NCBI RefSeq assembly: GCF_028596025.1
Contig: NZ_CP117167.1
Span: 5,456,001-5,520,000 of the forward strand
Direction: 5' to 3'
Source of the DNA: Mucilaginibacter jinjuensis
GTDB lineage: Bacteria; Bacteroidota; Bacteroidia; Sphingobacteriales; Sphingobacteriaceae
DNA length: 64,000 bases
Below are positions 1-64,000 of this stretch, piece after piece; positions within the stretch are counted from its first letter, which is position 1, and each line of letters opens with the position of its first letter. A program made the position numbers and the translations under genes. Below the pieces are notes generated by a model. It ran no database searches. It was not told the DNA's origin and was given only the letters and a program-made list of their open reading frames with translations.

Positions 1-382
1 AAGCCAGTAACACCATATCCTTACTGAATGACTGCCAGGGCGTAAGCGGGATAGCATCACCAAAACAGCCGCAGGTTTGCACTACTTTAAAAAAGGCTGA
101 GTAGAAAGTTAAAAAGCCGAAGAAGATAATCAACAGCAACAATCCCCATGCTACAGCGTTGGCTCGGATGCCAATCAGCAAGGCAAAGCCCAACAATATT
201 TCCAGGGCACACAGAGTGATAGCCGCGGTTAATGCCAGCGGGTTTAAAAACATGATATGGAATACTTCGAAGTATTCCTGTAATTTATAAGAGAACCCAA
301 GCGGGTCATTGGCCTTTATTAAACCCGAAAATATAAACAGCAAGCCCACGGCTATGCGGCAGATCCAAACTAATGCTTTCAT
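1..382 (-). CDS. DoxX-like membrane protein, BT_3928 family (3' end cut by window)
   Basis: The reverse strand from the ATG at 382 reads through to the window edge without a stop, so only the N-terminal ~127 residues are present. The translation begins MKALVWICRIAVGLLFIFSG, has three to four hydrophobic segments and ends near a CGCFGDAIPLTPWQSF stretch, which is typical of the Bacteroidota DoxX/BT_3928-like inner-membrane proteins. The ATG overlaps the stop of the upstream DUF1599 gene (ATGA at 379-382), so the two are probably translationally coupled. The CGCFGDAIP Cys pair suggests a redox role, but the biochemical function is not established. Confidence 0.85.
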   Translation of the reverse strand, partial: MKALVWICRIAVGLLFIFSGLIKANDPLGFSYKLQEYFEVFHIMFLNPLALTAAITLCALEILLGFALLIGIRANAVAWGLLLLIIFFGFLTFYSAFFKVVQTCGCFGDAIPLTPWQSFSKDMVLLA

Positions 383-918
383 TTTACATCCAATTTTATT
401 AATGCAAAAACAGCATAGTTTAACATATCCTGGTAGTTGGCTTTTACACCTTCAGAAGCTTCGGTTAGGCCTTTGTTGTCTTCTATTTGTTTAACACGGA
501 AAATCTTTTGCAATATCAGATCAGTCAGTGAGCTGATGCGCATATCGCGCCAGGCCTCGCCGTAATCGTGGTTTTTGGCAAACATCAGTTCCTGTGTTTC
601 TTTTACCTTGGCATCAAACATGTGCTCCACGTGGTCGGGTGCCAATTCTGTCGAAGTTTCGTTACCGCATTCTAATTGCATCATGGCTATAACGCAATAA
701 TTAACAATGCCGATATACTCGCCCGTAATATCATCCCCTACTTTTGAAATCTTTTTTTCTTCGAGCGTGCGGATGCGCTGGGCTTTAATAAAAATCTGGT
801 CGGTTATAGATGGTAGCCTTAAAATACGCCATGCAGTGCCGTAATCGCGGGTTTTTTTCATAAATAAACCCTTGCATACATTAATAACTGCGTCGTATTC
901 TGTTGTTGTTTTACTCAA
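379..918 (-). CDS. DUF1599 (nucleotide-modification-associated domain) protein
   Basis: This 179-residue protein contains two copies of the same motif, KTRDYGTAWRILR (about residues 22-34) and KNHDYGEAWRDMR (about residues 115-127). This is the internal duplication that defines DUF1599. The start is TTG at 916-918: no in-frame ATG lies between it and the upstream stop, the next Met is residue 20, and the residues before it (YDAVINVCKGLF) look like the normal family N-terminus. It is divergent from folP and followed by the DoxX gene with a 4-bp overlap. The domain is linked by annotation to nucleotide modification, but no reaction is established for this clade. Confidence 0.88.
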   Translation of the reverse strand: MSKTTTEYDAVINVCKGLFMKKTRDYGTAWRILRLPSITDQIFIKAQRIRTLEEKKISKVGDDITGEYIGIVNYCVIAMMQLECGNETSTELAPDHVEHMFDAKVKETQELMFAKNHDYGEAWRDMRISSLTDLILQKIFRVKQIEDNKGLTEASEGVKANYQDMLNYAVFALIKLDVK

Positions 919-1042
919 AACGGTAGTGTTAAAATTTTCTGAATTACGGTCGATGCGATTGCAAGAACATTACAGTTCCATTTTGCTCCTTTGAGAAAGG
1001 GGTCGCATTTCTTTGATTCTAAGCTATCTTAAAATATTGATT

Positions 1043-1050
1043 TACCTTTG
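1043..1050 (+). promoter_or_regulatory. Bacteroidota-type -7 element (TACCTTTG) of folP
   Basis: TACCTTTG fits the TAnnTTTG consensus exactly and lies 33 bp before the GTG start of folP. A TTTG exists at 1012-1015 but the spacing (27 bp) is longer than usual, so the -33 element is uncertain. Confidence 0.5.
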
Positions 1051-1082
1051 CAGGCATCTATTAAAAAGCATATAAAATCATC

Positions 1083-1937
1083 GTGGCTAAAGATACATAT
1101 TTTCGCAAAAAGACAACCCTGAATGCACGCGGAACACTCATCGACCTGAGTACACCAAAAGTAATGGGCATCATTAACCTCACCCCCGATTCTTTTTACG
1201 ACCAAAGCCGCAAACCTCACGCTACCGATGCACTAATGCAGGCTGAAAAAATGTTGGCTGATGGCGCTGCGTTTTTAGACCTCGGCGCTTACTCATCGCG
1301 CCCCGGCGCTATTGATATTTCGGTACAGGAAGAAATGGATCGTTTATTACCCGCTGTTGAGGCTATTTCAGGCGCATTCCCGGAGGCTATTTTATCAATC
1401 GATACTTTCCGCGCCTCTGTTGCCGAAGCTGCCATTAAGGGCGGCGCACATATTATCAATGATATTTCGGGTGGACAACTGGATGAGCAAATGTTTGAAA
1501 CCGTTGCCCGCTTGCAGGTACCCTATATCCTGATGCATACACGCGGTACCCCGCAAACCATGACGCAGCTAACTGATTACGATGATATTTTTACCGATGT
1601 ATTCGACTACCTGCAGCAAAAATATGCGGAACTGAAAAAGCTTGGCGTAGAAGATGTGATCCTTGATCCGGGATTTGGTTTTGCAAAAAAGAGTGAGCAA
1701 AGCTACGAGTTGCTTAACCGTATGCATGATTTTGATATACTGGGCTTACCTATACTGGTTGGCGTTTCGCGCAAGCGGATGATCTATAACATTACCGGCG
1801 GTACTGCTACCGATGCTTTAAACGGTACTACCGTGGTAAATACCATAGCTTTAACAAAAGGCGCCAACATTTTGCGGGTACATGATGTAAAAGAAGTTGT
1901 AGAAGCTATAAAAATTTACAACATGTTACAACAATAA
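1083..1937 (+). CDS. folP: Dihydropteroate synthase
   Basis: This is a 284-residue cytosolic TIM-barrel enzyme joining 6-hydroxymethyl-dihydropterin diphosphate with p-aminobenzoate in folate synthesis. Visible family motifs are VMGIINLTPDSFYD (about residues 27-40), DGAAFLDLGAYSSRPGA, SIDTFRASVAEAA, INDISGG, DPGFGFAKK and, near the C-terminus, GVSRKRMI and RVHDVKE. These include the Asn, Asp, Lys and Arg positions that bind pterin and diphosphate. The start is GTG at 1083, giving normal family length. It is divergent from the DUF1599-DoxX pair, a neighbourhood I recall as common in Bacteroidota. Confidence 0.97.
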   Translation: MAKDTYFRKKTTLNARGTLIDLSTPKVMGIINLTPDSFYDQSRKPHATDALMQAEKMLADGAAFLDLGAYSSRPGAIDISVQEEMDRLLPAVEAISGAFPEAILSIDTFRASVAEAAIKGGAHIINDISGGQLDEQMFETVARLQVPYILMHTRGTPQTMTQLTDYDDIFTDVFDYLQQKYAELKKLGVEDVILDPGFGFAKKSEQSYELLNRMHDFDILGLPILVGVSRKRMIYNITGGTATDALNGTTVVNTIALTKGANILRVHDVKEVVEAIKIYNMLQQ

Positions 1938-1943
1938 CCTTGC

Positions 1944-2537
1944 TTACCAGTTACGGGTGAAGAGTGTAATAATGTCGATAGCATTTCGCCTGTCCCAATA
2001 GGGCGAACAGTACTGGATAAAATACTCCGGAGCATAAAAATATAACTGACGCGTTTTATCTGCCCTAATAAACCAGAAAGAATAGGCTGCTGCATTATCA
2101 ATACCAACCTTAAATTTACGGTGCCTGCCGTTTATCACCGTATCTGCTTCTGCGCAGGTGGGATAAACATCGTCATCATCAATGGTAAGCACATTGTTGG
2201 CGAACATCCTGGAGTATAAAGAATCCGCCTCGCCTTTATACCTATCCCGAACAGGAACAGGAGGATCATATTTAGCCAGGCTACCCTGTTTGTTATGAAA
2301 GTTCATTTTTTGCCAGTGGCCGTTGTTCAGCACCAGTAAATGATATTCAGAATCATATTTCCAACCATAGTGTACCCTGAAGGCTATAATGAGATCAAAT
2401 TGTTTAACGTGGTTTCGTAACAGGGTATCAACGTGGCCTACGTACCGCAGATTGGGTACAAAATCGGGGATAACGGTTTGTGAAAAAACAGTATAGCTGC
2501 ATAATGACAATATCAGTAGCAGAAATATTTTTTTCAT
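1944..2537 (-). CDS. Secreted/periplasmic protein of unknown function
   Basis: I start the protein at the Met at 2537 (MKKIFLLLILSLCSYTVFSQ), because this gives a clean signal peptide with a cleavage-like TVFSQ; the longer frame adds a dozen residues before it. The mature part of about 178 residues is rich in aromatic and charged residues (FRVHYGWKYDSEYHLLVLNNGHW) and ends DIITLFTRNW. I recognise no domain. It is convergent with folP (6 bp between stops) and sits downstream of the acyltransferase on the same strand, 66 bp away. It is real by length, signal peptide and codon texture, but its role is unknown. Confidence 0.75.
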   Translation of the reverse strand: MKKIFLLLILSLCSYTVFSQTVIPDFVPNLRYVGHVDTLLRNHVKQFDLIIAFRVHYGWKYDSEYHLLVLNNGHWQKMNFHNKQGSLAKYDPPVPVRDRYKGEADSLYSRMFANNVLTIDDDDVYPTCAEADTVINGRHRKFKVGIDNAAAYSFWFIRADKTRQLYFYAPEYFIQYCSPYWDRRNAIDIITLFTRNW

Positions 2538-2603
2538 GGGCATGAAAATACGCATTGCAGCCCAAAAAATCAAGGTTTTTAATTAGTTGAGGTATTAAAT
2601 ACT

Positions 2604-3638
2604 TTACGTTGTTGTTTTAATTAATAATCGCTCCCGCAATATTCTTCGTACCGGCTTTTCAATATACAGATATACGAGGAGCACAAATAAGATGATTAAA
2701 AAACTTACCAAAATAAGTGCTAACCACCCCGGTATGTATTTAGAGAAAAAAATCAGTAAAACCGTACCTGTAATATCATGTACCAGGTATAAAGGGTAGG
2801 TGATCTCGCCCAGATAATAGTAAAAAGAAGAATTATTTTTTACTGACGCTTTTTTGAGGCATAGATAGTAAAAAAGTATAAATATGCAGCTGATGATTAT
2901 ACTTCCTACTACCCTGCTTTGCCCGGTAAAGTAACGAGTAGCAAGCATTGCACCAATGGCACAAACAACGGGATATAAAATATCATATTTTTTGCGGTCG
3001 TATTTTATGAAATAGAAATAACAGCCCGCGATAAAGAAATACGAATATTGGGTCAGAAAAACGTACCTAACCGCCGAGAATATTTTGAAGTAATTAAAGT
3101 ATAGAGCGCCTATGTAAGTAATCAATGACAGGATTAGCCAAAGATTGAGATACTTCCTGATATATTTGAGTTGATCGAAATAAAGCAGGCCGTAAATCAT
3201 GGCGTAAAAGAATATTTCTACTCGCAGTGTCCAGTACACATCACTAACCATGTGTTTGGTAAAAAAAGATCCTATCAATGTGGTATTGATCAAGAATTCG
3301 CTTACGCTTACATGATATATTGACGGCGTAAATATTTTACCCACCAGGAACGAGAAAATACATAAAGGTAAAAAAACCGGATATAGCCGTATAAACCGGG
3401 CTATAACAAATTGCTTAGGTGATTGCTTATTTGCAGTAAGCAAAATAACAAAACCACTGATCACAAAAAACAAGGATACACCCTGGTTACCATAAGCCCA
3501 AATACTATTAAAAATATTATTATTAACCAGAAGCACATGTTGGCTGTTATAAAAGCCGGCATAGTAATGAAACATCATTACAGAAAATGCTGCAATAAAA
3601 CGAAGAATATCCAGTTCATGAAGCCTGTCTTTCATCAA
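2604..3638 (-). CDS. Acyltransferase 3 family membrane protein (OafA/YrhL-like)
   Basis: This 344-residue polytopic protein has about ten hydrophobic segments. It starts RLHELDILRFIAAFSVMMFHYYAG, the signature of membrane acyltransferase-3 enzymes, with the conserved R/D-R...H pattern in the first transmembrane helix. Family members move acetyl or other acyl groups onto surface polysaccharides or peptidoglycan. YPLYLVHD about 65 residues from the C-terminus is the usual late His motif. There is no attached SGNH domain and no glycan cluster nearby, so the acceptor cannot be inferred. A second Met follows the first immediately, so the exact start is uncertain by one codon. Confidence 0.88.
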   Translation of the reverse strand: MMKDRLHELDILRFIAAFSVMMFHYYAGFYNSQHVLLVNNNIFNSIWAYGNQGVSLFFVISGFVILLTANKQSPKQFVIARFIRLYPVFLPLCIFSFLVGKIFTPSIYHVSVSEFLINTTLIGSFFTKHMVSDVYWTLRVEIFFYAMIYGLLYFDQLKYIRKYLNLWLILSLITYIGALYFNYFKIFSAVRYVFLTQYSYFFIAGCYFYFIKYDRKKYDILYPVVCAIGAMLATRYFTGQSRVVGSIIISCIFILFYYLCLKKASVKNNSSFYYYLGEITYPLYLVHDITGTVLLIFFSKYIPGWLALILVSFLIILFVLLVYLYIEKPVRRILRERLLIKTTT

Positions 3639-3713
3639 TGATTCAGGTACAAGGTATTATCAAATATATATTAAAATAACCAGGTCATTCAAAAAACCGG
3701 GCCCACTTAAAGA

Positions 3714-5225
3714 TTAATTCAAATACTTTAAAATGCTCTCGATGTATTCGCGGTTATTAGCCAGGCGTGGCACTTTGTGCTGGCCGCCCAGTTTACCCTT
3801 CTCCTTCATCCATTTAAAAAAGGTATCGCGCGGGGCCACATGCACCAGCGGGCGGTGCAGGGCCATGTCCTTAAAGCGCTTGGCATCATAGTCTGAGTTA
3901 AGTTTACGCAGGCTTTCATCCAGCAGATCAACAAAACGTTCAAACTCTGCGGGTTTTTTCTCAAACTCGATGATCCACTCGTGGCTACCTGCCTTATTAT
4001 CAGAAAAATAAACAGGGCCAGCTGTATATTCCTGTACAATGGCACCTGTTTGGCGGCAGGCTTCTTCCAGGGCACGGTCAGCATTGTCAACAATCACTTC
4101 TTCGCCAAAAGCATTAATGTAGTGCTTGGTACGCCCGGTTATCTGGATGCGGAATGGCGCCAGCGATGTAAACCGCACAGTATCGCCAATCATATATCGC
4201 CATAAACCGGCATTGGTGCTGATGATGAGCGCATAATTTTCGCCCAGCTGTACTTCATCCAATGTTAAAGTCTGCGGGTTTTCTTTACCCAGGTCTTCTA
4301 CCGGCAAAAATTCGTAGAAGATGCCGTAATCCAGCATTAACAGCATTTCGCCCGGCTCTTCAAGGTCCTGTATTCCGAAGAAACCTTCTGTAGCATTATA
4401 GGTTTCGAGGTAATACATTTCACGGTCGGGGATCAGTTTTTTAAACTGTTCACGGTAAGGCGTAAAATTAACCGCACCGTGAAAGTATAATTCAAGATTG
4501 GGCCAAACTTCTAAAAGATTGTCCTTCCCCGTAATTTCTAAAATCCGTTTAAACAACAGGATGTTCCAGGTAGGTACACCGCTGATGCCTGTCATGTTAG
4601 AATCGATAGTGGCACGGGCCATTTTTTCGATCTTCTCCTCAAAATTCTCCAGCAGGGCAATATCCAGATGCGGGGTACGGTAAAACTGCGCCCAAAGCGG
4701 CAGGTTTTTCATAATCACCGCCGATAGGTCACCAAAAAAGGTATCTGCATTAAGCTGGCTTACCTGGTGGCTGCCGCCAAGCGTCAGGATCTTCCCTGTA
4801 AAAAGCTTAGAATCAGGCCGGTTATTAAAGTACATGGTAAGCATGTCTTTGCCGCCTTTAAAATGGCACTCCTCCAGCGCTTCTTCGCTTACGGGAATAA
4901 ACTTGCTTCTGTCGTTAGTGGTACCCGATGATTTGGCAAACCATTTAATTTCTGAAGGCCAAAGCACATTTTGCTCGCCTTTAAGCATGCGCTCAATGTA
5001 GGGCTTCAGGGTATCATAATTTTGCAGCGGCACCCGTTCTTTAAACTCTTGTAAAGTGCTGATGCTTTTATAATGATGGGCTTTCCCCCATTCTGTATTC
5101 TCTGCTGCCGATATTAATTTTTCAAACCACTCCTCCTGCACCTCGTTAGGGTACTTCATAAAAAGCTCTATCTGGTGCATGCGTTTCTTCATGAGCCAGG
5201 TAGCAACGGAGTTAATGAGTGTCAT
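3714..5225 (-). CDS. GH3 auxin-responsive-promoter family protein (acyl-adenylating type)
   Basis: This 503-residue protein is recognisable as a bacterial GH3-like member of the ANL adenylating superfamily. It has WFAKSSGTTNDRSKFIPVS (a phosphate-binding P-loop-like motif, about residues 94-112), TYNATEGFFGIQD (motif II region) and YMIGDTVRF followed by ITGRTKHYINAFGEEV (motif III and hinge). Plant GH3 enzymes conjugate amino acids to hormone carboxylates. The substrate of bacterial members is unknown. It starts 19 bp after the lptB stop in the same direction, so co-transcription is likely. Confidence 0.9.
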   Translation of the reverse strand: MTLINSVATWLMKKRMHQIELFMKYPNEVQEEWFEKLISAAENTEWGKAHHYKSISTLQEFKERVPLQNYDTLKPYIERMLKGEQNVLWPSEIKWFAKSSGTTNDRSKFIPVSEEALEECHFKGGKDMLTMYFNNRPDSKLFTGKILTLGGSHQVSQLNADTFFGDLSAVIMKNLPLWAQFYRTPHLDIALLENFEEKIEKMARATIDSNMTGISGVPTWNILLFKRILEITGKDNLLEVWPNLELYFHGAVNFTPYREQFKKLIPDREMYYLETYNATEGFFGIQDLEEPGEMLLMLDYGIFYEFLPVEDLGKENPQTLTLDEVQLGENYALIISTNAGLWRYMIGDTVRFTSLAPFRIQITGRTKHYINAFGEEVIVDNADRALEEACRQTGAIVQEYTAGPVYFSDNKAGSHEWIIEFEKKPAEFERFVDLLDESLRKLNSDYDAKRFKDMALHRPLVHVAPRDTFFKWMKEKGKLGGQHKVPRLANNREYIESILKYLN

Positions 5226-5244
5226 ATATAATTACTAGTCAGGC

Positions 5245-5982
5245 TTATAAAAAGGTCTTTCTCTTTAAAACAAAGTTTGCTCCAAGATACACTTTACGTA
5301 CCATTTCGTTATTAGCTAATACCTCGGGTACGCCCGATTCCAGGATCTTGCCTTCAAACAACAAGTACGCCCTGTCGGTAATAGACAAAGTTTCCTGCAC
5401 GTTGTGGTCGGTAATTAAGATGCCGATGTTGCGGTGCCTTAATTTGGCTACCATCGCCTGGATCTCTTCTACCGCAATTGGGTCAACCCCGGCAAAGGGC
5501 TCATCCAGTAAAATAAAATTAGGTTCGGCAGCCAACGCGCGTGCAATCTCGGTACGGCGGCGCTCACCCCCCGAAAGCAGGTCGCCACGGTTACGGCGTA
5601 CTTTATGCAAGCTAAACTCGTCAATCAGTTCTTCCAGCTTTTCCTGCTGTTTATCTTTAGGCATAGTGCCCATTTCCAACACAGCCTTGATATTATCTTC
5701 TACCGATAACTTACGGAAAACAGAAGCCTCCTGCGCCAGGTAACCAATACCCTTTTGGGCACGGCGGTACATTGGGTCGCCGGTAATATCTTTCTCATCC
5801 AGAAATATGCGGCCCTCATTAGGTTTAATCAAACCTACAATCATGTAAAACGAAGTGGTTTTACCAGCACCGTTGGGGCCAAGCAAACCTACAATTTCGC
5901 CCTGTGCAACATCAAATGATACATCATTAACAACGGTACGTTGTTTATACTTTTTTACCAGGTGCTCTGCACGTAATATCAT
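5245..5982 (-). CDS. lptB: LPS export ABC transporter ATP-binding protein LptB
   Basis: This 245-residue ABC ATPase powers lipopolysaccharide extraction from the inner membrane with LptF/LptG, at the cytoplasmic face. The motifs are Walker [10 protein letters not shown] (residues 35-43), Q-loop YLAQEASVF (around 84), signature LSGGE (136-140), Walker B FILLDEP (156-162) and switch His193. The segment [16 protein letters not shown] is specific to the LptB-like subgroup rather than general importers. No lptC/F/G genes are in the window; LPS export genes are usually dispersed. It lies between recJ and the GH3-like gene, all on the minus strand with short gaps, suggesting one transcription unit. 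Confidence 0.95.
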
Positions 5983-6034
5983 ATCTTAAATTTAGGCCTT
6001 TTACACAAAATAGCGGCCAGGTTTATAAACGGAA

Positions 6035-7741
6035 TTATTGTTCGCTTAATCTAATCCCTTTAATGTTTAATTGGATTGAACGCTTATCGCGCCAAACATG
6101 TTCTTCAATGCAATAACAAATATCAAAAGGCAGGCCTCTTTTTAAATCCATCAGCCAACCGGCCTGCCCAAAGGCAATGCAATCAAATATAGCCGAACCT
6201 TGCTGCATTACACACATTTTTAAATGATCGGCACCTACAACAGATGGCTGACCGTGCAAGCTTACGCCGCGCGATAAAAATACAGGCGTCATATTCTCCG
6301 GCCCGAATGGTCCATACTGGTTCAGTACACGAAAAAATTTACTGTCGATTTGATCCAGCTTTATCTCGGCATCGATCTTTATTTCCTGGATCAATTGCTC
6401 TGGGGTAATGGTCATGCCCACCACTTCTTCAAACCTATCCATAAAGGCTGGTACATTCTCGGGCGGCATGGTTAAACCTGCCGCATACTTATGGCCGCCG
6501 TATTGTGTTAACAGATCGCTACAGCCACTCAGCGCTTCGTAAAGATCGAACCCTACCACAGACCTTGCCGAGCCTGCCACGTGCCCGTTAGAGCGCGTAA
6601 GCACTACCGTTGGGCGATAGTATTTTTCGGTAAGGCGGGACGCCACAATACCGATAACCCCTTTATGCCAGGTTTCATTAAAAACCACGGTCGATTTGCG
6701 ATTTATCAATACCTCATCCTGCTTAATAATACTCAAGGCTTCATCGGTAATAGAAAGATCGTGTCCCTTACGTTCGGTATTTTGAATGTTGATTAGCGCA
6801 CCTTTCTCCCGTGCATCTTCAATAGAATCGGCAATTAACAAGGCAACGGCATGCTTGGCATCATCAATTCTGCCAGCAGCATTAATACGTGGACCGATGA
6901 GAAATACCACATCAGAGATATTTACTTTCTCTTTGCGGCCTGCTACCTCCATCAACACCTTCACGCCTGTACAAGGGTTGGTATTTAACTGCTGCAAGCC
7001 ATAATGAGCCAGCGTACGGTTTTCGCCGGTAACGTGTACAATATCGCAGGCTATGCTAATGGCTACCAGGTCGAGGTAGCAGCTGATCTCTTCGAATGGG
7101 ATGCCGTTCTTTTCGGCATAGGCCTGGATCAGCTTAAAGCCAATGCCGCAGCCGGAAAGTTCTTTGTATGGGTATTCGCAGTCACTACGTTTGGGATCGA
7201 GCACGGCTACTGCAGCCGGTAGTTCATCGCCGGGTAAGTGGTGGTCGCAGATAATAAAATCTACACCAAGGTCATTGGCATGGGCAATTTTATCAACCGA
7301 TTTAATGCCGCAGTCTAAGGCTACGATCAGGTCGAAATTATTTTCGGCAGCGTAATCGATACCCTGGGTCGAAATTCCGTAACCTTCGGTATAGCGGTTA
7401 GGAATATAGTATTCGATGTTATCGGTTAGCTTTTTAAAGAAGCTGTATACGATAGCTACGGCGGTGGTTCCATCTACGTCGTAATCGCCGTAGATCATGA
7501 TCTTTTCGTTGTTGGCAAGGGCAGTTTCTATCCGGTTGATGGCTTTTTCCATATCGGCCATCAGGAACGGATCGTGCAGGTGGCGGATATCGGGACGGAA
7601 AAAGAAGCGTGCCTCTTCAAAATCGGCAATACCGCGTTGCAGCAGTATAGCACTCAGTACCGGATCGATGTTTAGTTCGGACGCCAGCTTTTCTACATTT
7701 CCCTGATCCGGCATTTCGCGCACCGACCACCGTTTTTGCAT
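6035..7741 (-). CDS. recJ: Single-stranded-DNA-specific exonuclease RecJ
   Basis: At 568 residues this is normal RecJ length. The DHH phosphoesterase motifs are present: YGDYDVDGTTA (residues 84-94), ALDCGIKS (about 141-148), CDHHLPG (165-171) and GPRINAAGRIDDA. The DHHA1 region contains VVGFDLYEALSGCSDLLTQYGGHKYAAG, with the RNA/DNA-binding GGH motif. RecJ degrades single-stranded DNA 5' to 3' with Mn2+ or Mg2+ in recombination and mismatch repair. It is divergent from the MBL gene and upstream of lptB by 52 bp. Confidence 0.97.
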   Translation of the reverse strand: MQKRWSVREMPDQGNVEKLASELNIDPVLSAILLQRGIADFEEARFFFRPDIRHLHDPFLMADMEKAINRIETALANNEKIMIYGDYDVDGTTAVAIVYSFFKKLTDNIEYYIPNRYTEGYGISTQGIDYAAENNFDLIVALDCGIKSVDKIAHANDLGVDFIICDHHLPGDELPAAVAVLDPKRSDCEYPYKELSGCGIGFKLIQAYAEKNGIPFEEISCYLDLVAISIACDIVHVTGENRTLAHYGLQQLNTNPCTGVKVLMEVAGRKEKVNISDVVFLIGPRINAAGRIDDAKHAVALLIADSIEDAREKGALINIQNTERKGHDLSITDEALSIIKQDEVLINRKSTVVFNETWHKGVIGIVASRLTEKYYRPTVVLTRSNGHVAGSARSVVGFDLYEALSGCSDLLTQYGGHKYAAGLTMPPENVPAFMDRFEEVVGMTITPEQLIQEIKIDAEIKLDQIDSKFFRVLNQYGPFGPENMTPVFLSRGVSLHGQPSVVGADHLKMCVMQQGSAIFDCIAFGQAGWLMDLKRGLPFDICYCIEEHVWRDKRSIQLNIKGIRLSEQ

Positions 7742-7793
7742 ATCTTTGTGTGTTTAAACCGTAATGATATAATTATCCGGTTAATTTAACAAA

Positions 7794-7801
7794 CAAAGGT
7801 A
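7794..7801 (-). promoter_or_regulatory. recJ: -7 element (TACCTTTG) of recJ
   Basis: On the minus strand this reads TACCTTTG, an exact TAnnTTTG match, 52 bp upstream of the recJ ATG. The -33 element is not clear. Confidence 0.45.
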
Positions 7802-7828
7802 AGGTCAAAAAAGCATATATAACACAAC

Positions 7829-8602
7829 ATGGAAGTTTTTGCATTGGGAGAAGGTTCGTATTCGGTTGATTCTACAAAAAAGTTTATCCCCTTCGACCCC
7901 GCTAAGGACGACGCCAAATCGCGCCCCGGCTCTATATTTATCCATGTTAATCCTTTTTTAATTAAAACCGAGAAAGACTTGATGGTGCTGGATACCGGTT
8001 TAGGCATGAAAGCCGAGGATGGCGAATTAATTCTCCACAAAAATATCCGCAAGCATGGTTTCGACCCGCATGATGTTACCAAGGTATTAATGTCGCATCT
8101 GCATTACGACCATGCCAGCGGTTTGGTTTATGAAGAGAACGGCCGCCTGCATCCCAGCTTCCCACAGGCAGAGCACGTGATACAACGCAGCGAGTGGGAA
8201 ACTGCTTTTGCGGGTAAATCATACTCATACCGACCGGAGATATTTGAATCGCTACAACGATCTGCTGAGGTTACTTTTCTCGAAGGTTCGGGCGAATTTA
8301 TGCCAGGCATTAATTACGAATTATCAGGCGGGCACTGCCCTTTTCACCAGGTTTTCTGGTTTGATATAGAAGGTAAGAAAGTGTTTTTTGGTGGAGATGA
8401 GCTGCCAGAACCTGAGCAATTATTACGCAAGTTTATTGCTAAATACGACTTTGATGGCCGTAAGGCGATGGAACTGCGCGATATTTATGGCCACAAAGCT
8501 GCTGCCGAAGGTTGGACTTGCTTATTTTACCATGCCAAGAGTATGCCTATTGGTAATGTGCAGTTATCGGCGCAGGATGCGTTTACGGTAACGCCGGTTT
8601 AG
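7829..8602 (+). CDS. MBL-fold metallo-hydrolase
   Basis: This is a 257-residue soluble metallo-beta-lactamase-fold protein. The metal motif MSHLHYDHASG (HxHxDH at residues 90-95) is complete. The later LSGGHCPFHQ and FGGDELPEPE supply further His/Asp ligands. No signal peptide is seen, so a cytosolic hydrolase of the lactonase or thioesterase type is likely, though the substrate cannot be read from the sequence. It is divergent from recJ; a TATCTTTG at 7741-7748 could be its -7 element. Confidence 0.9.
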   Translation: MEVFALGEGSYSVDSTKKFIPFDPAKDDAKSRPGSIFIHVNPFLIKTEKDLMVLDTGLGMKAEDGELILHKNIRKHGFDPHDVTKVLMSHLHYDHASGLVYEENGRLHPSFPQAEHVIQRSEWETAFAGKSYSYRPEIFESLQRSAEVTFLEGSGEFMPGINYELSGGHCPFHQVFWFDIEGKKVFFGGDELPEPEQLLRKFIAKYDFDGRKAMELRDIYGHKAAAEGWTCLFYHAKSMPIGNVQLSAQDAFTVTPV

Positions 8603-8676
8603 GTGAATGGTTTATTGGGTTGATTAGGTGAGTAGTTGCGATTTGTCCTAAATAAGCCCTCTATTAGTCAACTTGT

Positions 8677-8890
8677 CATTTCGAACCCTTGAAGGGCAGG
8701 GAATTGCAGAAGAAGGGTGAGAAATCTTATACGCTATGTCATTGAAGCATAGCGCAGAAGATTTTTTTGTTTCCACAGGGTCTCTCGTAGAGTACCCTGA
8801 GCACTTAATGCAGATCGAACTACGCATCGCAGGGTCCTTTACAAGAGACCCTGCGCGGGAAAAAAGGAGGGATGTTGCAAAGCTGATCTG
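8677..8890. repeat. Intergenic cluster of hairpin repeats
   Basis: The 430 bp between 8603 and 9032 holds no credible gene. This part contains a hairpin with 9-bp perfect arms, CGCAGGGTC (8828-8836) and GACCCTGCG (8847-8855). An imperfect relative begins CAGGGTCTCT near 8777 and ends ACCCTG. A GTCATTTCGAACCC start at 8677 resembles the dispersed GTCAT... repeats seen elsewhere in the window. It is probably a composite of decayed dispersed repeats. Confidence 0.6.
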
Positions 8891-8900
8891 CCTAAATATA

Positions 8901-8998
8901 CCCCTTATTAAACGTTAGAAGTATTAGCACTGTCACTGCATTCCCCTAATTTAGGGGAACACTAAGCCTGTGCAATTTGCACAACCATTCATAAGGGG
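8901..8998. repeat. Dispersed palindromic element, copy A (decayed)
   Basis: The outer arm CCCCTTATTAAACGTTAG (8901-8918) faces a degraded arm ending ATAAGGGG (8991-8998). Inside are the perfect hairpin TTCCCCTAA/TTAGGGGAA around 8941-8959 and GTGCAA/TTGCAC at 8970-8982. The same architecture recurs at 41430-41527, where the outer arms are perfect. It is downstream of arsC. Confidence 0.75.
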
Positions 8999-9032
8999 TA
9001 GATTTATGTCGATCAAAATATAAGTCCCTACA

Positions 9033-9449
9033 TTATCTAAAATTCTCATTCACAAAATTCCTGGTATAGCTTCTGATCTGCTCACGCACTTCACGAAAAG
9101 CTTCCATTACCTGCTCTTCATTGCCTGTGGCCTTAGCCGGATCAGGAAAGTTATAGTGTAGCTTCACTGCCTTCGTGGGGAAATACGGGCAGCTTTCTTT
9201 GGCATTATCGCACACGGTTATTACATAATCGAAATCATTATCCATATACTCATTGATATTGTTTGAGGTATGAGCTGATATATCAATCCCGTCCCTTTTC
9301 ATAATTTCAATAGCGCGTGGGTTTACCCCGTGGGTTTCTATGCCGGCGCTGTATATCTCTGCCTTATCACCAGTAAAGGCTCTCAGGTAGCCTTCGGCAA
9401 TCTGGCTTCGGCAACTGTTGCCGGTACATAGTACCAATACTTTTTTCAT
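9033..9449 (-). CDS. arsC: Arsenate reductase, thioredoxin-coupled (LMW-PTP fold)
   Basis: This 138-residue protein has the P-loop CTGNSCRS (Cys8, Cys13, Arg14; CX5R) and two further cysteines at 80 and 87 (TVCDNAKESCPYFP). The spacing reproduces the three-Cys relay of the pI258-type ArsC (10/82/89), so it should reduce arsenate to arsenite using thioredoxin. It is the last gene of the arsR operon, 9 bp after a 41-codon ORF. No arsenite efflux gene is in the window, which is unusual for a stand-alone resistance operon; the pump may lie elsewhere. Confidence 0.93.
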   Translation of the reverse strand: MKKVLVLCTGNSCRSQIAEGYLRAFTGDKAEIYSAGIETHGVNPRAIEIMKRDGIDISAHTSNNINEYMDNDFDYVITVCDNAKESCPYFPTKAVKLHYNFPDPAKATGNEEQVMEAFREVREQIRSYTRNFVNENFR

Positions 9450-9458
9450 CTTATTTAT

Positions 9459-9584
9459 TTAAACGAATAACCATATAATGTTGATGATACAAAACTTGGC
9501 ATCCCAGCCAAATATGAGCTGCAATACCAGTACCGATGAGGTAATTATAACCGGCTTTTTGTATCTGATTAGCTTTGCCCGCAT
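9459..9584 (-). CDS. Small single-pass membrane protein (41 aa) inside the arsenic operon
   Basis: This short ORF starts at an ATG directly abutting the DUF6428 stop (TAAATG) and stops 9 bp before arsC. The product begins MRAKLIRYKKPVIITSSVLV, with a basic N-terminus, one hydrophobic segment of about 12 residues, a central FGWDAKF and a second hydrophobic tail ending IIWLFV. It fills the gap between two operon genes exactly, in the same direction, and has a positive-inside membrane profile. I recognise no family. Its function is unknown, and a membrane role linked to arsenic is inference only. Confidence 0.6.
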   Translation of the reverse strand: MRAKLIRYKKPVIITSSVLVLQLIFGWDAKFCIINIIWLFV

Positions 9585-10154
9585 TTAACAACAACCTGAA
9601 CCCGGTGTACAAGAACTACTGTTTGCGGCCAGGTTTACTAAAGCCACTTTAGGCTTAGCCTCAGCGGTAGCAGGCGCACAACACTCTTCACCCTTATCAT
9701 TGGTGCCGCAACTGCCTCCCCTGCTTATGGCTTTGCATTGTGTAAAATCGGGATTGAGATCGATGATCAGGTTTTCACCATCAACAATCACATCACCAGG
9801 GTACATCTGGCGGGTATCAAATTGCGAATTCCCAAATTCTATCTTTACCGTTGCCAATGGATTTAAGGGCAGTGCTTTTTCTACCAGCTGGATGATCGAC
9901 AATGCTTTATTAACCTGCATAGCACGGCTACCATCACTCTCGGCAGGTTCCCATAGTTGTACGATGATCTCGGTCCAGCTATTCATTTTACCGCCGCAAT
10001 CTACCGAGGTAATTGGCGCCTGCTTAATCTCGGTGATATGATACGAAGCATCTACCCAGGTATCAGATGCGTATTGAAATTGTAATGTAAGCCCCGGGTG
10101 TTGCAGTAGCTTTTCTTTAAAAGTCTGCCAGTTCATTAATTCGCCTGTATTCAT
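9585..10154 (-). CDS. DUF6428 family protein with Cys-rich tail
   Basis: This 189-residue cytosolic protein is of the type found between arsR and arsC in Bacteroidota. The N-terminal ~130 residues form the conserved domain (FQYASDTWVDASYHITEIKQ, VDCGGKMNSWTEIIVQLWEP). The C-terminal third is Cys-rich: CKAISRGGSCG, GEECCAPAT and a final SSCTPGSGCC. The paired cysteines could bind arsenite or another soft metal, but that is inference. It lies downstream of an ArsR operator copy (10167-10182) and directly upstream of the 41-codon ORF. Confidence 0.85.
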   Translation of the reverse strand: MNTGELMNWQTFKEKLLQHPGLTLQFQYASDTWVDASYHITEIKQAPITSVDCGGKMNSWTEIIVQLWEPAESDGSRAMQVNKALSIIQLVEKALPLNPLATVKIEFGNSQFDTRQMYPGDVIVDGENLIIDLNPDFTQCKAISRGGSCGTNDKGEECCAPATAEAKPKVALVNLAANSSSCTPGSGCC

Positions 10155-10166
10155 AGTCTTTTATTT

Positions 10167-10182
10167 ATTGCAATATTACGAT
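10167..10182 (-). promoter_or_regulatory. Predicted ArsR operator, copy 2
   Basis: ATTGCAATATTACGAT matches 15 of 16 positions of the site in front of arsR. It lies 13 bp before the DUF6428 start, in the arsR-DUF6428 gap, and contains a TAATATTG -7-like element on the minus strand. Confidence 0.65.
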
Positions 10183-10200
10183 TGATTTAATCAAAAAATT

Positions 10201-10530
10201 TTAACAACAGCCTGTTTCGCCTTTATACGATCCGAAGAATTCGCCTAACTGTGCCTGCAACAGCTTCCATGTTCTAGGTTCTATACAGTAACAGACTTTT
10301 ACGCCTTCAATTGTGCCTTGTATAATGCCTGCGTTCTTCAACTCTTTTAAGTGTTGTGAGATGGTTGCCTGCGCCAGGCCGAGCTCTTCTACCAAATCCC
10401 CACAAATACAGGCATTGGCTGCAATAATATGCTGCAGAATGGCAATGCGGGCCGGATGGGCAATAGCCTTCAGCAACAAGGCCAGCCTATTTTGCTCGTC
10501 AGAGAATATTTCTGTTTTGGTAGCTCCCAT
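10201..10530 (-). CDS. arsR: ArsR-family metalloregulatory repressor
   Basis: This 109-residue winged-helix repressor has the HTH around residues 46-66 (LVEELGLAQATISQHLKEL). Cysteine pairs occur at 41/43 (ACICGD), 80/82 (VCYCIE) and the C-terminus (GETGCC). Loss of DNA binding on arsenite capture by such cysteines is the family mechanism; which pairs act here is inference. It heads the operon with DUF6428 and arsC. A palindromic operator overlaps its own -7 element, indicating autoregulation. Confidence 0.92.
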   Translation of the reverse strand: MGATKTEIFSDEQNRLALLLKAIAHPARIAILQHIIAANACICGDLVEELGLAQATISQHLKELKNAGIIQGTIEGVKVCYCIEPRTWKLLQAQLGEFFGSYKGETGCC

Positions 10531-10533
10531 TGT

Positions 10534-10568
10534 ATCGCAATATTACGATTAATAAATTATTAAACAAA
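10534..10568 (-). promoter_or_regulatory. arsR: arsR promoter with overlapping ArsR operator
   Basis: The palindrome ATCGCAATATTACGAT (10534-10549; ATCG-N-AATATT-N-CGAT) overlaps TAATATTG (minus strand, 10538-10545), one mismatch from TAnnTTTG. A TTTG lies at 10565-10568 with a 19-bp spacer. A bound repressor would occlude the -7 element. The transcript would start almost at the ATG. Confidence 0.65.
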
Positions 10569-10590
10569 AAAACCTCAATAAATATTGAGG
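10566..10590 (-). terminator. Rho-independent terminator of the response regulator gene
   Basis: The 8-bp arms CCTCAATA (10573-10580) and TATTGAGG (10583-10590) are followed on the minus strand by TTTTTTTG. It lies just after the response regulator stop and abuts the arsR promoter. Confidence 0.75.
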
Positions 10591-10621
10591 TACTATATTT
10601 TATGCAGTTTAGCTGTGTTTA

Positions 10622-11041
10622 TTAAGCGTGCTTTTCTGCTTCGAACAGCTCGCGGATCTTATCGATGTTCAACGGCTTCGAAATAAAATCTTTTACCAGG
10701 CTATATGATTTTGCCTTATTAATATCGTTGCTGAATACCGATGAAGAGATGATAAAGATCTTCGATTTACCTTCAGGATCAATGTTTAATCTTTTGTACT
10801 CATCCAAAAACTCCCAGCCGTTCATTAAGGGCATATTAATGTCAAGCAGGATATAATCTGGTAGATTATCTGCTCCACTTGCCTGCATCTTCAGCAGTTC
10901 ATCAATAGCAAACTTCCCATTAAGGCAAGCCTTTATTTCGCTGCTGACTAATGCCTTCTTAATCAGTTTAATAGAGATAAAGTTGTTTATCTCATCATCG
11001 TCAACAAGCAAAATACTAACGGAACGGGGATTATTACTCAT
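10622..11041 (-). CDS. Single-domain response regulator
   Basis: This is a receiver-only protein of 139 residues when started at the Met at 11041 (MSNNPRSVSILLVDDDEINN); the longer frame adds 24 non-conserved residues. It shows acidic pocket residues VDDDE, phospho-acceptor Asp in YILLDINMPLMNGWEFL, a Ser/Thr switch in IFIISSSVF and the Lys in FISKPLN. There is no output domain, so it would act by protein contact in a phosphorelay or in motility/adhesion control. No kinase is adjacent. Confidence 0.9.
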   Translation of the reverse strand: MSNNPRSVSILLVDDDEINNFISIKLIKKALVSSEIKACLNGKFAIDELLKMQASGADNLPDYILLDINMPLMNGWEFLDEYKRLNIDPEGKSKIFIISSSVFSNDINKAKSYSLVKDFISKPLNIDKIRELFEAEKHA

Positions 11042-11094
11042 ATAGATGTTTATACGCCAATAGCAAATAAAAGGTTTTATTATCAAATGTGATA

Positions 11095-11130
11095 AATAAA
11101 AAACCCGGAACAAATTTTTATTCCGGGTTT
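11095..11130 (-). terminator. Terminator of the YceI gene
   Basis: The arms AAACCCGGAA (11101-11110) and TTCCGGGTTT (11121-11130) are followed on the minus strand by TTTATTTATC after the stem. It sits 28 bp past the YceI stop. Confidence 0.8.
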
Positions 11131-11157
11131 TTGCATAAAATCTTATTTTTTAGCTAA

Positions 11158-11754
11158 TTATTTTTGAGCTACAAGGGTAATGTCTAAGATGAAGTTGTCT
11201 TCAATAGCTTTGTCACCAATGCTTTCGAAGAAGCTTTTAGAACCGTATTTAACATTGTATTTAGCACGGTCGATAGCTACACCTTTAGCAGTTGCAGTTA
11301 AAGTGTTACCGCTGATAGTATAATTAACAGGGAAAGTTACCGGGTTAGTTGTGCCTTTGATAGTTAAGTTACCGGTTACGTTTGCAACACCGTTACCAGC
11401 AGGGGTAATTTTAGTAGCTACAAATGTTGCAGTTGGATATTTATCTACACCAAAGAAATCGTCAGATTTTAAGTGGCCAACCAGTTTTGCATTGTAATCA
11501 GCGTCAGTTAAGTCGGTGTTAGCAATGGTTTTCATATCGATAGTAAAAGTACCGCTTACTGGTGCTTTACCATTGGTTACAACGTTACCGTCTGATACTT
11601 TGATGGTACCGTGATGCTCGCCACCGATTTTTTTACCTGTCCACTCGATTTTGCTTTTTTGAGTGTCTACTTTATAAGTTTCGTTTTTAGCTGCTGTAAA
11701 AGCAAACATGCTTGTTACTACTAAGGCTGCAGCGATTGATTTAAGTGCTTTCAT
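11158..11754 (-). CDS. YceI family periplasmic lipid-binding-like protein
   Basis: The start chosen is the Met at 11754 (MKALKSIAAALVVTSMFAFT), which gives a 198-residue precursor with a signal peptide. The mature protein shows the YceI core: YKVDTQKSKIEWTGKKIGGEHHGTIKV, GTFTIDMKTI, HLKSDDFFGVDKYPTATFV, VTGNLTIKGTTNPVTFPV. These proteins form an extended lipocalin-like barrel binding polyisoprenoids or amphiphiles in the periplasm. It is a single-gene unit with its own promoter and terminator. Confidence 0.93.
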   Translation of the reverse strand: MKALKSIAAALVVTSMFAFTAAKNETYKVDTQKSKIEWTGKKIGGEHHGTIKVSDGNVVTNGKAPVSGTFTIDMKTIANTDLTDADYNAKLVGHLKSDDFFGVDKYPTATFVATKITPAGNGVANVTGNLTIKGTTNPVTFPVNYTISGNTLTATAKGVAIDRAKYNVKYGSKSFFESIGDKAIEDNFILDITLVAQK

Positions 11755-11781
11755 TTTTTCTTCTGTTTCAAAATTGTGACA

Positions 11782-11789
11782 CAAAGGTA
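11782..11789 (-). promoter_or_regulatory. -7 element of the YceI gene
   Basis: The minus-strand TACCTTTG is an exact match, 28 bp before the start at 11754. A GTTG at about 11809-11812 with a 19-bp spacer would serve as -33 element. Confidence 0.6.
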
Positions 11790-11884
11790 ATTCAAAAAAT
11801 AGATGTTACAACATGTATTATTATTTTTTGCTTTTTGCTGACAATTGGCCGGAAGATTGGTTATTACCAGGGAGAAAAATACTT

Positions 11885-13453
11885 ATGAGAAAGATACTGG
11901 TATTACTGATATTAAATTGCGGTGTTTATTTTGCACACGCGCAACCCAAAACACCTGCACAATTATACGGCGAATTATTTAATGCCGTGCAAATGCAGAA
12001 AATATATCCTGACGGCAAAACCTTCCCCGATGCCTCACCGCGCCGGGCACCCGAAAAGATCATGAAGGATTATATGGCTCAAAAGGATAAGCCTGACTTT
12101 AACCTTGATGCCTTTGTAAAGCAAAATTTCAATGCACCTGCTACCAACAGCACACCTTTTAAAAGCGACGTTAACGCTGGCATTCGCAAACATATAGATA
12201 CGCTGTGGACTGTTTTGCAGCGCGTAGCCGACACCGTTAAAGGAACTTCATTAATCCCCCTGCCCCACTCGTATGTGGTACCTGGCGGGCGTTTCCGTGA
12301 AGTTTATTACTGGGACTCATACTTTACCATGCTGGGATTGGCACAAAGCCATCGGTACAAGGTAGTTGAAGATGAGGTTAAAAACTTCGCTTACTTAATT
12401 GATACTTACGGGCACATCCCTAACGGTAACCGTACTTATTACCTCAGCCGTTCTCAACCTCCGTTTTTTGCGTTAATGGTGGAATTGCTGGCAAAAATTA
12501 AAGACCAGAAAGCACTGGTTACTTATCAGCCCGAATTATTAAAAGAATACCAATATTTTATGCATGGAGGCGATGCATTAAAACCCGGCAATGCAACCGA
12601 GCACATTGTACGCCTCGATGATGGCAGCTTACTTAACCGTTACTACGATGCAAGCGATCAACCCCGTGAGGAATCTTATCGTGAAGATGTACTGGAATCT
12701 AAAAAAAGCGAGCAGAAACCGGCCGACCTTTACCGTAACATGCGTGCAGCGGCCGAGTCGGGCTGGGATTTTAGCAGCAGGTGGCTGGCCGATGGAAAGA
12801 ACCTGTACACTATTCAAACTACCAATTTAGTCCCTGTTGATTTAAACTGTTTGATGTACCACCTCGAAACTGTAATTGCCAAATCGTACCAGTTAAAGGG
12901 TAATAAAAAGTCGGCTGCACTATATATGGCTAAAGCTTATAAACGTAAGGCTGCGCTTAACAAATACTGTTGGGATAACACCACAAATTGTTATGTAGAT
13001 TATAACTGGAAACGCAAAGCCCAATCACCATTAATTAATATTTCGACTACTTTCCCGCTGTATTTTGCTATGGCAGATATGGATCAGGCACTAAAAGTTA
13101 CAGCGCTGGTCAATAATAAATTTTTGCAGGCAGGCGGCGTGTCAACAACTCTCCTTAAAACCGGCCAGCAATGGGACCGACCAAATGGCTGGGCGCCTTT
13201 ACAGTACATTACCATTATGGGCTTAAAGAATTATCACCAGGATAGCCTCGCCAATGTTATTGCCCTGCGATGGATCAAGGTAAACACTACCGGCTTTAAA
13301 CAAACTGGCAAACTATTGGAGAAATATGATCTGGAAAGCCACGGTGCTATTGCCGGCGGCGGAGAGTATCCGTTACAAGATGGCTTCGGCTGGACTAATG
13401 GCGTTTTGCTGAAGCTGATGAATGATTATGGGGTGGAGGGAGAAAAAAGATAA
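11885..13453 (+). CDS. treA: Periplasmic trehalase (GH37)
   Basis: The start is the Met at 11885, where MRKILVLLILNCGVYFAHAQ forms a signal peptide; the mature enzyme has about 500 residues. Both GH37 signatures are present: PGGRFREVYYWDSYF (about residues 133-147) and QWDRPNGWAP (about 428-437). The catalytic acid Asp in ESGWDFSSRW and the Glu near DLESHGAIAGGGEYPLQDGFGWTNGV are also seen. It hydrolyses trehalose to two glucose molecules outside the cytoplasm. It is divergent from YceI and convergent with gcvP. No sugar transporter is adjacent. Confidence 0.95.
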   Translation: MRKILVLLILNCGVYFAHAQPKTPAQLYGELFNAVQMQKIYPDGKTFPDASPRRAPEKIMKDYMAQKDKPDFNLDAFVKQNFNAPATNSTPFKSDVNAGIRKHIDTLWTVLQRVADTVKGTSLIPLPHSYVVPGGRFREVYYWDSYFTMLGLAQSHRYKVVEDEVKNFAYLIDTYGHIPNGNRTYYLSRSQPPFFALMVELLAKIKDQKALVTYQPELLKEYQYFMHGGDALKPGNATEHIVRLDDGSLLNRYYDASDQPREESYREDVLESKKSEQKPADLYRNMRAAAESGWDFSSRWLADGKNLYTIQTTNLVPVDLNCLMYHLETVIAKSYQLKGNKKSAALYMAKAYKRKAALNKYCWDNTTNCYVDYNWKRKAQSPLINISTTFPLYFAMADMDQALKVTALVNNKFLQAGGVSTTLLKTGQQWDRPNGWAPLQYITIMGLKNYHQDSLANVIALRWIKVNTTGFKQTGKLLEKYDLESHGAIAGGGEYPLQDGFGWTNGVLLKLMNDYGVEGEKR

Positions 13454-13457
13454 AGTC

Positions 13458-13626
13458 TTGAATCAGAATTTACTGAATTAAGGAATTAACAGAATGTAGG
13501 TTATTGAAATAGGTACGCAGGCATTCCGAAAATTCTATAATTCAGTAAATTCTGGTTCAAAAACAAAAAGCCGGAATGCTTTTAACATTCCGGCAATTCC
13601 TGAATTCTATAAATTCTGGTTCAAGA
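13458..13626. repeat. Intergenic inverted/direct repeat of the GAATTC..TTCAA type
   Basis: A 22-bp arm at 13458-13479 (TTGAATCAGAATTTACTG...) has an inverted partner at 13539-13560 with one mismatch. A third related segment ends at 13626 (AAATTCTGGTTCAAG). The structure lies between the convergent trehalase and gcvP genes and encloses the gcvP terminator hairpin. Confidence 0.7.
13563..13594 (-). terminator. Terminator of gcvP
   Basis: The arms GCCGGAATG (13570-13578) and CATTCCGGC (13586-13594) are followed on the minus strand by TTTTTGTTTTTG. Confidence 0.75.
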
Positions 13627-13637
13627 AAATTCTATTC

Positions 13638-16547
13638 TCAAGTACCAAATTCTGGTGTAGTAATTTCACTTTCTTCAAACTCATAATCCGTTAACGGAGG
13701 GCATGAGCAAATTAAGGTACGATCGCCATAAGTATCGTTTACACGACCAACTGACGGCCAGAATTTGTATTGCGCCACATAAGGCAGCGGGAAAGCTGCT
13801 TTTTGGCGGGTATATGGGTGCTCCCACTCGTTGGCTGTAATTACAGCTGCGGTGTGCGGTGCATTTTTTAATGGGTTATCTGTTTTATCAGAAATACCTT
13901 TTTCTACACTGTCAATCTCGTAACGGATGGCAATCATGGCATCGCAGAAACGGTCAAGCTCGTGTTTAGGCTCAGATTCGGTTGGCTCAACCATTACCGT
14001 ACCCGCAACCGGGAATGAAACTGTTGGTGCGTGGAAACCATAATCCATTAAACGTTTGGCGATATCAGTAACCTCAACGCCAAAGTTTTTAAATGAACGG
14101 CAATCTAAGATCATCTCGTGTGCACAACGGCCGTTAGCGCCGGTGTAAAGCACAGGATAATGAGCCTCCAGACGCGATTTAATATAGTTAGCATTCAGGA
14201 TAGCATATTTGGTAGCGTTGGTTAAACCTTCGCTGCCCATCATGGCTATGTAAGCATGAGAGATGATGAGGATAGATGCAGAACCCCAAGGCGCTGCAGA
14301 TACAGCTGGGATAGATTTTCCTTTATCAATATCAACCACAGCATGGCCTGGTAAGTAAGGCACTAAGTGAGCTGCTACGCCAATTGGGCCCATGCCTGGG
14401 CCACCGCCACCGTGAGGGATACAGAAGGTTTTGTGCAAATTTAAGTGGCAAACGTCGGCACCGATATTGGCAGGACTGGTTAGGCCTACCTGTGCGTTCA
14501 TGTTGGCACCATCCATATAAACCTGACCACCGTTAGCGTGGATAATTTCGCAGATCTCGATGATAGATTCTTCGAACACACCGTGGGTTGATGGGTAAGT
14601 TACCATCAAACATGATAGTTCGTTTTTGTATTGCTCAGCGCGGGCTTTTAAATCAGCCACGTCGATATTACCTAACTCATCACATTTAACAACCACGATC
14701 TTCATACCAGCCATTGCTGCCGAAGCCGGGTTAGTACCGTGTGCAGATGAAGGGATCAGCGCAATGTTACGGTGGCTATCGCCCTTATCGTTATGATAAG
14801 CACGGATAACCATTAAACCTGCGTACTCGCCTTGTGCACCAGCATTTGGCTGTAAGCTCATGGCTGCAAAGCCGGTAATTTCACTTAACCAATCGTTCAG
14901 TTCGCTAAAGATCTGCATGTAGCCGCCAACCTGGTCAGTTGGTGCAAAGGGGTGCATTTTGCTGAACTCGGCCCAGGTAACAGGCACCATTTCGGTAGTA
15001 GCATTCAGTTTCATAGTACATGAACCCAAGGCAATCATCGAGTGGCATAATGAAAGATCTTTTGCCTCCAGCGATTTAATATAACGCAGCATTTCATGTT
15101 CTGAATGATGCGAGTTGAAGATTGGGTGGGTTAAGATCTCGCCTGTACGTTGCAGTTCAGTTGGGATCACAGTTTCGATGCTGCCTTTCAGTTCGTCGAA
15201 AGTTACATCGTTAATGGTTTTGCCTTTAACCTTAGCAAAGAAACGAACAATGGTTTCGATATCCTGCACGCTGGTAGTTTCATCTAAAGAGATGGTTACT
15301 ACTGAACCTTTGTAGTGCAGGTTCATTTCGTTGTTCAACGCCTCGCCATGCAGTGGACCAGCTAAATGACCTAACTCAAATTTAAGGGTATCGAAGTAAG
15401 TATCGTTTAACTGCTCATAACCCAATTGTTTTAATGACTCGGCCAGTAAAACGCTTAAACCGTGGATACGCTCGGCAATTAACTTAATGCCTTGCGGGCC
15501 ATGATACACGGCATACATACCAGCCATAATAGCCAATAATGCCTGCGCGGTACAAATATTTGAAGTTGCCTTATCGCGGCGGATGTGCTGCTCGCGGGTT
15601 TGCAAAGCCATACGCAATGCGTAGTTGCCCGCACTATCGATAGTTACGCCGATAATACGGCCTGGGATAGAGCGTTTGTATTCTTCCTTGGTAGCAAAAA
15701 ACGCAGCGTGCGGGCCGCCAAAGCCCATTGGCACGCCAAAGCGTTGCGAAGTACCAACCACAATATCAGCACCCCATTGTCCCGGTGGCGTTAATAGTAC
15801 CAAACTCATTAAGTCGGCTACTACTGTAAGTTTTATATTTTTTTGATGTGCTGCGTTGGCGAAATCAGTGTAGTTGTAAACTTGTCCGTCACCTGCAGGG
15901 TATTGAACTATGGCACCAAACATTTGGTCGGTTAGTTCAACCGTGCGGTGATCTCCAATTTGTAATTGGATACCGTAAGGCTCAGAACGTGTTTTTAAAA
16001 TATCGATAGTTTGCGGGAACACATCTTCAGAAACGAAGAAAATGTTGGCTGCCGAATTTTTACGCAAGCTGTATTGCATAAACATAGCCTCGGCGGCTGC
16101 AGTACCTTCATCCAGTAAAGATGCATTGGCAATTTCCATTCCGGTTAAATCAATAACCATCGTTTGGAAGTTTAACAAAGCCTGTAAACGGCCTTGTGCA
16201 ATTTCGGCCTGGTATGGCGTGTATTGGGTGTACCATCCTGGATTCTCCAAGATATTGCGCTGAATAACGCCCGGTACAATTACATCATAATAACCCTGGC
16301 CGATGTACGATTTAAACACCTTGTTTTTTGAAGCGGTTTGCTTTAGGGTGTTCAGGTAATCAAACTCACTTTTTGCTGCGGGCAGGTTAAGCGGTTTCTT
16401 TAACCTGATCTTGGCAGGCACGGTTTGCTCAATGAGCTGGTCTAATGAATCGGCCTTTACAGTTTTCAGCATTTTAGCTGTGTCTGTTTCGTTAGGCGCG
16501 ATGTGTCTGGCTTGAAATTTTTCCTGGTAATTGATATTGATACTCAT
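13638..16547 (-). CDS. gcvP: Glycine dehydrogenase (decarboxylating), P-protein
   Basis: This 969-residue full-length fused P-protein has both halves in one chain. The N-terminal half carries [40 protein letters not shown]. The C-terminal half carries the PLP site [19 protein letters not shown], with the Schiff-base Lys near residue 706. It decarboxylates glycine and passes the aminomethyl group to the lipoyl H-protein in the glycine cleavage system. gcvT and gcvH are not in the window. It has its own promoter and terminator. Confidence 0.98.
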
Positions 16548-16575
16548 GTACAGAACCCCTCACGTTTTAATGCCG

Positions 16576-16607
16576 CAAAGGTAAGATTTTAACACTTGAG
16601 TAACAAT
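16576..16607 (-). promoter_or_regulatory. gcvP: gcvP promoter
   Basis: The minus-strand TACCTTTG (16576-16583) with ATTG at 16604-16607 and a 20-bp spacer fits the Bacteroidota promoter pattern. It lies 28 bp before the ATG. No glycine riboswitch fold was recognised in this short leader. Confidence 0.65.
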
Positions 16608-16698
16608 GAGGTAAAGCAATACTTACAATAGAATTGACATTAATATTAGACCCCAAAAACGACAGATTTTGTAGAGTATGGGCCATTTTAGCCCATAT

Positions 16699-17460
16699 TT
16701 AGATCGTCCCTACGGTACCAACCTCTTCCCCATCAGACGGGATACTTGATAATCGCTGCAAATACATCTGTATTGTATTCTCCAAACCAAAATATAAAGC
16801 ATCGCTGATGAGTGCGTGGCCTATGCTTACTTCCAGTAGGCCGGGTACATTTTCGGCAAAGTATTTCAGGTTATTCAGGTCGAGGTCGTGGCCTGCATTT
16901 AAGCCTAATCCTACTTCCTGCGCTTTTTTGGCAGCAAGGATGTAAGGAGCAGCAGCCAGTTCATGCCCTTGTGCATAATGGATGGCATACCCTTCGGTGT
17001 AAAGCTCTACCCTGTCGGTACCGGTTTCAGCAGCGGCTTCAACCATTTCGGCAATAGGGTCAACAAATAAAGATACACGGATCCCGGCATCTTTAAAGCG
17101 TTTCACCATATCGGTTAGGTAAGCTTTATTGGTAATGGTATCCCAACCGTGGTTTGAGGTTAGCTGGCCTAAAGCATCGGGCACTAAGGTTACCTGGTGG
17201 GGTTTGTTGGCCAGTACCAGTTCCACAAATTTATCTTCGTCGCAATTGCCTTCAATATTAAACTCGGTAGTTAAAATCTGTTTCAGTGCGTAAACATCAG
17301 CATAACGGATGTGGCGCTCATCAGGACGAGGGTGTACGGTGATGCCCTGTGCGCCGAAAGCTTCACAATCTTTAGCAACCTGGATCAGATCGGGATTGTT
17401 GCCGCCTCTTGAATTACGCAGCGTAGCTATTTTATTGATATTAACAGATAATCGGGTCAT
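16699..17460 (-). CDS. pdxJ: Pyridoxine 5'-phosphate synthase
   Basis: The protein is taken from the Met at 17460 ([20 protein letters not shown]), giving 253 residues, the usual family size; the 12 upstream residues are not family-like. Conserved segments are [61 protein letters not shown] and [12 protein letters not shown]. PdxJ condenses 1-deoxyxylulose 5-phosphate with 3-amino-2-oxopropyl phosphate in DXP-dependent vitamin B6 synthesis. It is divergent from the downstream deacetylase-like gene. Confidence 0.97.
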
Positions 17461-17561
17461 TGTTGTAATATTGAAGTACGGAGGTAAATATCTCACAACA
17501 GTTTAACAACGCAAACATTTTTCTGATTATTTTATTTTGAAATATTGCTGATCCGCTATTT

Positions 17562-18545
17562 ATGAAATTCAGATTACTCACCCTCTTCTTATTGTTATAC
17601 ACTTTGCAGGCCGGTGCGCAAGCCCGTTACACGCAGATCAAAGACTATAAAGTTTACTTCGGCTGGGCACACCACGCCCCGCAGGATTGGATGGTGATCC
17701 GCAAGTTTACCGACCGCAACAAAAGCTATTACCTGCTGGTAAACCCCCAAACGCTTGAAACCAAGATTGACGACAGCAGTTTTTACCAGGTAAAACCAAT
17801 GAGTGTGGATGAAGCCAAAAATTACTTCCGCACCACTCCTTACCAAAAAGCATTACGCAAGGCCGAAAGCGCATCCATTATGATCCAGGATGCCGGGATA
17901 GAACGCGGCCTGCCTAAAGAAACCGGCATCAGTTTAACCGCAGATCTTTGCCCATCGCACAAACCTTTAGACCGCCGCATTTTTACCGATATCTTCAACG
18001 AGTTTAAAAAAGTAGAACAACCTGTACCGGTTGCCTTATCTGTAACCGGACTCTGGATGAACACGCACCATGCAGACCTGGCCTGGCTCAAAGAAATGCA
18101 GGCTAAGCATGAAATTTATATCACCTGGATCAATCACTCCTACAACCATCGCGTAAGCAAAAGCGCACCATTGAAAGAAAATTTTCTATTAGAACCAGGC
18201 ACCAACATTAACTACGAAGTTTTAGAAACCGAAAAAGATATGTTGTCAAACGGTCTGTTACCATCTGTTTTCTTCCGGTTCCCGGGATTAGTGTCTGATC
18301 AGAAACTGGTTTTCAGCATCACCGATTTTGGGCTGATCCCAATCGGTACCGATGCCTGGCTGGCCAAAGGGCAGAAACCACAGGCCGGAAGCATTGTACT
18401 GATCCATGGTAACGGAAATGAACCTGTAGGTGTAAATGACTTTATCAAACTGCTGCAATCAGAAACAAAATCTATCGCCAATAAGCAGTGGTTATTATAT
18501 GATCTGCGGGAGAGTGTTGATGAGGAGTTTGAGGGAGGCAATTAA
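17562..18545 (+). CDS. Secreted polysaccharide-deacetylase-like protein
   Basis: This 327-residue protein has a signal peptide (MKFRLLTLFLLLYTLQAGAQ). From about residue 125 a NodB-like core appears: SLTADLCPSHKP (the metal-Asp position), WINHSYNHR (the HxxxH pair) and FFRFPGLVSD (the catalytic Arg/Pro motif). The first 100 residues resemble no known domain. Family members deacetylate N-acetylglucosamine polymers or related substrates in the periplasm. The first motif is LTADLC rather than the usual TFDDG, so activity should be treated as probable, not certain. Confidence 0.8.
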   Translation: MKFRLLTLFLLLYTLQAGAQARYTQIKDYKVYFGWAHHAPQDWMVIRKFTDRNKSYYLLVNPQTLETKIDDSSFYQVKPMSVDEAKNYFRTTPYQKALRKAESASIMIQDAGIERGLPKETGISLTADLCPSHKPLDRRIFTDIFNEFKKVEQPVPVALSVTGLWMNTHHADLAWLKEMQAKHEIYITWINHSYNHRVSKSAPLKENFLLEPGTNINYEVLETEKDMLSNGLLPSVFFRFPGLVSDQKLVFSITDFGLIPIGTDAWLAKGQKPQAGSIVLIHGNGNEPVGVNDFIKLLQSETKSIANKQWLLYDLRESVDEEFEGGN

Positions 18546-18574
18546 CACCATTCTTCTTTTTCCCCCTCACCTAC

Positions 18575-18582
18575 TACATTTG
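18575..18582 (+). promoter_or_regulatory. -7 element of the SMP-30 gene
   Basis: TACATTTG is an exact TAnnTTTG match 20 bp before the ATG at 18603. No clear TTTG at -33. Confidence 0.5.
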
Positions 18583-18602
18583 CATCCAACAAACCTCTAT
18601 AA

Positions 18603-19520
18603 ATGAAATTCAGAACCATACTCCCCTTAAGCGCACTCGCTATTTTTATAACCGCCCAAGCCGCCGTTCATCATACAGAACCAGGCAACGCCAATTCACT
18701 GTACGATACCACTACCAGGGCTCAAATGCTCTCTAACCAGTTCAGCTTTACCGAAGGGCCGGCTACTGATAAAAAAGGCAATGTGTTTTTTACCGATCAG
18801 CCTAATAATAAGATTTGGGAATACGATACCAATGGCAAGCTTACCCTGTTTATGGATAGTGCCGGCCGAAGTAACGGGATGTATTTTGATAAAAAAGGCA
18901 ACCTGATTTCGTGTGCCGATGAGCATGACGAACTATGGTCTATCGCACCCGATAAAAAGGTGACTGTACTGGTAAAGTCATTCGGCGGCAAATTATTGAA
19001 TGGTCCTAATGATGTGTGGGTTGACCGTAACACCGGCGGCATTTATTTTACCGACCCCTACTATCAGCGCGATTACTGGACCCGCCAAACTTCTGACTTA
19101 GATGGCATGAAGGTTTACTATCTACCCAAAGGCGCTAAAGAAGCTATCATTGTAAACGATCAGCTAAAAAAGCCTAATGGCATTACCGGTACGCCCGACG
19201 GCAAATATTTATACGTAGCCGATATTAACGGCAATAAGACCTATCGTTTTACCCGCCAGGCTGATGGCTCATTAACAGACCAACAAGTCTTTGTAAACCA
19301 GGGATCGGACGGGATGACGATTGATGCTCTGGGTAATATTTACCTGTGCGGTAAAGGCGTAACGGTTTATAGTCCGGCTGGTGTTAAAATAGCTCATATT
19401 GATATACCAGAACCCTGGACAGCTAACATCTGCTTTGCCGGGAAGAATAAGGATGTATTGTTTATGACCGCTTCGAAAGCGATTTATACTTTGAAGATGA
19501 AGGTGAAGGGGGTAGAGTAA
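18603..19520 (+). CDS. SMP-30/gluconolactonase/LRE family protein, exported
   Basis: This 305-residue protein has an N-terminal signal peptide (ALAIFITAQAA) and a six-bladed propeller. Its motifs include SFTEGPATDKKGNVFFTDQPNNKIWEYD, SNGMYFDKKGNLISCADEHDELW, GKLLNGPNDVWVDRNTGGIYFTDPYY and KPNGITGTPDGKYLYVADINGN. The Glu, two Asn and Asp expected to bind the catalytic metal are all present. Members hydrolyse sugar lactones or similar esters. Periplasmic export suggests action on an external lactone; the substrate is unknown. Confidence 0.9.
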   Translation: MKFRTILPLSALAIFITAQAAVHHTEPGNANSLYDTTTRAQMLSNQFSFTEGPATDKKGNVFFTDQPNNKIWEYDTNGKLTLFMDSAGRSNGMYFDKKGNLISCADEHDELWSIAPDKKVTVLVKSFGGKLLNGPNDVWVDRNTGGIYFTDPYYQRDYWTRQTSDLDGMKVYYLPKGAKEAIIVNDQLKKPNGITGTPDGKYLYVADINGNKTYRFTRQADGSLTDQQVFVNQGSDGMTIDALGNIYLCGKGVTVYSPAGVKIAHIDIPEPWTANICFAGKNKDVLFMTASKAIYTLKMKVKGVE

Positions 19521-19542
19521 TCTACCCGATAAATGGAGGGAT

Positions 19543-19612
19543 GTCATGCTGAGCCCCGTCGAAGCATGGTGCAAATGGCCTACGCTTATCCTTCGACGGG
19601 GCTCAGGATGAC
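19543..19612. repeat. Palindromic GTCATGCTGAGC repeat
   Basis: The 22-bp arms at 19543-19564 and 19591-19612 are inverted copies with one mismatch (GTCATGCTGAGCCCCGTCGAAG type). This is a familiar kind of dispersed repeat in Bacteroidota, placed directly before the DUF1572 gene. Confidence 0.75.
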
Positions 19613-19647
19613 AGCGCTCTTTGTATAATATCAAATCAATAATACCT

Positions 19648-20223
19648 ATGCAACCCGATTACCTAACCAGCGCCCGCAAGCAATTTGAATACTACAAAAT
19701 GCTGGGCGAAAAAACGTTCGAGCAACTTAGTGATGAGCAGCTTTTCTGGCAGTACAATCCCGAAAGTAACAGCATTGCCACTATTGTAAAGCACTTATGG
19801 GGCAATATGCTTTCGCGATGGACTGACTTCTTAACCACCGATGGCGAGAAACCCAATCGCGACCGCGAAACTGAATTTGATAACGATATTAAAGACCGAG
19901 CCGAACTTCTGCAAAAATGGAACGAAGGCTGGCAATGTTTACTCAATGCGATCGATTCTATCAATGCGGAGAATATCGACACTACCATCTATATCCGCAA
20001 CATGGGGCATACGGTTACCGAAGCCATTAACCGGCAACTGGCGCATTACCCGTATCACGTTGGCCAAATTGTTTTTATCGGTAAAATGGTGATGAACGAG
20101 CAGTGGAAATCGCTATCTATTCCACGTGGCAATTCGGCAGCATATAATGCAAGCAAATTTGCTCAGCCAAAGCATAAAGAACATTTTACGGATGAATTTT
20201 TGGGTGAGGAGAAGGAGGAATAA
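19648..20223 (+). CDS. DUF1572 / DinB-like protein
   Basis: The start is the Met at 19648 (MQPDYLTSARKQFEYYKMLG), giving 191 residues; nine upstream residues are not conserved-looking. The fold is a DinB-type four-helix bundle, with the metal-ligand candidates in TIVKHLWGNMLSRWTDF (His57) and in NRQLAHYPYHVGQIVFIGK (two His). DUF1572 proteins are putative metal-dependent thiol transferases, possibly bacillithiol-like, but no activity is established here. It lies between a palindromic repeat and the IS insertion. Confidence 0.85.
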   Translation: MQPDYLTSARKQFEYYKMLGEKTFEQLSDEQLFWQYNPESNSIATIVKHLWGNMLSRWTDFLTTDGEKPNRDRETEFDNDIKDRAELLQKWNEGWQCLLNAIDSINAENIDTTIYIRNMGHTVTEAINRQLAHYPYHVGQIVFIGKMVMNEQWKSLSIPRGNSAAYNASKFAQPKHKEHFTDEFLGEEKEE

Positions 20224-20289
20224 TACTTCACTAACGTCATCCCGAATTTATTTCACTGTTGTCCGGTAAACGATTTTTTTGAAAAAGAT

Positions 20290-20319
20290 AAGGGGTAGCT
20301 TTTCGGCTACCCCTTTTTT
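20290..20319 (+). terminator. Terminator inside the IS left end
   Basis: The 10-bp arms AAGGGGTAGC (20290-20299) and GCTACCCCTT (20306-20315) are followed by TTTT. It lies between the left end and the transposase start and would stop read-through from the host DUF1572 side, a common way to limit transposase expression. Confidence 0.8.
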
Positions 20320-20356
20320 GTGTTGATATTAGAGTTACCACACTTCAATATTCAAC

Positions 20357-21574
20357 ATGGGCAAAAGTACTTTTTTTACCGGACAGCCGGTATTGAATCA
20401 GCTGCTGAATTTGATTGACCGCAATTCAGTAAAGGCATTGGCAAGAGCGGGACAATATGACCGTTATTATCGTTATTTTGATACGCATACACATTTAGTC
20501 ACCATGCTTTATTGTGTGTTAAACAAGTGTACAAGCAGCCGGGAAGTGGTTAGCGGGATGAAAGCCTGTAGTAATAAACTCGAACATGCAGGTATACAAA
20601 AGGCGCCGGGAAGGAGCACACTATGCGATGCCAATATGAAACGTTCCTATAAGGTTTTCGAGTTATTATATGAGCAGATTTATCGCAGGCATAAGCAACT
20701 TTTACCGGACAGCCGGTCGGTAAATAACCTCAAACTTTTTATAGCGGATGCCTCTACCATCACTTTGTTTCAACAAATACTCAAAGCCCCCAGTCCGGGT
20801 AAGCTCAACGGTAAAAGGAAAGGCGGTATTAAAGTACATACGCTGATCGATGCAACCGATGACGTTGCCATTCAGGTTAGTTTCACGGCAGCGAGTGCAA
20901 ATGATATGACCTTTCTAAAGGAGATCAACCTGGAAGCCGGTTCATTTATCGTTTTTGATAAAGGCTATGTAGATTACAGTCAATATGAACGTTTAACTAA
21001 TGAAGGGGTATTTTTTGTCACCCGCCAGAAAAAAGATGCCCGGTATGTGGTTACTGGTTCAAATGAAGTTAGCCCTGAAGACAAGGCATCTGGTATAATT
21101 GCTGACCGTTTGATCACCCTCGGCACACGCACCCATCGTAAAAAAATCAAGCTTAAAAGCCGTCAAATTACCTTTTTCGATAAGCAAAAAGCCAGAAAAT
21201 TTGAATTCCTCACTAATAACTTTTCATTATCACCACTACAGATAGCTGATCTTTATAGAAAACGCTGGCAAATCGAGATCCTGTTTAAAAGGATCAAACA
21301 AAACTTCCCCCTCAAATACTTCCTGGGAGACAATGAAAATGCGATCAAGATCCAAATATGGGGTGCTTTTATTGCCGACCTGCTCATTAAACTTGTACAG
21401 GTTCAACTTAAAAGGAAATGGGCTTTCTCCAATTTGAGTGCTATTATCAGGTTACATCTGATGAGTTATATACATCTATTCAATTTTCTGAACGATCCTG
21501 AAAGGCTGTCCACTACAATCACCGGGGAAAAGCAATTAAAATTAGGGGGCTCACAATTTGGTTTTAAAACTTAA
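20357..21574 (+). CDS. IS4-family DDE transposase
   Basis: This 405-residue transposase has catalytic residues Asp131 (LFIADAS), Asp201 (IVFDKGY) and Glu307, with the IS4 hallmark Y-x2-R-x3-E-x6-K at Y300/R303/E307/K314 (YRKRWQIEILFKRIKQ). The N-terminal region (about 1-115) is the DUF4372-like DNA-binding part often seen with IS4 transposases. The frame is intact with no frameshift, so the element may be active. The coding sequence twice contains a TTACCGGACAGCCGGT motif that resembles the terminal repeat. Confidence 0.95.
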   Translation: MGKSTFFTGQPVLNQLLNLIDRNSVKALARAGQYDRYYRYFDTHTHLVTMLYCVLNKCTSSREVVSGMKACSNKLEHAGIQKAPGRSTLCDANMKRSYKVFELLYEQIYRRHKQLLPDSRSVNNLKLFIADASTITLFQQILKAPSPGKLNGKRKGGIKVHTLIDATDDVAIQVSFTAASANDMTFLKEINLEAGSFIVFDKGYVDYSQYERLTNEGVFFVTRQKKDARYVVTGSNEVSPEDKASGIIADRLITLGTRTHRKKIKLKSRQITFFDKQKARKFEFLTNNFSLSPLQIADLYRKRWQIEILFKRIKQNFPLKYFLGDNENAIKIQIWGAFIADLLIKLVQVQLKRKWAFSNLSAIIRLHLMSYIHLFNFLNDPERLSTTITGEKQLKLGGSQFGFKT

Positions 21575-21822
21575 TCCCTCTAAAACCCACTCAATGCCTC
21601 TTTTACTATCTCCTTCATTTTTTACCGGACAACAGTGAATTTATTTCGGGATCCCACAGAACAAGTAGCAAACTTTGCATATCCGCTTAGCAAGTGGGGT
21701 GCTGAAACAAGTTCGGGATGACGTGATTTGAAATATCACCACTCAATTGTAAACAAACCCAATCCATTCTTTCCCCTTCCCAATTTTCCCTTTACTTTGC
21801 AGCTTAATAATAACACAGAAAT

Positions 21823-22380
21823 ATGGCTACCATTTGGGCGCACCTTGCGGGTTATAGTGTAAACGAGCATCTGCCGGTTAAAAACGGCAAGGCTAAATAT
21901 GTTAAGTTTTGGATGATAGCCGAAGGCAGGTTACAGGTTCGCGAAATTGGTGATAGCTATTTAACCAATATAGTATCGGCAGAGTATGAGTTTGGCGGCA
22001 AGGTAATTTCTGAAATGACCATTAACGGCACACTGGTATTGGTTGTTGATGCCCGTGAAATGCAGTTTTATATCGAAAATGGCCGGGCTTCTGAAGGCGT
22101 GATTAACAACGGCTATTTCGGCAAGTTTGTAAAGGGAAAAGGACGCTTAACCCTGGGCGAATATCCCTATAACATGGGTGTGGAAGAAGTTAAAGTTATT
22201 CCACAGCAAATTGTTAAAGTTACTATTCCGCAAAACAAGATTTTGCATAACGAAAATACTACATCAATCCCCATGTACCTATCGCCCGATGAATACACGG
22301 AGGCGGATACGCAAGTTATAAATGAAATAACAGATGATGGAGATGAGGCTTTTTACCTCATCCAATATCAATTAAGCTAA
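21823..22380 (+). CDS. Protein of unknown function (185 aa)
   Basis: This soluble 185-residue protein begins MATIWAHLAGYSVNEHLPVK. It has no signal peptide and no cysteine-rich or catalytic motif I recognise. The composition is beta-rich with regularly spaced glycines (VKFWMIAEGRLQVREIGDSY, GYFGKFVKGKGRLTLGEYPYNMG), and the C-terminus is acidic (ITDDGDEAFYLIQYQLS). It is convergent with the next gene, 4 bp between stops. Coding appears genuine by length and position. No function can be assigned. Confidence 0.75.
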   Translation: MATIWAHLAGYSVNEHLPVKNGKAKYVKFWMIAEGRLQVREIGDSYLTNIVSAEYEFGGKVISEMTINGTLVLVVDAREMQFYIENGRASEGVINNGYFGKFVKGKGRLTLGEYPYNMGVEEVKVIPQQIVKVTIPQNKILHNENTTSIPMYLSPDEYTEADTQVINEITDDGDEAFYLIQYQLS

Positions 22381-22384
22381 GCTA

Positions 22385-22957
22385 TTACCTTACTTCTTTC
22401 AGCGCCGAATCCATAACCGCCCATATTTTATTTGAATAAGGTAAAGGCGAAGCTTCAAAAAAGATATAGTTACCTCTCTGGTGAATTTTGAAGTTCAATG
22501 TTATTGGAGTTTGCGTCATATAATCGAGCATGTGCAACTCGCCTTCAAAAGCTTTTTTCCCGGCAGCAACATTGGGGATGCTATGTAGGTTTACCGTTAC
22601 GGGGATGGTATGGGTACTATCTATTTTGGCGTCCTTTAAATTACTTTTCACCAATCCTGTATAGTAATACTTTAAACAGGTTTCAATATCTGCCTGCGTA
22701 AGTGGTTCATTACTTTCTAAAGTCCACAGGTAACAGTAAGTCCAGTAACCGTCACCTTTCTTTTTGCTCCAGCCGGGCGAAAAACGGATATCCTCAATCC
22801 CTTTAATCGGCAAACCAGGCGCAAATACAGGCGGCAGGGCAAAGCGTTCTACCGTCCAATCCGGTGGTGCATTTAGTAAGTATACAGTTTGGCAAAAGCC
22901 ATCGTTACACTTCGACAGCAGGAAAAACAGGAACATGAAAAACAACTTGATACGCAT
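22385..22957 (-). CDS. Secreted protein of unknown function (190 aa)
   Basis: The N-terminus (MRIKLFFMFLFFLLSKCNDG) is a signal peptide or lipoprotein-like leader. The mature region carries an aromatic patch (SPGWSKKKGDGYWTYCYLWTLE), a conserved-looking DIETCLKYYYTGL and a Gly-rich beta segment near the end. I recognise no named domain. A TonB or transport link cannot be shown. It is convergent with the 21823 gene. Confidence 0.75.
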   Translation of the reverse strand: MRIKLFFMFLFFLLSKCNDGFCQTVYLLNAPPDWTVERFALPPVFAPGLPIKGIEDIRFSPGWSKKKGDGYWTYCYLWTLESNEPLTQADIETCLKYYYTGLVKSNLKDAKIDSTHTIPVTVNLHSIPNVAAGKKAFEGELHMLDYMTQTPITLNFKIHQRGNYIFFEASPLPYSNKIWAVMDSALKEVR

Positions 22958-23040
22958 AATGATGGTGTTTAAGGTTGCACCATCTAAGCTACTCCTATCA
23001 GTTGTAAAAATATGTTATTTAATGTTAAAGAAGGTTAAAA

Positions 23041-23081
23041 CCCCTCCCTAACCCGCCCCTTTGGGGAGGGTTAGGGAGGGG
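23041..23081. repeat. GC-rich palindrome after the aldo/keto reductase gene
   Basis: The 14-bp perfect arms CCCCTCCCTAACCC (23041-23054) and GGGTTAGGGAGGGG (23068-23081) form a strong hairpin 7 bp past the aldo/keto reductase stop (transcription is on the minus strand). It may work as a terminator, though no T-run follows. It resembles dispersed repeats of this group. Confidence 0.65.
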
Positions 23082-23087
23082 TAGTTT

Positions 23088-24119
23088 TTAATAGAATTTC
23101 GGTAGCGGATTCAATCTCGTATCCTGGCGTTGGTGCCAGTACGGATAAATCGGATCTTTATAGCTGGCGTCATCCAGTTTTTTTACCTGCTCGGTAGTAA
23201 GGTTCCATCCTACTGCGGCAAGGTTTTGTTTCAGTTGCTCTTCGTTACGTGCACCTATTACCAGGTTGGCTACTGTTGGGCGTTGCAGCAACCAGTTTAG
23301 TGCTACCTGCGCTACGCTTTTGCCAACTTCTTCGGCTACTTCGTCTAAAGCATCAACAATTTTGTATAGATGTTCAAAATCTGTTTCCGGACCATGGCTA
23401 CCACCCTGACTGCGGCGGTTATCCTGGGGGATCGGTTGGCCTCTGCGGAATTTACCGCCCAATTGTCCACTTGCCAACGGGCTCCATACGATGGTTCCTA
23501 CTTTTTGGTCGATACCCAATGACATCAATTCCCACTCAAACTCGCGATCTAATAATGAATAGTACGCCTGGTGGCCTACATAACGTGCCCAGCCATAACG
23601 CTCTGATATCGAAAGCGATTTCATTAAATGCCAGCCCGAAAAATTAGAGCAGGCAATGTAACGTACTTTACCGCTGGTTACCAGGTCGTCTAATGCGCGC
23701 AGGGTTTCTTCAACCGGGGTATTCCCGTCGAAACCGTGCAGGTGGTAAATATCAATATGGTCGGTTTGTAAACGTTTTAAACTGTTGTTTACCGATTCGA
23801 TGAGGTGAAAGCGTGATGAACCATAATCATTCGGCCCTTCACCCATTCTGAAAGTTGCTTTGGTCGAAATTAATACGCGGTTACGCAACCCTTCCAAAGC
23901 CTGACCTAAAATTTCTTCAGAGATCCCGCTCGAGTAAACATCGGCAGTGTCGAACAAAGTAACCCCGGCATCAAGGCAAAGGTGAATCAGTTTTTTGGCA
24001 TCATCGAGCTGGGTGTTGCCCCAGGCTTTAAAAAATTCGTTACCGCCGCCAAAGGTAGCCGTGCCGAAACTTAGTACCGGCACATGCAGTCCCGAGGCAC
24101 CTAATTGTCTGTATTCCAT
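23088..24119 (-). CDS. Aldo/keto reductase
   Basis: This 343-residue (alpha/beta)8 NADPH-dependent oxidoreductase has the catalytic tetrad visible as Asp57 (TLFDTADVYSSG), Tyr62, Lys87 (ISTKATF) and the His in HIDIYHLHGFD. The cofactor region near the C-terminus reads NLVIGARNEEQLKQNL. It is closest to the YghZ/Tas-like group that reduces aldehydes and methylglyoxal. It stands alone. Confidence 0.93.
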   Translation of the reverse strand: MEYRQLGASGLHVPVLSFGTATFGGGNEFFKAWGNTQLDDAKKLIHLCLDAGVTLFDTADVYSSGISEEILGQALEGLRNRVLISTKATFRMGEGPNDYGSSRFHLIESVNNSLKRLQTDHIDIYHLHGFDGNTPVEETLRALDDLVTSGKVRYIACSNFSGWHLMKSLSISERYGWARYVGHQAYYSLLDREFEWELMSLGIDQKVGTIVWSPLASGQLGGKFRRGQPIPQDNRRSQGGSHGPETDFEHLYKIVDALDEVAEEVGKSVAQVALNWLLQRPTVANLVIGARNEEQLKQNLAAVGWNLTTEQVKKLDDASYKDPIYPYWHQRQDTRLNPLPKFY

Positions 24120-24265
24120 AGTGTGTGGTTAAAAGATGAAAAAATTATACGCCCGGTCCGTACATAACCAAGCGTATATCTCAAATTTAACAGCCTTGTG
24201 TTAACTTGTGTGTCACGGTAATGAAAAGAAATGAAATTAGGAGGATGGGGGCATAAGAACGTGTC

Positions 24266-25039
24266 TTAATCTTTAAGCAGCCACTCTTGTTTACCGGTAT
24301 TCAGATCGTATTTAAAAATACCTTTAGACATACCGACATAAGCAAGATTATTTTTAATTACAATTGATGTTGGATAGAGTGCGTTCCAAATGCCTTTTTC
24401 AACTAACGGAATGATGCTTTTTGCAGTGTCAATCTTTAAAAGGCTTTTAGATGTAACAATAACAAAATTATCCTGAGCATCTACTGCAATTGCGGCAGCG
24501 GCTGTTGGTAATTTTAGATATTGGCTTGCTTGCCATTTGCCATTAATCCTTTCAATATCAATAATGCTACCCTCTGACATACCCATGTGAGCAACGCCCT
24601 GGATAGCGTAATTTTTATTATTTCTTTTTACAAATTGCACAATCTCATCATCCGATATTTTATACTGCTGTTTACCATCATTTGAAAACCAATATAAACA
24701 TCCACCCCATTCTCCTGCAAAGAACCCTACCAAATAGCCATCATCTACTTTCAAAACAGAGCGTTCTCCATGCGCGTTTTTTATTTCATCTTTAGGTAAT
24801 TTGATCTTAAAGGGAATCAGGCCACTATCTGTAATAAGGTCATGGTTAATTACATGCACTTCATTATTTTGTAAGAACACATTCCACTTGACGGATGCAA
24901 AGCCTAATTTATAAATTGAATCTTTATTAGTAGGCACGGGATAAGTATGCCAATTGGCTACCAATGCTGTATCCGTTTGTGTTGAGCACGATTCCAGATT
25001 TATAACACAGATTAGGATAATAATTATCCGGTTAAGCAT
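24266..25039 (-). CDS. Lipoprotein of unknown function, beta-propeller-like
   Basis: This 257-residue precursor has a lipobox-type leader (MLNRIIIILICVINLESCS, candidate lipid Cys at 18). Repeated strand-turn segments (VDAQDNFVIVTSKSLLKID, IVIKNNLAYVGMSKGIFKYDLNTGKQEW) suggest a propeller with few blades. It is divergent from the LysR gene. Base composition is more AT-rich than the flanking conserved genes. No enzymatic motif was seen. Confidence 0.75.
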   Translation of the reverse strand: MLNRIIIILICVINLESCSTQTDTALVANWHTYPVPTNKDSIYKLGFASVKWNVFLQNNEVHVINHDLITDSGLIPFKIKLPKDEIKNAHGERSVLKVDDGYLVGFFAGEWGGCLYWFSNDGKQQYKISDDEIVQFVKRNNKNYAIQGVAHMGMSEGSIIDIERINGKWQASQYLKLPTAAAAIAVDAQDNFVIVTSKSLLKIDTAKSIIPLVEKGIWNALYPTSIVIKNNLAYVGMSKGIFKYDLNTGKQEWLLKD

Positions 25040-25138
25040 TTCAATTGATTTGATAATGCAATTACATGAATAAAGAGCATATCATCAATATCCTCTCACA
25101 AATACTTAATTTCGATCTTAATAACAATCTTTGCTCTC

Positions 25139-26035
25139 ATGCTCGATTTCCGTTTGCAAGTGTTTTATACCGTAGCCCGGCGGCTTAACTTTACCAAAGC
25201 TGCTGCCGAGTTATTTATTACGCAGCCCGCGGTAACCAAGCACATTAAAGAGCTGGAGAGTCAGTTTAAGGTTTCCCTTTTCGAGCGAAGCGGCAACAAG
25301 AAGATCAGCCTCACTCCTGCCGGTGAAATCTTATTACAGCATGTGCTACAAATCCTCAACGTTTACCGGGAACTGGAATATGATATGAACCTGCTGGTAA
25401 AACAGCACGGCGGCCATCTGCGTATTGGCGCAAGCACAACGGTAGCGCAATATGTAATACCACCGGTACTGGCTCAGTTTCACAAAAAGTTTAAAGATAT
25501 ACAGGTTCAACTCATTACCGGTAATACCGAAGAGGTAGAGCAGGCATTATTAAATAAGGAGATTGAAATTGGCATTATAGAAGGCATATCGCGCAACCCG
25601 CAAATTAAATACGAAGAATATTTGGAGGACGAACTGGTACTGGTGAGCGCGACTAATAATACTATGCTAAAAAAGGATGTATTAAAACCCGAAGAATTAA
25701 AGAACTATGCATTGTTATTGCGCGAACATGGCTCGGGTACTTTAGACGTAATAACCCACGCCCTGAAAAAGCACAATATTAAACTGGCCGATCTGCAAAT
25801 AGAAATGCAGCTGAGTGATACCGAAAGCATAAAATCGTATCTGCTGCATAGCAATTGCCTGGCGTTTTTATCGGTACACAGTATTTTAAATGAACTAAGG
25901 AATAACGAATGCCGGATAGTGGATGTAAAAGGGTTGAGTATCGAACGGCCTTTTCATTTTATCCAGCAACACGGGCAACCGCATTCGCTGGCCGAACTGT
26001 TTATGCGCTTTGCACGCACTTATAAACCGAACTAA
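25139..26035 (+). CDS. LysR-type transcriptional regulator of the sulfur transport operon
   Basis: This 298-residue regulator has an N-terminal HTH (FTKAAAELFITQPAVTKHIKELE, about residues 18-40) and a C-terminal effector domain starting near residue 90 (GHLRIGASTTVAQYVIPPVLAQF). The YeeE gene starts 2 bp after its stop, so both are in one unit. The neighbours all relate to inorganic or organic sulfur, so a CysB-like role is likely by context, but the effector is not known. Confidence 0.9.
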   Translation: MLDFRLQVFYTVARRLNFTKAAAELFITQPAVTKHIKELESQFKVSLFERSGNKKISLTPAGEILLQHVLQILNVYRELEYDMNLLVKQHGGHLRIGASTTVAQYVIPPVLAQFHKKFKDIQVQLITGNTEEVEQALLNKEIEIGIIEGISRNPQIKYEEYLEDELVLVSATNNTMLKKDVLKPEELKNYALLLREHGSGTLDVITHALKKHNIKLADLQIEMQLSDTESIKSYLLHSNCLAFLSVHSILNELRNNECRIVDVKGLSIERPFHFIQQHGQPHSLAELFMRFARTYKPN

Positions 26036-26037
26036 TT

Positions 26038-26601
26038 ATGATTGAATTGATAAAACAACCCTGGCCCTGGTACGTAGCCGGTCCGCTGATTGGGCTGGTA
26101 GTGCCTGCTTTACTTTTGCTGGGCAATAAGACTTTTGGCATATCGTCTTCACTGCGACATATCTGTGCAGCCTGTATCCCGGCTAATATTTCGTTTTTTA
26201 AATACGACTGGAAGAAAGAAAGCTGGAACCTCTTCTTTGTACTGGGAATTGCGCTGGGCGGCTTCATTGCCACTTACTTTCTGTCGAATCCCGGCCAGGT
26301 TGGGATAAACCCAGCTACCATCACAATCCTGCAACACGAGGGTGTTAAAGATTTCAGCGGATTATTGCCTGCTGATATTTTCAGCTTCGGCCAATTATTT
26401 ACGCTGCGCGGGTTGGTATTTATGGTAGTTGGCGGTTTTCTGGTGGGCTTTGGTACGCGGTACGCAGGTGGCTGTACTTCCGGGCATGCCATTATGGGCA
26501 TCTCGTCTTTGCAGTGGCCGTCGCTGATGGCAACTATTTGCTTTATGGTTGGTGGCTTTGTATGCACCTGGTTTATTTTACCTTATTTACTTCAATTGTA
26601 A
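26038..26601 (+). CDS. YeeE/YedE family transporter half (thiosulfate/sulfur uptake type)
   Basis: This 187-residue protein has about five membrane helices. Its GTRYAGGCTSGHAIMGISSLQWPS motif contains the Cys found in thiosulfate-uptake (TsuA/YeeE) transporters. The family exists either as one long chain or as two short paired proteins. Here the partner is the next gene (DUF6691), 4 bp downstream. It probably moves thiosulfate or another sulfur compound through the inner membrane. Confidence 0.88.
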   Translation: MIELIKQPWPWYVAGPLIGLVVPALLLLGNKTFGISSSLRHICAACIPANISFFKYDWKKESWNLFFVLGIALGGFIATYFLSNPGQVGINPATITILQHEGVKDFSGLLPADIFSFGQLFTLRGLVFMVVGGFLVGFGTRYAGGCTSGHAIMGISSLQWPSLMATICFMVGGFVCTWFILPYLLQL

Positions 26602-26605
26602 CAGT

Positions 26606-27016
26606 ATGCGCAACATTAAATATCTTATCATCGGCATGCTATTCGGCATTATACTCATTAAATCGCAGGTGGTATCCTGGTTCCGTATCCAGGAAATGTT
26701 CAGGCTGCAAGCTTTTCACATGTATGGTATTATTGGTAGTGCCATTGTGGTTGCCATGATCTCCATTCAGATCATCAAACGTTTCCACATCAAAACCATC
26801 AACCACGAAACCGTTGTTATCCACGACAAAAAATTTCACTGGGGTAATGTATGGGGCGGCTTAATCTTCGGCCTCGGCTGGGCAATTACCGGCGCATGCC
26901 CCGGTCCGCTGTTTGCGCAAATTGGCAGCGGCTTTCTGGTAATTAGTGTAACGTTACTAAGCGCTATTACCGGCACCTGGGTTTATGGTTTGTTGAGGGA
27001 TAAATTGCCGCATTAA
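26606..27016 (+). CDS. DUF6691/YeeE-like transporter second half
   Basis: The start is the Met at 26606 (MRNIKYLIIGMLFGIILIKS), giving 136 residues; the longer frame runs back into the preceding gene. It has four hydrophobic segments and the motif GWAITGACPGPLFAQIGSG, the counterpart of GGCTSGH in the partner. It forms a split YeeE/YedE unit with the upstream gene and ends 4 bp before the convergent OsmC gene. Confidence 0.87.
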   Translation: MRNIKYLIIGMLFGIILIKSQVVSWFRIQEMFRLQAFHMYGIIGSAIVVAMISIQIIKRFHIKTINHETVVIHDKKFHWGNVWGGLIFGLGWAITGACPGPLFAQIGSGFLVISVTLLSAITGTWVYGLLRDKLPH

Positions 27017-27020
27017 TTAG

Positions 27021-27419
27021 CTATTTATTCAAAGTAATAGCCAGGCCTTTACGTAAAGTGTTATGAATTTCGGCTATCCTATCGGTATGATCTATTAATT
27101 CATTAATTACTTCTGCGGGTGCATCCGAAATAACGTTTGCCTTGTAACTAAAATTTGAGCCGGGTTCACCATCTGCGCCAAACTCGCCTGTAAAATCAAC
27201 TCCTACACCTGTTACCTTAATATCTCTTTTTGCGGCTTCGCGATAAATATCATTACAGAAACAGGTAGCCAGAGAAAGCAATAACAATTCGGCTCCATTA
27301 ATGGACGAGCCATAGCCTGTAACTTTGGGTTCTATGTGTACTTCTTTTGCCGCATCATTGGTTTGAACCGAGATTTTATGCTGATTTAACTTGCTATCTA
27401 TACTTGCCGAAATTTTCAT
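27021..27419 (-). CDS. OsmC-like peroxiredoxin/thiol protein
   Basis: This 132-residue protein of the OsmC/Ohr fold has its Cys pair in LLSLATCFCNDIYREAAKRD (Cys53 and Cys55) and the typical GVGVDFTGEF strand. OsmC proteins reduce organic peroxides or persulfides. The usual wide spacing between the two redox cysteines is not seen, so a YhfA-like subgroup is possible. Its place between two sulfur-transport units suggests sulfur-linked redox. Confidence 0.85.
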   Translation of the reverse strand: MKISASIDSKLNQHKISVQTNDAAKEVHIEPKVTGYGSSINGAELLLLSLATCFCNDIYREAAKRDIKVTGVGVDFTGEFGADGEPGSNFSYKANVISDAPAEVINELIDHTDRIAEIHNTLRKGLAITLNK

Positions 27420-27590
27420 GATTGGTGATCAATGGTTTATGATTAACAAATTTATTAATAGGCAATTAAGTATAAAAAATAATTACAAGAAGTAAATATC
27501 TATTACTTTAAGTTATCAAACATAGGATTTAATGATAAAAATACAATCGTAAATTGATAGACATTTGAAGTATCAAAACAAAACAAGGTT

Positions 27591-28568
27591 ATGGATACTT
27601 CAAATCAAATCGGCAAAACAAGCAGCGCATTGCTGTTTAATATGAATGATAATACACGTAAAGTGATTTTCATTTTCGGCATTGCGCTGTGTTTAACGCC
27701 GTTTATTAGTCCGGCGGTTGCGCTTTTAATGGGCTTGGTAGTTGCTCAATTTATCGGTCACCCTTATTTGCATCTTAATCATAAGGCCACCCATATTCTA
27801 TTACAGGTTTCTGTGGTGGGTTTAGGCTTTGGGATGAATGTGCATAGCGCCATGCAGGCCGGTAAAGAAGGTATACTATTTACCATCGCCTCTATCAGCG
27901 GCACTTTAGTTTTCGGTTACCTGATGGGTCGCTGGTTAAACATCGAGAAAAAAACATCATATCTTATCTCAGCCGGGACTGCCATTTGCGGCGGTAGTGC
28001 CATTGCAGCAATTTCACCGGTAATTAAGGCTGAAGAAAAGCAGATCTCGGTTGCACTAGGCTGTGTGTTTATCCTCAATTCTATAGCACTGTTTGTGTTT
28101 CCGGTTATCGGCCATCACTTCAACCTGTCACAAACCCAGTTTGGTTTATGGTGTGCTATCGCAATACATGATACCAGCTCTGTAGTCGGCGCAGCTGCCA
28201 AATATGGCCCGCATGCTTTAGAAGTAGCCACTACCGTTAAACTGGCCAGGGCATTGTGGATTATCCCCGTAGCCTTTATGTCGACCTTTATTTTCAAGAA
28301 TAAATCAAAAAAGATCAAGATACCTTATTTCATCGGCCTGTTTATATTAGCGATGGTGGTTAATACTTACATCCCGGCGGTAAGTATGATAAGCCCTTAT
28401 TTAATTATGATTGCCAAGGCGGGTTTAACCTTGACCTTATTTTTAATTGGCGCAGGTTTATCACGCAAGGTGCTGGCATCAGTTGGTGTTAAACCACTGG
28501 CGCAGGGCGTTGCCCTTTGGATCTTAATATCAACCACAGCCTTATATGCGGTTATGCACCTGGCTTAA
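27591..28568 (+). CDS. YeiH/UPF0324 family putative sulfate exporter
   Basis: This 325-residue protein has about ten transmembrane segments. Characteristic stretches are LNHKATHILLQVSVVGLGFGMN, ISAGTAICGGSAIAAISPVI, LWCAIAIHDTSSVVGAAAKYG and TLFLIGAGLSRKVL. The family is annotated as putative sulfate exporter with little direct biochemistry. It is divergent from OsmC with a 171-bp AT-rich gap that may hold the LysR target site. Confidence 0.92.
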   Translation: MDTSNQIGKTSSALLFNMNDNTRKVIFIFGIALCLTPFISPAVALLMGLVVAQFIGHPYLHLNHKATHILLQVSVVGLGFGMNVHSAMQAGKEGILFTIASISGTLVFGYLMGRWLNIEKKTSYLISAGTAICGGSAIAAISPVIKAEEKQISVALGCVFILNSIALFVFPVIGHHFNLSQTQFGLWCAIAIHDTSSVVGAAAKYGPHALEVATTVKLARALWIIPVAFMSTFIFKNKSKKIKIPYFIGLFILAMVVNTYIPAVSMISPYLIMIAKAGLTLTLFLIGAGLSRKVLASVGVKPLAQGVALWILISTTALYAVMHLA

Positions 28569-28586
28569 TAAATTCTATATAAACAA

Positions 28587-28617
28587 GAAGCCCTAAATGC
28601 TAAACATTTAGGGCTTC
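28587..28617. terminator. Bidirectional terminator
   Basis: The 13-bp perfect arms GAAGCCCTAAATG (28587-28599) and CATTTAGGGCTTC (28605-28617) lie between the convergent YeiH and TPR genes. Confidence 0.8.
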
Positions 28618-28639
28618 TCTATTTATGTTAGTTTGGTGC

Positions 28640-31546
28640 TTACATCATGCTTAAGCTACTGCCGGGTTGAATTTTCAACAGCTTTAAATTGTTCTTTAAT
28701 GCATCGGCTTTAACAGCTTGCCCGTTCTTGTTGTAGTAGGTAATTAACCATGGATAGACCTTAAAAATATAAGGATTGTATTTAATGGCCTTTTCATAAC
28801 TCACGGCTGCCAGTTCGGGCTGGGCAGCCTCCAGTATTTTACCCTGGGTGTAAGCATAATCGCTCAAATAAGCCTGACTACCGGTAAGCGGGAAAGCTTT
28901 CAGTATTTCTGTAGCTTCAGCGGCTTTGCCGGTAGCGTTAAGTAAACGGATATAATACAAGCCGTTTTCATCTTTAGAATTTTTAAATTTAGTAGCGACC
29001 GGTAAATATTTGGTTACCGAATCTTTTTGGCCCAGCTCGTTATAATAAGTTGCGATTTGCAGGTTAAACCATGCGCTGCCCTCGCCCCCGGCTTTTAAAA
29101 TACGTTGGGCCTGTTGCAAAGTTTCTATGGCTTTAGGGTATTGCTTATTGGCAGCCAAAGCTTCGGCATACATACTGCGGAACTCGAAGTTTTGCGGTTT
29201 CTGTTCTACCAGATGTTGTAACTCTGCAATCGGTTCGGGGTAACCCAGTTCCGACTTATTAACATCCACAAATGCAGCCGCATCATCGCGCTGGTCTCTT
29301 AAATAGGTTGATACCGATGCGCCGTTTTTTGCATAATAAGCCGCTGCATCAATTGCCTCGGCAATCAAACCGTTATCGCGGTACATTTCGCGCAGTTGCC
29401 TGTTAATGCCAGCCTGCTCCATATAATCGTCTTCTATTTTGGCGGCTTTATTTAAATAATCTGCCTGCTGGCTTACGGCAGTGGGCTGATCTATCAACCC
29501 GGCATTATACTGCGCCTCTGCTAAATCAGCATGGGCTACATAAATCGGGGCGTAATTTGGGTTAACCGCTTCGGCCTTTTGCAACCATTGTGCAGCCGAT
29601 GCAAAGTCTTTTCGTTTGGTTTTTAAATGCGAGTAGGCCAGGTAAACCGGCAGGTACTTACTATCATAAGTAAGCGCGGTATCCAGATAAGCTGCGGTTT
29701 TTGTTGAATCCTTTCTCCTGGCCGAACGGTTGCTTAAGTTCAGATAAACCTCGGCCCAGTTACTGGCCATAGCGCTTTTATCGCCTGCCAGGTAAGCACG
29801 CTGGCGTTTAACCAGTTTGTCGATAAACTCGTACATGCCGGGGTCTTTAGCAATCAGGTCGGCGCGGGTATTCATCGATTTAAAATCAAGTGGATGCACC
29901 TTTACCGGTTCAAAATAAGCAGGGTAAGTTTGCGCCAGGTACTCCGATTCATTATTTTGTGAGTAGTAATCTAATGTACGATGCTCGGCCATGGCTTTGT
30001 AATAATGCGCCCTTACCGCACGGGTCTCCTCGTCGGTAAACACTCTCCCGTCATACAAGTGGGTGTATTCGTGCAAAATAACATTACGCTCCTCGTAGGC
30101 GCCGCGTTCTACATACTCAATATCGGCTGCGCCGCTACCCACACCGCGAATATCCATCCACTGACGGTTATCAAACGTGGTTGAATACCGGAAACTTGGC
30201 GATTTCATGGTTATCGCCAAATCGATATGCAAGGGCGAAACCCTAAAAGCATTGCCCTCTTTAGCCAAAAACGGAAAATAAACCTTAGCCGCATACAGCT
30301 GGTTATAAACCATAGCCTTAGCCAAATGGCCGGGGTAGTACGATACATCAGGAAATACTTTAAGGAAGTTTTTTTCATCGGCTATCTTCAGCGTATTCAG
30401 CACATGGGTTACAGAATCGTAAAGGTACAGGTATGGAATACGTTTTGATTTAATAACCGCTGCCAAACCATTATGAGCCGGACCATAATGCTTTTTGCGA
30501 GCCAAAATCTGGCGGAATATTTTCTCTGCCGAATCCAGCCTCAGCTTCCTGTTAGTATCAAAAGCGCTGTAATACAGCGAGCCGCGGTGCATCAACGGTA
30601 ACACCGAATTCGGATATTTTTTTTGGATAACATGGGTGAAGGCAATGGCTTCGTTAATTTTATTGGCACTGAACAAAGAATCGGCAGGCGCTAAAGCTTT
30701 TCTTACTTCTTCATCATTTTTTTCGGCATAATCGGCATAGGTTAAGTTGGTATGCCCATTACCCCAATGCCAGTTGGTAGAAAAATGCAGCGGATTTACA
30801 GCCAAGGCGATTTCCCATTGTGCAGCCATTGCATTTAACTGAGTGGCATCAATGCGGCGCCAAATGGCATAACCATAGCTAAAGCGGGCATCGGCATTAT
30901 ACGGGTCGATGGCTAATGATTTTTTCAAGGGAGCCTCTGCCTGATCGGCGTGCTGGTTCCAGAAATAAACATCGGCCTCTAATAAATAAGCACCTGCGTT
31001 TTGGGCATTTTTAGCTTCCAGTTTTTTGGCGATATCTAAAGCCTGCGGATATTTTTTCTGCAGCAATAAGGCACGGCCCATCAATAGTTCAGTTTCTTCC
31101 TGGTTATGGTTGCGTGCCAGCGATTTTTTGCACGTAGCAATGGCTTGCGGTAAACGCCAGGCCTGGATCTGTAAATATGCTTTCAGCCGGATAGCTTTTT
31201 CGTTAGTACCTTTTGTGGCTAAAACGCTATTCACTAAAAGTTCGGCGTTTTTAAAATCGTTATTTAAGATGAGGTAGTCGGCCCTTAATAATTTGTAATC
31301 GGCTGATGAGAGGTTACCCGCATTAATCAGTTGCAGCGCTTTATCCCATACGCCAAGTTTCAGCATATTGCTAATCAATGCAATTTGTGCGGGGCCTTTT
31401 ACGGTTGGCTGCTGTACCAATTGTGCCTGAATAGTTTTGAGATCACGGAGTGCCAATACCGCACTATCGGGGTTAAGGGACTGGGCTTTTACAACGTTAG
31501 CCGTAACCGGTAACAGCAACACAACATAAATAAGCAAGCGCTTCAT
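28640..31546 (-). CDS. Secreted TPR protein with embedded HExxH metallopeptidase-like motif
   Basis: The start is the Met at 31546 (MKRLLIYVVLLLPVTANVVK), giving a 968-residue precursor with a signal peptide. Residues about 40-400 and 600-960 are tetratricopeptide-like helical repeats (AQNAGAYLLEADVYFWNQHADQAEAPLKKSLAIDP type). Between them, NVILHEYTHLYDGRVFTDEETRAVRAHYYKAMAEH contains a zincin HEYTH at residues 492-496 with acidic residues downstream. This resembles the gluzincin active site, but no named peptidase family is assigned. It is flanked by a bidirectional terminator and a 270-bp gap. Confidence 0.85.
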   Translation of the reverse strand: MKRLLIYVVLLLPVTANVVKAQSLNPDSAVLALRDLKTIQAQLVQQPTVKGPAQIALISNMLKLGVWDKALQLINAGNLSSADYKLLRADYLILNNDFKNAELLVNSVLATKGTNEKAIRLKAYLQIQAWRLPQAIATCKKSLARNHNQEETELLMGRALLLQKKYPQALDIAKKLEAKNAQNAGAYLLEADVYFWNQHADQAEAPLKKSLAIDPYNADARFSYGYAIWRRIDATQLNAMAAQWEIALAVNPLHFSTNWHWGNGHTNLTYADYAEKNDEEVRKALAPADSLFSANKINEAIAFTHVIQKKYPNSVLPLMHRGSLYYSAFDTNRKLRLDSAEKIFRQILARKKHYGPAHNGLAAVIKSKRIPYLYLYDSVTHVLNTLKIADEKNFLKVFPDVSYYPGHLAKAMVYNQLYAAKVYFPFLAKEGNAFRVSPLHIDLAITMKSPSFRYSTTFDNRQWMDIRGVGSGAADIEYVERGAYEERNVILHEYTHLYDGRVFTDEETRAVRAHYYKAMAEHRTLDYYSQNNESEYLAQTYPAYFEPVKVHPLDFKSMNTRADLIAKDPGMYEFIDKLVKRQRAYLAGDKSAMASNWAEVYLNLSNRSARRKDSTKTAAYLDTALTYDSKYLPVYLAYSHLKTKRKDFASAAQWLQKAEAVNPNYAPIYVAHADLAEAQYNAGLIDQPTAVSQQADYLNKAAKIEDDYMEQAGINRQLREMYRDNGLIAEAIDAAAYYAKNGASVSTYLRDQRDDAAAFVDVNKSELGYPEPIAELQHLVEQKPQNFEFRSMYAEALAANKQYPKAIETLQQAQRILKAGGEGSAWFNLQIATYYNELGQKDSVTKYLPVATKFKNSKDENGLYYIRLLNATGKAAEATEILKAFPLTGSQAYLSDYAYTQGKILEAAQPELAAVSYEKAIKYNPYIFKVYPWLITYYNKNGQAVKADALKNNLKLLKIQPGSSLSMM

Positions 31547-31603
31547 ACGGATCTGATTTTTGCTACAATATAAAGCATGAATTTCAGCAATGCTAAAAAA
31601 CAC

Positions 31604-31876
31604 CTGCCATTTACCTATAATATTTTAATTACAAAGTGGCCTAAATGACGGAAAATTGAGCATCCTTCACACCAAAATATAGTATATTAAGATCGATTTT
31701 TTTCTGTTGATTATCAAGCCGATAAAGCATTGATGTAGATTAAGGTTAAACAATCCTGTCATTATTTAAGTTACAGTTAATAAAAAATCGAGAAAGTATT
31801 TATTTTAACGTGCAGCATATCGAATAAACATTACTTATTTATTAACAGAAACTATCATTTTTAAATACTTACAACC
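31604..31876. other. AT-rich intergenic stretch between divergent genes
   Basis: This stretch of 273 bp between the TPR and fasciclin genes contains no credible ORF or strong hairpin. The two genes are divergent, so both promoters must lie here, but no clear TAnnTTTG with a matching -33 stood out. Confidence 0.5.
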
Positions 31877-32446
31877 ATGAAAAAGTCCTTTTTAATAGTA
31901 GCCGCATCTTTATTCACGTGCTTTACTGCCGGTACTGTTTTTGCACAAACACAAGATACCGTACACAAAACCACAACTACTACCACTACAACAACCACCA
32001 CTACCCCTGCGCTGGATGTTGCAACCATACTAACTGCCAATCCCGATTACTCTACAGCAGCCACTGCAGTTAAAACAGCAGGACTGGATGTTACCTTAAA
32101 AGGCGTTGGCCCGTATACGGTTTTCGCCCCAAACAACGTAGCATTTAGCAAACTGCCCGCCGGTGATCTGGACAACTTAATGAAAGACCCAACCAAATTG
32201 GCCACCTTGTTAAAAGGCCACGTAGTAACCGGCCACTATACCAAAGCCGAAATTATTAAAGCATTAACCGCAGGTAAAGGTAAAGCTACCTTAACCACGC
32301 TGGATGGCCAGGTGTTAACCCTTTCTGTTAGCCCTAATAAAACTTTGCAATTAACCAATGCAGCAGGCAGAAGTGCCGAAGTTGTTTTATATGACATGGT
32401 TGGTACCAACGGCGTTGTAAACGGCATTAACGGTGTATTGAAATAA
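31877..32446 (+). CDS. Secreted fasciclin-domain protein
   Basis: This 189-residue precursor begins MKKSFLIVAASLFTCFTAGT, a signal peptide. A low-complexity linker of twelve consecutive Thr follows around residues 33-44, then one FAS1 domain (PDYSTAATAVKTAGLDVTLK, GPYTVFAPNNVAFSKLP, LLKGHVVTGHY, TLDGQVLTLSV, NGVVNGINGVLK). FAS1 domains mediate adhesion at the cell surface. The linker suggests the domain is held away from an attachment point or is glycosylated; both are inference. Confidence 0.93.
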   Translation: MKKSFLIVAASLFTCFTAGTVFAQTQDTVHKTTTTTTTTTTTTPALDVATILTANPDYSTAATAVKTAGLDVTLKGVGPYTVFAPNNVAFSKLPAGDLDNLMKDPTKLATLLKGHVVTGHYTKAEIIKALTAGKGKATLTTLDGQVLTLSVSPNKTLQLTNAAGRSAEVVLYDMVGTNGVVNGINGVLK

Positions 32447-32470
32447 TACACCCTTTTTAACCAACAGCAA

Positions 32471-32508
32471 AAACCCCAATAGCCCTAAAGCTATTGGGGT
32501 TTTGCATT
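32471..32508 (+). terminator. Terminator of the fasciclin gene
   Basis: The 12-bp arms AAACCCCAATAG (32471-32482) and CTATTGGGGTTT (32491-32502) are followed by TGCATTTT. Confidence 0.8.
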
Positions 32509-32644
32509 TTATCCCACACAACACCAGCAAATTACTGCATTATAATGCTTCTAAAAAGTGACTAAGATCATATTTTAAGCTGACACCCATCATGGTACAG
32601 GTAGTGCTTTATGGGCACCTTTGTTATATCAAAACAACAACGAT

Positions 32645-33007
32645 ATGGCAACTCTAAAAGCAATTGATCAAGTAAGCTGGATGGCCGAAAATCATACAAC
32701 AAGTACAAACCATACTACTCACACTAACTTATGGGCCAAATTTATGGCCTATGCCGATAGCCAGAAACCAAATAAAACACTTTGGTTCTTTATTACGCTA
32801 ATTGGCCAGGGTGTACTGTTTTTACCGATACCTGCCGTATTAATGTATTATTATGATGCCAATATAGCGGTACTGGCCATTACCATGGTGTGTTTCTTTA
32901 CTACCATTATTGCCAACATGGGTGGCGAAGGCATCCGTACAACTTTAACCTTATTAACAGCCAGCGTGTTGATACACATTGCAATGGTGTTGGCCGTAGT
33001 TTTATAA
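32645..33007 (+). CDS. Small membrane protein of unknown function (120 aa)
   Basis: The start is the Met at 32645 (MATLKAIDQVSWMAENHTTS). The N-terminal ~45 residues are polar and rich in Thr/His (TTSTNHTTHTN). Three hydrophobic segments follow (TLWFFITLIGQGVLFLPIPAVL, IAVLAITMVCFFTTIIAN, LLTASVLIHIAMVLAVVL). I recognise no named domain. It has a terminator right behind it and precedes the Cys-rich 596-residue gene on the same strand. Confidence 0.78.
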   Translation: MATLKAIDQVSWMAENHTTSTNHTTHTNLWAKFMAYADSQKPNKTLWFFITLIGQGVLFLPIPAVLMYYYDANIAVLAITMVCFFTTIIANMGGEGIRTTLTLLTASVLIHIAMVLAVVL

Positions 33008-33040
33008 ATAGTGTTTTCGTAATATCAATTTAATGAAAGA

Positions 33041-33064
33041 AGCGGTGCAATGCCGCTTTTTTTA
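33041..33064 (+). terminator. Terminator of the small membrane protein gene
   Basis: AGCGG (33041-33045) and CCGCT (33053-33057) flank a short loop, followed by seven T residues. Confidence 0.6.
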
Positions 33065-33093
33065 TTTCTATAAACCTCTCTAATAAAATATAC

Positions 33094-34884
33094 ATGCCCC
33101 ATACCTTCCATATCCCGGTTTTAGGACTTGGTTTTTCTATCGATACCCCTTTAAAAGTTGCCCGTTATGGTATTTCATCAGTAGCCTCTATTGTTGATGA
33201 CGAACTGATAGAGCGGATGCGCCAATATCATACCTCACAAAACAATATGGAGTATCTCCCAATTAACAGTCACGAACCCGATAGCCGCGCACGCAGGATA
33301 TCCGCCTACTTGAATCTGATGCACGATCTTGTAAACCAACAATTTGATAAACTAAAGAACCAACCTTTTGAACCAGGTAATGATATTACCCGGTACTTCG
33401 ACCTCCTGCCTGATACATCGGCTTTAAAACAAGATTACCTGCGCATGATGGCTTGCGCCAATCTACATGAGCAGGAAATGATGAAATATCATTTGCGCTG
33501 GCGCATGCAGCAGGGCGCTACCGATGTAAATATTATGGCGAAAGTGGATAAGCTGAATTACAATAGTGATGACGAGTTTTTGGGCGACGAAAATACAGAC
33601 GCCCTGGCTGCCCTGCGTGGTTTCGCCATGAGTAAATTGCAGTCATCAGTAATCATGTCGGCAGGGATGAACCCTAAGCTTTATAGCTATATTGAGCATT
33701 TCGACGACTTTTTTCCAGACGCAACGGGCAGGCTGCGTAAAAAGGTAATCCTTAAAGTAAGTGATTTCCGGTCGGCTTTAATACAGGCTAAATTTTTGGC
33801 GAAGAAAGGTATTTGGGTATCTGAGTTCAGGATCGAATCGGGCTTAAATTGCGGTGGCCATGCCTTTGCCACCGATGGTTTATTGTTAGGCCCGATACTC
33901 GAAGAGTTTAAACAAAAGCGCCAGGAAATGCTGGCCGAATTGTGGGCTATCTGCCAACCTGTACTTGAGCATAAGAGTTATTTTGCCCAAACCATACCAA
34001 ACCAACGTATAAGCGTACAGGGCGGAATTGGCACCGGCAATGAGAATAGTTTTTTACTTAACTATTATCAGCTGGATGCTACCGGCTGGGGTAGTCCGTT
34101 TTTATTGGTACCCGAAGCTACTAATGTTGATGATGATACTTTAACCAATTTAACCACTGCCAATACTGATGATTTCTACCTCAGCGCCTCATCGCCGCTT
34201 GGGGTTCTGTTTAATAATTTCAAGAAGAGCAGTATAGAACAGCAAAGATTAAACCGCATTGAGCATAACCGACCAGGAAGCCCATGCACCAAAAAATTTT
34301 TGTGTAACAACACCGAGTTTACCGAAATGGCTATCTGCACGGCATCTCGCCAATATCAGCATCTGAAAATACAGGAGTTGGAGGCACAGCAATTACCAGC
34401 GGCAGATTATCAGCAGCAATACGATGCCATTACAGAGAAGATCTGTTTATGCGAAGGCCTGTGCGCATCGGCATATATTAAAAACGATATGCTTAAACCC
34501 CGCGAAAACAATGCTGTAGCCATTTGCCCCGGACCAAATCTCGCCTACTTTAAAAGTACCTACTCGTTAGACCAGATGGCGAAACACATTTACGGAGGTA
34601 TTAACCTGCTGCAAAATGTAAGCAGGCCCAACCTGTTTATCAACGAGCTGAACCTTTATATCGATTACCTGAAGAAAGACATCGCCATGCATCTGAAAAC
34701 CCTTACAGATAAAAAGGAGAAATACTTCAGCAAGTTTAAAGAGCAGCTACAGCAGGGCATTGATTATTACAAACAACTCATCCCGCAAATTACTAATGAA
34801 ACCCAGGAAAGCATACAGGATATGTATCGCCTGCTTAGTTTATCAGAAGCTGAGCTAAATCTTATTTTAGTTGTGAAGGAGTGA
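33094..34884 (+). CDS. Cys-rich cytosolic protein of unknown function (596 aa)
   Basis: I do not recognise the family. The first ~230 residues are helical. A central block reads GIWVSEFRIESGLNCGGHAFATDG, which looks like a ligand- or metal-binding loop, followed by IRVSVQGGIGTG-like strands. Toward the C-terminus several cysteines cluster: SPCTKKFLCNN, MAICTAS, EKICLCEGLCASAY and VAICPGPN, suggesting an Fe-S cluster or metal site. The last ~80 residues are helical and charged. No signal peptide is present. It lies on the opposite strand to a FixL-like/CRP pair and a Cys-tailed LDH domain, so oxygen-related use is possible but unproven. Confidence 0.8.
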   Translation: MPHTFHIPVLGLGFSIDTPLKVARYGISSVASIVDDELIERMRQYHTSQNNMEYLPINSHEPDSRARRISAYLNLMHDLVNQQFDKLKNQPFEPGNDITRYFDLLPDTSALKQDYLRMMACANLHEQEMMKYHLRWRMQQGATDVNIMAKVDKLNYNSDDEFLGDENTDALAALRGFAMSKLQSSVIMSAGMNPKLYSYIEHFDDFFPDATGRLRKKVILKVSDFRSALIQAKFLAKKGIWVSEFRIESGLNCGGHAFATDGLLLGPILEEFKQKRQEMLAELWAICQPVLEHKSYFAQTIPNQRISVQGGIGTGNENSFLLNYYQLDATGWGSPFLLVPEATNVDDDTLTNLTTANTDDFYLSASSPLGVLFNNFKKSSIEQQRLNRIEHNRPGSPCTKKFLCNNTEFTEMAICTASRQYQHLKIQELEAQQLPAADYQQQYDAITEKICLCEGLCASAYIKNDMLKPRENNAVAICPGPNLAYFKSTYSLDQMAKHIYGGINLLQNVSRPNLFINELNLYIDYLKKDIAMHLKTLTDKKEKYFSKFKEQLQQGIDYYKQLIPQITNETQESIQDMYRLLSLSEAELNLILVVKE

Positions 34885-34890
34885 GTAAAG

Positions 34891-34969
34891 CAATGAGTGA
34901 ATGATAGAATAAAGAATCAATGAGTGAATGATAGAGTTTTGAATGATAGAATATGCTCTATCATTCAAA
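34891..34969. repeat. Short direct and inverted repeats after the 596-aa gene
   Basis: An 18-bp direct repeat (CAATGAGTGAATGATAGA) occurs at 34891-34908 and 34918-34935. A third partial copy forms a hairpin with 13-bp arms at 34938-34950 and 34957-34969. The hairpin may terminate the upstream gene. Confidence 0.7.
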
Positions 34970-35015
34970 TTATGTCAAATAAACTAATGAACTATTGAAC
35001 AAATGAACCAGTGAA

Positions 35016-35480
35016 CTAATGACCAACAGAACACCCATTAGCACAAATACAGGCCTTACCTACGCATTTGTTTTGTTGCCATAGGTCGAGGTTTTTGATG
35101 GTTTGGTTGGCTATTTGTTGCAGGGCATCACTGGTGAGCAGATGATGTGGAATGGTGGTATGTTCTGTAATGGTTAGCGGTGAAACAGGGGGCACATTCG
35201 CCAGTTTAATACCTCTTAGGGCAGCAGCTTGCTTATCGATATGATCTGTAGCAGAGGTGCGGGTGGTAATATACCGGATGCCCATATCGGCCAGAAGGTT
35301 AATAACCGGGGCCGATACATCATCATTGCTGCAAACAATTACAGCGTCTTTGCCTTCGGCGTAAATGGCGGTTTCTGGGTTTAACTGATTAGAGATGAGG
35401 GTAATTTCGTGTTTACGGCAATTGGCCATGGCCAGAAATACCTTTTCGAAATCTTTAATACTATAAGCTACTACTTTCAT
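35016..35480 (-). CDS. Stand-alone D-lactate-dehydrogenase catalytic-domain protein with Cys tail
   Basis: Residues 1-108 match the N-terminal half of D-2-hydroxyacid (D-lactate) dehydrogenases (MKVVAYSIKDFEKVFLAMAN, TAIYAEGKDAVIVCSNDD, GIRYITTRTSATDHID). They pass directly into what looks like the C-terminal helix (PHHLLTSDALQQIANQTIKNLD), including a His near 112-113 at the catalytic His position. The whole NAD-binding Rossmann domain is absent, as are its Arg and Glu. The tail has Cys139, Cys144, Cys146 and Cys150 (CVGKACICANGC). It is unlikely to be a dehydrogenase. It could be a sensor or a metal- or Fe-S-binding protein. It is located 90 bp after the REC-CRP gene, same strand. Confidence 0.8.
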   Translation of the reverse strand: MKVVAYSIKDFEKVFLAMANCRKHEITLISNQLNPETAIYAEGKDAVIVCSNDDVSAPVINLLADMGIRYITTRTSATDHIDKQAAALRGIKLANVPPVSPLTITEHTTIPHHLLTSDALQQIANQTIKNLDLWQQNKCVGKACICANGCSVGH

Positions 35481-35570
35481 TTGGGGTTAAAGGCTGTTTT
35501 AATCAGATCAAAACTACCCTTAGCAACCTGCTTAAACTATGCGCAGCGTCATCCAAAAAAGTGACGCTGA

Positions 35571-36623
35571 TCAGTTTTTCATTTTCGACAGCTTATCAAT
35601 ATTCAAAATACTGATGGTGGATCCTTTCTTTTCAATCAGCTTTTCATCCTTAAAATCGGTAAGGGTACGGCTCACGGTTTCTGTGGCTATGCCGGCCATT
35701 GCAGCCAGTTCCTCGCGCGAAATTTTAAATTGGTTTTGATCCGCCGATAGTTTGCTAAGTCTGATCAAAACACCCGCCAAACGTTTGCGCACCGAGTGAT
35801 AAGCCATTTCTATCAATTGCTCTTCCCTGTCTTTTAAATTATTAGACAGGATCTTTAAAAACTGCCTGCCGATATCCGGGTAACGGTTCAACAGCTCCAA
35901 CACGGTATCTTTAGGGAGCAGGCAAACTGCTGAATCTTCAACAGCTTCTGCCGATTCTGTAAAAGGTTTATCCAGTAAAATCGTATTTACGCCGAGATAA
36001 TCTTCGGGGCGGTGCAGGCCGGTCATCAGCTCGCGGCCATCTTCGGCAAGCTTGGTGGTTTTAATACCGCCTTCCAGTACCAGGTAAATTCCCTGCGGCG
36101 TATCGCCATCGTAATATAAAACCTGTTTCTTTTTAATATGCCTAATTTTTCGCCCGGCTATCAATGCCTTTAACTCTGCCGAACCATTGCCTGTACCGGT
36201 TGCCAGGCTCTCTATGCTTTGTAATGATTTGCTGTAAAAGTTCTCCTGCTTTTGCTTTTTACTGAACCGGCTTTCAATCGCATTCAGTAGTTCCACATCG
36301 TCGAAGGGTTTAGTAAGATAATCATCGGCTCCCATTTCCATGCCTTTTCTAAAATCTGGCCGTTCGGCCTTGGCGGTTAGGAATATAAAGGGGATAGCAT
36401 CCGTTTCCGGGTTTTTAGAGAGCAGGTATAACACGCCGTAGCCATCCAGTTCGGGCATCATAATATCGCAAAGTATCAGGTCGGGTTTGTGGGTCACGGC
36501 CATTTCTACGCCGATCTTACCATTTTCGGCCTGCAAAACTTTGTATCTGCTCAATTCCAGAATTTCTGCTGTGTCTTCGCGGATGTCGTTATTATCTTCT
36601 ATAATGAGTATACATTTAGTCAT
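35571..36623 (-). CDS. Response regulator fused to CRP/FNR output domain (REC-cNMP-HTH)
   Basis: This 350-residue protein has a receiver domain at 1-120 (IIEDNND; phospho-acceptor Asp53 in LILCDIMMPELDGYG; FLTAKAE; DYLTKPFDD). A cyclic-nucleotide-binding barrel follows at about 165-265 (GIYLVLEGGIKTTKLAEDG), then a CRP-type HTH at about 290-340 (ISREELAAMAGIATETVSRTLTDF). No Fe-S cysteine cluster of the FNR kind is seen. The kinase gene upstream overlaps it by 4 bp, so the pair is coupled. The design joins FixJ-like phospho-input directly to a FixK-like DNA-binding output. Confidence 0.93.
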   Translation of the reverse strand: MTKCILIIEDNNDIREDTAEILELSRYKVLQAENGKIGVEMAVTHKPDLILCDIMMPELDGYGVLYLLSKNPETDAIPFIFLTAKAERPDFRKGMEMGADDYLTKPFDDVELLNAIESRFSKKQKQENFYSKSLQSIESLATGTGNGSAELKALIAGRKIRHIKKKQVLYYDGDTPQGIYLVLEGGIKTTKLAEDGRELMTGLHRPEDYLGVNTILLDKPFTESAEAVEDSAVCLLPKDTVLELLNRYPDIGRQFLKILSNNLKDREEQLIEMAYHSVRKRLAGVLIRLSKLSADQNQFKISREELAAMAGIATETVSRTLTDFKDEKLIEKKGSTISILNIDKLSKMKN

Positions 36624-37810
36624 TGTACGATGGGGAATGTAAGGGTGAACGATGTGCCCCGGTTAACCTGGCTTTTGAAATCGATGGTGCCATTCATGAG
36701 CCGGGCATATCGGGTAACAATATTTAAACCCAGGCCGGTACCAGGAATATTACCTGTGTTATGTGCCCGGAAAAATGCTTCGAATAAATGTTTCTGATCG
36801 CTTTCGGGGATACCGATACCGTTATCCTTTATCACCACAATCAGCTGCTTATCGTTCAATTCGGTATTAAATTCGATAAAGCTATCCCCGCCCGAATATT
36901 TGATGGCATTGCTGATGAGGTTGATGATACAATTTTTCAACAGCGCCTGATCGAGCTTAACCATGCTGGCCGTGCCCGTATGCTGGTAAATAATATGCTG
37001 CGCCTGTTTGGCTGTGAGCTGCATTTCTTCGGTAATTTCTTCACTAAATTTTACAATATCAAAGGCATCAATCACCGCTTCCACCTTACCGGCTTCGAGT
37101 TTTTCGAGGGACAGGAAATCATTCAAGATCCCGGTTAAATTCCCTACCGAATTTTTAATGCGGCCAATATGTTTGGTGATATTGGGGTTGTTAAAATCCT
37201 GCGCGTACTTCTCGATCAGTACCGCCGAAAGCTGGATAGAGCTGAGCGGCGTACGGAATTCGTGCGAGGCCATCGATACAAAACGGCTCTTCATCTGGCC
37301 TAATTCCTTCTCTTTCTCCAGCGACTGGCTCACTTCTTCTTTCGCATGCTGCAAAGCCTCTACCGACATTTTGAGCGATTGTGTACGCTCGTGCACCAAA
37401 TCTTCGAGATGGGTTGCATAATCTTTCAGGCGGTCTTCGGCTTCTTTTTCTTTGCTCAGATCGTGGATAAAACCGGTATAAATTTTTCGCCCCGAATACT
37501 GCACCTCACTTACCGCCAGGCGGAACGGAAATGTAGAACCATCTTTACGCAAGCCTTGTACCTCGCGGCCTTTGCCTATAATATGCGCTTCGCCGGTGTG
37601 CTGGTATCGGCTAATGTACTGGTCGTGGCGGTCGCGGTCGGGCGGTGGCATCAACATGGCAATGTTTTTACCCACTACTTCATCGGGCGAATAACCAAAT
37701 AACCTACATCCCGAGGGATTAATAGATTCGATATGCCCTCTGTCATCAATGGTAATAATACCGTCGATGGCATTCTCGATAATAGCTTGTAGCAGGGCGG
37801 CATTCTCCAT
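36620..37810 (-). CDS. FixL-like PAS histidine kinase, predicted haem/O2 sensor
   Basis: This soluble 396-residue kinase has PAS at about 5-118, a coiled coil at 120-175, HisKA with H183 (ASHEFRTPLSS), and an ATPase domain with N-box LISNAIKYSGG, G1 DNGIGIPE and G2 GTGLGLNIV. The PAS segment RHDQYISRYQHTGEAHIIGK and the following GR align with FixL. His62 falls at the haem-ligand His200 position of Bradyrhizobium FixL and Arg82 at the distal Arg220, with exactly 20 residues between. Haem-based oxygen sensing is thus a strong prediction. It is transcribed with the REC-CRP gene. Confidence 0.92.
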   Translation of the reverse strand: MENAALLQAIIENAIDGIITIDDRGHIESINPSGCRLFGYSPDEVVGKNIAMLMPPPDRDRHDQYISRYQHTGEAHIIGKGREVQGLRKDGSTFPFRLAVSEVQYSGRKIYTGFIHDLSKEKEAEDRLKDYATHLEDLVHERTQSLKMSVEALQHAKEEVSQSLEKEKELGQMKSRFVSMASHEFRTPLSSIQLSAVLIEKYAQDFNNPNITKHIGRIKNSVGNLTGILNDFLSLEKLEAGKVEAVIDAFDIVKFSEEITEEMQLTAKQAQHIIYQHTGTASMVKLDQALLKNCIINLISNAIKYSGGDSFIEFNTELNDKQLIVVIKDNGIGIPESDQKHLFEAFFRAHNTGNIPGTGLGLNIVTRYARLMNGTIDFKSQVNRGTSFTLTFPIVQ

Positions 37811-37927
37811 AAAATCCTAAATAGTGAGGCTTATCACAAATATCGAAATACCCGGCGAATTAAAAGTGATAAAGGTTTGAGGGAAAAATGATGACGGTCA
37901 TTTTTTCTTGTCATCCGCCCCCCCAAC

Positions 37928-38517
37928 ACGTCATTGCGAGCAATAGTGTGGCAATCCCCGACCGATTACCACCGACTTAGTTAACGCACAATCCGTTTTC
38001 TATTAGGAGTGGACGTGTGAGTGATATGAATCGTCAGTGGATGTCACTTTTTCTTTCCGCAAGAAAAAGTAACCAATAGAACTCGTGGCTGCTCAATTTT
38101 CTATTAATGGGTGTGCGAAGGCCAATGTTGTGCTATCCGAAAATTAAGAGGCCACAGGAGTTAGGGTATTAAGGGGTTGTGATGGCAGTATCCTTTCCAC
38201 AGAACACGTCATTGCGAGGTACGAAGCAATCTCAGACCGATTATTACTACCCCACAATAACGCACAATCTGTTTTTCATTAGGGATGGAAGTGTGAATTA
38301 TGAATCGTCATTGGATGTTCTTTTTCTTTTCTCTCAAAAGAAAATGAACCAAAAAGAAAAGTCGTGGCTGCTCAATTTTCTATTAATGGGTGTGTGGAGG
38401 CAGGTATTGTGCTATCCGAAAATTAAGATGCCACAATGGTTAGGGTATTGAGGGGTTGTGGGTGTAGACTTTCCTATCAAGCGCGTCATTGCGAGGAACG
38501 AAGCAATCCCCGACCTA
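37928..38517. repeat. Two tandem 277-bp repeats plus a partial third
   Basis: CGTCATTGCGAG recurs at 37929, 38207 and 38484, and the text between follows the same order in both full units (GCACAATC.., ..GTGGCTGCTCAATTTTC.., ..TGTGCTATCCGAAAATTAAG.., ..GGGTATT..GGGGTTGTG). The third unit breaks off near 38517. The 790-bp stretch between the kinase and the nuclease has no credible gene; two short frames there are repeat artefacts. The GTCATTGCGAG..CGAAGCAATC motif is a familiar dispersed type. Confidence 0.85.
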
Positions 38518-38603
38518 CAAAGATGCAAACTAAAATATAGCACAACTCATTTTTCACTATTGATTATTATTCGTTTTTTTAAATATTCTATTAAAATAAC
38601 AAA

Positions 38604-39365
38604 ATGCTCAATATTGAAAATAAAGGACGTGAGTTTGAAGAGTATGTTCATTATATATATGATTTCCTGCTAAATATTGACACTGATCAAACTGAAGAAA
38701 TCATAGTTACGAAAAATGCTAAGATCAGGAAAAGCAATTACACTCATGAATTTGATATATACTATGAATTTAAGAAAGCAGGTATTACACATCGGGTTGC
38801 AATAGAATGTAAAAACACTAATGTTCCAATAAATAAAGGACGTGTACAAGAATTTGAATCTAAGCTTAGAGACTTAAATAATATCATTGGCGCAATTATT
38901 TCATTATCAGGTTTCCAAGATGGGGCAAAAATGTTTGCTGACGAAAAAGGCATAATAACTTTATTAGCAAGCGATCTTCCTAATTTTATGCAATTAATAA
39001 GTATTAGACTTACTAACGTATTTTTACCCAATCCTAAACAGCGCGGAGAGCCTTTCTATATCTTAATGGAAATTGATCAATACAATAATCTAACTGGAAG
39101 CTATGAAATAATTGAACGAAATCATAAAAACTTCATTTTCTTATTTTTATCTAAAAAACATGCTGAAAAATATCTTTCGCATAAAAAGATAGAAGACTTA
39201 CAGCCAAGAGCATTGAAACAAGAATCTTATGATCATGTAATTTTAATGGCCACTCGTCTGAAGGCCATGTTTTCGATTATTATTCTTCCAGGAGATACCG
39301 AAACTAATTTCATTGGCTTCGATATCTCACCTGAAGATTTAAAAAAAGAGTATTACTATATTTAA
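38604..39365 (+). CDS. Orphan restriction-endonuclease-like (PD-(D/E)xK) protein
   Basis: This 253-residue protein has an N-terminal Mrr-like nuclease fold: GREFEEYVHYIY (Glu12), THEFDIYYEF (Asp51) and HRVAIECKN (Glu68, Lys70), which make the D...ExK catalytic triad. The C-terminal ~130 residues are an unrecognised domain. It is strikingly more AT-rich than its neighbours and lies directly behind tandem repeats, so recent transfer is likely. No methyltransferase or other defence gene is adjacent. It could be a type IV-like nuclease or a domesticated one. Confidence 0.82.
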   Translation: MLNIENKGREFEEYVHYIYDFLLNIDTDQTEEIIVTKNAKIRKSNYTHEFDIYYEFKKAGITHRVAIECKNTNVPINKGRVQEFESKLRDLNNIIGAIISLSGFQDGAKMFADEKGIITLLASDLPNFMQLISIRLTNVFLPNPKQRGEPFYILMEIDQYNNLTGSYEIIERNHKNFIFLFLSKKHAEKYLSHKKIEDLQPRALKQESYDHVILMATRLKAMFSIIILPGDTETNFIGFDISPEDLKKEYYYI

Positions 39366-39398
39366 TAGATAATATTATATTCCAACTCACTCAAACAA

Positions 39399-39451
39399 TT
39401 TGCATTTTCAAAACAAACCTCTTACCTTCGTAATTCATCTGATGATATGAT
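39399..39451 (+). promoter_or_regulatory. GntR gene promoter and operator
   Basis: TTTG (39399-39402), a 20-bp spacer and TACCTTCG (39423-39430; one mismatch from TAnnTTTG) form the promoter. The operator ATCTGATGATATGAT (39437-39451) lies between it and the ATG at 39460, inside a larger palindrome ATTCATC-N9-GATGAAT (39433-39455). Confidence 0.7.
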
Positions 39452-39459
39452 GAATAACA

Positions 39460-40116
39460 ATGAACACCATTATCCAAAAAAAATCACTGGCCGACGAGGT
39501 TGCTGCTAAATTACAGGAGCAAATTTCGCTGGGGCATTATAAGGTAAATGATAAATTGCCTATTGAGCCCGAACTGATGAAAAATTTTGGGGTTGGGCGT
39601 TCAACCATCCGCGAAGCGATTAAAATACTCACCAACTCGGGTTTACTGCGTGTACAGCAGGGCGTGGGCACTTTTGTGCAGCAAATAACCGCGAGCCGCG
39701 AGCCGATGGACCAGCGCCTGAAGCGCGCCAGTATGCATGACCTGGACGAGGTGAGACAGCTATTGGAAATGAAGATTGCCGAAAAAGCCGCCCTAAACCG
39801 TACTGATAAAGATATTGCCGCCATGAAAGGCCACCTTGCTGCCCGTAAAATTGCGGCAGAAGCCGGTTTGCTCGAAGCTTGTGTTGATGCCGATATCCAA
39901 TTCCACGTTTCTATTGCTGAGGCATCGAAAAACGAGATCCTGGCCGATTTGTATAAGGCTACTTCTGTGCACTTAAAAAAGTGGTTCATCCAAATTTATC
40001 CCGATACCGGTATTTTTATTGAAACCACCGCTATACACGAACAACTTTATAAAAGCATCATTGCAGGCGATGCCAAAAAAGCCTGGAATATTGCTGCAAA
40101 AATCATCCGTCAATAA
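39460..40116 (+). CDS. FadR-subfamily GntR transcriptional regulator
   Basis: This 218-residue regulator has an N-terminal winged HTH (KLPIEPELMKNFGVGRSTIREAIKILTNSGLL, about residues 27-60) and an all-helical FCD domain. The metal-ligand His/Asp positions of FCD are plausible in DADIQFHVSIAEAS and ETTAIHEQLYKSI. It is followed by the MFS gene after 42 bp, and both have the same 15-bp operator, so it probably represses itself and the exporter until a small carboxylate or drug ligand binds. Confidence 0.9.
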   Translation: MNTIIQKKSLADEVAAKLQEQISLGHYKVNDKLPIEPELMKNFGVGRSTIREAIKILTNSGLLRVQQGVGTFVQQITASREPMDQRLKRASMHDLDEVRQLLEMKIAEKAALNRTDKDIAAMKGHLAARKIAAEAGLLEACVDADIQFHVSIAEASKNEILADLYKATSVHLKKWFIQIYPDTGIFIETTAIHEQLYKSIIAGDAKKAWNIAAKIIRQ

Positions 40117-40135
40117 AAATTTTTTACCCAAATTC

Positions 40136-40150
40136 ATCAGATGATCTGAT
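40136..40150 (+). promoter_or_regulatory. Second GntR operator, in front of the MFS gene
   Basis: ATCAGATGATCTGAT is a perfect palindrome around a central G (ATCAGAT-G-ATCTGAT). It matches 13 of 15 positions of the site at 39437-39451 and lies 9 bp before the MFS ATG. Confidence 0.7.
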
Positions 40151-40158
40151 CTAATATT

Positions 40159-41394
40159 ATGAAAACAGCAGAACTCAATCCACCCACCGTTGATGTAAAA
40201 AAGGTTGCACAGCAAACGGTTTATTCTATCCTGTTCACTATCAGTTTTACGCACCTGCTTAATGATTTATTGCAGGCTGTAATACCGGCAGTATACCCGG
40301 TGTTTAAAGACAGGTTTCACCTTACATTTTCGCAAATTGGTTTAATTACGCTTACCTACCAACTTACCGCATCGCTGCTACAGCCGTTTGTGGGTATGTA
40401 TACCGATAAAAAGCCACGCCCCTATTCGCTGGCCATTGGTATGGGGTTTACTTTACTGGGTTTACTGGCGGTGGCTTTTGCCAATAGTTTTGTAAACCTG
40501 ATTTGGGCCGTTAGCTTAATCGGTATCGGTTCTTCTATTTTTCACCCCGAATCATCGCGTGTGGCGCACCTGGCATCGGGCGGAAAAAAGGGATTGGCGC
40601 AATCTATATTTCAGCTGGGTGGTAACGCGGGTAGTGCAATCGGTCCGCTGTTGGCGGCCATTATTGTGGTGCCGTTCGGTCAGCAAAATATTGCCTGGTT
40701 TTGTCTCGGTGCAATTTTGGCCATCATTGTTTTGCTCAATATCGGCAAATGGTACAAAGCGCATTTATATCAGCGTTCGCTTAATAAGGTTGTTGTTGCC
40801 GATGAGGTACATCATTCGTTATCTAAAAAAAGGGTTTACTTCTCTCTGAGTATTCTGCTGATCCTCATCTTCTCCAAGTACTTCTACATGGCCAGTATGA
40901 CAAGCTACTACACCTTTTACCTCATCAATAAATTTCATGTATCGATACAGGAATCACAGATCTATCTCTTCGCCTTTTTGGGCGCTGTAGCCGCAGGTAC
41001 GTTAATAGGCGGCCCGTTGGGCGATCGCTTTGGCCGTAAATACATTATTTGGATCTCTATTTTAGGTGTAGCACCGTTCACCTTGCTGCTGCCTTATGTA
41101 GGTTTATTCTGGACCGGTGTTTTATCTGTCATCATTGGTATTATCATTTCATCGGCATTCTCAGCCATACTGGTTTATGCTACAGAACTAGTACCCGGTA
41201 AGGTAGGTATGATAGCGGGCTTGTTCTTCGGTTTTGCCTTCGGTATGGGCGGCCTCGGCTCGGCTGTACTGGGTAAACTGGCCGACCAAACCAGTATAGA
41301 TTATGTATTTAAAGTATGTGCATTTTTACCGCTCATCGGTATTTTCACCGGCTTACTGCCCAATATTGAAGGGAAGAAAGCTTTAGCTAAATAA
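40159..41394 (+). CDS. MFS transporter, fosmidomycin-resistance (Fsr)-like
   Basis: This 411-residue transporter has twelve predicted transmembrane helices. N-terminal ISFTHLLNDLLQAVIPAVYPVF and SSIFHPESSRVAHLASGGKKGLAQSIFQLGGNAG are typical of the Fsr group of drug exporters. The inter-domain motif GPLGDRFGRKYIIW is complete. Under GntR control it likely exports a small inhibitor, though Fsr homologues have varied substrates. A hairpin terminator and a palindromic repeat follow. Confidence 0.92.
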   Translation: MKTAELNPPTVDVKKVAQQTVYSILFTISFTHLLNDLLQAVIPAVYPVFKDRFHLTFSQIGLITLTYQLTASLLQPFVGMYTDKKPRPYSLAIGMGFTLLGLLAVAFANSFVNLIWAVSLIGIGSSIFHPESSRVAHLASGGKKGLAQSIFQLGGNAGSAIGPLLAAIIVVPFGQQNIAWFCLGAILAIIVLLNIGKWYKAHLYQRSLNKVVVADEVHHSLSKKRVYFSLSILLILIFSKYFYMASMTSYYTFYLINKFHVSIQESQIYLFAFLGAVAAGTLIGGPLGDRFGRKYIIWISILGVAPFTLLLPYVGLFWTGVLSVIIGIIISSAFSAILVYATELVPGKVGMIAGLFFGFAFGMGGLGSAVLGKLADQTSIDYVFKVCAFLPLIGIFTGLLPNIEGKKALAK

Positions 41395-41429
41395 AAATTA
41401 ACAGGGGATATTACACCCTTCATTTTATA

Positions 41430-41527
41430 CCCCTTATTAACGTTAGAAGTGGCAGCACAGTCATTGCATTCCCCTAATTTAGGGGAACACGACTGTCAGT
41501 GCAATTTGCACTAACGTTAATAAGGGG
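41430..41527. repeat. Dispersed palindromic element, copy B (intact)
   Basis: The 17-bp perfect outer arms are CCCCTTATTAACGTTAG (41430-41446) and its complement (41511-41527). Between them the hairpins TTCCCCTAA/TTAGGGGAA and GTGCAA/TTGCAC match the internal parts of copy A at 8901-8998. At about 98 bp and without a gene it resembles a MITE or REP-like unit. The rest of 41546-41854 is AT-rich with no gene seen. Confidence 0.85.
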
Positions 41528-41545
41528 CCTAATTTAGGCCCCTTA
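41521..41545 (+). terminator. Terminator-like hairpin overlapping the palindromic element
   Basis: The 12-bp perfect arms TAAGGGGCCTAA (41521-41532) and TTAGGCCCCTTA (41534-41545) share the right end of copy B. It may end the MFS transcript, although the T-run is poor. Confidence 0.5.
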
Positions 41546-41854
41546 TATCTAATGTGACTCTACCTTGGAACGTCTCTCAAAAAGCTGCTAAATTTAAATA
41601 AGACTTATCTATCAACATTTGTCGCATTTGCGACAATGGGTGATTACAGGTGCTTTCCCAATAAAAAAACCACTCCCAATAGTTGTAAAGATTCATCTAT
41701 TTTCTATTCAATTACAAACATTTATATTTTCAGAAAATAAATTACCTTAAAGACATTGTTACACGTTTTTTAAATACTATTCCGGTTATCAATTACGTAT
41801 ATTGGAAGAACCAATTGCCGTGTCCCCTAATTGTAGACCAAAGTATATTTTAGC

Positions 41855-42925
41855 GTGACTACTAATAACCAATTCAACTTAGAACTCTTTTTCGAGCTAT
41901 CACAAGATTTGATCTGCATTGCAGGTTTCGATGGTTACTTTAAGCGCATTAACCCAACGGTTTCTAAAATATTGGGCTATACTAACGAGGAGCTTTTCGC
42001 CAGTCCAATCAACTCTTTTGTTTATCCCGACGATCAGGATATTACTGCCAAAAAGCGGAACAACCTTACCAAAAACACGCCACTGTTAAATTTCGAAAAC
42101 AGGTATGTAACCAAAACAGGTGAGATAGTTTGGCTTTCGTGGACATCAATGCCCATTAAAAGCGAAGGACTGGTGTTTGCCATCGCCAAAAACATCACCC
42201 ATAAAAAGAAACTGGAAGACGACCGCAATATCCTGCTGGCCGATTTAACCAAAACCAACCACGACCTTAAGCAGCTTAACTACACTACTTCGCACGACTT
42301 GCGCTCGCCGGTGAATAACCTGCTGCTGGCTTTTGATATGATGGATATATCTAAAATAAGTGATGAAGACACACTTGAATATATCGGCATCTTAAAATCA
42401 ACCGCCGAAACCCTTAAAACCACACTCAACAATTATGTTGATGCCTTAAGCCAAAAACATGTACTAAATGTTTCGATCGAAGCTATTGATCTCGACCAAT
42501 GCCTGCAAACCGTGCTACAATCAATCCGCTCGTTGCTGCATGATGCCAAAGTAACCATCAATATCGATTTTACCGATCTGCCCCAGATCAATTTCAACAA
42601 AGCCTACCTCGAAAGTATATTTCTAAACCTGCTCACCAACGCTATCAAATATACCAAACCCGAGCTGGCTCCGGTAATCAGCATTAAATCGTGCATGGTG
42701 GATGGCACCAAACAGTTAGTATTTTGTGATGAAGGCATTGGTTTTGATCTGGATAAGGTGAAGGACCGCATCTTCGGCTTCAATCAAAAATTTCATAACC
42801 ATGCCGATAGTAAGGGCATCGGCCTGTACCTTGTTTACAACCACGTTACCAGCCTGGGCGGCCACATTGCCATAGAAAGCAAGCCAGATGAAGGCGCTAA
42901 GTTTATAATCTCCTTTAAAGATTAA
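41855..42925 (+). CDS. PAS-domain sensor histidine kinase
   Basis: This 356-residue soluble kinase starts at GTG (41855). It has one PAS domain at about 8-118 (FFELSQDLICIAGFDGYFKR), a HisKA with H147 (TTSHDLRSPVNNLLL) and an ATPase domain with N-box LLTNAIKYTKP, G1 CDEGIGFD and G2 SKGIGLYLV. The usual haem His is not found, so the signal is unknown. No partner regulator is adjacent. Confidence 0.92.
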   Translation: MTTNNQFNLELFFELSQDLICIAGFDGYFKRINPTVSKILGYTNEELFASPINSFVYPDDQDITAKKRNNLTKNTPLLNFENRYVTKTGEIVWLSWTSMPIKSEGLVFAIAKNITHKKKLEDDRNILLADLTKTNHDLKQLNYTTSHDLRSPVNNLLLAFDMMDISKISDEDTLEYIGILKSTAETLKTTLNNYVDALSQKHVLNVSIEAIDLDQCLQTVLQSIRSLLHDAKVTINIDFTDLPQINFNKAYLESIFLNLLTNAIKYTKPELAPVISIKSCMVDGTKQLVFCDEGIGFDLDKVKDRIFGFNQKFHNHADSKGIGLYLVYNHVTSLGGHIAIESKPDEGAKFIISFKD

Positions 42926-42964
42926 TACCGTTTTTATTAAATTTAGTCATATTCGGTCTGAATC

Positions 42965-44578
42965 TCACTCCTTTCGCACAATTTGGCTATTAACTTCAAC
43001 TTCTTTCAAAAGCGACTGCGCACTAACTGTACTACTAAAACTTTTGTCGGGATTGGTTTGCGATATCCGGTCTATATCTATACTGGTTTGATCGAGCTGT
43101 TTTATTAAGCTGTTTATTTTACTTAAATGCGAATTAAACATTTTCACTTTGTTGTTATAGGTATCAGCCTTATAGTTATTGGCTATTGCGGCAGCTTGCT
43201 TCGAAGTATCAGAAGGCATGTAACTATAGGCGGATAAATTACTTACTGTAGTTTCAATGGGTATCAATGACGGATCAGCATCCTTAGGATCTAAAGCTTG
43301 CAAACTAAGCCTAACCGGATCGGGATTATAGGCAACCAAACTTTTATATTCATCAATTATGGCTACCGTAGTTTTATGCTGATTAGAATAAGAATCAGCA
43401 ATTATTTTATTTCTGACATTATTTTTAAAGCTATTGAATAATAATGAAGTAAAATCATAAGCTTTAGTTCGCAACACTGCACCTTGTACCGAATAATAAT
43501 TACTCAGGGTTTTATTTTTGGTATACATTACGCCCATATTAGTACTAAAAACCTGTGCGGGCGAACTTATTGATAAATCTGCCTCGTTACCGAAATTATA
43601 AAACTGTTTACCGTAAATTTCCAAATCATCTATTCTTTCATACGATGAAAGGAAATAGAGCCGGTAACGCTGATATTCCTGATCAGGGTTATCGATTTGC
43701 GCATAGCAGTTTTGCAAGAAATCCTGTACCGCTTTATCGTTAAATATCTGATAAATGTTGGCATTAGGCGCAGGCTTCCACCTTAGTAAAGAAAGCTTCG
43801 CTTTAAACTCCAGTTCAGCCGAATTATTGACCCTTAATGAGTCGAACATTTTGGCAACAAAATAAGCAACTTGTGCATTAGCCATGCCTCTTTTATCTTT
43901 GTTAACCATCGCATACAGGCTATCCTGAATGGTGAGATAAGTTTCATTCGTATTCCAGAATGATGGTTCTAAAGGAGGCAGCAGCAAGCGGTTATTTTTA
44001 GTATCCACAAAAATGAAAGTACCCAGTGGATAAATATTCTGAAAATTATTTTCAAGCATCGATAAGCTGCTCATAGAAGCCGAATCAATCTTCAGTAGAA
44101 AGTTAAGCACCTTATTATGTTCCAGTTTTACACTCAAGCCTTCAAGCGATTCGAAATTAGTAGCCTGTTTTTCAGGAATAATGATTGGGATGTAAACAAC
44201 CTGATTTTTATTTTGAATAAGGGTTGCAAAATCCTTCTTAACAATTACAGAAGTTTGTTCTTCCGGATCCTGTCCGTAAAAGGCAATAGTATCTGCCTTA
44301 TTCAGCGAAATCTCTTTGATTTTCTCTTCGCCCGGTTTCAAACTCAACAAACTTTTCAGTTTATAGCCACCCGACTTTTTATTAATTTTATAAAATACAA
44401 CCACATTAGTTTTATCAGTATTTTTTACTTTAAACTTAAAGCTTTCTGCATTAGCCAATAATGGTTGCCCAATAAACACTATGGCAATTAAACTTACTAT
44501 CGTTTTTATGTTCGGGGATGAAACTGTAAGTATTTTTTTTAATACTAAAATTGATGCTAATAACGACGAGGTATTCAT
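42965..44578 (-). CDS. Large exported protein of unknown function (537 aa)
   Basis: A hydrophobic stretch near residues 25-43 (IKTIVSLIAIVFIGQPLLANA) works as a signal peptide, possibly from an internal start. The mature part starts with a short beta-rich domain (FKFKVKNTDKTNVVVFYKINKKSG) and continues into long helical regions rich in Asn, Ser and Tyr. No catalytic motif or known domain is recognisable. It is AT-rich relative to neighbours. A cell-envelope role is plausible but not shown. Confidence 0.72.
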   Translation of the reverse strand: MNTSSLLASILVLKKILTVSSPNIKTIVSLIAIVFIGQPLLANAESFKFKVKNTDKTNVVVFYKINKKSGGYKLKSLLSLKPGEEKIKEISLNKADTIAFYGQDPEEQTSVIVKKDFATLIQNKNQVVYIPIIIPEKQATNFESLEGLSVKLEHNKVLNFLLKIDSASMSSLSMLENNFQNIYPLGTFIFVDTKNNRLLLPPLEPSFWNTNETYLTIQDSLYAMVNKDKRGMANAQVAYFVAKMFDSLRVNNSAELEFKAKLSLLRWKPAPNANIYQIFNDKAVQDFLQNCYAQIDNPDQEYQRYRLYFLSSYERIDDLEIYGKQFYNFGNEADLSISSPAQVFSTNMGVMYTKNKTLSNYYSVQGAVLRTKAYDFTSLLFNSFKNNVRNKIIADSYSNQHKTTVAIIDEYKSLVAYNPDPVRLSLQALDPKDADPSLIPIETTVSNLSAYSYMPSDTSKQAAAIANNYKADTYNNKVKMFNSHLSKINSLIKQLDQTSIDIDRISQTNPDKSFSSTVSAQSLLKEVEVNSQIVRKE

Positions 44579-44779
44579 TATGATGCTATTTCAAGGGGTA
44601 ATTATTTTATAACGCCATGATGTATTTTTTAGTTTTAGTTCACCATACTATTAAACGGTAAATCGCTCAAAGTAATTTGCATTGAGCATTAATTTGAATA
44701 TTGAAATTTATGATTAATTTTCACTCTTAAACTAATATTAGTTATTGATAATTAACGAAATAGGCTAATCGAAGAAACC

Positions 44780-45445
44780 ATGAAACTTCTGCTCACTTCA
44801 GCCGGTATCAGCAACCAAAGCATCCGTAATGCATTGATCGTGCTTTTGGGTAAACCGATTGCCGAAGCCAACGCTCTTTTTATCCCAACTGCAGTTTATG
44901 GTATACCCAATGGCGGTGATATATTACGGCGGGTGATTTGCGGGACATTGGGCGACCCTTTCTGCGAATTGGGCTGGAAATCGTTGAGCTTATTCGAGCT
45001 TACAACGCTGCCCAGCCTCAAAAAAGAATTCTGGCTATCCACGCTAAATGAGACGGACGCTTTGCTGGTTGGCGGCGGCGATTGCCAGTATCTCACCTAT
45101 TGGATGAAGCAATCTGGAGTGGCAGATCTGTTACCTTCGCTGCTGCAAAAAGTGGTGTATGTAGGACTAAGCGCCGGGAGCATGATCATGACCAGTCATG
45201 GAAGCACCTTCGGTAACCACACGCTGCCGGCAGAAAGTGCTAAATCATTAGGACTGATTGATTTTGCAATTCACCCACACTTGGACTACCCAACGTTTCC
45301 GCAAAATTCTATGGCTAATATTGAGAAGCTGGCCGCTACCCTACCGATGCCATCGTATGCCATTGATGACCAAACCGCCATTAAAGTGGTCGACGGTGTA
45401 GTCGAAGTGATTTCTGAGGGAAACTGGAAGCTGATTACTCCCTGA
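44780..45445 (+). CDS. Peptidase S51 (dipeptidase E-like)
   Basis: This 221-residue cytosolic protein of the class-I glutamine-amidotransferase-like fold has its nucleophile Ser131 in VVYVGLSAGSMIM, the GxSAGS elbow of S51 peptidases. DALLVGGGDCQYLTYWMK and the later DFAIHPHLDYP carry the other expected pocket residues. S51 enzymes cleave after aspartate in dipeptides. It is convergent with the HlyD gene across a shared terminator. Confidence 0.9.
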   Translation: MKLLLTSAGISNQSIRNALIVLLGKPIAEANALFIPTAVYGIPNGGDILRRVICGTLGDPFCELGWKSLSLFELTTLPSLKKEFWLSTLNETDALLVGGGDCQYLTYWMKQSGVADLLPSLLQKVVYVGLSAGSMIMTSHGSTFGNHTLPAESAKSLGLIDFAIHPHLDYPTFPQNSMANIEKLAATLPMPSYAIDDQTAIKVVDGVVEVISEGNWKLITP

Positions 45446-45449
45446 ATTT

Positions 45450-45486
45450 AAACCCACTACCCAACGCTAAGCCGGGCAGTGGGTTT
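45450..45486. terminator. Bidirectional terminator
   Basis: The arms AAACCCACT (45450-45458) and AGTGGGTTT (45478-45486) lie between the S51 peptidase and efflux adaptor stops. Confidence 0.7.
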
Positions 45487-45495
45487 GGTTGTTGA

Positions 45496-46584
45496 TTAAA
45501 GTTTATCGCCGTTTTTAATCTCGTCGCTGGCATGCAGCAAAACGCGATCATTGGCTTTAAGGCTGCCGAATACTTCGGTAGAATCATGTGTGGCTAAGCC
45601 CTCTTTTACACTCACCAGTTCTGCTTTGCCATCGCGTGCAGCAATCACATACTCTTGTTCTGTTGAACGCACAATAGCACTATTCGGCACCAGTAATGAT
45701 TTTGCGCCCGACAGCATAGGGATCTTCACTTCGGCATACATACCCGGCTTTAATGATTGTTTGGCATTATCCACATCAATCTCAATAGCTTCTGATCGCA
45801 TGCTGCCCAGGGCATTTGCCGAGCGGCTGATCTTAGCCGTATACTCATTGCCCGGCATGGCATTAAAGATAAAAGTTACCGGCTGGGTCAGGTCAACTTT
45901 ATCCACATAATCTTCGGGGATATAAACTTCCAAACGCATTTTGCGAATATCCTGCAATACCAGCATGGGTTGATCTGTAGCCTTACCCGGCGCTACCAAT
46001 GCACCTGGTGATACATTACGCTGAACGATCATGCCATCAAAAGGGGCATAAATATTTAAATAACCCTGCATGGTACGCACCGATGCCACATTTGAGCGTT
46101 CTGAATTGGCAATGGCTTCATCGGCTTTCATTTTGGCCGATGCATTATCCAATTCCAATGGCGATACCGAACCGGGTTCGGCGGCAGCTTCTTTTAAACG
46201 CTGGTATTTCTCTTTACTGGCCAAGGCGGTTTCCTGCGCCTGTAAGTAGCGCGAGTTAGCAGCCTGGTATTGAGATTCCATTTCGGGGGCTTCGAGCGTG
46301 ATCAGGAGCTGGCCTTTTTTTACGATAGAGCCACGATCTACATAAAGCTGCTTTACAAACCCGTTCACTTTGGGGAACAGGTTAACCTCATTAAAGGGTT
46401 TCAGCTGACCGGGCAAACGCGCCGAGCTTGATAGCGCCTTTTCTGCCACATTACCAAATTGATTGGCGGATACAGCAGATGATGCAGTTTTACTTTCAGT
46501 CAGATCAACCGGTTTTTGGTTGCCAGAGCAGGCATATAGCGAGGTGCTGATGGCAGCACATAATATTAATTTATTGTATTTCAT
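45496..46584 (-). CDS. RND efflux periplasmic adaptor (HlyD/MFP family) lipoprotein
   Basis: This 362-residue lipoprotein has leader MKYNKLILCAAISTSLYAC with lipid Cys19. The adaptor architecture is clear: biotinyl-lipoyl half (NEVNLFPKVNGFVKQLYVDRGSIVKKGQLLITLE), alpha hairpin, second lipoyl half (YAPFDGMIVQRNVSPGALV) and barrel (MRLEVYIPEDYVDKVDLTQPVTF). It bridges the RND pump and TolC. Third gene of the operon, 6 bp after the pump stop. Confidence 0.94.
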   Translation of the reverse strand: MKYNKLILCAAISTSLYACSGNQKPVDLTESKTASSAVSANQFGNVAEKALSSSARLPGQLKPFNEVNLFPKVNGFVKQLYVDRGSIVKKGQLLITLEAPEMESQYQAANSRYLQAQETALASKEKYQRLKEAAAEPGSVSPLELDNASAKMKADEAIANSERSNVASVRTMQGYLNIYAPFDGMIVQRNVSPGALVAPGKATDQPMLVLQDIRKMRLEVYIPEDYVDKVDLTQPVTFIFNAMPGNEYTAKISRSANALGSMRSEAIEIDVDNAKQSLKPGMYAEVKIPMLSGAKSLLVPNSAIVRSTEQEYVIAARDGKAELVSVKEGLATHDSTEVFGSLKANDRVLLHASDEIKNGDKL

Positions 46585-46590
46585 GATAGA

Positions 46591-49500
46591 TTAAGCATTA
46601 ATAGGTTCTTCGGTTAAAATTTCGTCCTCGGGCATCAGCGCAGGCGATGTGTAAGTGGTTTTATCCTGTACCCAGGCAAACACCAGCGGTAAAATAAACA
46701 GGGCTGCCAATGTTGAGGCAAACAGGCCGCCAATTACAGCGCGACCAAGCGGAGCCGATTGTTCGCCGGCCTCGCCCATACCCGATGCCATTGGGATCAT
46801 CCCGGCAATCATGGCCAAACTGGTCATTAAAATTGGCCTTAAACGGATGGATGCACTGGTTACCGCGGCACGGGTGGCATTACGGTAATCCAATCGCAGG
46901 TTTTCTGCATTGGTAACAATCAGGATGGCATTGGCTACCGATACCCCGGTGGACATGATCATCCCCATGTACGATTGCAGATTAAGCGTTGACCCCGTAA
47001 TCAACAATGCCGTGAGCGAACCCAAAATTACAGCAGGCACAGTTGATAATACCGTTAACGAAACTTTAAACGATTGATAATTGGCAGCCAGCAATAAAAA
47101 GATCACCAATACGGCAAAGCCTAAACCATTCTGCAAGCTGGTTAAAGTATCCGTCAACAAGCCCGACATTCCTCCTATTGTGGCAATCAATCCTTTAGGT
47201 GGTGTGCCTACGGCTGCCACTGCTTTTTGCACATCTGATGTTGCCTGTGCCAAATCCATTTTATAAATATTGGCGCTTACTGTTAGGTAGCGCCGTGGGC
47301 CGTCGCGGTCATATTCTCCCGGTACGTATACGGTTTTAAATTCGGCAACATCGCCCAGTACCGGGCTACTCTGGCCTTTTACCAGCGGGATCTCTTTCAG
47401 CTGATCCATACTGTTCATCGAATACTCGGGCACCTGTACTTGTACCTGGTAGGTATATGCGCCTTTTTCATCGAGCCACAAATTCTTCTCTGTAAAACGG
47501 CTTGAGATTGTACTTGCCGCAACCGTACGGGCAATATCCTTCATATTTAAACCCAGCTGTGCAGTCTTCAATCTATCAACAGTAATTGAAATTACCGGGA
47601 ACCTTAGTGGCTGCTCAATCTGCACATCGCGCAGGTATTTGATGTTTTTCAGCCGGGCCATTACCTTATTGGCGTAACCTTCAATCTGCACCATATCTTT
47701 ACCGGCAACCTGCACCTCAATTGGGGTTGATGCACCCTGGCTCATGATTTTCTCGGTCATGTCAATCGGCTCAAAGGTGATCTGCATTTCGGGCAGGGCG
47801 TAATGAATGTTTTTGCGCAGGGCATCCTTTAGCTCATCCATATTAACATGGTAACTTTCATCAAGGTTTACCTGTAAAATGGCTTCGTGCGTACCTGTGT
47901 TAAAGATGTAAAGGTTACTGCTACCGTAACTGCTTGGAATTAGCCCGATATAGCCGGAGGTAATCTCCACATGGTTATTCACCGTTTTATTGATGATGGC
48001 CAGCACCTGTTTAAACTTATCTTCGGTACGTTCAAGTCGTGTACCCTGCGGCTCTTTCATACGGATCTGAAACTGGCCATTATTGATCTTCGGCATCATA
48101 TCTTTACCGATAAAAACAAAGCATAACCCAGCCAGCACAATTACGGCTACAAGGTAAACCGGCACGATAACCTTTTTATTCGGCATCCATTTTTTCAGGA
48201 TGTTCATGAAGCGGAGTTTTACTTTTTCGAAGAAATCATTTTGCTCGGGCTCTTCATTTTCGTGTTGTAAATGATTGTGAACCTGCGTTTCTTCCGGGTT
48301 ATCTAACGATTCGCCTGCATGCGCATGAACGTGGCGGTGATGATAGTTTTGGTAACGCTCTGCCTTAATTAACCAGTTACTTAAAATAGGCACTACCGTT
48401 TGCGCCAAAATGTAAGACACGATCATGGTTAACCCGATGGACATCGATAGCGGCAAGAACATCGCTTTCGGTACACCACTCATCATAAACGATGGCGCAA
48501 ATACAGCGAGGATACAAAGCAAAATAAGCAGCAGCGGGAACGAAATCTCCTCACAGGCATCATAAATTGCTTTCCGTTTCGATTTACCCATCTCGAGGTG
48601 TTGGTGGATATTTTCAATCGTAACCGTTGCCTGATCCACAAGGATACCGATAGCCAATGCCAGTCCGCTTAGGGTCATGATGTTGATGGTTTGGCCGAAT
48701 AAACTGAGCAGCAACACCCCTATTAAAATAGAAACCGGGATAGTAATTACCACAATTAAACTGCTTCGCCAGTCGCGCAGAAAGAGGAGTACCATTAAGC
48801 CGGTAAGCAAGGCACCCAGTCCACCTTCGGTCATTAGACTTTTTACTGCGTTTACCACGAATACCGATTGATCGAACTCGTAAGATAGTTTCACATCATC
48901 GGGCAGCAGCGATTGCATTTCGGGCAGTTTCTGTTTCAAACTTTGCACCACCGACCAGGTAGAAGCATCGGCCGTTTTAACTACGGGAATGTACACCGAA
49001 CGTTTGCCGTTAATCAAAGCATAATCAACTGTAATATCGGCGGCATCCGCAACACGGGCAAAATCTTTAACAAAAATGGGCACACCATTTTGCGTTTTAA
49101 CCGGGATACTGCCAAAGTTATCGGAGCTCTTGATCAACGAGTTCATGGTGGTTAGGTACATGGTATTATCCAACCTTAAATTGCCCGAAGGCGCCATTAC
49201 GTTAAATTTCGACAAGGCATCAACCACCTCATCGGCTGTTAGGTTATAGCTACGTAATTTATCAGGATCAACATTAATGGTGATCGACCTTGCATTAGCA
49301 CCAAACGGTGGCGGGGCAGATAAACCCGGAATGGTTGAAAACATCGGCCTGATACGGGTTGCGGCCAGGTCATAAATATCTTTCAAACTTTTGGTTGGGC
49401 TCGAAAATACCAGCTGACCAACCGGCAGCGAAGAAGCATCGAACCTGATTACCTGCGGCGGCAATGCACCCTGTGGGAAAAAGCTTGTTGCCCTGTTTAC

Positions 49501-49833
49501 CTGCAAAGCTACCTGCGCCGAAGCTTCGGCCATGTTGGTGCTTTCGTAAAAGGACAGCTTAATAAGTGTTAAGCCCTGGATATTTTTACTGGTGATACTT
49601 TTTACCCCGTTGATGTACAAAAACTGGTTTTGCAAGCCGGTAGAAAAGAAGCCCTCCATTTGCTGGGCCGACATACCACCGTACGACTCGATGACATAGA
49701 TAGTGGGCAGGTTTAACTGCGGAAATATATCTATCGGTATTTTTATTGCACTAAGCACTGCAAATATCAAAAGGCTCATGGTGATAACCATCGTAGTTAT
49801 CGGCCTTTTTAATGCAGACGTGACCATTGACAT
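46591..49833 (-). CDS. RND efflux inner-membrane pump (HAE1/AcrB-like) with His-rich loop
   Basis: This 1080-residue pump has twelve transmembrane helices and two large periplasmic loops. Conserved features are RPITTMVITMSLLIFA at the N-terminus, GLALAIGILVDQATVTIENI in TM4 with the proton-relay Asp, and MSTGVSVANAILIVTNAENLR. An unusual cytoplasmic segment at about residues 494-531 is rich in His, Glu and Asn (NYHHRHVHAHAGES, HNHLQHENEEPEQN), which suggests metal binding. Substrate unknown. It lies 7 bp after the tolC gene stop. Confidence 0.95.
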   Translation of the reverse strand: MSMVTSALKRPITTMVITMSLLIFAVLSAIKIPIDIFPQLNLPTIYVIESYGGMSAQQMEGFFSTGLQNQFLYINGVKSITSKNIQGLTLIKLSFYESTNMAEASAQVALQVNRATSFFPQGALPPQVIRFDASSLPVGQLVFSSPTKSLKDIYDLAATRIRPMFSTIPGLSAPPPFGANARSITINVDPDKLRSYNLTADEVVDALSKFNVMAPSGNLRLDNTMYLTTMNSLIKSSDNFGSIPVKTQNGVPIFVKDFARVADAADITVDYALINGKRSVYIPVVKTADASTWSVVQSLKQKLPEMQSLLPDDVKLSYEFDQSVFVVNAVKSLMTEGGLGALLTGLMVLLFLRDWRSSLIVVITIPVSILIGVLLLSLFGQTINIMTLSGLALAIGILVDQATVTIENIHQHLEMGKSKRKAIYDACEEISFPLLLILLCILAVFAPSFMMSGVPKAMFLPLSMSIGLTMIVSYILAQTVVPILSNWLIKAERYQNYHHRHVHAHAGESLDNPEETQVHNHLQHENEEPEQNDFFEKVKLRFMNILKKWMPNKKVIVPVYLVAVIVLAGLCFVFIGKDMMPKINNGQFQIRMKEPQGTRLERTEDKFKQVLAIINKTVNNHVEITSGYIGLIPSSYGSSNLYIFNTGTHEAILQVNLDESYHVNMDELKDALRKNIHYALPEMQITFEPIDMTEKIMSQGASTPIEVQVAGKDMVQIEGYANKVMARLKNIKYLRDVQIEQPLRFPVISITVDRLKTAQLGLNMKDIARTVAASTISSRFTEKNLWLDEKGAYTYQVQVQVPEYSMNSMDQLKEIPLVKGQSSPVLGDVAEFKTVYVPGEYDRDGPRRYLTVSANIYKMDLAQATSDVQKAVAAVGTPPKGLIATIGGMSGLLTDTLTSLQNGLGFAVLVIFLLLAANYQSFKVSLTVLSTVPAVILGSLTALLITGSTLNLQSYMGMIMSTGVSVANAILIVTNAENLRLDYRNATRAAVTSASIRLRPILMTSLAMIAGMIPMASGMGEAGEQSAPLGRAVIGGLFASTLAALFILPLVFAWVQDKTTYTSPALMPEDEILTEEPINA

Positions 49834-49840
49834 AATTATT

Positions 49841-51226
49841 CTATTTTAAGGTGTTCAATAAAGCGGTTACCTGGTTCTCTGTAATGGCCTTTTGGAAAAG
49901 CGCATTAACGTAAGCATAGCGCGCCTGTGCATAATCAGTTTCGGCACGGTAAAGGATGCTGAGAGCCGCATTTAATTCGATAATATCAGTTAAGCCGCTG
50001 CGATAAAGTGAAAGCTTTTGGCGATACCCGGCATTAGCCGCCTTTAACTGGTTCGGTATTTCCTGCAAACGTTGTTGTGCGGTGGTCAGCTCCACCGAAG
50101 CCTGGTTGGCACTAATGGCAAGCATTTGCTTTTGCTCATCCAGTTTCTTTTGAGCGTAATCAGTCTCCGTTTTTTGGGTGCGAAGTTTGAGTTGTTTACG
50201 CCGCAGGTCGAACAGGTTGTAAGAGATACCTACGCCTACAAGGTAGTTCCCCCGCTGAAAATCGAAACCACTGCCTACGCTGTTGAAATTATCGTTAGCA
50301 TCAACGCTCGAACCCCTGCCCCAGGCAGCGGCCTCTAACAAAATCTTGGGGTTGTATTGCTTACGCACCATATCCTCCCGCTGTAAACTGTTCTGGTAAA
50401 CAGAGCGATAATAATTAATAAGCGGATGGTTAACGGTATCGGCAACAGCTGATGGCGCATTCTGGCTGATAAGGTTAGTCTCGGCCGAAGTATCCGGTAT
50501 AATGGTAGCATAAGGCAAGCCACTTATGGCCGATAGTTGTAATTGAACCTGCTTTAACTGGTTATTTAATTCGATATAATTTAAGCGCGCTTTAGAGAGC
50601 TCGGCTTCTGCAATACTGGTATCTACACCAGGCCTTACGCCGCTTTTAGCCAGTGAGCGGATAGAGCGGTTGATTTCTTCGTTACGCTTAATGTTACGCT
50701 GCTGTATAGCTAGGTAATCCTGCAAACGGGTTAGCTGTAAATAGCTGCCGATAGTATAAGCCTGCAATTGATATTTGGATTGCGCAAACTGGTTTTGCTC
50801 AACCTTAATATCAGAACTGGCTACCTTGTTTTGGGCGCCATAAGAGCCAAAATTGTAAACCTCCCAATCTAAAGCGGCAATACCTAAGTTAGCGCCTGTA
50901 GCTGTGGCATTGCTTTCGGTACGTACACCGCGCGAATTTGACGGGATAATGCCGAAACCAAAATACGGGCCGGCAACGTTGTTATTGGTACCTATATCGG
51001 CCTGGTAATTTAGCCTGAGGTTGGGCAACCAGTTACTTTTAGTTTCTGTGGCTTGCGCCCGCTTTATTAATATGGCTGCCGAATCTGTAATTAAGGTTGG
51101 CGCTTTTTGCTCAACCTGATTGAGCAGTTGCTTTAATGAAATAGCTGGAGGTATTTGCTGGGCCTGCGCATGTATTATTATAAATAAACATACCGCAACG
51201 CCCACGACTTTTTTAAAGCCTGACAT
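49841..51226 (-). CDS. TolC-family outer membrane efflux protein
   Basis: This 461-residue precursor has a signal peptide (VVGVAVCLFIIIHAQAQQ). It shows the duplicated helical-barrel repeats of outer membrane efflux channels (ATETKSNWLPNLRLNYQADIG, GVRPGVDTSIAEAELSKARLNYIELNNQL, YRSGLTDIIELNAALSILYRAETDYAQARY). First gene of the efflux operon; no regulator is adjacent, so its inducer cannot be guessed. Confidence 0.93.
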   Translation of the reverse strand: MSGFKKVVGVAVCLFIIIHAQAQQIPPAISLKQLLNQVEQKAPTLITDSAAILIKRAQATETKSNWLPNLRLNYQADIGTNNNVAGPYFGFGIIPSNSRGVRTESNATATGANLGIAALDWEVYNFGSYGAQNKVASSDIKVEQNQFAQSKYQLQAYTIGSYLQLTRLQDYLAIQQRNIKRNEEINRSIRSLAKSGVRPGVDTSIAEAELSKARLNYIELNNQLKQVQLQLSAISGLPYATIIPDTSAETNLISQNAPSAVADTVNHPLINYYRSVYQNSLQREDMVRKQYNPKILLEAAAWGRGSSVDANDNFNSVGSGFDFQRGNYLVGVGISYNLFDLRRKQLKLRTQKTETDYAQKKLDEQKQMLAISANQASVELTTAQQRLQEIPNQLKAANAGYRQKLSLYRSGLTDIIELNAALSILYRAETDYAQARYAYVNALFQKAITENQVTALLNTLK

Positions 51227-51311
51227 GCTGAATTTGTATAAAATAAATATTGGATTGATTATCGAACAGCCCCGGCAGAACGCCCAGGAGCATGTTATTT
51301 TAAGCCGATAA

Positions 51312-51686
51312 TCAGATGGTTAATTTACCGGTGAGCAAGTAAGTACGCTCATCCTGTAAACTATTAAAAGAGAGTTGGTCAATAAACTGACCTGTAATAT
51401 TTTCTCTGATCTTATAAATCAGCGGAAATAATAAGGATAATAATGCAGTAATAGCCAGCACTAAATTAGCCGGCGGGTTGATAAGCAATTTTTGTATCGT
51501 GGCCTTTTTAATTTCGGCCTCTTCCAGGTATTCGGGTACACGTTTGGTAAATGCTTTTACCAGTATAATCGTATTGTCTTTGCTTTCCTTTAAAAGTTTA
51601 AGTCCGCTAAAACCCAAAAAAGGTTTGGCAACAAAAAGCAATGCTGCAAACACTAATATGAATTTTATCACCTTTAACCTCGACAT
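51312..51686 (-). CDS. Small membrane protein of unknown function (124 aa)
   Basis: It has two hydrophobic helices, at about 8-28 (FILVFAALLFVAKPFLGFSG) and 72-90 (NLVLAITALLSLLFPLIY). A charged central region lies between them (KESKDNTIILVKAFTKRVPEYLEEAEIKK). The last ~30 residues are polar. No known family. It is located 85 bp upstream of the efflux operon on the same strand, so it could belong to it, but the gap is large. Confidence 0.7.
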   Translation of the reverse strand: MSRLKVIKFILVFAALLFVAKPFLGFSGLKLLKESKDNTIILVKAFTKRVPEYLEEAEIKKATIQKLLINPPANLVLAITALLSLLFPLIYKIRENITGQFIDQLSFNSLQDERTYLLTGKLTI

Positions 51687-51834
51687 ATATAGTTATATAC
51701 GTGCAAAAATGAATATTAATTGCATATTGTTTTAAGGGTAACGGGAATGTTGCAATGGAGGGGTTCCGGCTATTTTAGACGATGAATTAGCTATAAACTA
51801 TTTCTTACACTCAATAAGCAGTCATCCTTCATAT

Positions 51835-52449
51835 CTATTTCTGGTGTTTCCAAAACCTGCCTTTCCCTTCGGCTATCCATTCTAAGGCTTCATTTATTCT
51901 TTTTTGTCGCGTTTCGTCGGTCTTGGCATCGGTAATCCAAATAATGTACTCCTTGCGGAAAGAGTTGGACTTGCTTTCAAAAACCTCCTTTGCTTTGCCA
52001 TTAGCTGTTAATGCAGCCAACAAATAATCGGGAGTTTCCAACACTTTGGGCTTATCAGTTTGCGGCTTATCCCTTTTTACCTTAATGCCTTTTTCATTTA
52101 ACTGCATGGCTTCTTTAAGCATGGCAACAAATTCGTCATTTGCCGGCAGGTCGGTTGGCTTGGTAATCTTCCCTAAAAACCTTTGGATCGGTTTTAAGTC
52201 TTTATTTACCTTCAGGCGCGGGTCGGTCATCAGGTCGGCCTTCAGGAACGTGAAAGCGCAATGATTTTTATAGGATGCCATCACACACATATTATCGCCG
52301 TTAAATTCAAAATGGGGCAGGCTCCATTTTATGGCCTCTTCTACCCCAGGGCAATTTTGATGAATCAGCGTGCGCCAGTGCGCAAGAATAGGTTTTGCAA
52401 AATCTTCTGCATTGGTTATATAATCATCTACAGCCGGGTTATAGTTCAT
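51835..52449 (-). CDS. DUF1801 plus YdeI/OmdA-type protein
   Basis: This 204-residue cytosolic protein has an N-terminal DUF1801-like part (VDDYITNAEDFAKPILAHWRTLIHQNCPGVEEAIKWSLPHFEF, MASYKNHCAFTFLKADLM). Its C-terminal region is of the YdeI/OmpD-associated type (TPDYLLAALTANGKAKEVFE, YIIWITDAKTDETRQKRINEALEWI). Members are common in soil Bacteroidota, but the mechanism is not established. It is single and faces no obvious partner. Confidence 0.88.
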   Translation of the reverse strand: MNYNPAVDDYITNAEDFAKPILAHWRTLIHQNCPGVEEAIKWSLPHFEFNGDNMCVMASYKNHCAFTFLKADLMTDPRLKVNKDLKPIQRFLGKITKPTDLPANDEFVAMLKEAMQLNEKGIKVKRDKPQTDKPKVLETPDYLLAALTANGKAKEVFESKSNSFRKEYIIWITDAKTDETRQKRINEALEWIAEGKGRFWKHQK

Positions 52450-52546
52450 GATATGTGGTTTTTTAGTAATTACAATTGTTGCAGCAAAAAAAACTAAACT
52501 AAGGCAGAAGATCTGGTTAAAAAATTGGGGATACTGGTTAATTTAA

Positions 52547-53446
52547 TTACCTGTTTTGTTTACGAAATGCTGATGGCGACATACCTACCTGCTTTTTGAA
52601 GAATTTACCAAAATTGGCAGGGTCTGAAAAATTGAGCTGCCAGGCAATCTCGGCTACTTCAAAATCGGTGTATTGAATGAGCGATCTGGCTTCGGCGGCC
52701 AAACGTTCGGCAATAAATGAAAGCGCATTTTTGCCCGAAACCTGTTTAACAGTTTGGGAGAGATAATTGGCAGTAACCGAAAGCATATCTGCATACTCTT
52801 GCACAGTATGTTTGTTGATATAATGATTATCGATCAACTGAATAAATTTGCGTAACAATATTTGCTGCGTTGAAACCGTGGGAGTATCCTTTTTCCTTGC
52901 TAACCAAAAATCTTCCAAATAATAGAGCAGGCCAAGCAACTTTGCCCTTGCTTCTATATGCTGCCCTTTAGCCGACCTTTCATAAGCGCGAAACACCGTT
53001 TCGAAATGTGGCGCCAGTTGTTTAAAGGTAGCATGATCAAACTTAAACAGGTTGGTATGCAATATATCAAACAGCGGAAATTGCTGGTGAAAGTCGGGCT
53101 TGAAGAATAAGAAACATTCGGGCTTAAAATAAATCACATACCCTTCGAGGGCATTATTATGCGCAAAGCTATACACCAGGTTTGGCGAATGAAAAACAAG
53201 GTAAGAATCCGGATCATGAACGGTTTGGGCACCATAGTTAACCTCTATCTTCCCTGAATTTATCAGCAGGGCAAAAAAGTAAAATGAACGTTTAAAAGGC
53301 GGCCTGTATACTGCCCGGTTTTGCTCGAGAGGCTTTAATCGCAAACAATAAAAATCGGGATCTGTAGTTTGTCCCGGCCAAGGGATCGAGGCCAAAAAAT
53401 CATTAATTTCTGTATAATAAGGCAGCGCATTTTTTATTGTCCCCAT
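52547..53446 (-). CDS. AraC-family transcriptional regulator
   Basis: This 299-residue regulator has an N-terminal cupin-like sensing domain (about 25-130) and a C-terminal double HTH (TVQEYADMLSVTANYLSQTVKQVSGKNALSFIAERLAAEARSLIQY, then FEVAEIAWQLNFSDPANFGKFFKKQVGMSPSAFRKQ). It is divergent from the GbsR-led lipid operon, so it might regulate it, but the operon already has its own regulator and operator copies. Confidence 0.92.
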   Translation of the reverse strand: MGTIKNALPYYTEINDFLASIPWPGQTTDPDFYCLRLKPLEQNRAVYRPPFKRSFYFFALLINSGKIEVNYGAQTVHDPDSYLVFHSPNLVYSFAHNNALEGYVIYFKPECFLFFKPDFHQQFPLFDILHTNLFKFDHATFKQLAPHFETVFRAYERSAKGQHIEARAKLLGLLYYLEDFWLARKKDTPTVSTQQILLRKFIQLIDNHYINKHTVQEYADMLSVTANYLSQTVKQVSGKNALSFIAERLAAEARSLIQYTDFEVAEIAWQLNFSDPANFGKFFKKQVGMSPSAFRKQNR

Positions 53447-53508
53447 AGCGTTAGCCGCAAGGCCTGATCCTAAAATAGAAAAAGAAATTTCATTATTTCA
53501 TAAAAATA

Positions 53509-53552
53509 AACTTTCAATAAATTTTGAAAATTCAATATTATATATACTTTTG
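53509..53552 (+). promoter_or_regulatory. GbsR operator copy 1 and leaderless-type promoter
   Basis: The promoter is TTTG (53523-53526), an 18-bp spacer and TACTTTTG (53545-53552), an exact consensus. The ATG is at 53556, so transcription should start at or within a few bases of it. A 33-bp segment (53509-53541) containing the palindrome TTTCA-N8-TGAAA is repeated at 54080-54112 with 28 identities. Confidence 0.75.
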
Positions 53553-53555
53553 TAC

Positions 53556-54062
53556 ATGGAATTACCTGAAGCAAAACAGAAATTTATTGAGGCATGGGGC
53601 AAGTTGGGTTCTGAGTGGGGCATTAACCGCACCATGGCACAGGTACATGCCCTACTACTGGTAACCCCCGAAACGCTAACTACCGAAGATATCATGGAGG
53701 CGCTAAGCATTTCGAGAGGTAACGCCAACATGACCCTGCGCGATTTAATGAGCTGGGGCCTGGTAGAAAAACAACACAAAGCAGGTGAGCGCAAAGAATA
53801 TTTTTATGCTGATAAAAACACCTGGAATATTGCCCGCCAGGTTGCCAAAGAACGCCGCAAAAGAGAATTGGACCCGGTTTTAAAAGTACTGGATGAGCTG
53901 ACGAAAGTTGAGGGCGATAAAAAAGATCCTGCTTATCAAACCTTTCATAAATCGGTAACAGATATTAATAAACTAGCTAAAAACGTTGATAAAACTTTAG
54001 AAACCATGCTCAAGGCTGAGGAAAATTGGTTTTGGGGTTCAATTTTTAAAATCTTCAAGTAA
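53556..54062 (+). CDS. GbsR/MarR-family transcriptional regulator
   Basis: This 168-residue regulator starts at the ATG at 53556; an in-frame TTG two codons earlier is part of the -7 element. The HTH is at about 40-75 (LTTEDIMEALSISRGNANMTLRDLMSWGLVEKQ) and a charged helical tail is at 85-140 (QVAKERRKRELDPVLKVLDEL). GbsR proteins answer small membrane-active or osmotic ligands. Here it heads a run of lipid-related genes and has operator copies before itself and before the first of them. Confidence 0.9.
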   Translation: MELPEAKQKFIEAWGKLGSEWGINRTMAQVHALLLVTPETLTTEDIMEALSISRGNANMTLRDLMSWGLVEKQHKAGERKEYFYADKNTWNIARQVAKERRKRELDPVLKVLDELTKVEGDKKDPAYQTFHKSVTDINKLAKNVDKTLETMLKAEENWFWGSIFKIFK

Positions 54063-54079
54063 GATTTTTTTTGCACTTA

Positions 54080-54112
54080 AACTTTCATTAATTACTGAAA
54101 TTTCAATATTAT
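54080..54112 (+). promoter_or_regulatory. GbsR operator copy 2
   Basis: This 33-bp repeat of the segment at 53509-53541 (28/33 identical, arms TTTCA and TGAAA kept) ends in the ATG of the DCC gene at 54111, so the regulator would sit right on the start site of the structural genes. Confidence 0.7.
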
Positions 54113-54929
54113 GAATACTTTAAAAAATCACCTGATCCTTTTCGATGCAGAATGCCCCATGTGCAGCCTGTATACTAAAGCATTTGTAAGTACCGGCCTG
54201 CTGGAGCAAGATGGCAGGGCTGCTTACCAGGAAACCGCTGTTGAAACCTGCCCCCTGGTTGACAGGCAACGCGCCGTTAATGAAATTGCCCTGGTAAACC
54301 AGGAAACCGGCGAAGTTACTTACGGTGTTAAAAGTTTATTTAAAGTATTTTCGGTAGCCATACCTGCACTTAAACCGCTGTTTGAGTTTGCGCCCTTTGT
54401 ATGGCTAATGAGTAAAGTTTATGCATTTATTTCTTATAACAGAAGGGTAATTATCCCGGCTGCAACTGAGCAATACGCCTATCAGCCCACGTTTAAACTG
54501 CACTATCGCGTAGCCTATTTATTATTTACATGGGCAATTACCGCTTATATTTTAACTGCTTATGTGCATTTGATGTATGGCTTGCTGCCGGTGGGAACCA
54601 GCTATCGCGAGTATTTGATCTGCGGTGGGCAGATCTTCTTCCAGGGAATAATAATCAGCCTGTTTGCCAGCGATAAAAAGTGGGCCTACCTGGGTAATAT
54701 GATGACTATTTCTTTCGCAGGTGCACTGTTGTTATTGCCGGGCTTACTCTTAGCCACCTGGTTTAGCCTCCCTCCTGTTTTTTATGTGTGCTACTTTATG
54801 GCTATGGCCGGTTTAATGTTTCTGGAACACATCCGCCGCACCAAACTACTCAGTCTGGGCTGGACACTTACTGTTAGCTGGGCTTGCTATCGCCTGTTGG
54901 TTTTACTGTTCATCTTTTTAGCCAAATAA
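54111..54929 (+). CDS. DCC (DUF393) thiol-disulfide oxidoreductase with membrane domain
   Basis: This 272-residue protein begins with a short DCC domain (HLILFDAECPMCSLYTKAFV; Asp12, Cys15 and Cys18), the family's redox-like CxxC. Four to five membrane helices follow from about residue 135 (LHYRVAYLLFTWAITAYILT and onwards). The fusion of a soluble DCC domain to a membrane module is uncommon in my experience. It is the first structural gene of the GbsR operon. Confidence 0.85.
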   Translation: MNTLKNHLILFDAECPMCSLYTKAFVSTGLLEQDGRAAYQETAVETCPLVDRQRAVNEIALVNQETGEVTYGVKSLFKVFSVAIPALKPLFEFAPFVWLMSKVYAFISYNRRVIIPAATEQYAYQPTFKLHYRVAYLLFTWAITAYILTAYVHLMYGLLPVGTSYREYLICGGQIFFQGIIISLFASDKKWAYLGNMMTISFAGALLLLPGLLLATWFSLPPVFYVCYFMAMAGLMFLEHIRRTKLLSLGWTLTVSWACYRLLVLLFIFLAK

Positions 54930-54985
54930 CATGCCTTATAAAAAGAAGAAGTAGCAGCTATCAACAATATTTTGAGCTAAACGCT

Positions 54986-55420
54986 ATGGAGATACTCCGC
55001 ACACATTTACAACAATTAATTTACCTGGCAGGCTTGGCCCAGATTGCTTTGGTAACAGGAAGCCTGGCCATCCCCCGAATACTAAACTGGCGTGCAGAGC
55101 TGGCTAAGGTTCAGCCCTTAATTAAACAAATGTTTTGGACCTATGCCGGATATATCGTGGTTATCAATTTATGCTTCGGGCTGCTTTCTGTGTTTGCTAC
55201 CGGGGAATTAAGCAACGGCTCAAAGCTTGCTATACTGGTTGATGCATTTATTGCTGTATATTGGATTTCGAGAGTATTAATTCAGTTTTTATACTTCGAC
55301 AGAACTAACTTCCCTGCGGGGATCTGGAATAAAATTGGAGAAACGGTATTAGTTACGCTCTTTGTCTTTCTGAGTATTGTTTACAGCCTGGCATTTTATT
55401 TTAACTTTCATAACACCTAA
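54986..55420 (+). CDS. Membrane protein of unknown function (144 aa)
   Basis: The start is the Met at 54986 (MEILRTHLQQLIYLAGLAQI); the longer frame overlaps the preceding gene. It has four hydrophobic helices with short loops. It resembles no family I can name. Its place between the DCC and MBOAT genes on the same strand, with gaps of 56 and 8 bp, makes membership in the lipid operon very likely. Confidence 0.8.
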   Translation: MEILRTHLQQLIYLAGLAQIALVTGSLAIPRILNWRAELAKVQPLIKQMFWTYAGYIVVINLCFGLLSVFATGELSNGSKLAILVDAFIAVYWISRVLIQFLYFDRTNFPAGIWNKIGETVLVTLFVFLSIVYSLAFYFNFHNT

Positions 55421-55428
55421 ACCTCATC

Positions 55429-56400
55429 ATGTATATCTTATTATTTCATCTGTTTTACTTTGCCTGCATCAACCTGCTGGTTCTGTTGCTGGGCTATCTC
55501 ATCATCAAAAAAAGGCTGATTGCCGCAAGCTGGTTTATGTTTGTATTCGCTATTCTTACGGTGCACCTCCTATTTATGCACGATCATCCCATCATCAGGA
55601 TGCTGGCCATTATAGCAACAACCTTTACCGCCATGAAAGTAATTGCCGTAGCCGAAAGTTATAAGCATCAAAAACTAAACCTTAGTTTCAAGCAATGGCT
55701 TGCCTTTGCAGGCGGTTGGGCCGGTATGCGGGCACAACCTTTCGAAACTTTAGGGCAAGCCGCCTTGCCCAATGCTTGGCCACTGGTTTGGCAAGGGGTT
55801 AGCCGGGTTATTGCAGGGGCATTATTTATACTTTTAGCACACCTGCTACTCCATTTTTCTCATAGCACAGCAACCATAATATTGGTAAGCGCCATTTTAT
55901 TAATAGGCTTAAGCCTGATACTACACTTCGGCATGCTTAGCATTAGTGCGGGGATGTGGCGGTTTAGTGGAGCTAATACCTACCTGCTTTTCAGGCAACC
56001 GGCCAAAGCAATAAGCCTTACCGAATTTTGGAGCAAACGCTGGAACATCGCCTTTAGCGAAATGACCTCGGTTGCCATATTTCGTCCCTTAAAAGCCAAA
56101 ACAGGCAGCCCGGTAGCATTACTGCTGGCCTTTGCTTTCTCAGGTTTACTGCATGAGCTGGCATTAAGCGTACCTGTAAACAGCGGCTACGGCCTGCCTA
56201 TGCTTTACTTTATAATTCAGGGAGCTTTGGTATTATTTGAGAAGTTTTTAACCATCAGAAAAAATACGTTTTTACAGCATAAAGTTGTTGCCAAAATATG
56301 GCTCTTCTTTTGGCTGGTTGTACCGGCTCCTTTGCTGTTTCACCCGCAGTTTATTAAACAAATTGTTTGGCCATTGGCCGGCTTGCATTATAATTTTTAA
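55429..56400 (+). CDS. MBOAT/wax-synthase-like membrane acyltransferase
   Basis: This 323-residue protein has about eight membrane helices. The motif LTEFWSKRWNIAFSEM (about residues 198-212) and the downstream FSGLLHELAL with His242 match the plant-type wax synthase (MBOAT_2) pattern FW..RWN...H. Such enzymes acylate fatty alcohols, sterols or glycerol derivatives. The acceptor cannot be predicted. It is next to a desaturase, which supports a membrane or storage lipid product. Confidence 0.85.
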   Translation: MYILLFHLFYFACINLLVLLLGYLIIKKRLIAASWFMFVFAILTVHLLFMHDHPIIRMLAIIATTFTAMKVIAVAESYKHQKLNLSFKQWLAFAGGWAGMRAQPFETLGQAALPNAWPLVWQGVSRVIAGALFILLAHLLLHFSHSTATIILVSAILLIGLSLILHFGMLSISAGMWRFSGANTYLLFRQPAKAISLTEFWSKRWNIAFSEMTSVAIFRPLKAKTGSPVALLLAFAFSGLLHELALSVPVNSGYGLPMLYFIIQGALVLFEKFLTIRKNTFLQHKVVAKIWLFFWLVVPAPLLFHPQFIKQIVWPLAGLHYNF

Positions 56401-56434
56401 CAGAACCCAATATCACCAACCTTAAAACCACCAC

Positions 56435-57220
56435 ATGATGACACATGCCGAAATTGTAAAGAAAGTTGAATGGAAGGACCTTAAAAACTTAAGCGCCCGC
56501 GAAATGCTGATCGAGAATAACCTTACCATCCCCTGGGTGTTGCTCTCATGGCTGCTGGCCTATAATGGTTATTATATTTTAGCGTTACCGTTCTCTGCCT
56601 TTTTCTTTCTTACCGGTTTAAGGCAGGTACATAACGGCTTTCACAACTCATTAGGCACCAACAAGTTTCTTACCTGGTTTACACTTTACAGTAACAGTAT
56701 ATTGATGATAGTATCTATCCATGCGGTTAAATTTAATCACATCAGGCATCACAAATACTGTTTAACCGAAGATGATTATGAAGGAAAATCTGCCCGAATG
56801 AGCTGGTATGGTGCAATTTTATACGGGCCGGTACACATGTTTTTAATCCATAAAATCACCCTGCAGCTTGGCGATAAAAAATATGTAGGGAACCTGGTTG
56901 CCGAGCTCATCTCGATCAGTGTGTTTTTATTTCTCGTTTTTTACTTCGACGTTCATTTTTTAATCTATCATATTATAGTGATGATCTTCGGCGAATTTTT
57001 GATGGCCTTTTTTGCCGTGTGGACCGTGCACCATGACACGCATGAAAGCCCCGAACTGGCACGGACCCAAAGAAGCAAGTGGAAAAATAAGATCACGTTT
57101 AGTATGTTTTATCACCTGGAACATCACCTGTTTCCCGGAGTACCCACCATTAAACTGCCCGAACTGGCTAAAAGAATTGACCAGGCATTGCCTGATATAC
57201 AGAAGAAACAGACATTCTAG
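56435..57220 (+). CDS. Membrane fatty acid desaturase/hydroxylase family protein
   Basis: This 261-residue protein has about four to five membrane helices. The histidine boxes are HNGFH (66-70), HIRHH (102-106), VHHDTHE and YHLEHHLFPGVP, the di-iron ligands of the desaturase/hydroxylase superfamily. It could insert a double bond in an acyl chain or hydroxylate a lipid or carotenoid. It is the last gene of the GbsR operon and 34 bp after the MBOAT gene. Confidence 0.9.
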   Translation: MMTHAEIVKKVEWKDLKNLSAREMLIENNLTIPWVLLSWLLAYNGYYILALPFSAFFFLTGLRQVHNGFHNSLGTNKFLTWFTLYSNSILMIVSIHAVKFNHIRHHKYCLTEDDYEGKSARMSWYGAILYGPVHMFLIHKITLQLGDKKYVGNLVAELISISVFLFLVFYFDVHFLIYHIIVMIFGEFLMAFFAVWTVHHDTHESPELARTQRSKWKNKITFSMFYHLEHHLFPGVPTIKLPELAKRIDQALPDIQKKQTF

Positions 57221-57300
57221 ATAAGATGGGCTTGATTCATTCAGACAAATAATCCCGGACTTCTTCTAAGGTTGACAGGTTTAATTCTAACATAAAATAT

Positions 57301-57342
57301 ACAGATATCAGATTATCAATACATTAATAATCTGATATCTGT
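57301..57342. repeat. AT-rich perfect palindrome after the lipid operon
   Basis: The 16-bp perfect arms ACAGATATCAGATTAT (57301-57316) and ATAATCTGATATCTGT (57327-57342) with a 10-nt loop lie between two convergent genes. No T-run follows, but it can serve as a terminator in both directions. Confidence 0.65.
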
Positions 57343-57371
57343 ATGCGATTTCGGCATTAAAAGCTTACCTG

Positions 57372-57800
57372 TTAATAATTGGGGTCAAATTCAACGATCC
57401 ATTCAATACCATATTTGTCCCTAAACATTCCGGCATACGTATCCCATGGGCTGTCGCCTATCGGGCCTTCGATATCTCCGCCTGCTGATAATCCGTTAAA
57501 AATCTGGTCTGCTTCTTCCCGGCTTTCTGCACTAACTGATATTTTAGACCTGTTTTCGTTTTCATTCACCCGTCCCATAAATTCAGGAACATCGTTGGCT
57601 CTTAATTCATTGTGCTTCCCGATAGGCAAAACAATGGTCATTATTTTATTTGCTTCGCTTTCCGGTATCGAAAATTCAGGACCTGACAGGTCTTTGAAAC
57701 GAATGATCTTAGTAAACTCGCCGCCAAAAACCGATTTGTAAAAAGTGAATGCTTCTTCGGCATTACCGTTGAAGTTGATCCAGGGATTAATTGTTCTCAT
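57372..57800 (-). CDS. VOC (glyoxalase-fold) PhnB-like protein
   Basis: This 142-residue protein has two beta-alpha-beta-beta-beta units of the VOC fold: INPWINFNGNAEEAFTFYKSVFGGEFTKI and EEADQIFNGLSAGGDIEGPIGDSPWDTYAGMFRDKYGIEWIVEF. The family is often named 3-demethylubiquinone methyltransferase-like without activity evidence. It is placed before the SRPBCC-ArsR pair on the same strand; soil bacteria often cluster such small proteins. Confidence 0.9.
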   Translation of the reverse strand: MRTINPWINFNGNAEEAFTFYKSVFGGEFTKIIRFKDLSGPEFSIPESEANKIMTIVLPIGKHNELRANDVPEFMGRVNENENRSKISVSAESREEADQIFNGLSAGGDIEGPIGDSPWDTYAGMFRDKYGIEWIVEFDPNY

Positions 57801-57865
57801 GATTTTTTTGTTAGATGATTAATTTATAGTCAAACTTTCCGTATTTCGACATTAATGTGTGATGG

Positions 57866-58357
57866 TTACGATAAGGTACCTAACAGTTCCTCCAGGTTTT
57901 TCAAGGTTATGGTGAAGCCTATTTTGAAGCCCTCCAATAATTTTTCTAACCGCTCGAACGATTCATTGTAGATCGTTATATCAACCCTTGTGATGCCATT
58001 ATGCTCGCTGAAGTTGTGATCCCACTCCGATCCCGGCAGTTCCCGGTTTTCGTCCTTATCGGCAAACGCGTTGTACATCTTAAAATTTGTTTTCGGGGTG
58101 ATGGACGTATATTCCTGCACCGACCAGCGCTCCTGCCCATCCGGACTGATCATTGCGTAAAACCTGCGCCCGCCTACTTTAAAATCCATATACTTGGTTT
58201 GGGCGCGCATTGGCGCGGGCGCCCCCCATTGGTCCAGCAGTTCGGCTTTGGTAAAGGCATCCCATACTAATGATTGCCCGGCGTTAAACTCCCTGGTTAT
58301 GTAAACCGTCTTCGCGGCTTTGTCAACGTTAAAATCAAATAGCAAATGGTTGTTCAT
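57866..58357 (-). CDS. SRPBCC (AHSA1-like) protein
   Basis: This 163-residue protein has the START-like AHSA1 fold: [28 protein letters not shown] near the N-terminus and the C-terminal [26 protein letters not shown] helix. Its ATG overlaps the regulator's stop codon by one base (TAATG), so the two are translationally coupled. SRPBCC proteins bind hydrophobic ligands. The ligand is unknown. Confidence 0.92.
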
Positions 58358-58674
58358 TACTTCTGTTCTTTAATTGTTGTTAATAATTGGTCGAGTTGGT
58401 TAAATTGAGTTTCCCAGTTTTGCCTGAATTGGGCTAGCCAATGGTCAAACTCCTGCATCTTTTTGGCATTAAAGTGATAATAGATTTCCCTGCCGCTATG
58501 CTCGGCTTTAATCAATTCACATTCGTGCAATACTTTAATATGTTTTGATACAGCCTGGCGGGTCATATCAAATTTTTCGGCCATGGCATTAGGTGTTAAT
58601 GCCTGGATAGCAATCAACGTTAAAATAGCCCTGCGTGTTGGATCTGATATAGCCTGAAATATATCTTGTTTCAT
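58357..58674 (-). CDS. ArsR-family winged-helix regulator (SRPBCC partner)
   Basis: This 105-residue regulator has the [34 protein letters not shown] at about residues 25-55. It lacks the metal-binding Cys pairs of true metal sensors (the single Cys sits in HECEL). This class is usually paired with AHSA1 proteins and controls its own pair. Two palindromic sites flank its -7 element. Confidence 0.92.
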
Positions 58675-58690
58675 CTTTGTTTATCAATTA

Positions 58691-58737
58691 GCAACCTTGG
58701 AGTTGCAAATATATACGCAACTTCTGAGTTGCGCAAA
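58691..58737 (-). promoter_or_regulatory. Promoter with two operators of the SRPBCC-ArsR pair
   Basis: The palindromic sites GCAACCTTGGAGTTGC (58691-58706) and GCAACTTCTGAGTTGC (58717-58732) have arms GCAAC/GTTGC, 26 bp apart. The exact -7 TATATTTG (58706-58713, minus) and TTTG (58734-58737) with a 20-bp spacer lie between and beside them. Confidence 0.8.
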
Positions 58738-58839
58738 TAAATTTACACTTTTTGATATAATAAATAATGGGAAGTTTGGTGTATCGGAATCTATTAGAAC
58801 ACGCAGATGGACTTTAGAGATACTGATTAAGGGAACACA

Positions 58840-59628
58840 TTATAATAATGGCAAAGCAACACTGCCTTCATATCTACTTATAAGATCATGTATAAATTTG
58901 TTATAGTCCGCCCTCATGGGTAACTCAAAGTCAGTGTGCAAAATTCGTCTGTTTACTAACACAGGCTCATTGCTTTTGGGGTTAAAGCCTTCTTTTTTTG
59001 CCTCTTTCCAATAATTGCCAATTCCTCTTTTTTGCCAAGTGGGAACGTTATTGAAATTAATGCCATACTGAAATAATAATTCATTTTTTTCGGCAACGCT
59101 CATTCCTTCAATTTTAGAAGTAGCCTCTCTAACGTTTAAATTATCTTGCCTCAAACGCCAGTAGCAGTGCGCATTCAGTGCATTTCTGTGCGCATCTTCA
59201 TTACGCCATCTAAAATAATCACTTACCAGATTTTTGTTGGGAAGTTCAGAAAGGCGACAGTCAAAAGCTCCAACACTTCCAAGTAGTGCAGAAAATTTTG
59301 CGCTGGCTTCGCCTGCCAGTATAGAAATATACTTTCTCGTTTTTCTACCAAAAGCATTTTCGTTAGGATGAAACAGTAATGATATTTCATCACTTTCTGT
59401 ATAACCGTATATGATGTTAAAACCGCAGTTCATTAAATGCCTTACTGTTTCAACCATTAAATCCCGAAATTTTTCATCAAAAGGGGCTTCAAATTTATGA
59501 ACTTCCTTAGTCAGTCGGGTAAAACCTCGTCCATCAATTCTGGCCACAATGTACATATCAGGTAGCACACAACGGTCTTGCGAGGTTTCATAAACCCTCA
59601 TTTTTACATCTAAATCATCAAATTTCAT
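58840..59628 (-). CDS. Thg1-like 3'-5' RNA polymerase (tRNA-His guanylyltransferase family)
   Basis: This 262-residue protein has the Thg1 core: VARIDGRGFTRLTK with metal-binding Asp32, YGYTESDEISLLF with Asp80 and Glu81, and the CYWRLRQDNLNVREATSKIEGMS thumb region. Thg1-family enzymes add nucleotides to the 5' end of RNA in the 3'-5' direction. Bacterial members repair truncated tRNA 5' ends rather than doing the eukaryotic tRNA-His G-1 addition. It overlaps the preceding kinase gene by 11 bp and lies downstream of tRNA-Ser on the same strand. Confidence 0.93.
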   Translation of the reverse strand: MKFDDLDVKMRVYETSQDRCVLPDMYIVARIDGRGFTRLTKEVHKFEAPFDEKFRDLMVETVRHLMNCGFNIIYGYTESDEISLLFHPNENAFGRKTRKYISILAGEASAKFSALLGSVGAFDCRLSELPNKNLVSDYFRWRNEDAHRNALNAHCYWRLRQDNLNVREATSKIEGMSVAEKNELLFQYGINFNNVPTWQKRGIGNYWKEAKKEGFNPKSNEPVLVNRRILHTDFELPMRADYNKFIHDLISRYEGSVALPLL

Positions 59629-60064
59629 CCGACCATTTATTTACTGTGAAGGTGTTACCCTCCGCTGTTACATAGTATAATTCGTCGAAACCTTCATCCA
59701 TTTTTGGCAGGCTCATTCGTTTAAAAGTTCCTTTTATGCCAATTTCCGGAATCTTTTCTTTACCAGTCCGTTGGCTATTACGTTCTAAGGCAACAGCCAC
59801 TTTGGATTGAAAATAATACCCGATCACTTTAAATTTATTTGCTTTTGCAATGGCAATATATTTAGCTCTTTCCTCTAAGGATGGATTAGTGTTATCTATT
59901 ACAAATGGATGGGACGTATGGATACAAGTTTCAATAAACCTGAGTTCTTTATTTCTTGTGTTTAGCTGATCTAAGGAAATACGCACATGTGTTTTAAAAA
60001 ACTTCTCTTTAAAAAAAGTGGTTTTTCCGGTTGCCTGAATTCCGCAAAATATTACTGCTTCCAT
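59618..60064 (-). CDS. Polynucleotide-kinase-like P-loop ATPase
   Basis: This 148-residue protein has the Walker A loop FCGIQATGKTTF (residues 7-18), a catalytic-Asp region at Asp32 (SLDQLN), the FVIDNTNPSLEERAKYI segment (about 54-70) and a lid arginine region RNSQRTGKEKIPE. This is the pattern of 5'-OH polynucleotide kinases of the T4 Pnkp/AAA_33 type without a phosphatase part. It probably phosphorylates a 5' RNA end so that the Thg1-like enzyme can act. Overlap with the Thg1 gene supports joint function. Confidence 0.85.
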   Translation of the reverse strand: MEAVIFCGIQATGKTTFFKEKFFKTHVRISLDQLNTRNKELRFIETCIHTSHPFVIDNTNPSLEERAKYIAIAKANKFKVIGYYFQSKVAVALERNSQRTGKEKIPEIGIKGTFKRMSLPKMDEGFDELYYVTAEGNTFTVNKWSDEI

Positions 60065-60146
60065 TTTTACTAATGTAAGTGTTTAATGGATTTAAGTAAA
60101 ACAGAAATTGGTTACTCCGGTACTTGTTTAATTTGGATAGCTATAT

Positions 60147-60184
60147 CAACATAATAGGCTCGCAAGTTGCGACCTATTATGTTG
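60147..60184. other. Near-perfect 38-nt palindrome touching the tRNA 3' end
   Basis: The outer arms CAACATAATAGG (60147-60158) and CCTATTATGTTG (60173-60184) enclose TCGCAA-G-TTGCGA (60160-60172), with one unpaired C at 60159. Folded, it gives an 18-bp stem. It ends exactly at the tRNA discriminator base (60185). No T-run follows on the minus strand, so it is not a usual terminator. Confidence 0.85.
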
Positions 60185-60272
60185 CGGAGAGGGAGGGATT
60201 CGAACCCTCGATACGCTTTTGGCGCATACACACTTTCCAGGCGTGCTCTTTCGACCACTCAGACACCTCTCC
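60185..60272 (-). tRNA. tRNA-Ser(GGA)
   Basis: The reverse strand folds as a class II tRNA of 88 nt. Acceptor stem GGAGAGG/CCTCTCC, anticodon stem CACGC/GTGTG with loop CTGGAAA (anticodon GGA), long variable arm TATGCGCCAAAAGCGTAT, T-arm CGAGGG-TTCGAAT-CCCTC, discriminator G. The genome does not encode CCA here, as usual for the phylum. Confidence 0.96.
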
Positions 60273-60288
60273 GATTTTAACAAGTTTG

Positions 60289-60322
60289 CAAAAGTATAAT
60301 AATCCGCAGGGATAACAACAAA
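60289..60322 (-). promoter_or_regulatory. tRNA-Ser promoter
   Basis: The minus-strand TACTTTTG (60289-60296) is an exact -7 match. TTTG at 60319-60322 gives a 22-bp spacer (or GTTG at 60316-60319 gives 19). Predicted start is about 10 nt before the tRNA. It could also drive the PNK-Thg1 genes. Confidence 0.65.
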
Positions 60323-60559
60323 AAAGGCGAAGCCTTTTACAGCCCCGCCTTCATTCAATCACACTCATCAATCAATAGTCAGTATCTTATTTTACTATCA
60401 TAGCTCTTATATATTAATAGATTATTTTTTATCCAATTAGTTTAATTCGATTGAAAATATTTAGGAGACAAGCCGTTTACAAGCTTGAGTGATAGTTGCC
60501 GGAGATAAATTATGCTTCTGCATTTGATAACAAATGTTATCGTGCGGGGGCTGCGGCCA
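60321..60559. other. Gene-free AT-rich stretch with a terminator-like hairpin on the minus strand
   Basis: The 318 bp from 60273 to 60590 hold no credible protein gene. On the minus strand AAGGC-TTC-GCCTT followed by TTTTTT (about 60321-60337) looks like an intrinsic terminator. Nothing known is transcribed into it, so a small RNA between about 60340 and 60590 is possible but unsupported. Confidence 0.35.
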
Positions 60560-60586
60560 TTCTAATTTTGTATTAACAAATTAGAA
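60560..60586 (+). promoter_or_regulatory. Palindrome overlapping the -7 element of the oxidoreductase gene
   Basis: The arms TTCTAATTT (60560-60568) and AAATTAGAA (60578-60586) surround the exact -7 TAATTTTG (60563-60570), 20 bp before the ATG at 60591. This is a likely operator; the cognate regulator is not adjacent. Confidence 0.6.
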
Positions 60587-60590
60587 GAAA

Positions 60591-61562
60591 ATGAAAGCAG
60601 CAGTAATATATCAAAAAGGCGAATTGCCTCAATATGTTGATTTTGCCGAACCAACTATCCAAAACGATGATGAAGTATTGGTGAGTGTAAAAGCAGTAGC
60701 CATTAAACATTTCGATAAAGGGCGTGCAAATGGCAGCCACTATTCGAGTGATGCACCGCAACAGAGCGGCCGCGTAATTGGCGGCGATGGCGTTTGCCTG
60801 CTCGATGACGATACCCGGGTTTACGGCATGGGTGTAAGTGGCATGCTGGCCGAAAAGGCAACCATTTATAAAAGCCGCATAGTACCCATACCTGCCACAC
60901 TGGATGATGCCACAGCGGCAGCCTTACCCAATGCTGTAATTGGTTCGGCAATGGGTTTTAAGTTTAAGGCCGATATTCAGCCGGGTGATGTGGTGCTTAT
61001 TAATGGCGCTACCGGCTTTACCGGACGGGTAGCCGTGCAAATTGCCAAACATTACGGCGCCGGTAAAGTAATAGTAACCGGCAGAAACCAGCAATCGCTC
61101 GATGATTTGCTGACGCTTGGGGCCGATGAAGCAATTTCTGTACTGCAGGATGACGAAGCATTTAAGGCGCAGATCAACGCCATCCATACCCAAACGCCCA
61201 TCGATGTAATTATGGATTACCTGTGGGGCCACACTGCCGAAATGATACTGGCCTGCATTAAAGGCGATGGTTCATTTACCAACAGGATAAGATATGTATC
61301 AGTAGGTGCTATGGCAGGTGATTCGATCCAGCTATCAGCTGCCAACCTGCGCAGCGTTGATCTGCAGCTAAGCGGCTCGGGATTGGGTGCCTGGTCTAAG
61401 AAACAGGTCGGTCAGTTCTTCACAGAAATCCTCCCCGAAATGTTTGAATTAGCGGCAAAAGGCAAACTGCAAGTAGAAACTATCAATGTTAAACTCGAGG
61501 ATATTGCCGAACTCTGGGATCTCGATGTAGACGGAGGCAAACGCCTCGTTGTAACTATCTAA
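60591..61562 (+). CDS. Quinone-oxidoreductase-like MDR family enzyme
   Basis: This 323-residue medium-chain dehydrogenase/reductase has the coenzyme motif INGATGFTGRVAVQIAKHYGAGKVIVTGR at about residues 137-165. The N-terminal catalytic part lacks the zinc-binding Cys/His set, so it belongs to the non-zinc NADPH:quinone reductase group. It acts on quinones or small carbonyls. It is divergent from tRNA-Ser and followed by a terminator. Confidence 0.92.
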   Translation: MKAAVIYQKGELPQYVDFAEPTIQNDDEVLVSVKAVAIKHFDKGRANGSHYSSDAPQQSGRVIGGDGVCLLDDDTRVYGMGVSGMLAEKATIYKSRIVPIPATLDDATAAALPNAVIGSAMGFKFKADIQPGDVVLINGATGFTGRVAVQIAKHYGAGKVIVTGRNQQSLDDLLTLGADEAISVLQDDEAFKAQINAIHTQTPIDVIMDYLWGHTAEMILACIKGDGSFTNRIRYVSVGAMAGDSIQLSAANLRSVDLQLSGSGLGAWSKKQVGQFFTEILPEMFELAAKGKLQVETINVKLEDIAELWDLDVDGGKRLVVTI

Positions 61563-61565
61563 AAT

Positions 61566-61600
61566 AAAAACGCCGCCCAAATAATGAGCGGCGTTTTATT
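61566..61600 (+). terminator. Terminator of the oxidoreductase gene
   Basis: AAAAACGCCGC (61566-61576) pairs with GCGGCGTTTT (61588-61597), followed by ATTTTAT. Confidence 0.8.
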
Positions 61601-61617
61601 TTATCCTTTATCTTTTC

Positions 61618-61680
61618 CCAAAAAGTCCTTTTCCAAAAAGTCCTTAATCCAAAAGTCTTTTTTTTTGTCCAAAAGTCCTT
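61618..61680. repeat. Four direct repeats of CCAAAAAGTCCTT
   Basis: Copies begin at 61618, 61633, 61649 and 61669, with the third and fourth slightly degenerate. They lie between the terminator and the transglutaminase stop. Confidence 0.7.
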
Positions 61681-61689
61681 CCTCCCAAG

Positions 61690-62679
61690 CTACTGCTGTT
61701 GTTGCTGCTGCTGTTGGATCATCTCCATATAGCGCTGGTAGCTGTTTTTAGAAGTATCGCTACTGTTCCCTGCAAATAAGCCGGGCTTTGTTACACGGTC
61801 TACAAACTGATCGATAGCTGGTTCAGGCTCATGGTCCTGGTAACCTACGGATACGGCAACCTCCAAATGATGGCCCGATGAACCTTTGTAAACCCCTTTC
61901 ACCGGCGAGCAATCCAGGAAGTTACGGCCTACGGCCAGGCGCACGTGGGTTTCATTGGCCACACAGTTATTGGTAGGATCTAAACCCAGCCAGCCATAGT
62001 TAGGGATGTAGGCTTCGGCCCAGGCATGGGTTGCGCCTTCGCCACGCATACCGCTGTGGTTAGGGCAAATGTAGCCGCTCACATACCGGGCAGGGATATT
62101 TACCAGGCGAAGCATCTGCGTAAGCATGTGTGCAAAATCCTGGCAAACGCCGGCTTTCAGTTTCCAGATCTCATCCAGTTTCGATTCAACCGTGGTTACA
62201 CCTTTTATGTATTCGAAATTTTTATACACATACTGGCAAAAGCGCAGGGCTATCTGGTAAGGGGTGTCATCTTTACCTTTTTCAACAGCTACAATGGCTT
62301 GCAGTTCGGGCAGGCCGTCAAAATATTCGTGCTTTAAAAAATCGATATAGGGTACGGTGTACTGCAAACTGGTAAGCGTTTCCCATTGTTGTGCCGGGAA
62401 AATATCATCAACCGGCAAGGCCTTGTGATGCGTATTAACCACCAGTTGCGAGTTAATGATCATCTGGTTGTGCGGTACTGAATAAGTAAAGCTGCCCACC
62501 TCGTTACCGTAATAATCGATATGCGTATCCACAATGGGGTTGCCCGAAATCTGCAGATCGTGCTTTAATACATTCTGGCAAACATCCACTATCGGGAACA
62601 GGATAATCTGGTTGGCGCTATCGCGCACCGCGCCATCGTAAGTATAACGGGTAATATGTTGAATTTTAAATTCTGGCAT
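61690..62679 (-). CDS. Transglutaminase-like protein
   Basis: This 329-residue protein has an N-terminal bacterial transglutaminase-like domain (HITRYTYDGAVRDSANQIILFP, about 8-30). The papain-like triad is Cys179 (LKAGVCQDFAH), His218 (GATHAWAEAYI) and Asp234 (GLDPTNN). The C-terminus ends in a run of eight Gln. It is the third gene of the ATP-grasp/alpha-E/transglutaminase set, 29 bp after the alpha-E gene. The set is conserved across bacteria and is thought to modify a peptide or glutathione-like molecule, but the product is not known. Confidence 0.93.
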   Translation of the reverse strand: MPEFKIQHITRYTYDGAVRDSANQIILFPIVDVCQNVLKHDLQISGNPIVDTHIDYYGNEVGSFTYSVPHNQMIINSQLVVNTHHKALPVDDIFPAQQWETLTSLQYTVPYIDFLKHEYFDGLPELQAIVAVEKGKDDTPYQIALRFCQYVYKNFEYIKGVTTVESKLDEIWKLKAGVCQDFAHMLTQMLRLVNIPARYVSGYICPNHSGMRGEGATHAWAEAYIPNYGWLGLDPTNNCVANETHVRLAVGRNFLDCSPVKGVYKGSSGHHLEVAVSVGYQDHEPEPAIDQFVDRVTKPGLFAGNSSDTSKNSYQRYMEMIQQQQQQQQ

Positions 62680-62708
62680 GGCTCAAATATTTTAATGCTT
62701 TTGGTTGA

Positions 62709-63644
62709 TCAGGAATTGGCGAAATAACGCTCGTTCAACAAGTTCCCGATCTGGTAAAGCTGATCTTTCAATTGGGTTAAATACAGGTGCAGGCCATCAT
62801 TCTGGATGCCTTTTACCGAACTGTATTTGATATGGCTCTGTAACTTGCCAATAAAGAATGACAGCTCCTGGTAATCGGTCATGCTGCTGTCCAGTTTCAA
62901 ACGGTCGAAATACCGCTGGATGTTGTTTACCGAATAAATAACCGAACGCGGAAAATCATTGTTTAAAATTACCTGTTCCAGAACATTGTGGGCTTCAAGG
63001 CCATCACGATAGGTTTTCAGATAAAGCTCATAGCCGCCCAGTGATTGTAATAAATGCTTCCAGTAGGTAGTATCGGTCAGCAAATCGGGATTGTTGTTGA
63101 TCGATCCAAACTTAATATCCAAAATATCTATCGACTGGATGGCCCGCTCCAGGTACTTACCGATATTCATAAAACTGCGGCCGGGGCCGCGCTCCATGGT
63201 TACTTCGGCAGTACCGTAGTAGAGCATCACCTGTTTAATCAGCACATCGAGCACGCTAATGGGGTCATCCTTTCTTAGTTTCGATGCCAAGCTGCTGTCT
63301 TTTACACAGTGATAATACTCATTAAGGCATTGCCATAAATCGGTATTAATGTGTTCCTGCACGCCACGTGCATTCTCGCGGCTGTGGGTAATAATGCTGA
63401 TGATCGAGTTCGGGTTAGTTTTATCCGTCACCATAAAATTAATTACGGTACGGCTCTCGTTGTTTAAACGCGCCATAACTTCTTCATCATACCCTGCAAA
63501 AATACGTACCACAGGCTCCCAGGTAAAACCCTGTATAGCATCCTGCGATGAAGCATAATTAATTTTCAGCATTCTTAAAATACCGTCGCTACGCTCTATG
63601 TATCTGCTTAACCAATAAAAACTTGCTGCTACTCTGCTTAACAT
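62709..63644 (-). CDS. Alpha-E domain (DUF403) protein
   Basis: This 311-residue all-helical protein begins MLSRVAASFYWLSRYIERSDGILRML, the signature of the alpha-E family. Other conserved stretches are ARGVQEHINTDLWQCLNEYYH, GPGRSFMNIGKYLERAIQSIDIL and YELYLKTYRDGLEAHNVLEQVILN. It is nearly always next to the circularly permuted ATP-grasp protein and a transglutaminase, as here. No enzymatic role is established. Confidence 0.94.
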   Translation of the reverse strand: MLSRVAASFYWLSRYIERSDGILRMLKINYASSQDAIQGFTWEPVVRIFAGYDEEVMARLNNESRTVINFMVTDKTNPNSIISIITHSRENARGVQEHINTDLWQCLNEYYHCVKDSSLASKLRKDDPISVLDVLIKQVMLYYGTAEVTMERGPGRSFMNIGKYLERAIQSIDILDIKFGSINNNPDLLTDTTYWKHLLQSLGGYELYLKTYRDGLEAHNVLEQVILNNDFPRSVIYSVNNIQRYFDRLKLDSSMTDYQELSFFIGKLQSHIKYSSVKGIQNDGLHLYLTQLKDQLYQIGNLLNERYFANS

Positions 63645-63766
63645 CTTCTATATTTCGGAATTGGGATTTTCGATTTCGGATTTATTTACCGACTATTTTT
63701 TGTCTGGATTGGGATTCTACGCCCATTGTCTTGGTTCTTGATTCTCGACTCTTGGCTCTCTTTTTC

Positions 63767-64000
63767 CTATGTCAGCACCCAGGTATCCTTACTCCCCCCA
63801 CCCTGCGAACTGTTTACCACCAGCGAACCTTCTTTTAGCGCTACGCGGGTCAGGCCGCCGGGTACAATTTCAATACCATCCGGGCCGCAAAGGGCATAAG
63901 GGCGCAAGTCGATCCGCCTTGGGCGCAATGCGCCCTGGATATAACATGGTGCGGCTGATAGGCTGATGGTTGGCTGCGCAATAAAATCGCGGGGCTCTTT
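63767..64000 (-). CDS. Circularly permuted ATP-grasp protein (C-terminal part, cut by window)
   Basis: The reverse strand translates without a stop from the window edge to a TAG at 63767-63769. Its last 77 residues include [51 protein letters not shown] and the end GSKDTWVLT, which match the C-terminus of circularly permuted type 2 ATP-grasp proteins. These are expected to ligate a carboxylate and an amine using ATP. It is the first gene of the alpha-E/transglutaminase set. Confidence 0.93.

What the first reader, a model, noticed from the sequence alone, without database searches (positions are those of the whole stretch)
53509..57220. GbsR-controlled operon: DCC thiol protein, membrane protein, wax-synthase-like MBOAT and desaturase
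Five genes in one direction combine a redox-like DCC membrane protein, an unknown four-helix protein, a plant-type MBOAT acyltransferase and a di-iron lipid desaturase/hydroxylase under a MarR/GbsR regulator. This suggests a stress-inducible pathway making a modified neutral or membrane lipid. I know no named system with this set.
Basis: partly seen in the sequence, partly recalled or inferred. Interest (0 to 1): 0.65.

Follow-up and report, generated by a model that had tools for sequence, protein, structure and literature searches.

The report
GbsR-linked MBOAT acyltransferase regulon
A bacterium of the genus Mucilaginibacter carries a set of membrane-protein genes built round an enzyme of the oil-making type and a small partner found beside it wherever we looked; in relatives these genes often lie at other places but keep the same control sequence in front of them, and what they make is not known.

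Summary
The five genes are real, one direction (GbsR 53556-54062, DCC 54111-54929, 4-TM protein 'TM4' 54986-55420, MBOAT 55429-56400, desaturase 56435-57220). GbsR control is well supported in silico: TTTCA-N8-TGAAA starts 44 bp before gbsR and 28 bp before dcc, and stands before gbsR in 24 of 24 other Bacteroidota GbsR frames examined. In 26 Mucilaginibacter loci the TM4-MBOAT pair lies apart from gbsR; all 26 have the palindrome at the pair, the only 26 copies in 327 kb, 25 of 26 with a TAnnTTTG box 15-17 bases on. TM4 lies beside this MBOAT in 80 of 80 loci from several phyla, upstream or downstream. A planctomycete MAG has GbsR, a DCC-MBOAT fusion, TM4 and the palindrome. The window operon has lost a TIGR01777 gene; its ends remain at 54931-54980. 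The desaturase is an occasional member. The MBOAT model resembles DGAT1. Most likely a GbsR-repressed, modular membrane-lipid O-acylation system; substrate, inducer and any biochemistry are untested. No description of this set was seen in nine paper searches.

The parts
53512..53529 (+). operator 1, TTTCAATAAATTTTGAAA, starts 44 bp before gbsR
   Evidence: same site before gbsR in relatives
53545..53552 (+). TACTTTTG, 15 bases after operator 1, fits the Bacteroidota -7 box TAnnTTTG (motif recalled)
   Evidence: same spacing at relocated pairs
53556..54062 (+). GbsR/MarR-family regulator, 168 aa
54083..54100 (+). operator 2, TTTCATTAATTACTGAAA, starts 28 bp before dcc; no TAnnTTTG box behind it
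54111..54929 (+). DCC1-like thiol-disulfide protein with hydrophobic C-terminal part, 272 aa, CPMC at residues 15-18
   Evidence: orthologues
54931..54980 (+). deletion scar of a TIGR01777 (SDR) gene: start codons MPYKK (54931-54945) and end codons AAINNILS-stop (54954-54980)
   Evidence: compared with G087 (L118) and G009 (L036)
54986..55420 (+). TM4, 144-aa four-helix membrane protein, proposed partner of the MBOAT
55429..56400 (+). wax-synthase/DGAT1-like MBOAT acyltransferase, 323 aa, His242
56435..57220 (+). di-iron membrane desaturase/hydroxylase (HNGFH, HIRHH, HLEHH), 261 aa
52547..53446 (-). divergent AraC-family regulator (neighbour, not shown to belong)

Best explanation
The window holds one instance of a modular GbsR regulon. 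Supported in silico: a GbsR-family protein recognises TTTCA-N8-TGAAA (inferred from conservation) before its own gene and before the effector genes; the effectors (DCC, TIGR01777, SRPBCC proteins, small membrane proteins K34 and TM4, MBOAT, at times the desaturase, and in other lineages DUF2071 and a methyltransferase) may sit in one operon or be scattered with the operator in front. Inferred: GbsR is a repressor, because the site overlaps the expected -33 region at a fixed distance from the -7 box; an unknown hydrophobic or membrane signal releases it. Inferred: TM4 is a dedicated membrane subunit of the MBOAT, and the pair moves an acyl chain from a thioester donor to the hydroxyl of a lipid or isoprenoid alcohol, as DGAT1 and wax synthases do; DCC supplies a thiol-redox step; TIGR01777 and the desaturase modify the acceptor or the acyl chain. 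This strain lost TIGR01777 and has gained or kept the desaturase.
For: Operator: window, plus 15 of 15 GbsR frames and 9 of 9 further Bacteroidota operons (23 at 44-47 bp, one at 26 bp where the called frame is longer). Relocated pairs: 26 of 26 Mucilaginibacter TM4 genes have it within 200 bp, against 6 of 223 other ORFs, those 6 being the same sites read from the other side; these are all 26 sites in 327,305 bases. TAnnTTTG follows the site by 15-17 bases in 25 of 26, against 2% of random stretches. Own genome: the refined pattern hits two places, both here; its reversed control hits one. Split regulon: GbsR-K34, GbsR-SRPBCC-K7 and DCC-TIGR01777 each behind operators. Pairing: TM4 adjacent to MBOAT in 80 of 80 loci; presence agrees in 24 genomes of 149. 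Cross-phylum: DCC-MBOAT fusion between GbsR and TM4 in a Phycisphaeraceae MAG with one exact and one 1-mismatch site, 0.004 exact sites expected; DCC-bearing proteins just upstream of the MBOAT in 4 acidobacterial loci. Chemistry: MBOAT model pLDDT 96.7, DGAT1 Z 21.8, rmsd 3.8, 299 residues; His242 aligns with His447 of plant DGAT1.
Against: No binding, expression or product data. TM4 exists without this MBOAT in 14 of 15 TM4-bearing genomes of a 395-genome phylum sample, so TM4 is not only an MBOAT partner. The MBOAT is rare: 24 of 149 relatives, and of 395 in the phylum sample only the own genome plus one weak match in a 520-aa frame (at most 5 candidates per genome were scored in 89). The bare palindrome is not specific: 20 places in the own genome, 21 for the reversed control. 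Of 20 regions fetched round refined sites, 6 (L294, L296-L300) showed none of the known member genes. Before pairs outside Mucilaginibacter and outside GbsR operons only L196 had an exact site (L202, L203, L216, L222 not tested there). Outside Bacteroidota the site before gbsR is imperfect: one mismatch in L212, two in L217. No TAnnTTTG box behind operator 2. None of 12 DUF2071-methyltransferase-TM4 clusters has a site near it, one of 11 further ones does. TM4 has no convincing fold match. The acyl acceptor is a guess.
Confidence: 0.6

Rival explanations
1. The five genes are a local accident: a two-gene MBOAT cassette dropped into a GbsR-DCC operon, with no functional link.
For: In Mucilaginibacter the pair sits at many places (26 loci in 11 neighbourhood groups by shared neighbours); the near relative G087 has GbsR-DCC-TIGR01777 and no pair or desaturase at the matching site.
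Against: The relocated pairs keep the GbsR operator (26 of 26); GbsR-DCC-TIGR01777-TM4-MBOAT recurs in several genera; a DCC-MBOAT fusion behind GbsR occurs in another phylum.
Confidence: 0.07
2. It is an osmostress system: GbsR senses choline or betaine and the membrane enzymes adjust lipids to salt.
For: GbsR family; characterised members control betaine synthesis and uptake (PMC6207618, abstract and passages).
Against: No betaine, Opu or cyd gene in the window operon; CudC model 44 bits against a cut-off of 218; the review says that the aromatic inducer cage is absent outside the osmostress group. The cage residues were not checked here.
Confidence: 0.12
3. The system acts on a protein or a cell-wall polymer rather than a lipid, as DltB, AlgI or HHAT do, with TM4 as the presenter of the substrate.
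For: MBOATs with dedicated partners are known for polymers (recalled); DltB structures score Z 19.0-19.1, under 3 below DGAT1.
Against: Pfam places it in MBOAT_2; the best sequence and fold match is DGAT1; the recurrent neighbours that were labelled include no SGNH-type or carrier protein, though most neighbours were not scanned.
Confidence: 0.15

Closest known systems
GbsR/OpuAR/CydE regulators (PMC6207618, abstract and passages seen)
   Same: Same protein family (best solved relative MJ223).
   Different: Target genes are not osmolyte or cytochrome bd genes. The review says that for the Bacteroidetes group 'no consistent picture emerges' from neighbourhoods; the operator and gene set here are a candidate answer.
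DGAT1 / sterol O-acyltransferase / plant wax synthase MBOATs
   Same: Fold (DGAT1 Z 21.8), FWxKRWN region and catalytic His.
   Different: Shorter (323 aa), bacterial, beside TM4 in every locus examined, under GbsR.
DltB-DltX/DltC and AlgI-AlgJ/X MBOAT systems (recalled)
   Same: Bacterial MBOAT working with dedicated partner proteins.
   Different: Partner here is a four-helix family without a Pfam model; no carrier or SGNH protein among the labelled neighbours.
Plastoglobule core proteome of chloroplasts (PMC12587418, one table passage seen)
   Same: A putative thiol-disulfide oxidoreductase DCC (AT1G52590) is listed among its proteins.
   Different: Only an analogy; no homologous operon.

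Membership tests
GbsR family | sequence similarity to MJ223/GbsR with N-terminal winged helix | tested here: met
   1ku9 E 4e-17 over residues 3-151; PF12802 and PF01978 over cut-off
GbsR family, osmostress branch | choline-regulator (CudC) equivalog score and osmolyte gene context | tested here: not met
   CudC 44.1 bits against 218; no osmolyte gene in the window operon
GbsR family, osmostress branch | aromatic inducer cage | not tested
   no reference sequence aligned here
MBOAT_2 / wax-synthase-like acyltransferases | Pfam model over cut-off | tested here: met
   PF13813 39.7 bits, cut-off 25
MBOAT_2 / wax-synthase-like acyltransferases | invariant active-site His and MBOAT fold | tested here: met
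   His242 invariant in 50 sequences, aligned to His447 of plant DGAT1; DGAT1 Z 21.8, rmsd 3.8, 299 residues
MBOAT_2 / wax-synthase-like acyltransferases | wax ester or triacylglycerol synthesis | not testable with these tools
   needs enzyme assay or lipidomics
DCC1-like (PF04134) | Pfam score over cut-off | tested here: inconclusive
   23.1 bits, cut-off 27.8, E 1.8e-4; the fused homologue L212 scores 49.9
DCC1-like (PF04134) | CxxC motif near the N-terminus | tested here: met
   CPMC at residues 15-18
Membrane di-iron desaturases (PF00487) | Pfam over cut-off and three histidine boxes | tested here: met
   63.7 over 29.7; HNGFH, HIRHH, HLEHH in the sequence (motif naming recalled)
MBOAT-TM4 pair proposed here | TM4 gene adjacent to the MBOAT gene | tested here: met
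   80 of 80 loci (L180 judged from frames)
MBOAT-TM4 pair proposed here | physical complex | not testable with these tools
   only single-chain models were run

The most novel reading that the evidence does not exclude
A phylum-crossing, unnamed membrane-modification system: a GbsR repressor with the operator TTTCA-N8-TGAAA controls a mix-and-match set of membrane enzymes. TM4 is its common adaptor, an obligate subunit of a DGAT1-like acyltransferase (MBOAT) and in other operons the partner of a membrane methyltransferase behind DUF2071; DCC gates the acyltransferase by thiol redox. The genes scatter over the chromosome while each keeps its operator, so the regulon, not the operon, is the unit that selection keeps.
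Probability: 0.35. Interest if true: 0.78.

Novelty: new variant of a known kind. Interest (0 to 1): 0.67.

Why it matters
A published survey of GbsR regulators states that in Bacteroidetes no consistent picture of what they control emerges (PMC6207618, passage). This work gives a concrete operator, a list of target genes and a core enzyme pair, so that open question becomes directly testable with a gel shift, an RNA-seq of a gbsR deletion and a lipidome. It also shows bacterial DGAT1-like acyltransferases with a constant small membrane partner that has no family model, and a clean case of operon break-up with regulation kept.

Tried and rejected
MBOAT-TM4 fusion: two long 'TM4' frames (L216, L222) looked like fusions; only TM4 matched in them and the rest is a shadow frame, rejected. 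Relation of K34 to TM4: profile comparison gave probability 0.3%, rejected. Second TIGR01777 in the own genome (5151136-5152005): only 27-30% identical to the operon type, next to a gene that reads like a photolyase, so not a relocated copy. Fold of TM4: Foldseek best E 0.2 (sigma-2 receptor and an Fc-epsilon receptor beta chain), VIA-align best Z 10.0 (CD81), below the level that means much for helical bundles; no relation claimed. Bare palindrome as a genome-wide regulon finder: no better than the control; only the refined form or the placement at promoters carries weight. Operator at the DUF2071-methyltransferase-TM4 clusters: 0 of 12 loci have a site near the cluster; 1 of 11 further clusters (L307) has one at its start. 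Papers: searches gave no paper; others gave lists; none of the titles or abstract starts seen describes this gene set. Passages were seen in PMC6207618, PMC12587418, PMC7481793 and PMC8612252; the last two gave nothing of use.

Counts dropped or weak: first found TM4 in about 70 of 76 loci because my ORF picker hid genes; the six-frame repeat printed 57 upstream, 20 downstream, 2 both and 1 none (L180), and I count L180 as upstream because its TM4 and MBOAT frames overlap. The 80 loci are the best 80 of 100 relatives found by two conserved peptide patterns, so they are not a random sample. In one search, L153 was left out of the 27 Mucilaginibacter loci because its pair lies inside the GbsR operon. 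L168 has its site at 174 bp because the picked start is late. DCC loci in which my picker named no GbsR (L122, L123, L125, L137) are not in the operator count. DoxX-like and other labels are BLAST or phmmer transfers from a few Pfam-scanned seeds; my label 'DUF4166' for K7 was wrong by Pfam, which gives PF17648.
Full report
What is there. Pfam and NCBIfam give a GbsR/MarR-type regulator, a sub-threshold DCC1-like match, nothing for the third protein, MBOAT_2 and FA_desaturase. The window lies in a 6.16-Mb single-contig genome. Genomes of its genus match contigs titled Mucilaginibacter. Which species it is was not determined.

The core pair. Among 149 genomes (own and relatives) the MBOAT orthologue occurs in 24 and TM4 at high similarity in the same 24; eleven more have distant TM4 relatives. 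In the 24 the two genes are adjacent. A scan of the species-genome collection with the MBOAT alignment confirmed 100 relatives; the best 80 loci were kept, with titles from Bacteroidota, Planctomycetes, Acidobacteria, Verrucomicrobia, Cohnella and others. A TM4 profile finds TM4 directly beside the MBOAT in 80 of 80: 58 upstream, 20 downstream, 2 both (which printed L180 as 'none' because its two frames overlap; counted here as upstream). The change of order with the pairing kept argues for a working partnership. From the TM4 side the pairing is not exclusive: in a sample of 395 genomes of the phylum 15 have TM4, while the MBOAT is found only in the own genome plus one weak match. Of the 14 others, 13 were fetched: 11 have TM4 behind DUF2071 and a methyltransferase (10 of them also show the DoxX-like gene), and 2 have it in a GbsR operon without MBOAT (L306 GbsR-TM4-K34-K34-desaturase-TIGR01777-SRPBCC-K35; L308 GbsR-TM4-TIGR01777); the fourteenth, G146, has DUF2071-methyltransferase-TM4 (L146).

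Lost gene. In G009, Paradesertivirga, two Dyadobacter, Pedobacter and Hufsiella the order is GbsR-DCC-TIGR01777-TM4-MBOAT; Solitalea has two more genes between TIGR01777 and TM4, and three further Bacteroidota loci have a K34 pair between GbsR and DCC. In the window the TIGR01777 gene is missing, but 54931-54945 still reads its first five codons and 54954-54980 its last eight codons and stop, compared with G087 and G009. The only TIGR01777 over the family's cut-off in the genome is a distant paralogue, 27-30% identical to the operon type.

The operator. TTTCA-N8-TGAAA lies at 53512 and 54083. It stands before gbsR in 15 of 15 GbsR frames (14 at 44-47 bp, one at 26 bp where the called frame is longer) and in 9 of 9 further Bacteroidota operons. 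The decisive test was the relocated pairs: 26 Mucilaginibacter loci in which no GbsR was found, in 11 neighbourhood groups. All 26 have the exact palindrome within 200 bp of TM4; 6 of 223 other frames do, each the same site seen from a divergent neighbour; no other copy exists in those 327,305 bases (Fisher p 7e-30). Ten pairs inside GbsR operons lack it within 300 bp. In 25 of 26 relocated pairs a TAnnTTTG box follows 15-17 bases after the site, against 108 of 5,200 random stretches; in the window the box before gbsR is at the same 15 bases. The box is recalled as the Bacteroidota -7 element, so a bound protein would cover the -33 region, as a repressor would. Other regulon parts were found the same way: GbsR with K34, GbsR with SRPBCC and K7, DCC-TIGR01777 with two sites. 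Against this, the bare pattern is no more frequent than its control genome-wide, and 6 of 20 fetched regions round refined sites had none of the known genes.

Across phyla. In a Phycisphaeraceae MAG (L212) a GbsR gene is followed by one 429-aa frame with DCC1-like (9e-13) and MBOAT_2 (2.7e-8) domains, TM4, DUF2071 and a second TM4. The only sites with at most one mismatch in its 9.5 kb are 68 bp before gbsR (one mismatch) and at the start of the fusion frame (exact; the true start codon is uncertain); 0.004 exact sites are expected from base composition. In the acidobacterial locus L217 (GbsR-DCC-TM4-MBOAT-TM4) the best site before gbsR has two mismatches. Four acidobacterial loci have a DCC-bearing protein just before the MBOAT; the one scanned, L219, is a fusion with a metallo-beta-lactamase domain. 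A Cohnella locus has a weak DCC match (6e-4) before the pair. In 53 non-Mucilaginibacter loci the seeds for DCC hit 13, GbsR 11 and TIGR01777 10; three more (L194, L197, L205) carry a DCC label from the full-length seed.

Chemistry. The MBOAT model (pLDDT 96.7) is closest to DGAT1 (Z 21.8, rmsd 3.8, 299 residues), with ACAT and DltB a little lower; His242 is invariant in 50 sequences and falls on His447 of plant DGAT1, a residue that one deposited structure mutates. TM4 is a confident four-helix bundle (pLDDT 94.7) with Gly16 and Arg96 invariant in 57 sequences and no convincing fold relative. The desaturase has close relatives in 4 others of 149 genomes (45-84% identity); two of these lie in GbsR operons (L130, L131), as does L306 from the phylum sample, and in two no GbsR was labelled in the fetched stretch (L128, a 5.6-kb contig, and L129). 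So it is an occasional member.

Reading. The regulatory claim and the MBOAT-TM4 partnership are well supported by comparison; O-acylation of a membrane lipid alcohol is the likeliest chemistry by fold; the acceptor, the donor, the inducer and the role of DCC are inference. The GbsR review (PMC6207618; abstract and passages seen) reports no consistent picture for Bacteroidetes GbsR; the searches showed no paper on this set.

Noticed in passing
L138-L149; L304, L305, L307, L309-L316: A row of DoxX-like (not seen in a few), DUF2071, membrane methyltransferase and TM4 genes recurs in Bacteroidota without the MBOAT beside it; in L307 an operator-like site lies at its start.
   Followed up: partly
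L057 (G063:C1:4224501-4244500): A short MBOAT remnant (residues 279-319) with no TM4 match, perhaps a decayed cassette.
   Followed up: no
L238:8121-9032 (own genome near 5151136): A distant TIGR01777 paralogue lies next to a frame that begins like a photolyase, with another such frame about 5 kb away, perhaps a light-related cluster (gene naming by eye).
   Followed up: no
genus scan, e.g. G067:C1:4529108: The identical string TTTCATTTGTTTCTGAAA recurs in at least ten genomes of the listed matches, away from the known members; unexplained, perhaps inside a conserved gene.
   Followed up: no
window 57299-57344: A perfect 20-pair inverted repeat between the desaturase and the convergent gene 57372-57800, terminator-like on the - strand.
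   Followed up: no
L217:7048-7662: A phage-integrase-type gene lies just behind an acidobacterial GbsR-DCC-TM4-MBOAT-TM4 row, a hint of mobility.
   Followed up: no
window 46591-51226: RND-type transporter and TolC-like genes lie on the - strand a few genes upstream (by sequence look only).
   Followed up: no
L196:4911-6010: In Parachryseolinea one operator lies between a divergent K35 gene and TM4-MBOAT.
   Followed up: partly
L182: In a Sporocytophaga MAG the MBOAT is split over two frames (203 and 126 aa); assembly error or decay.
   Followed up: no
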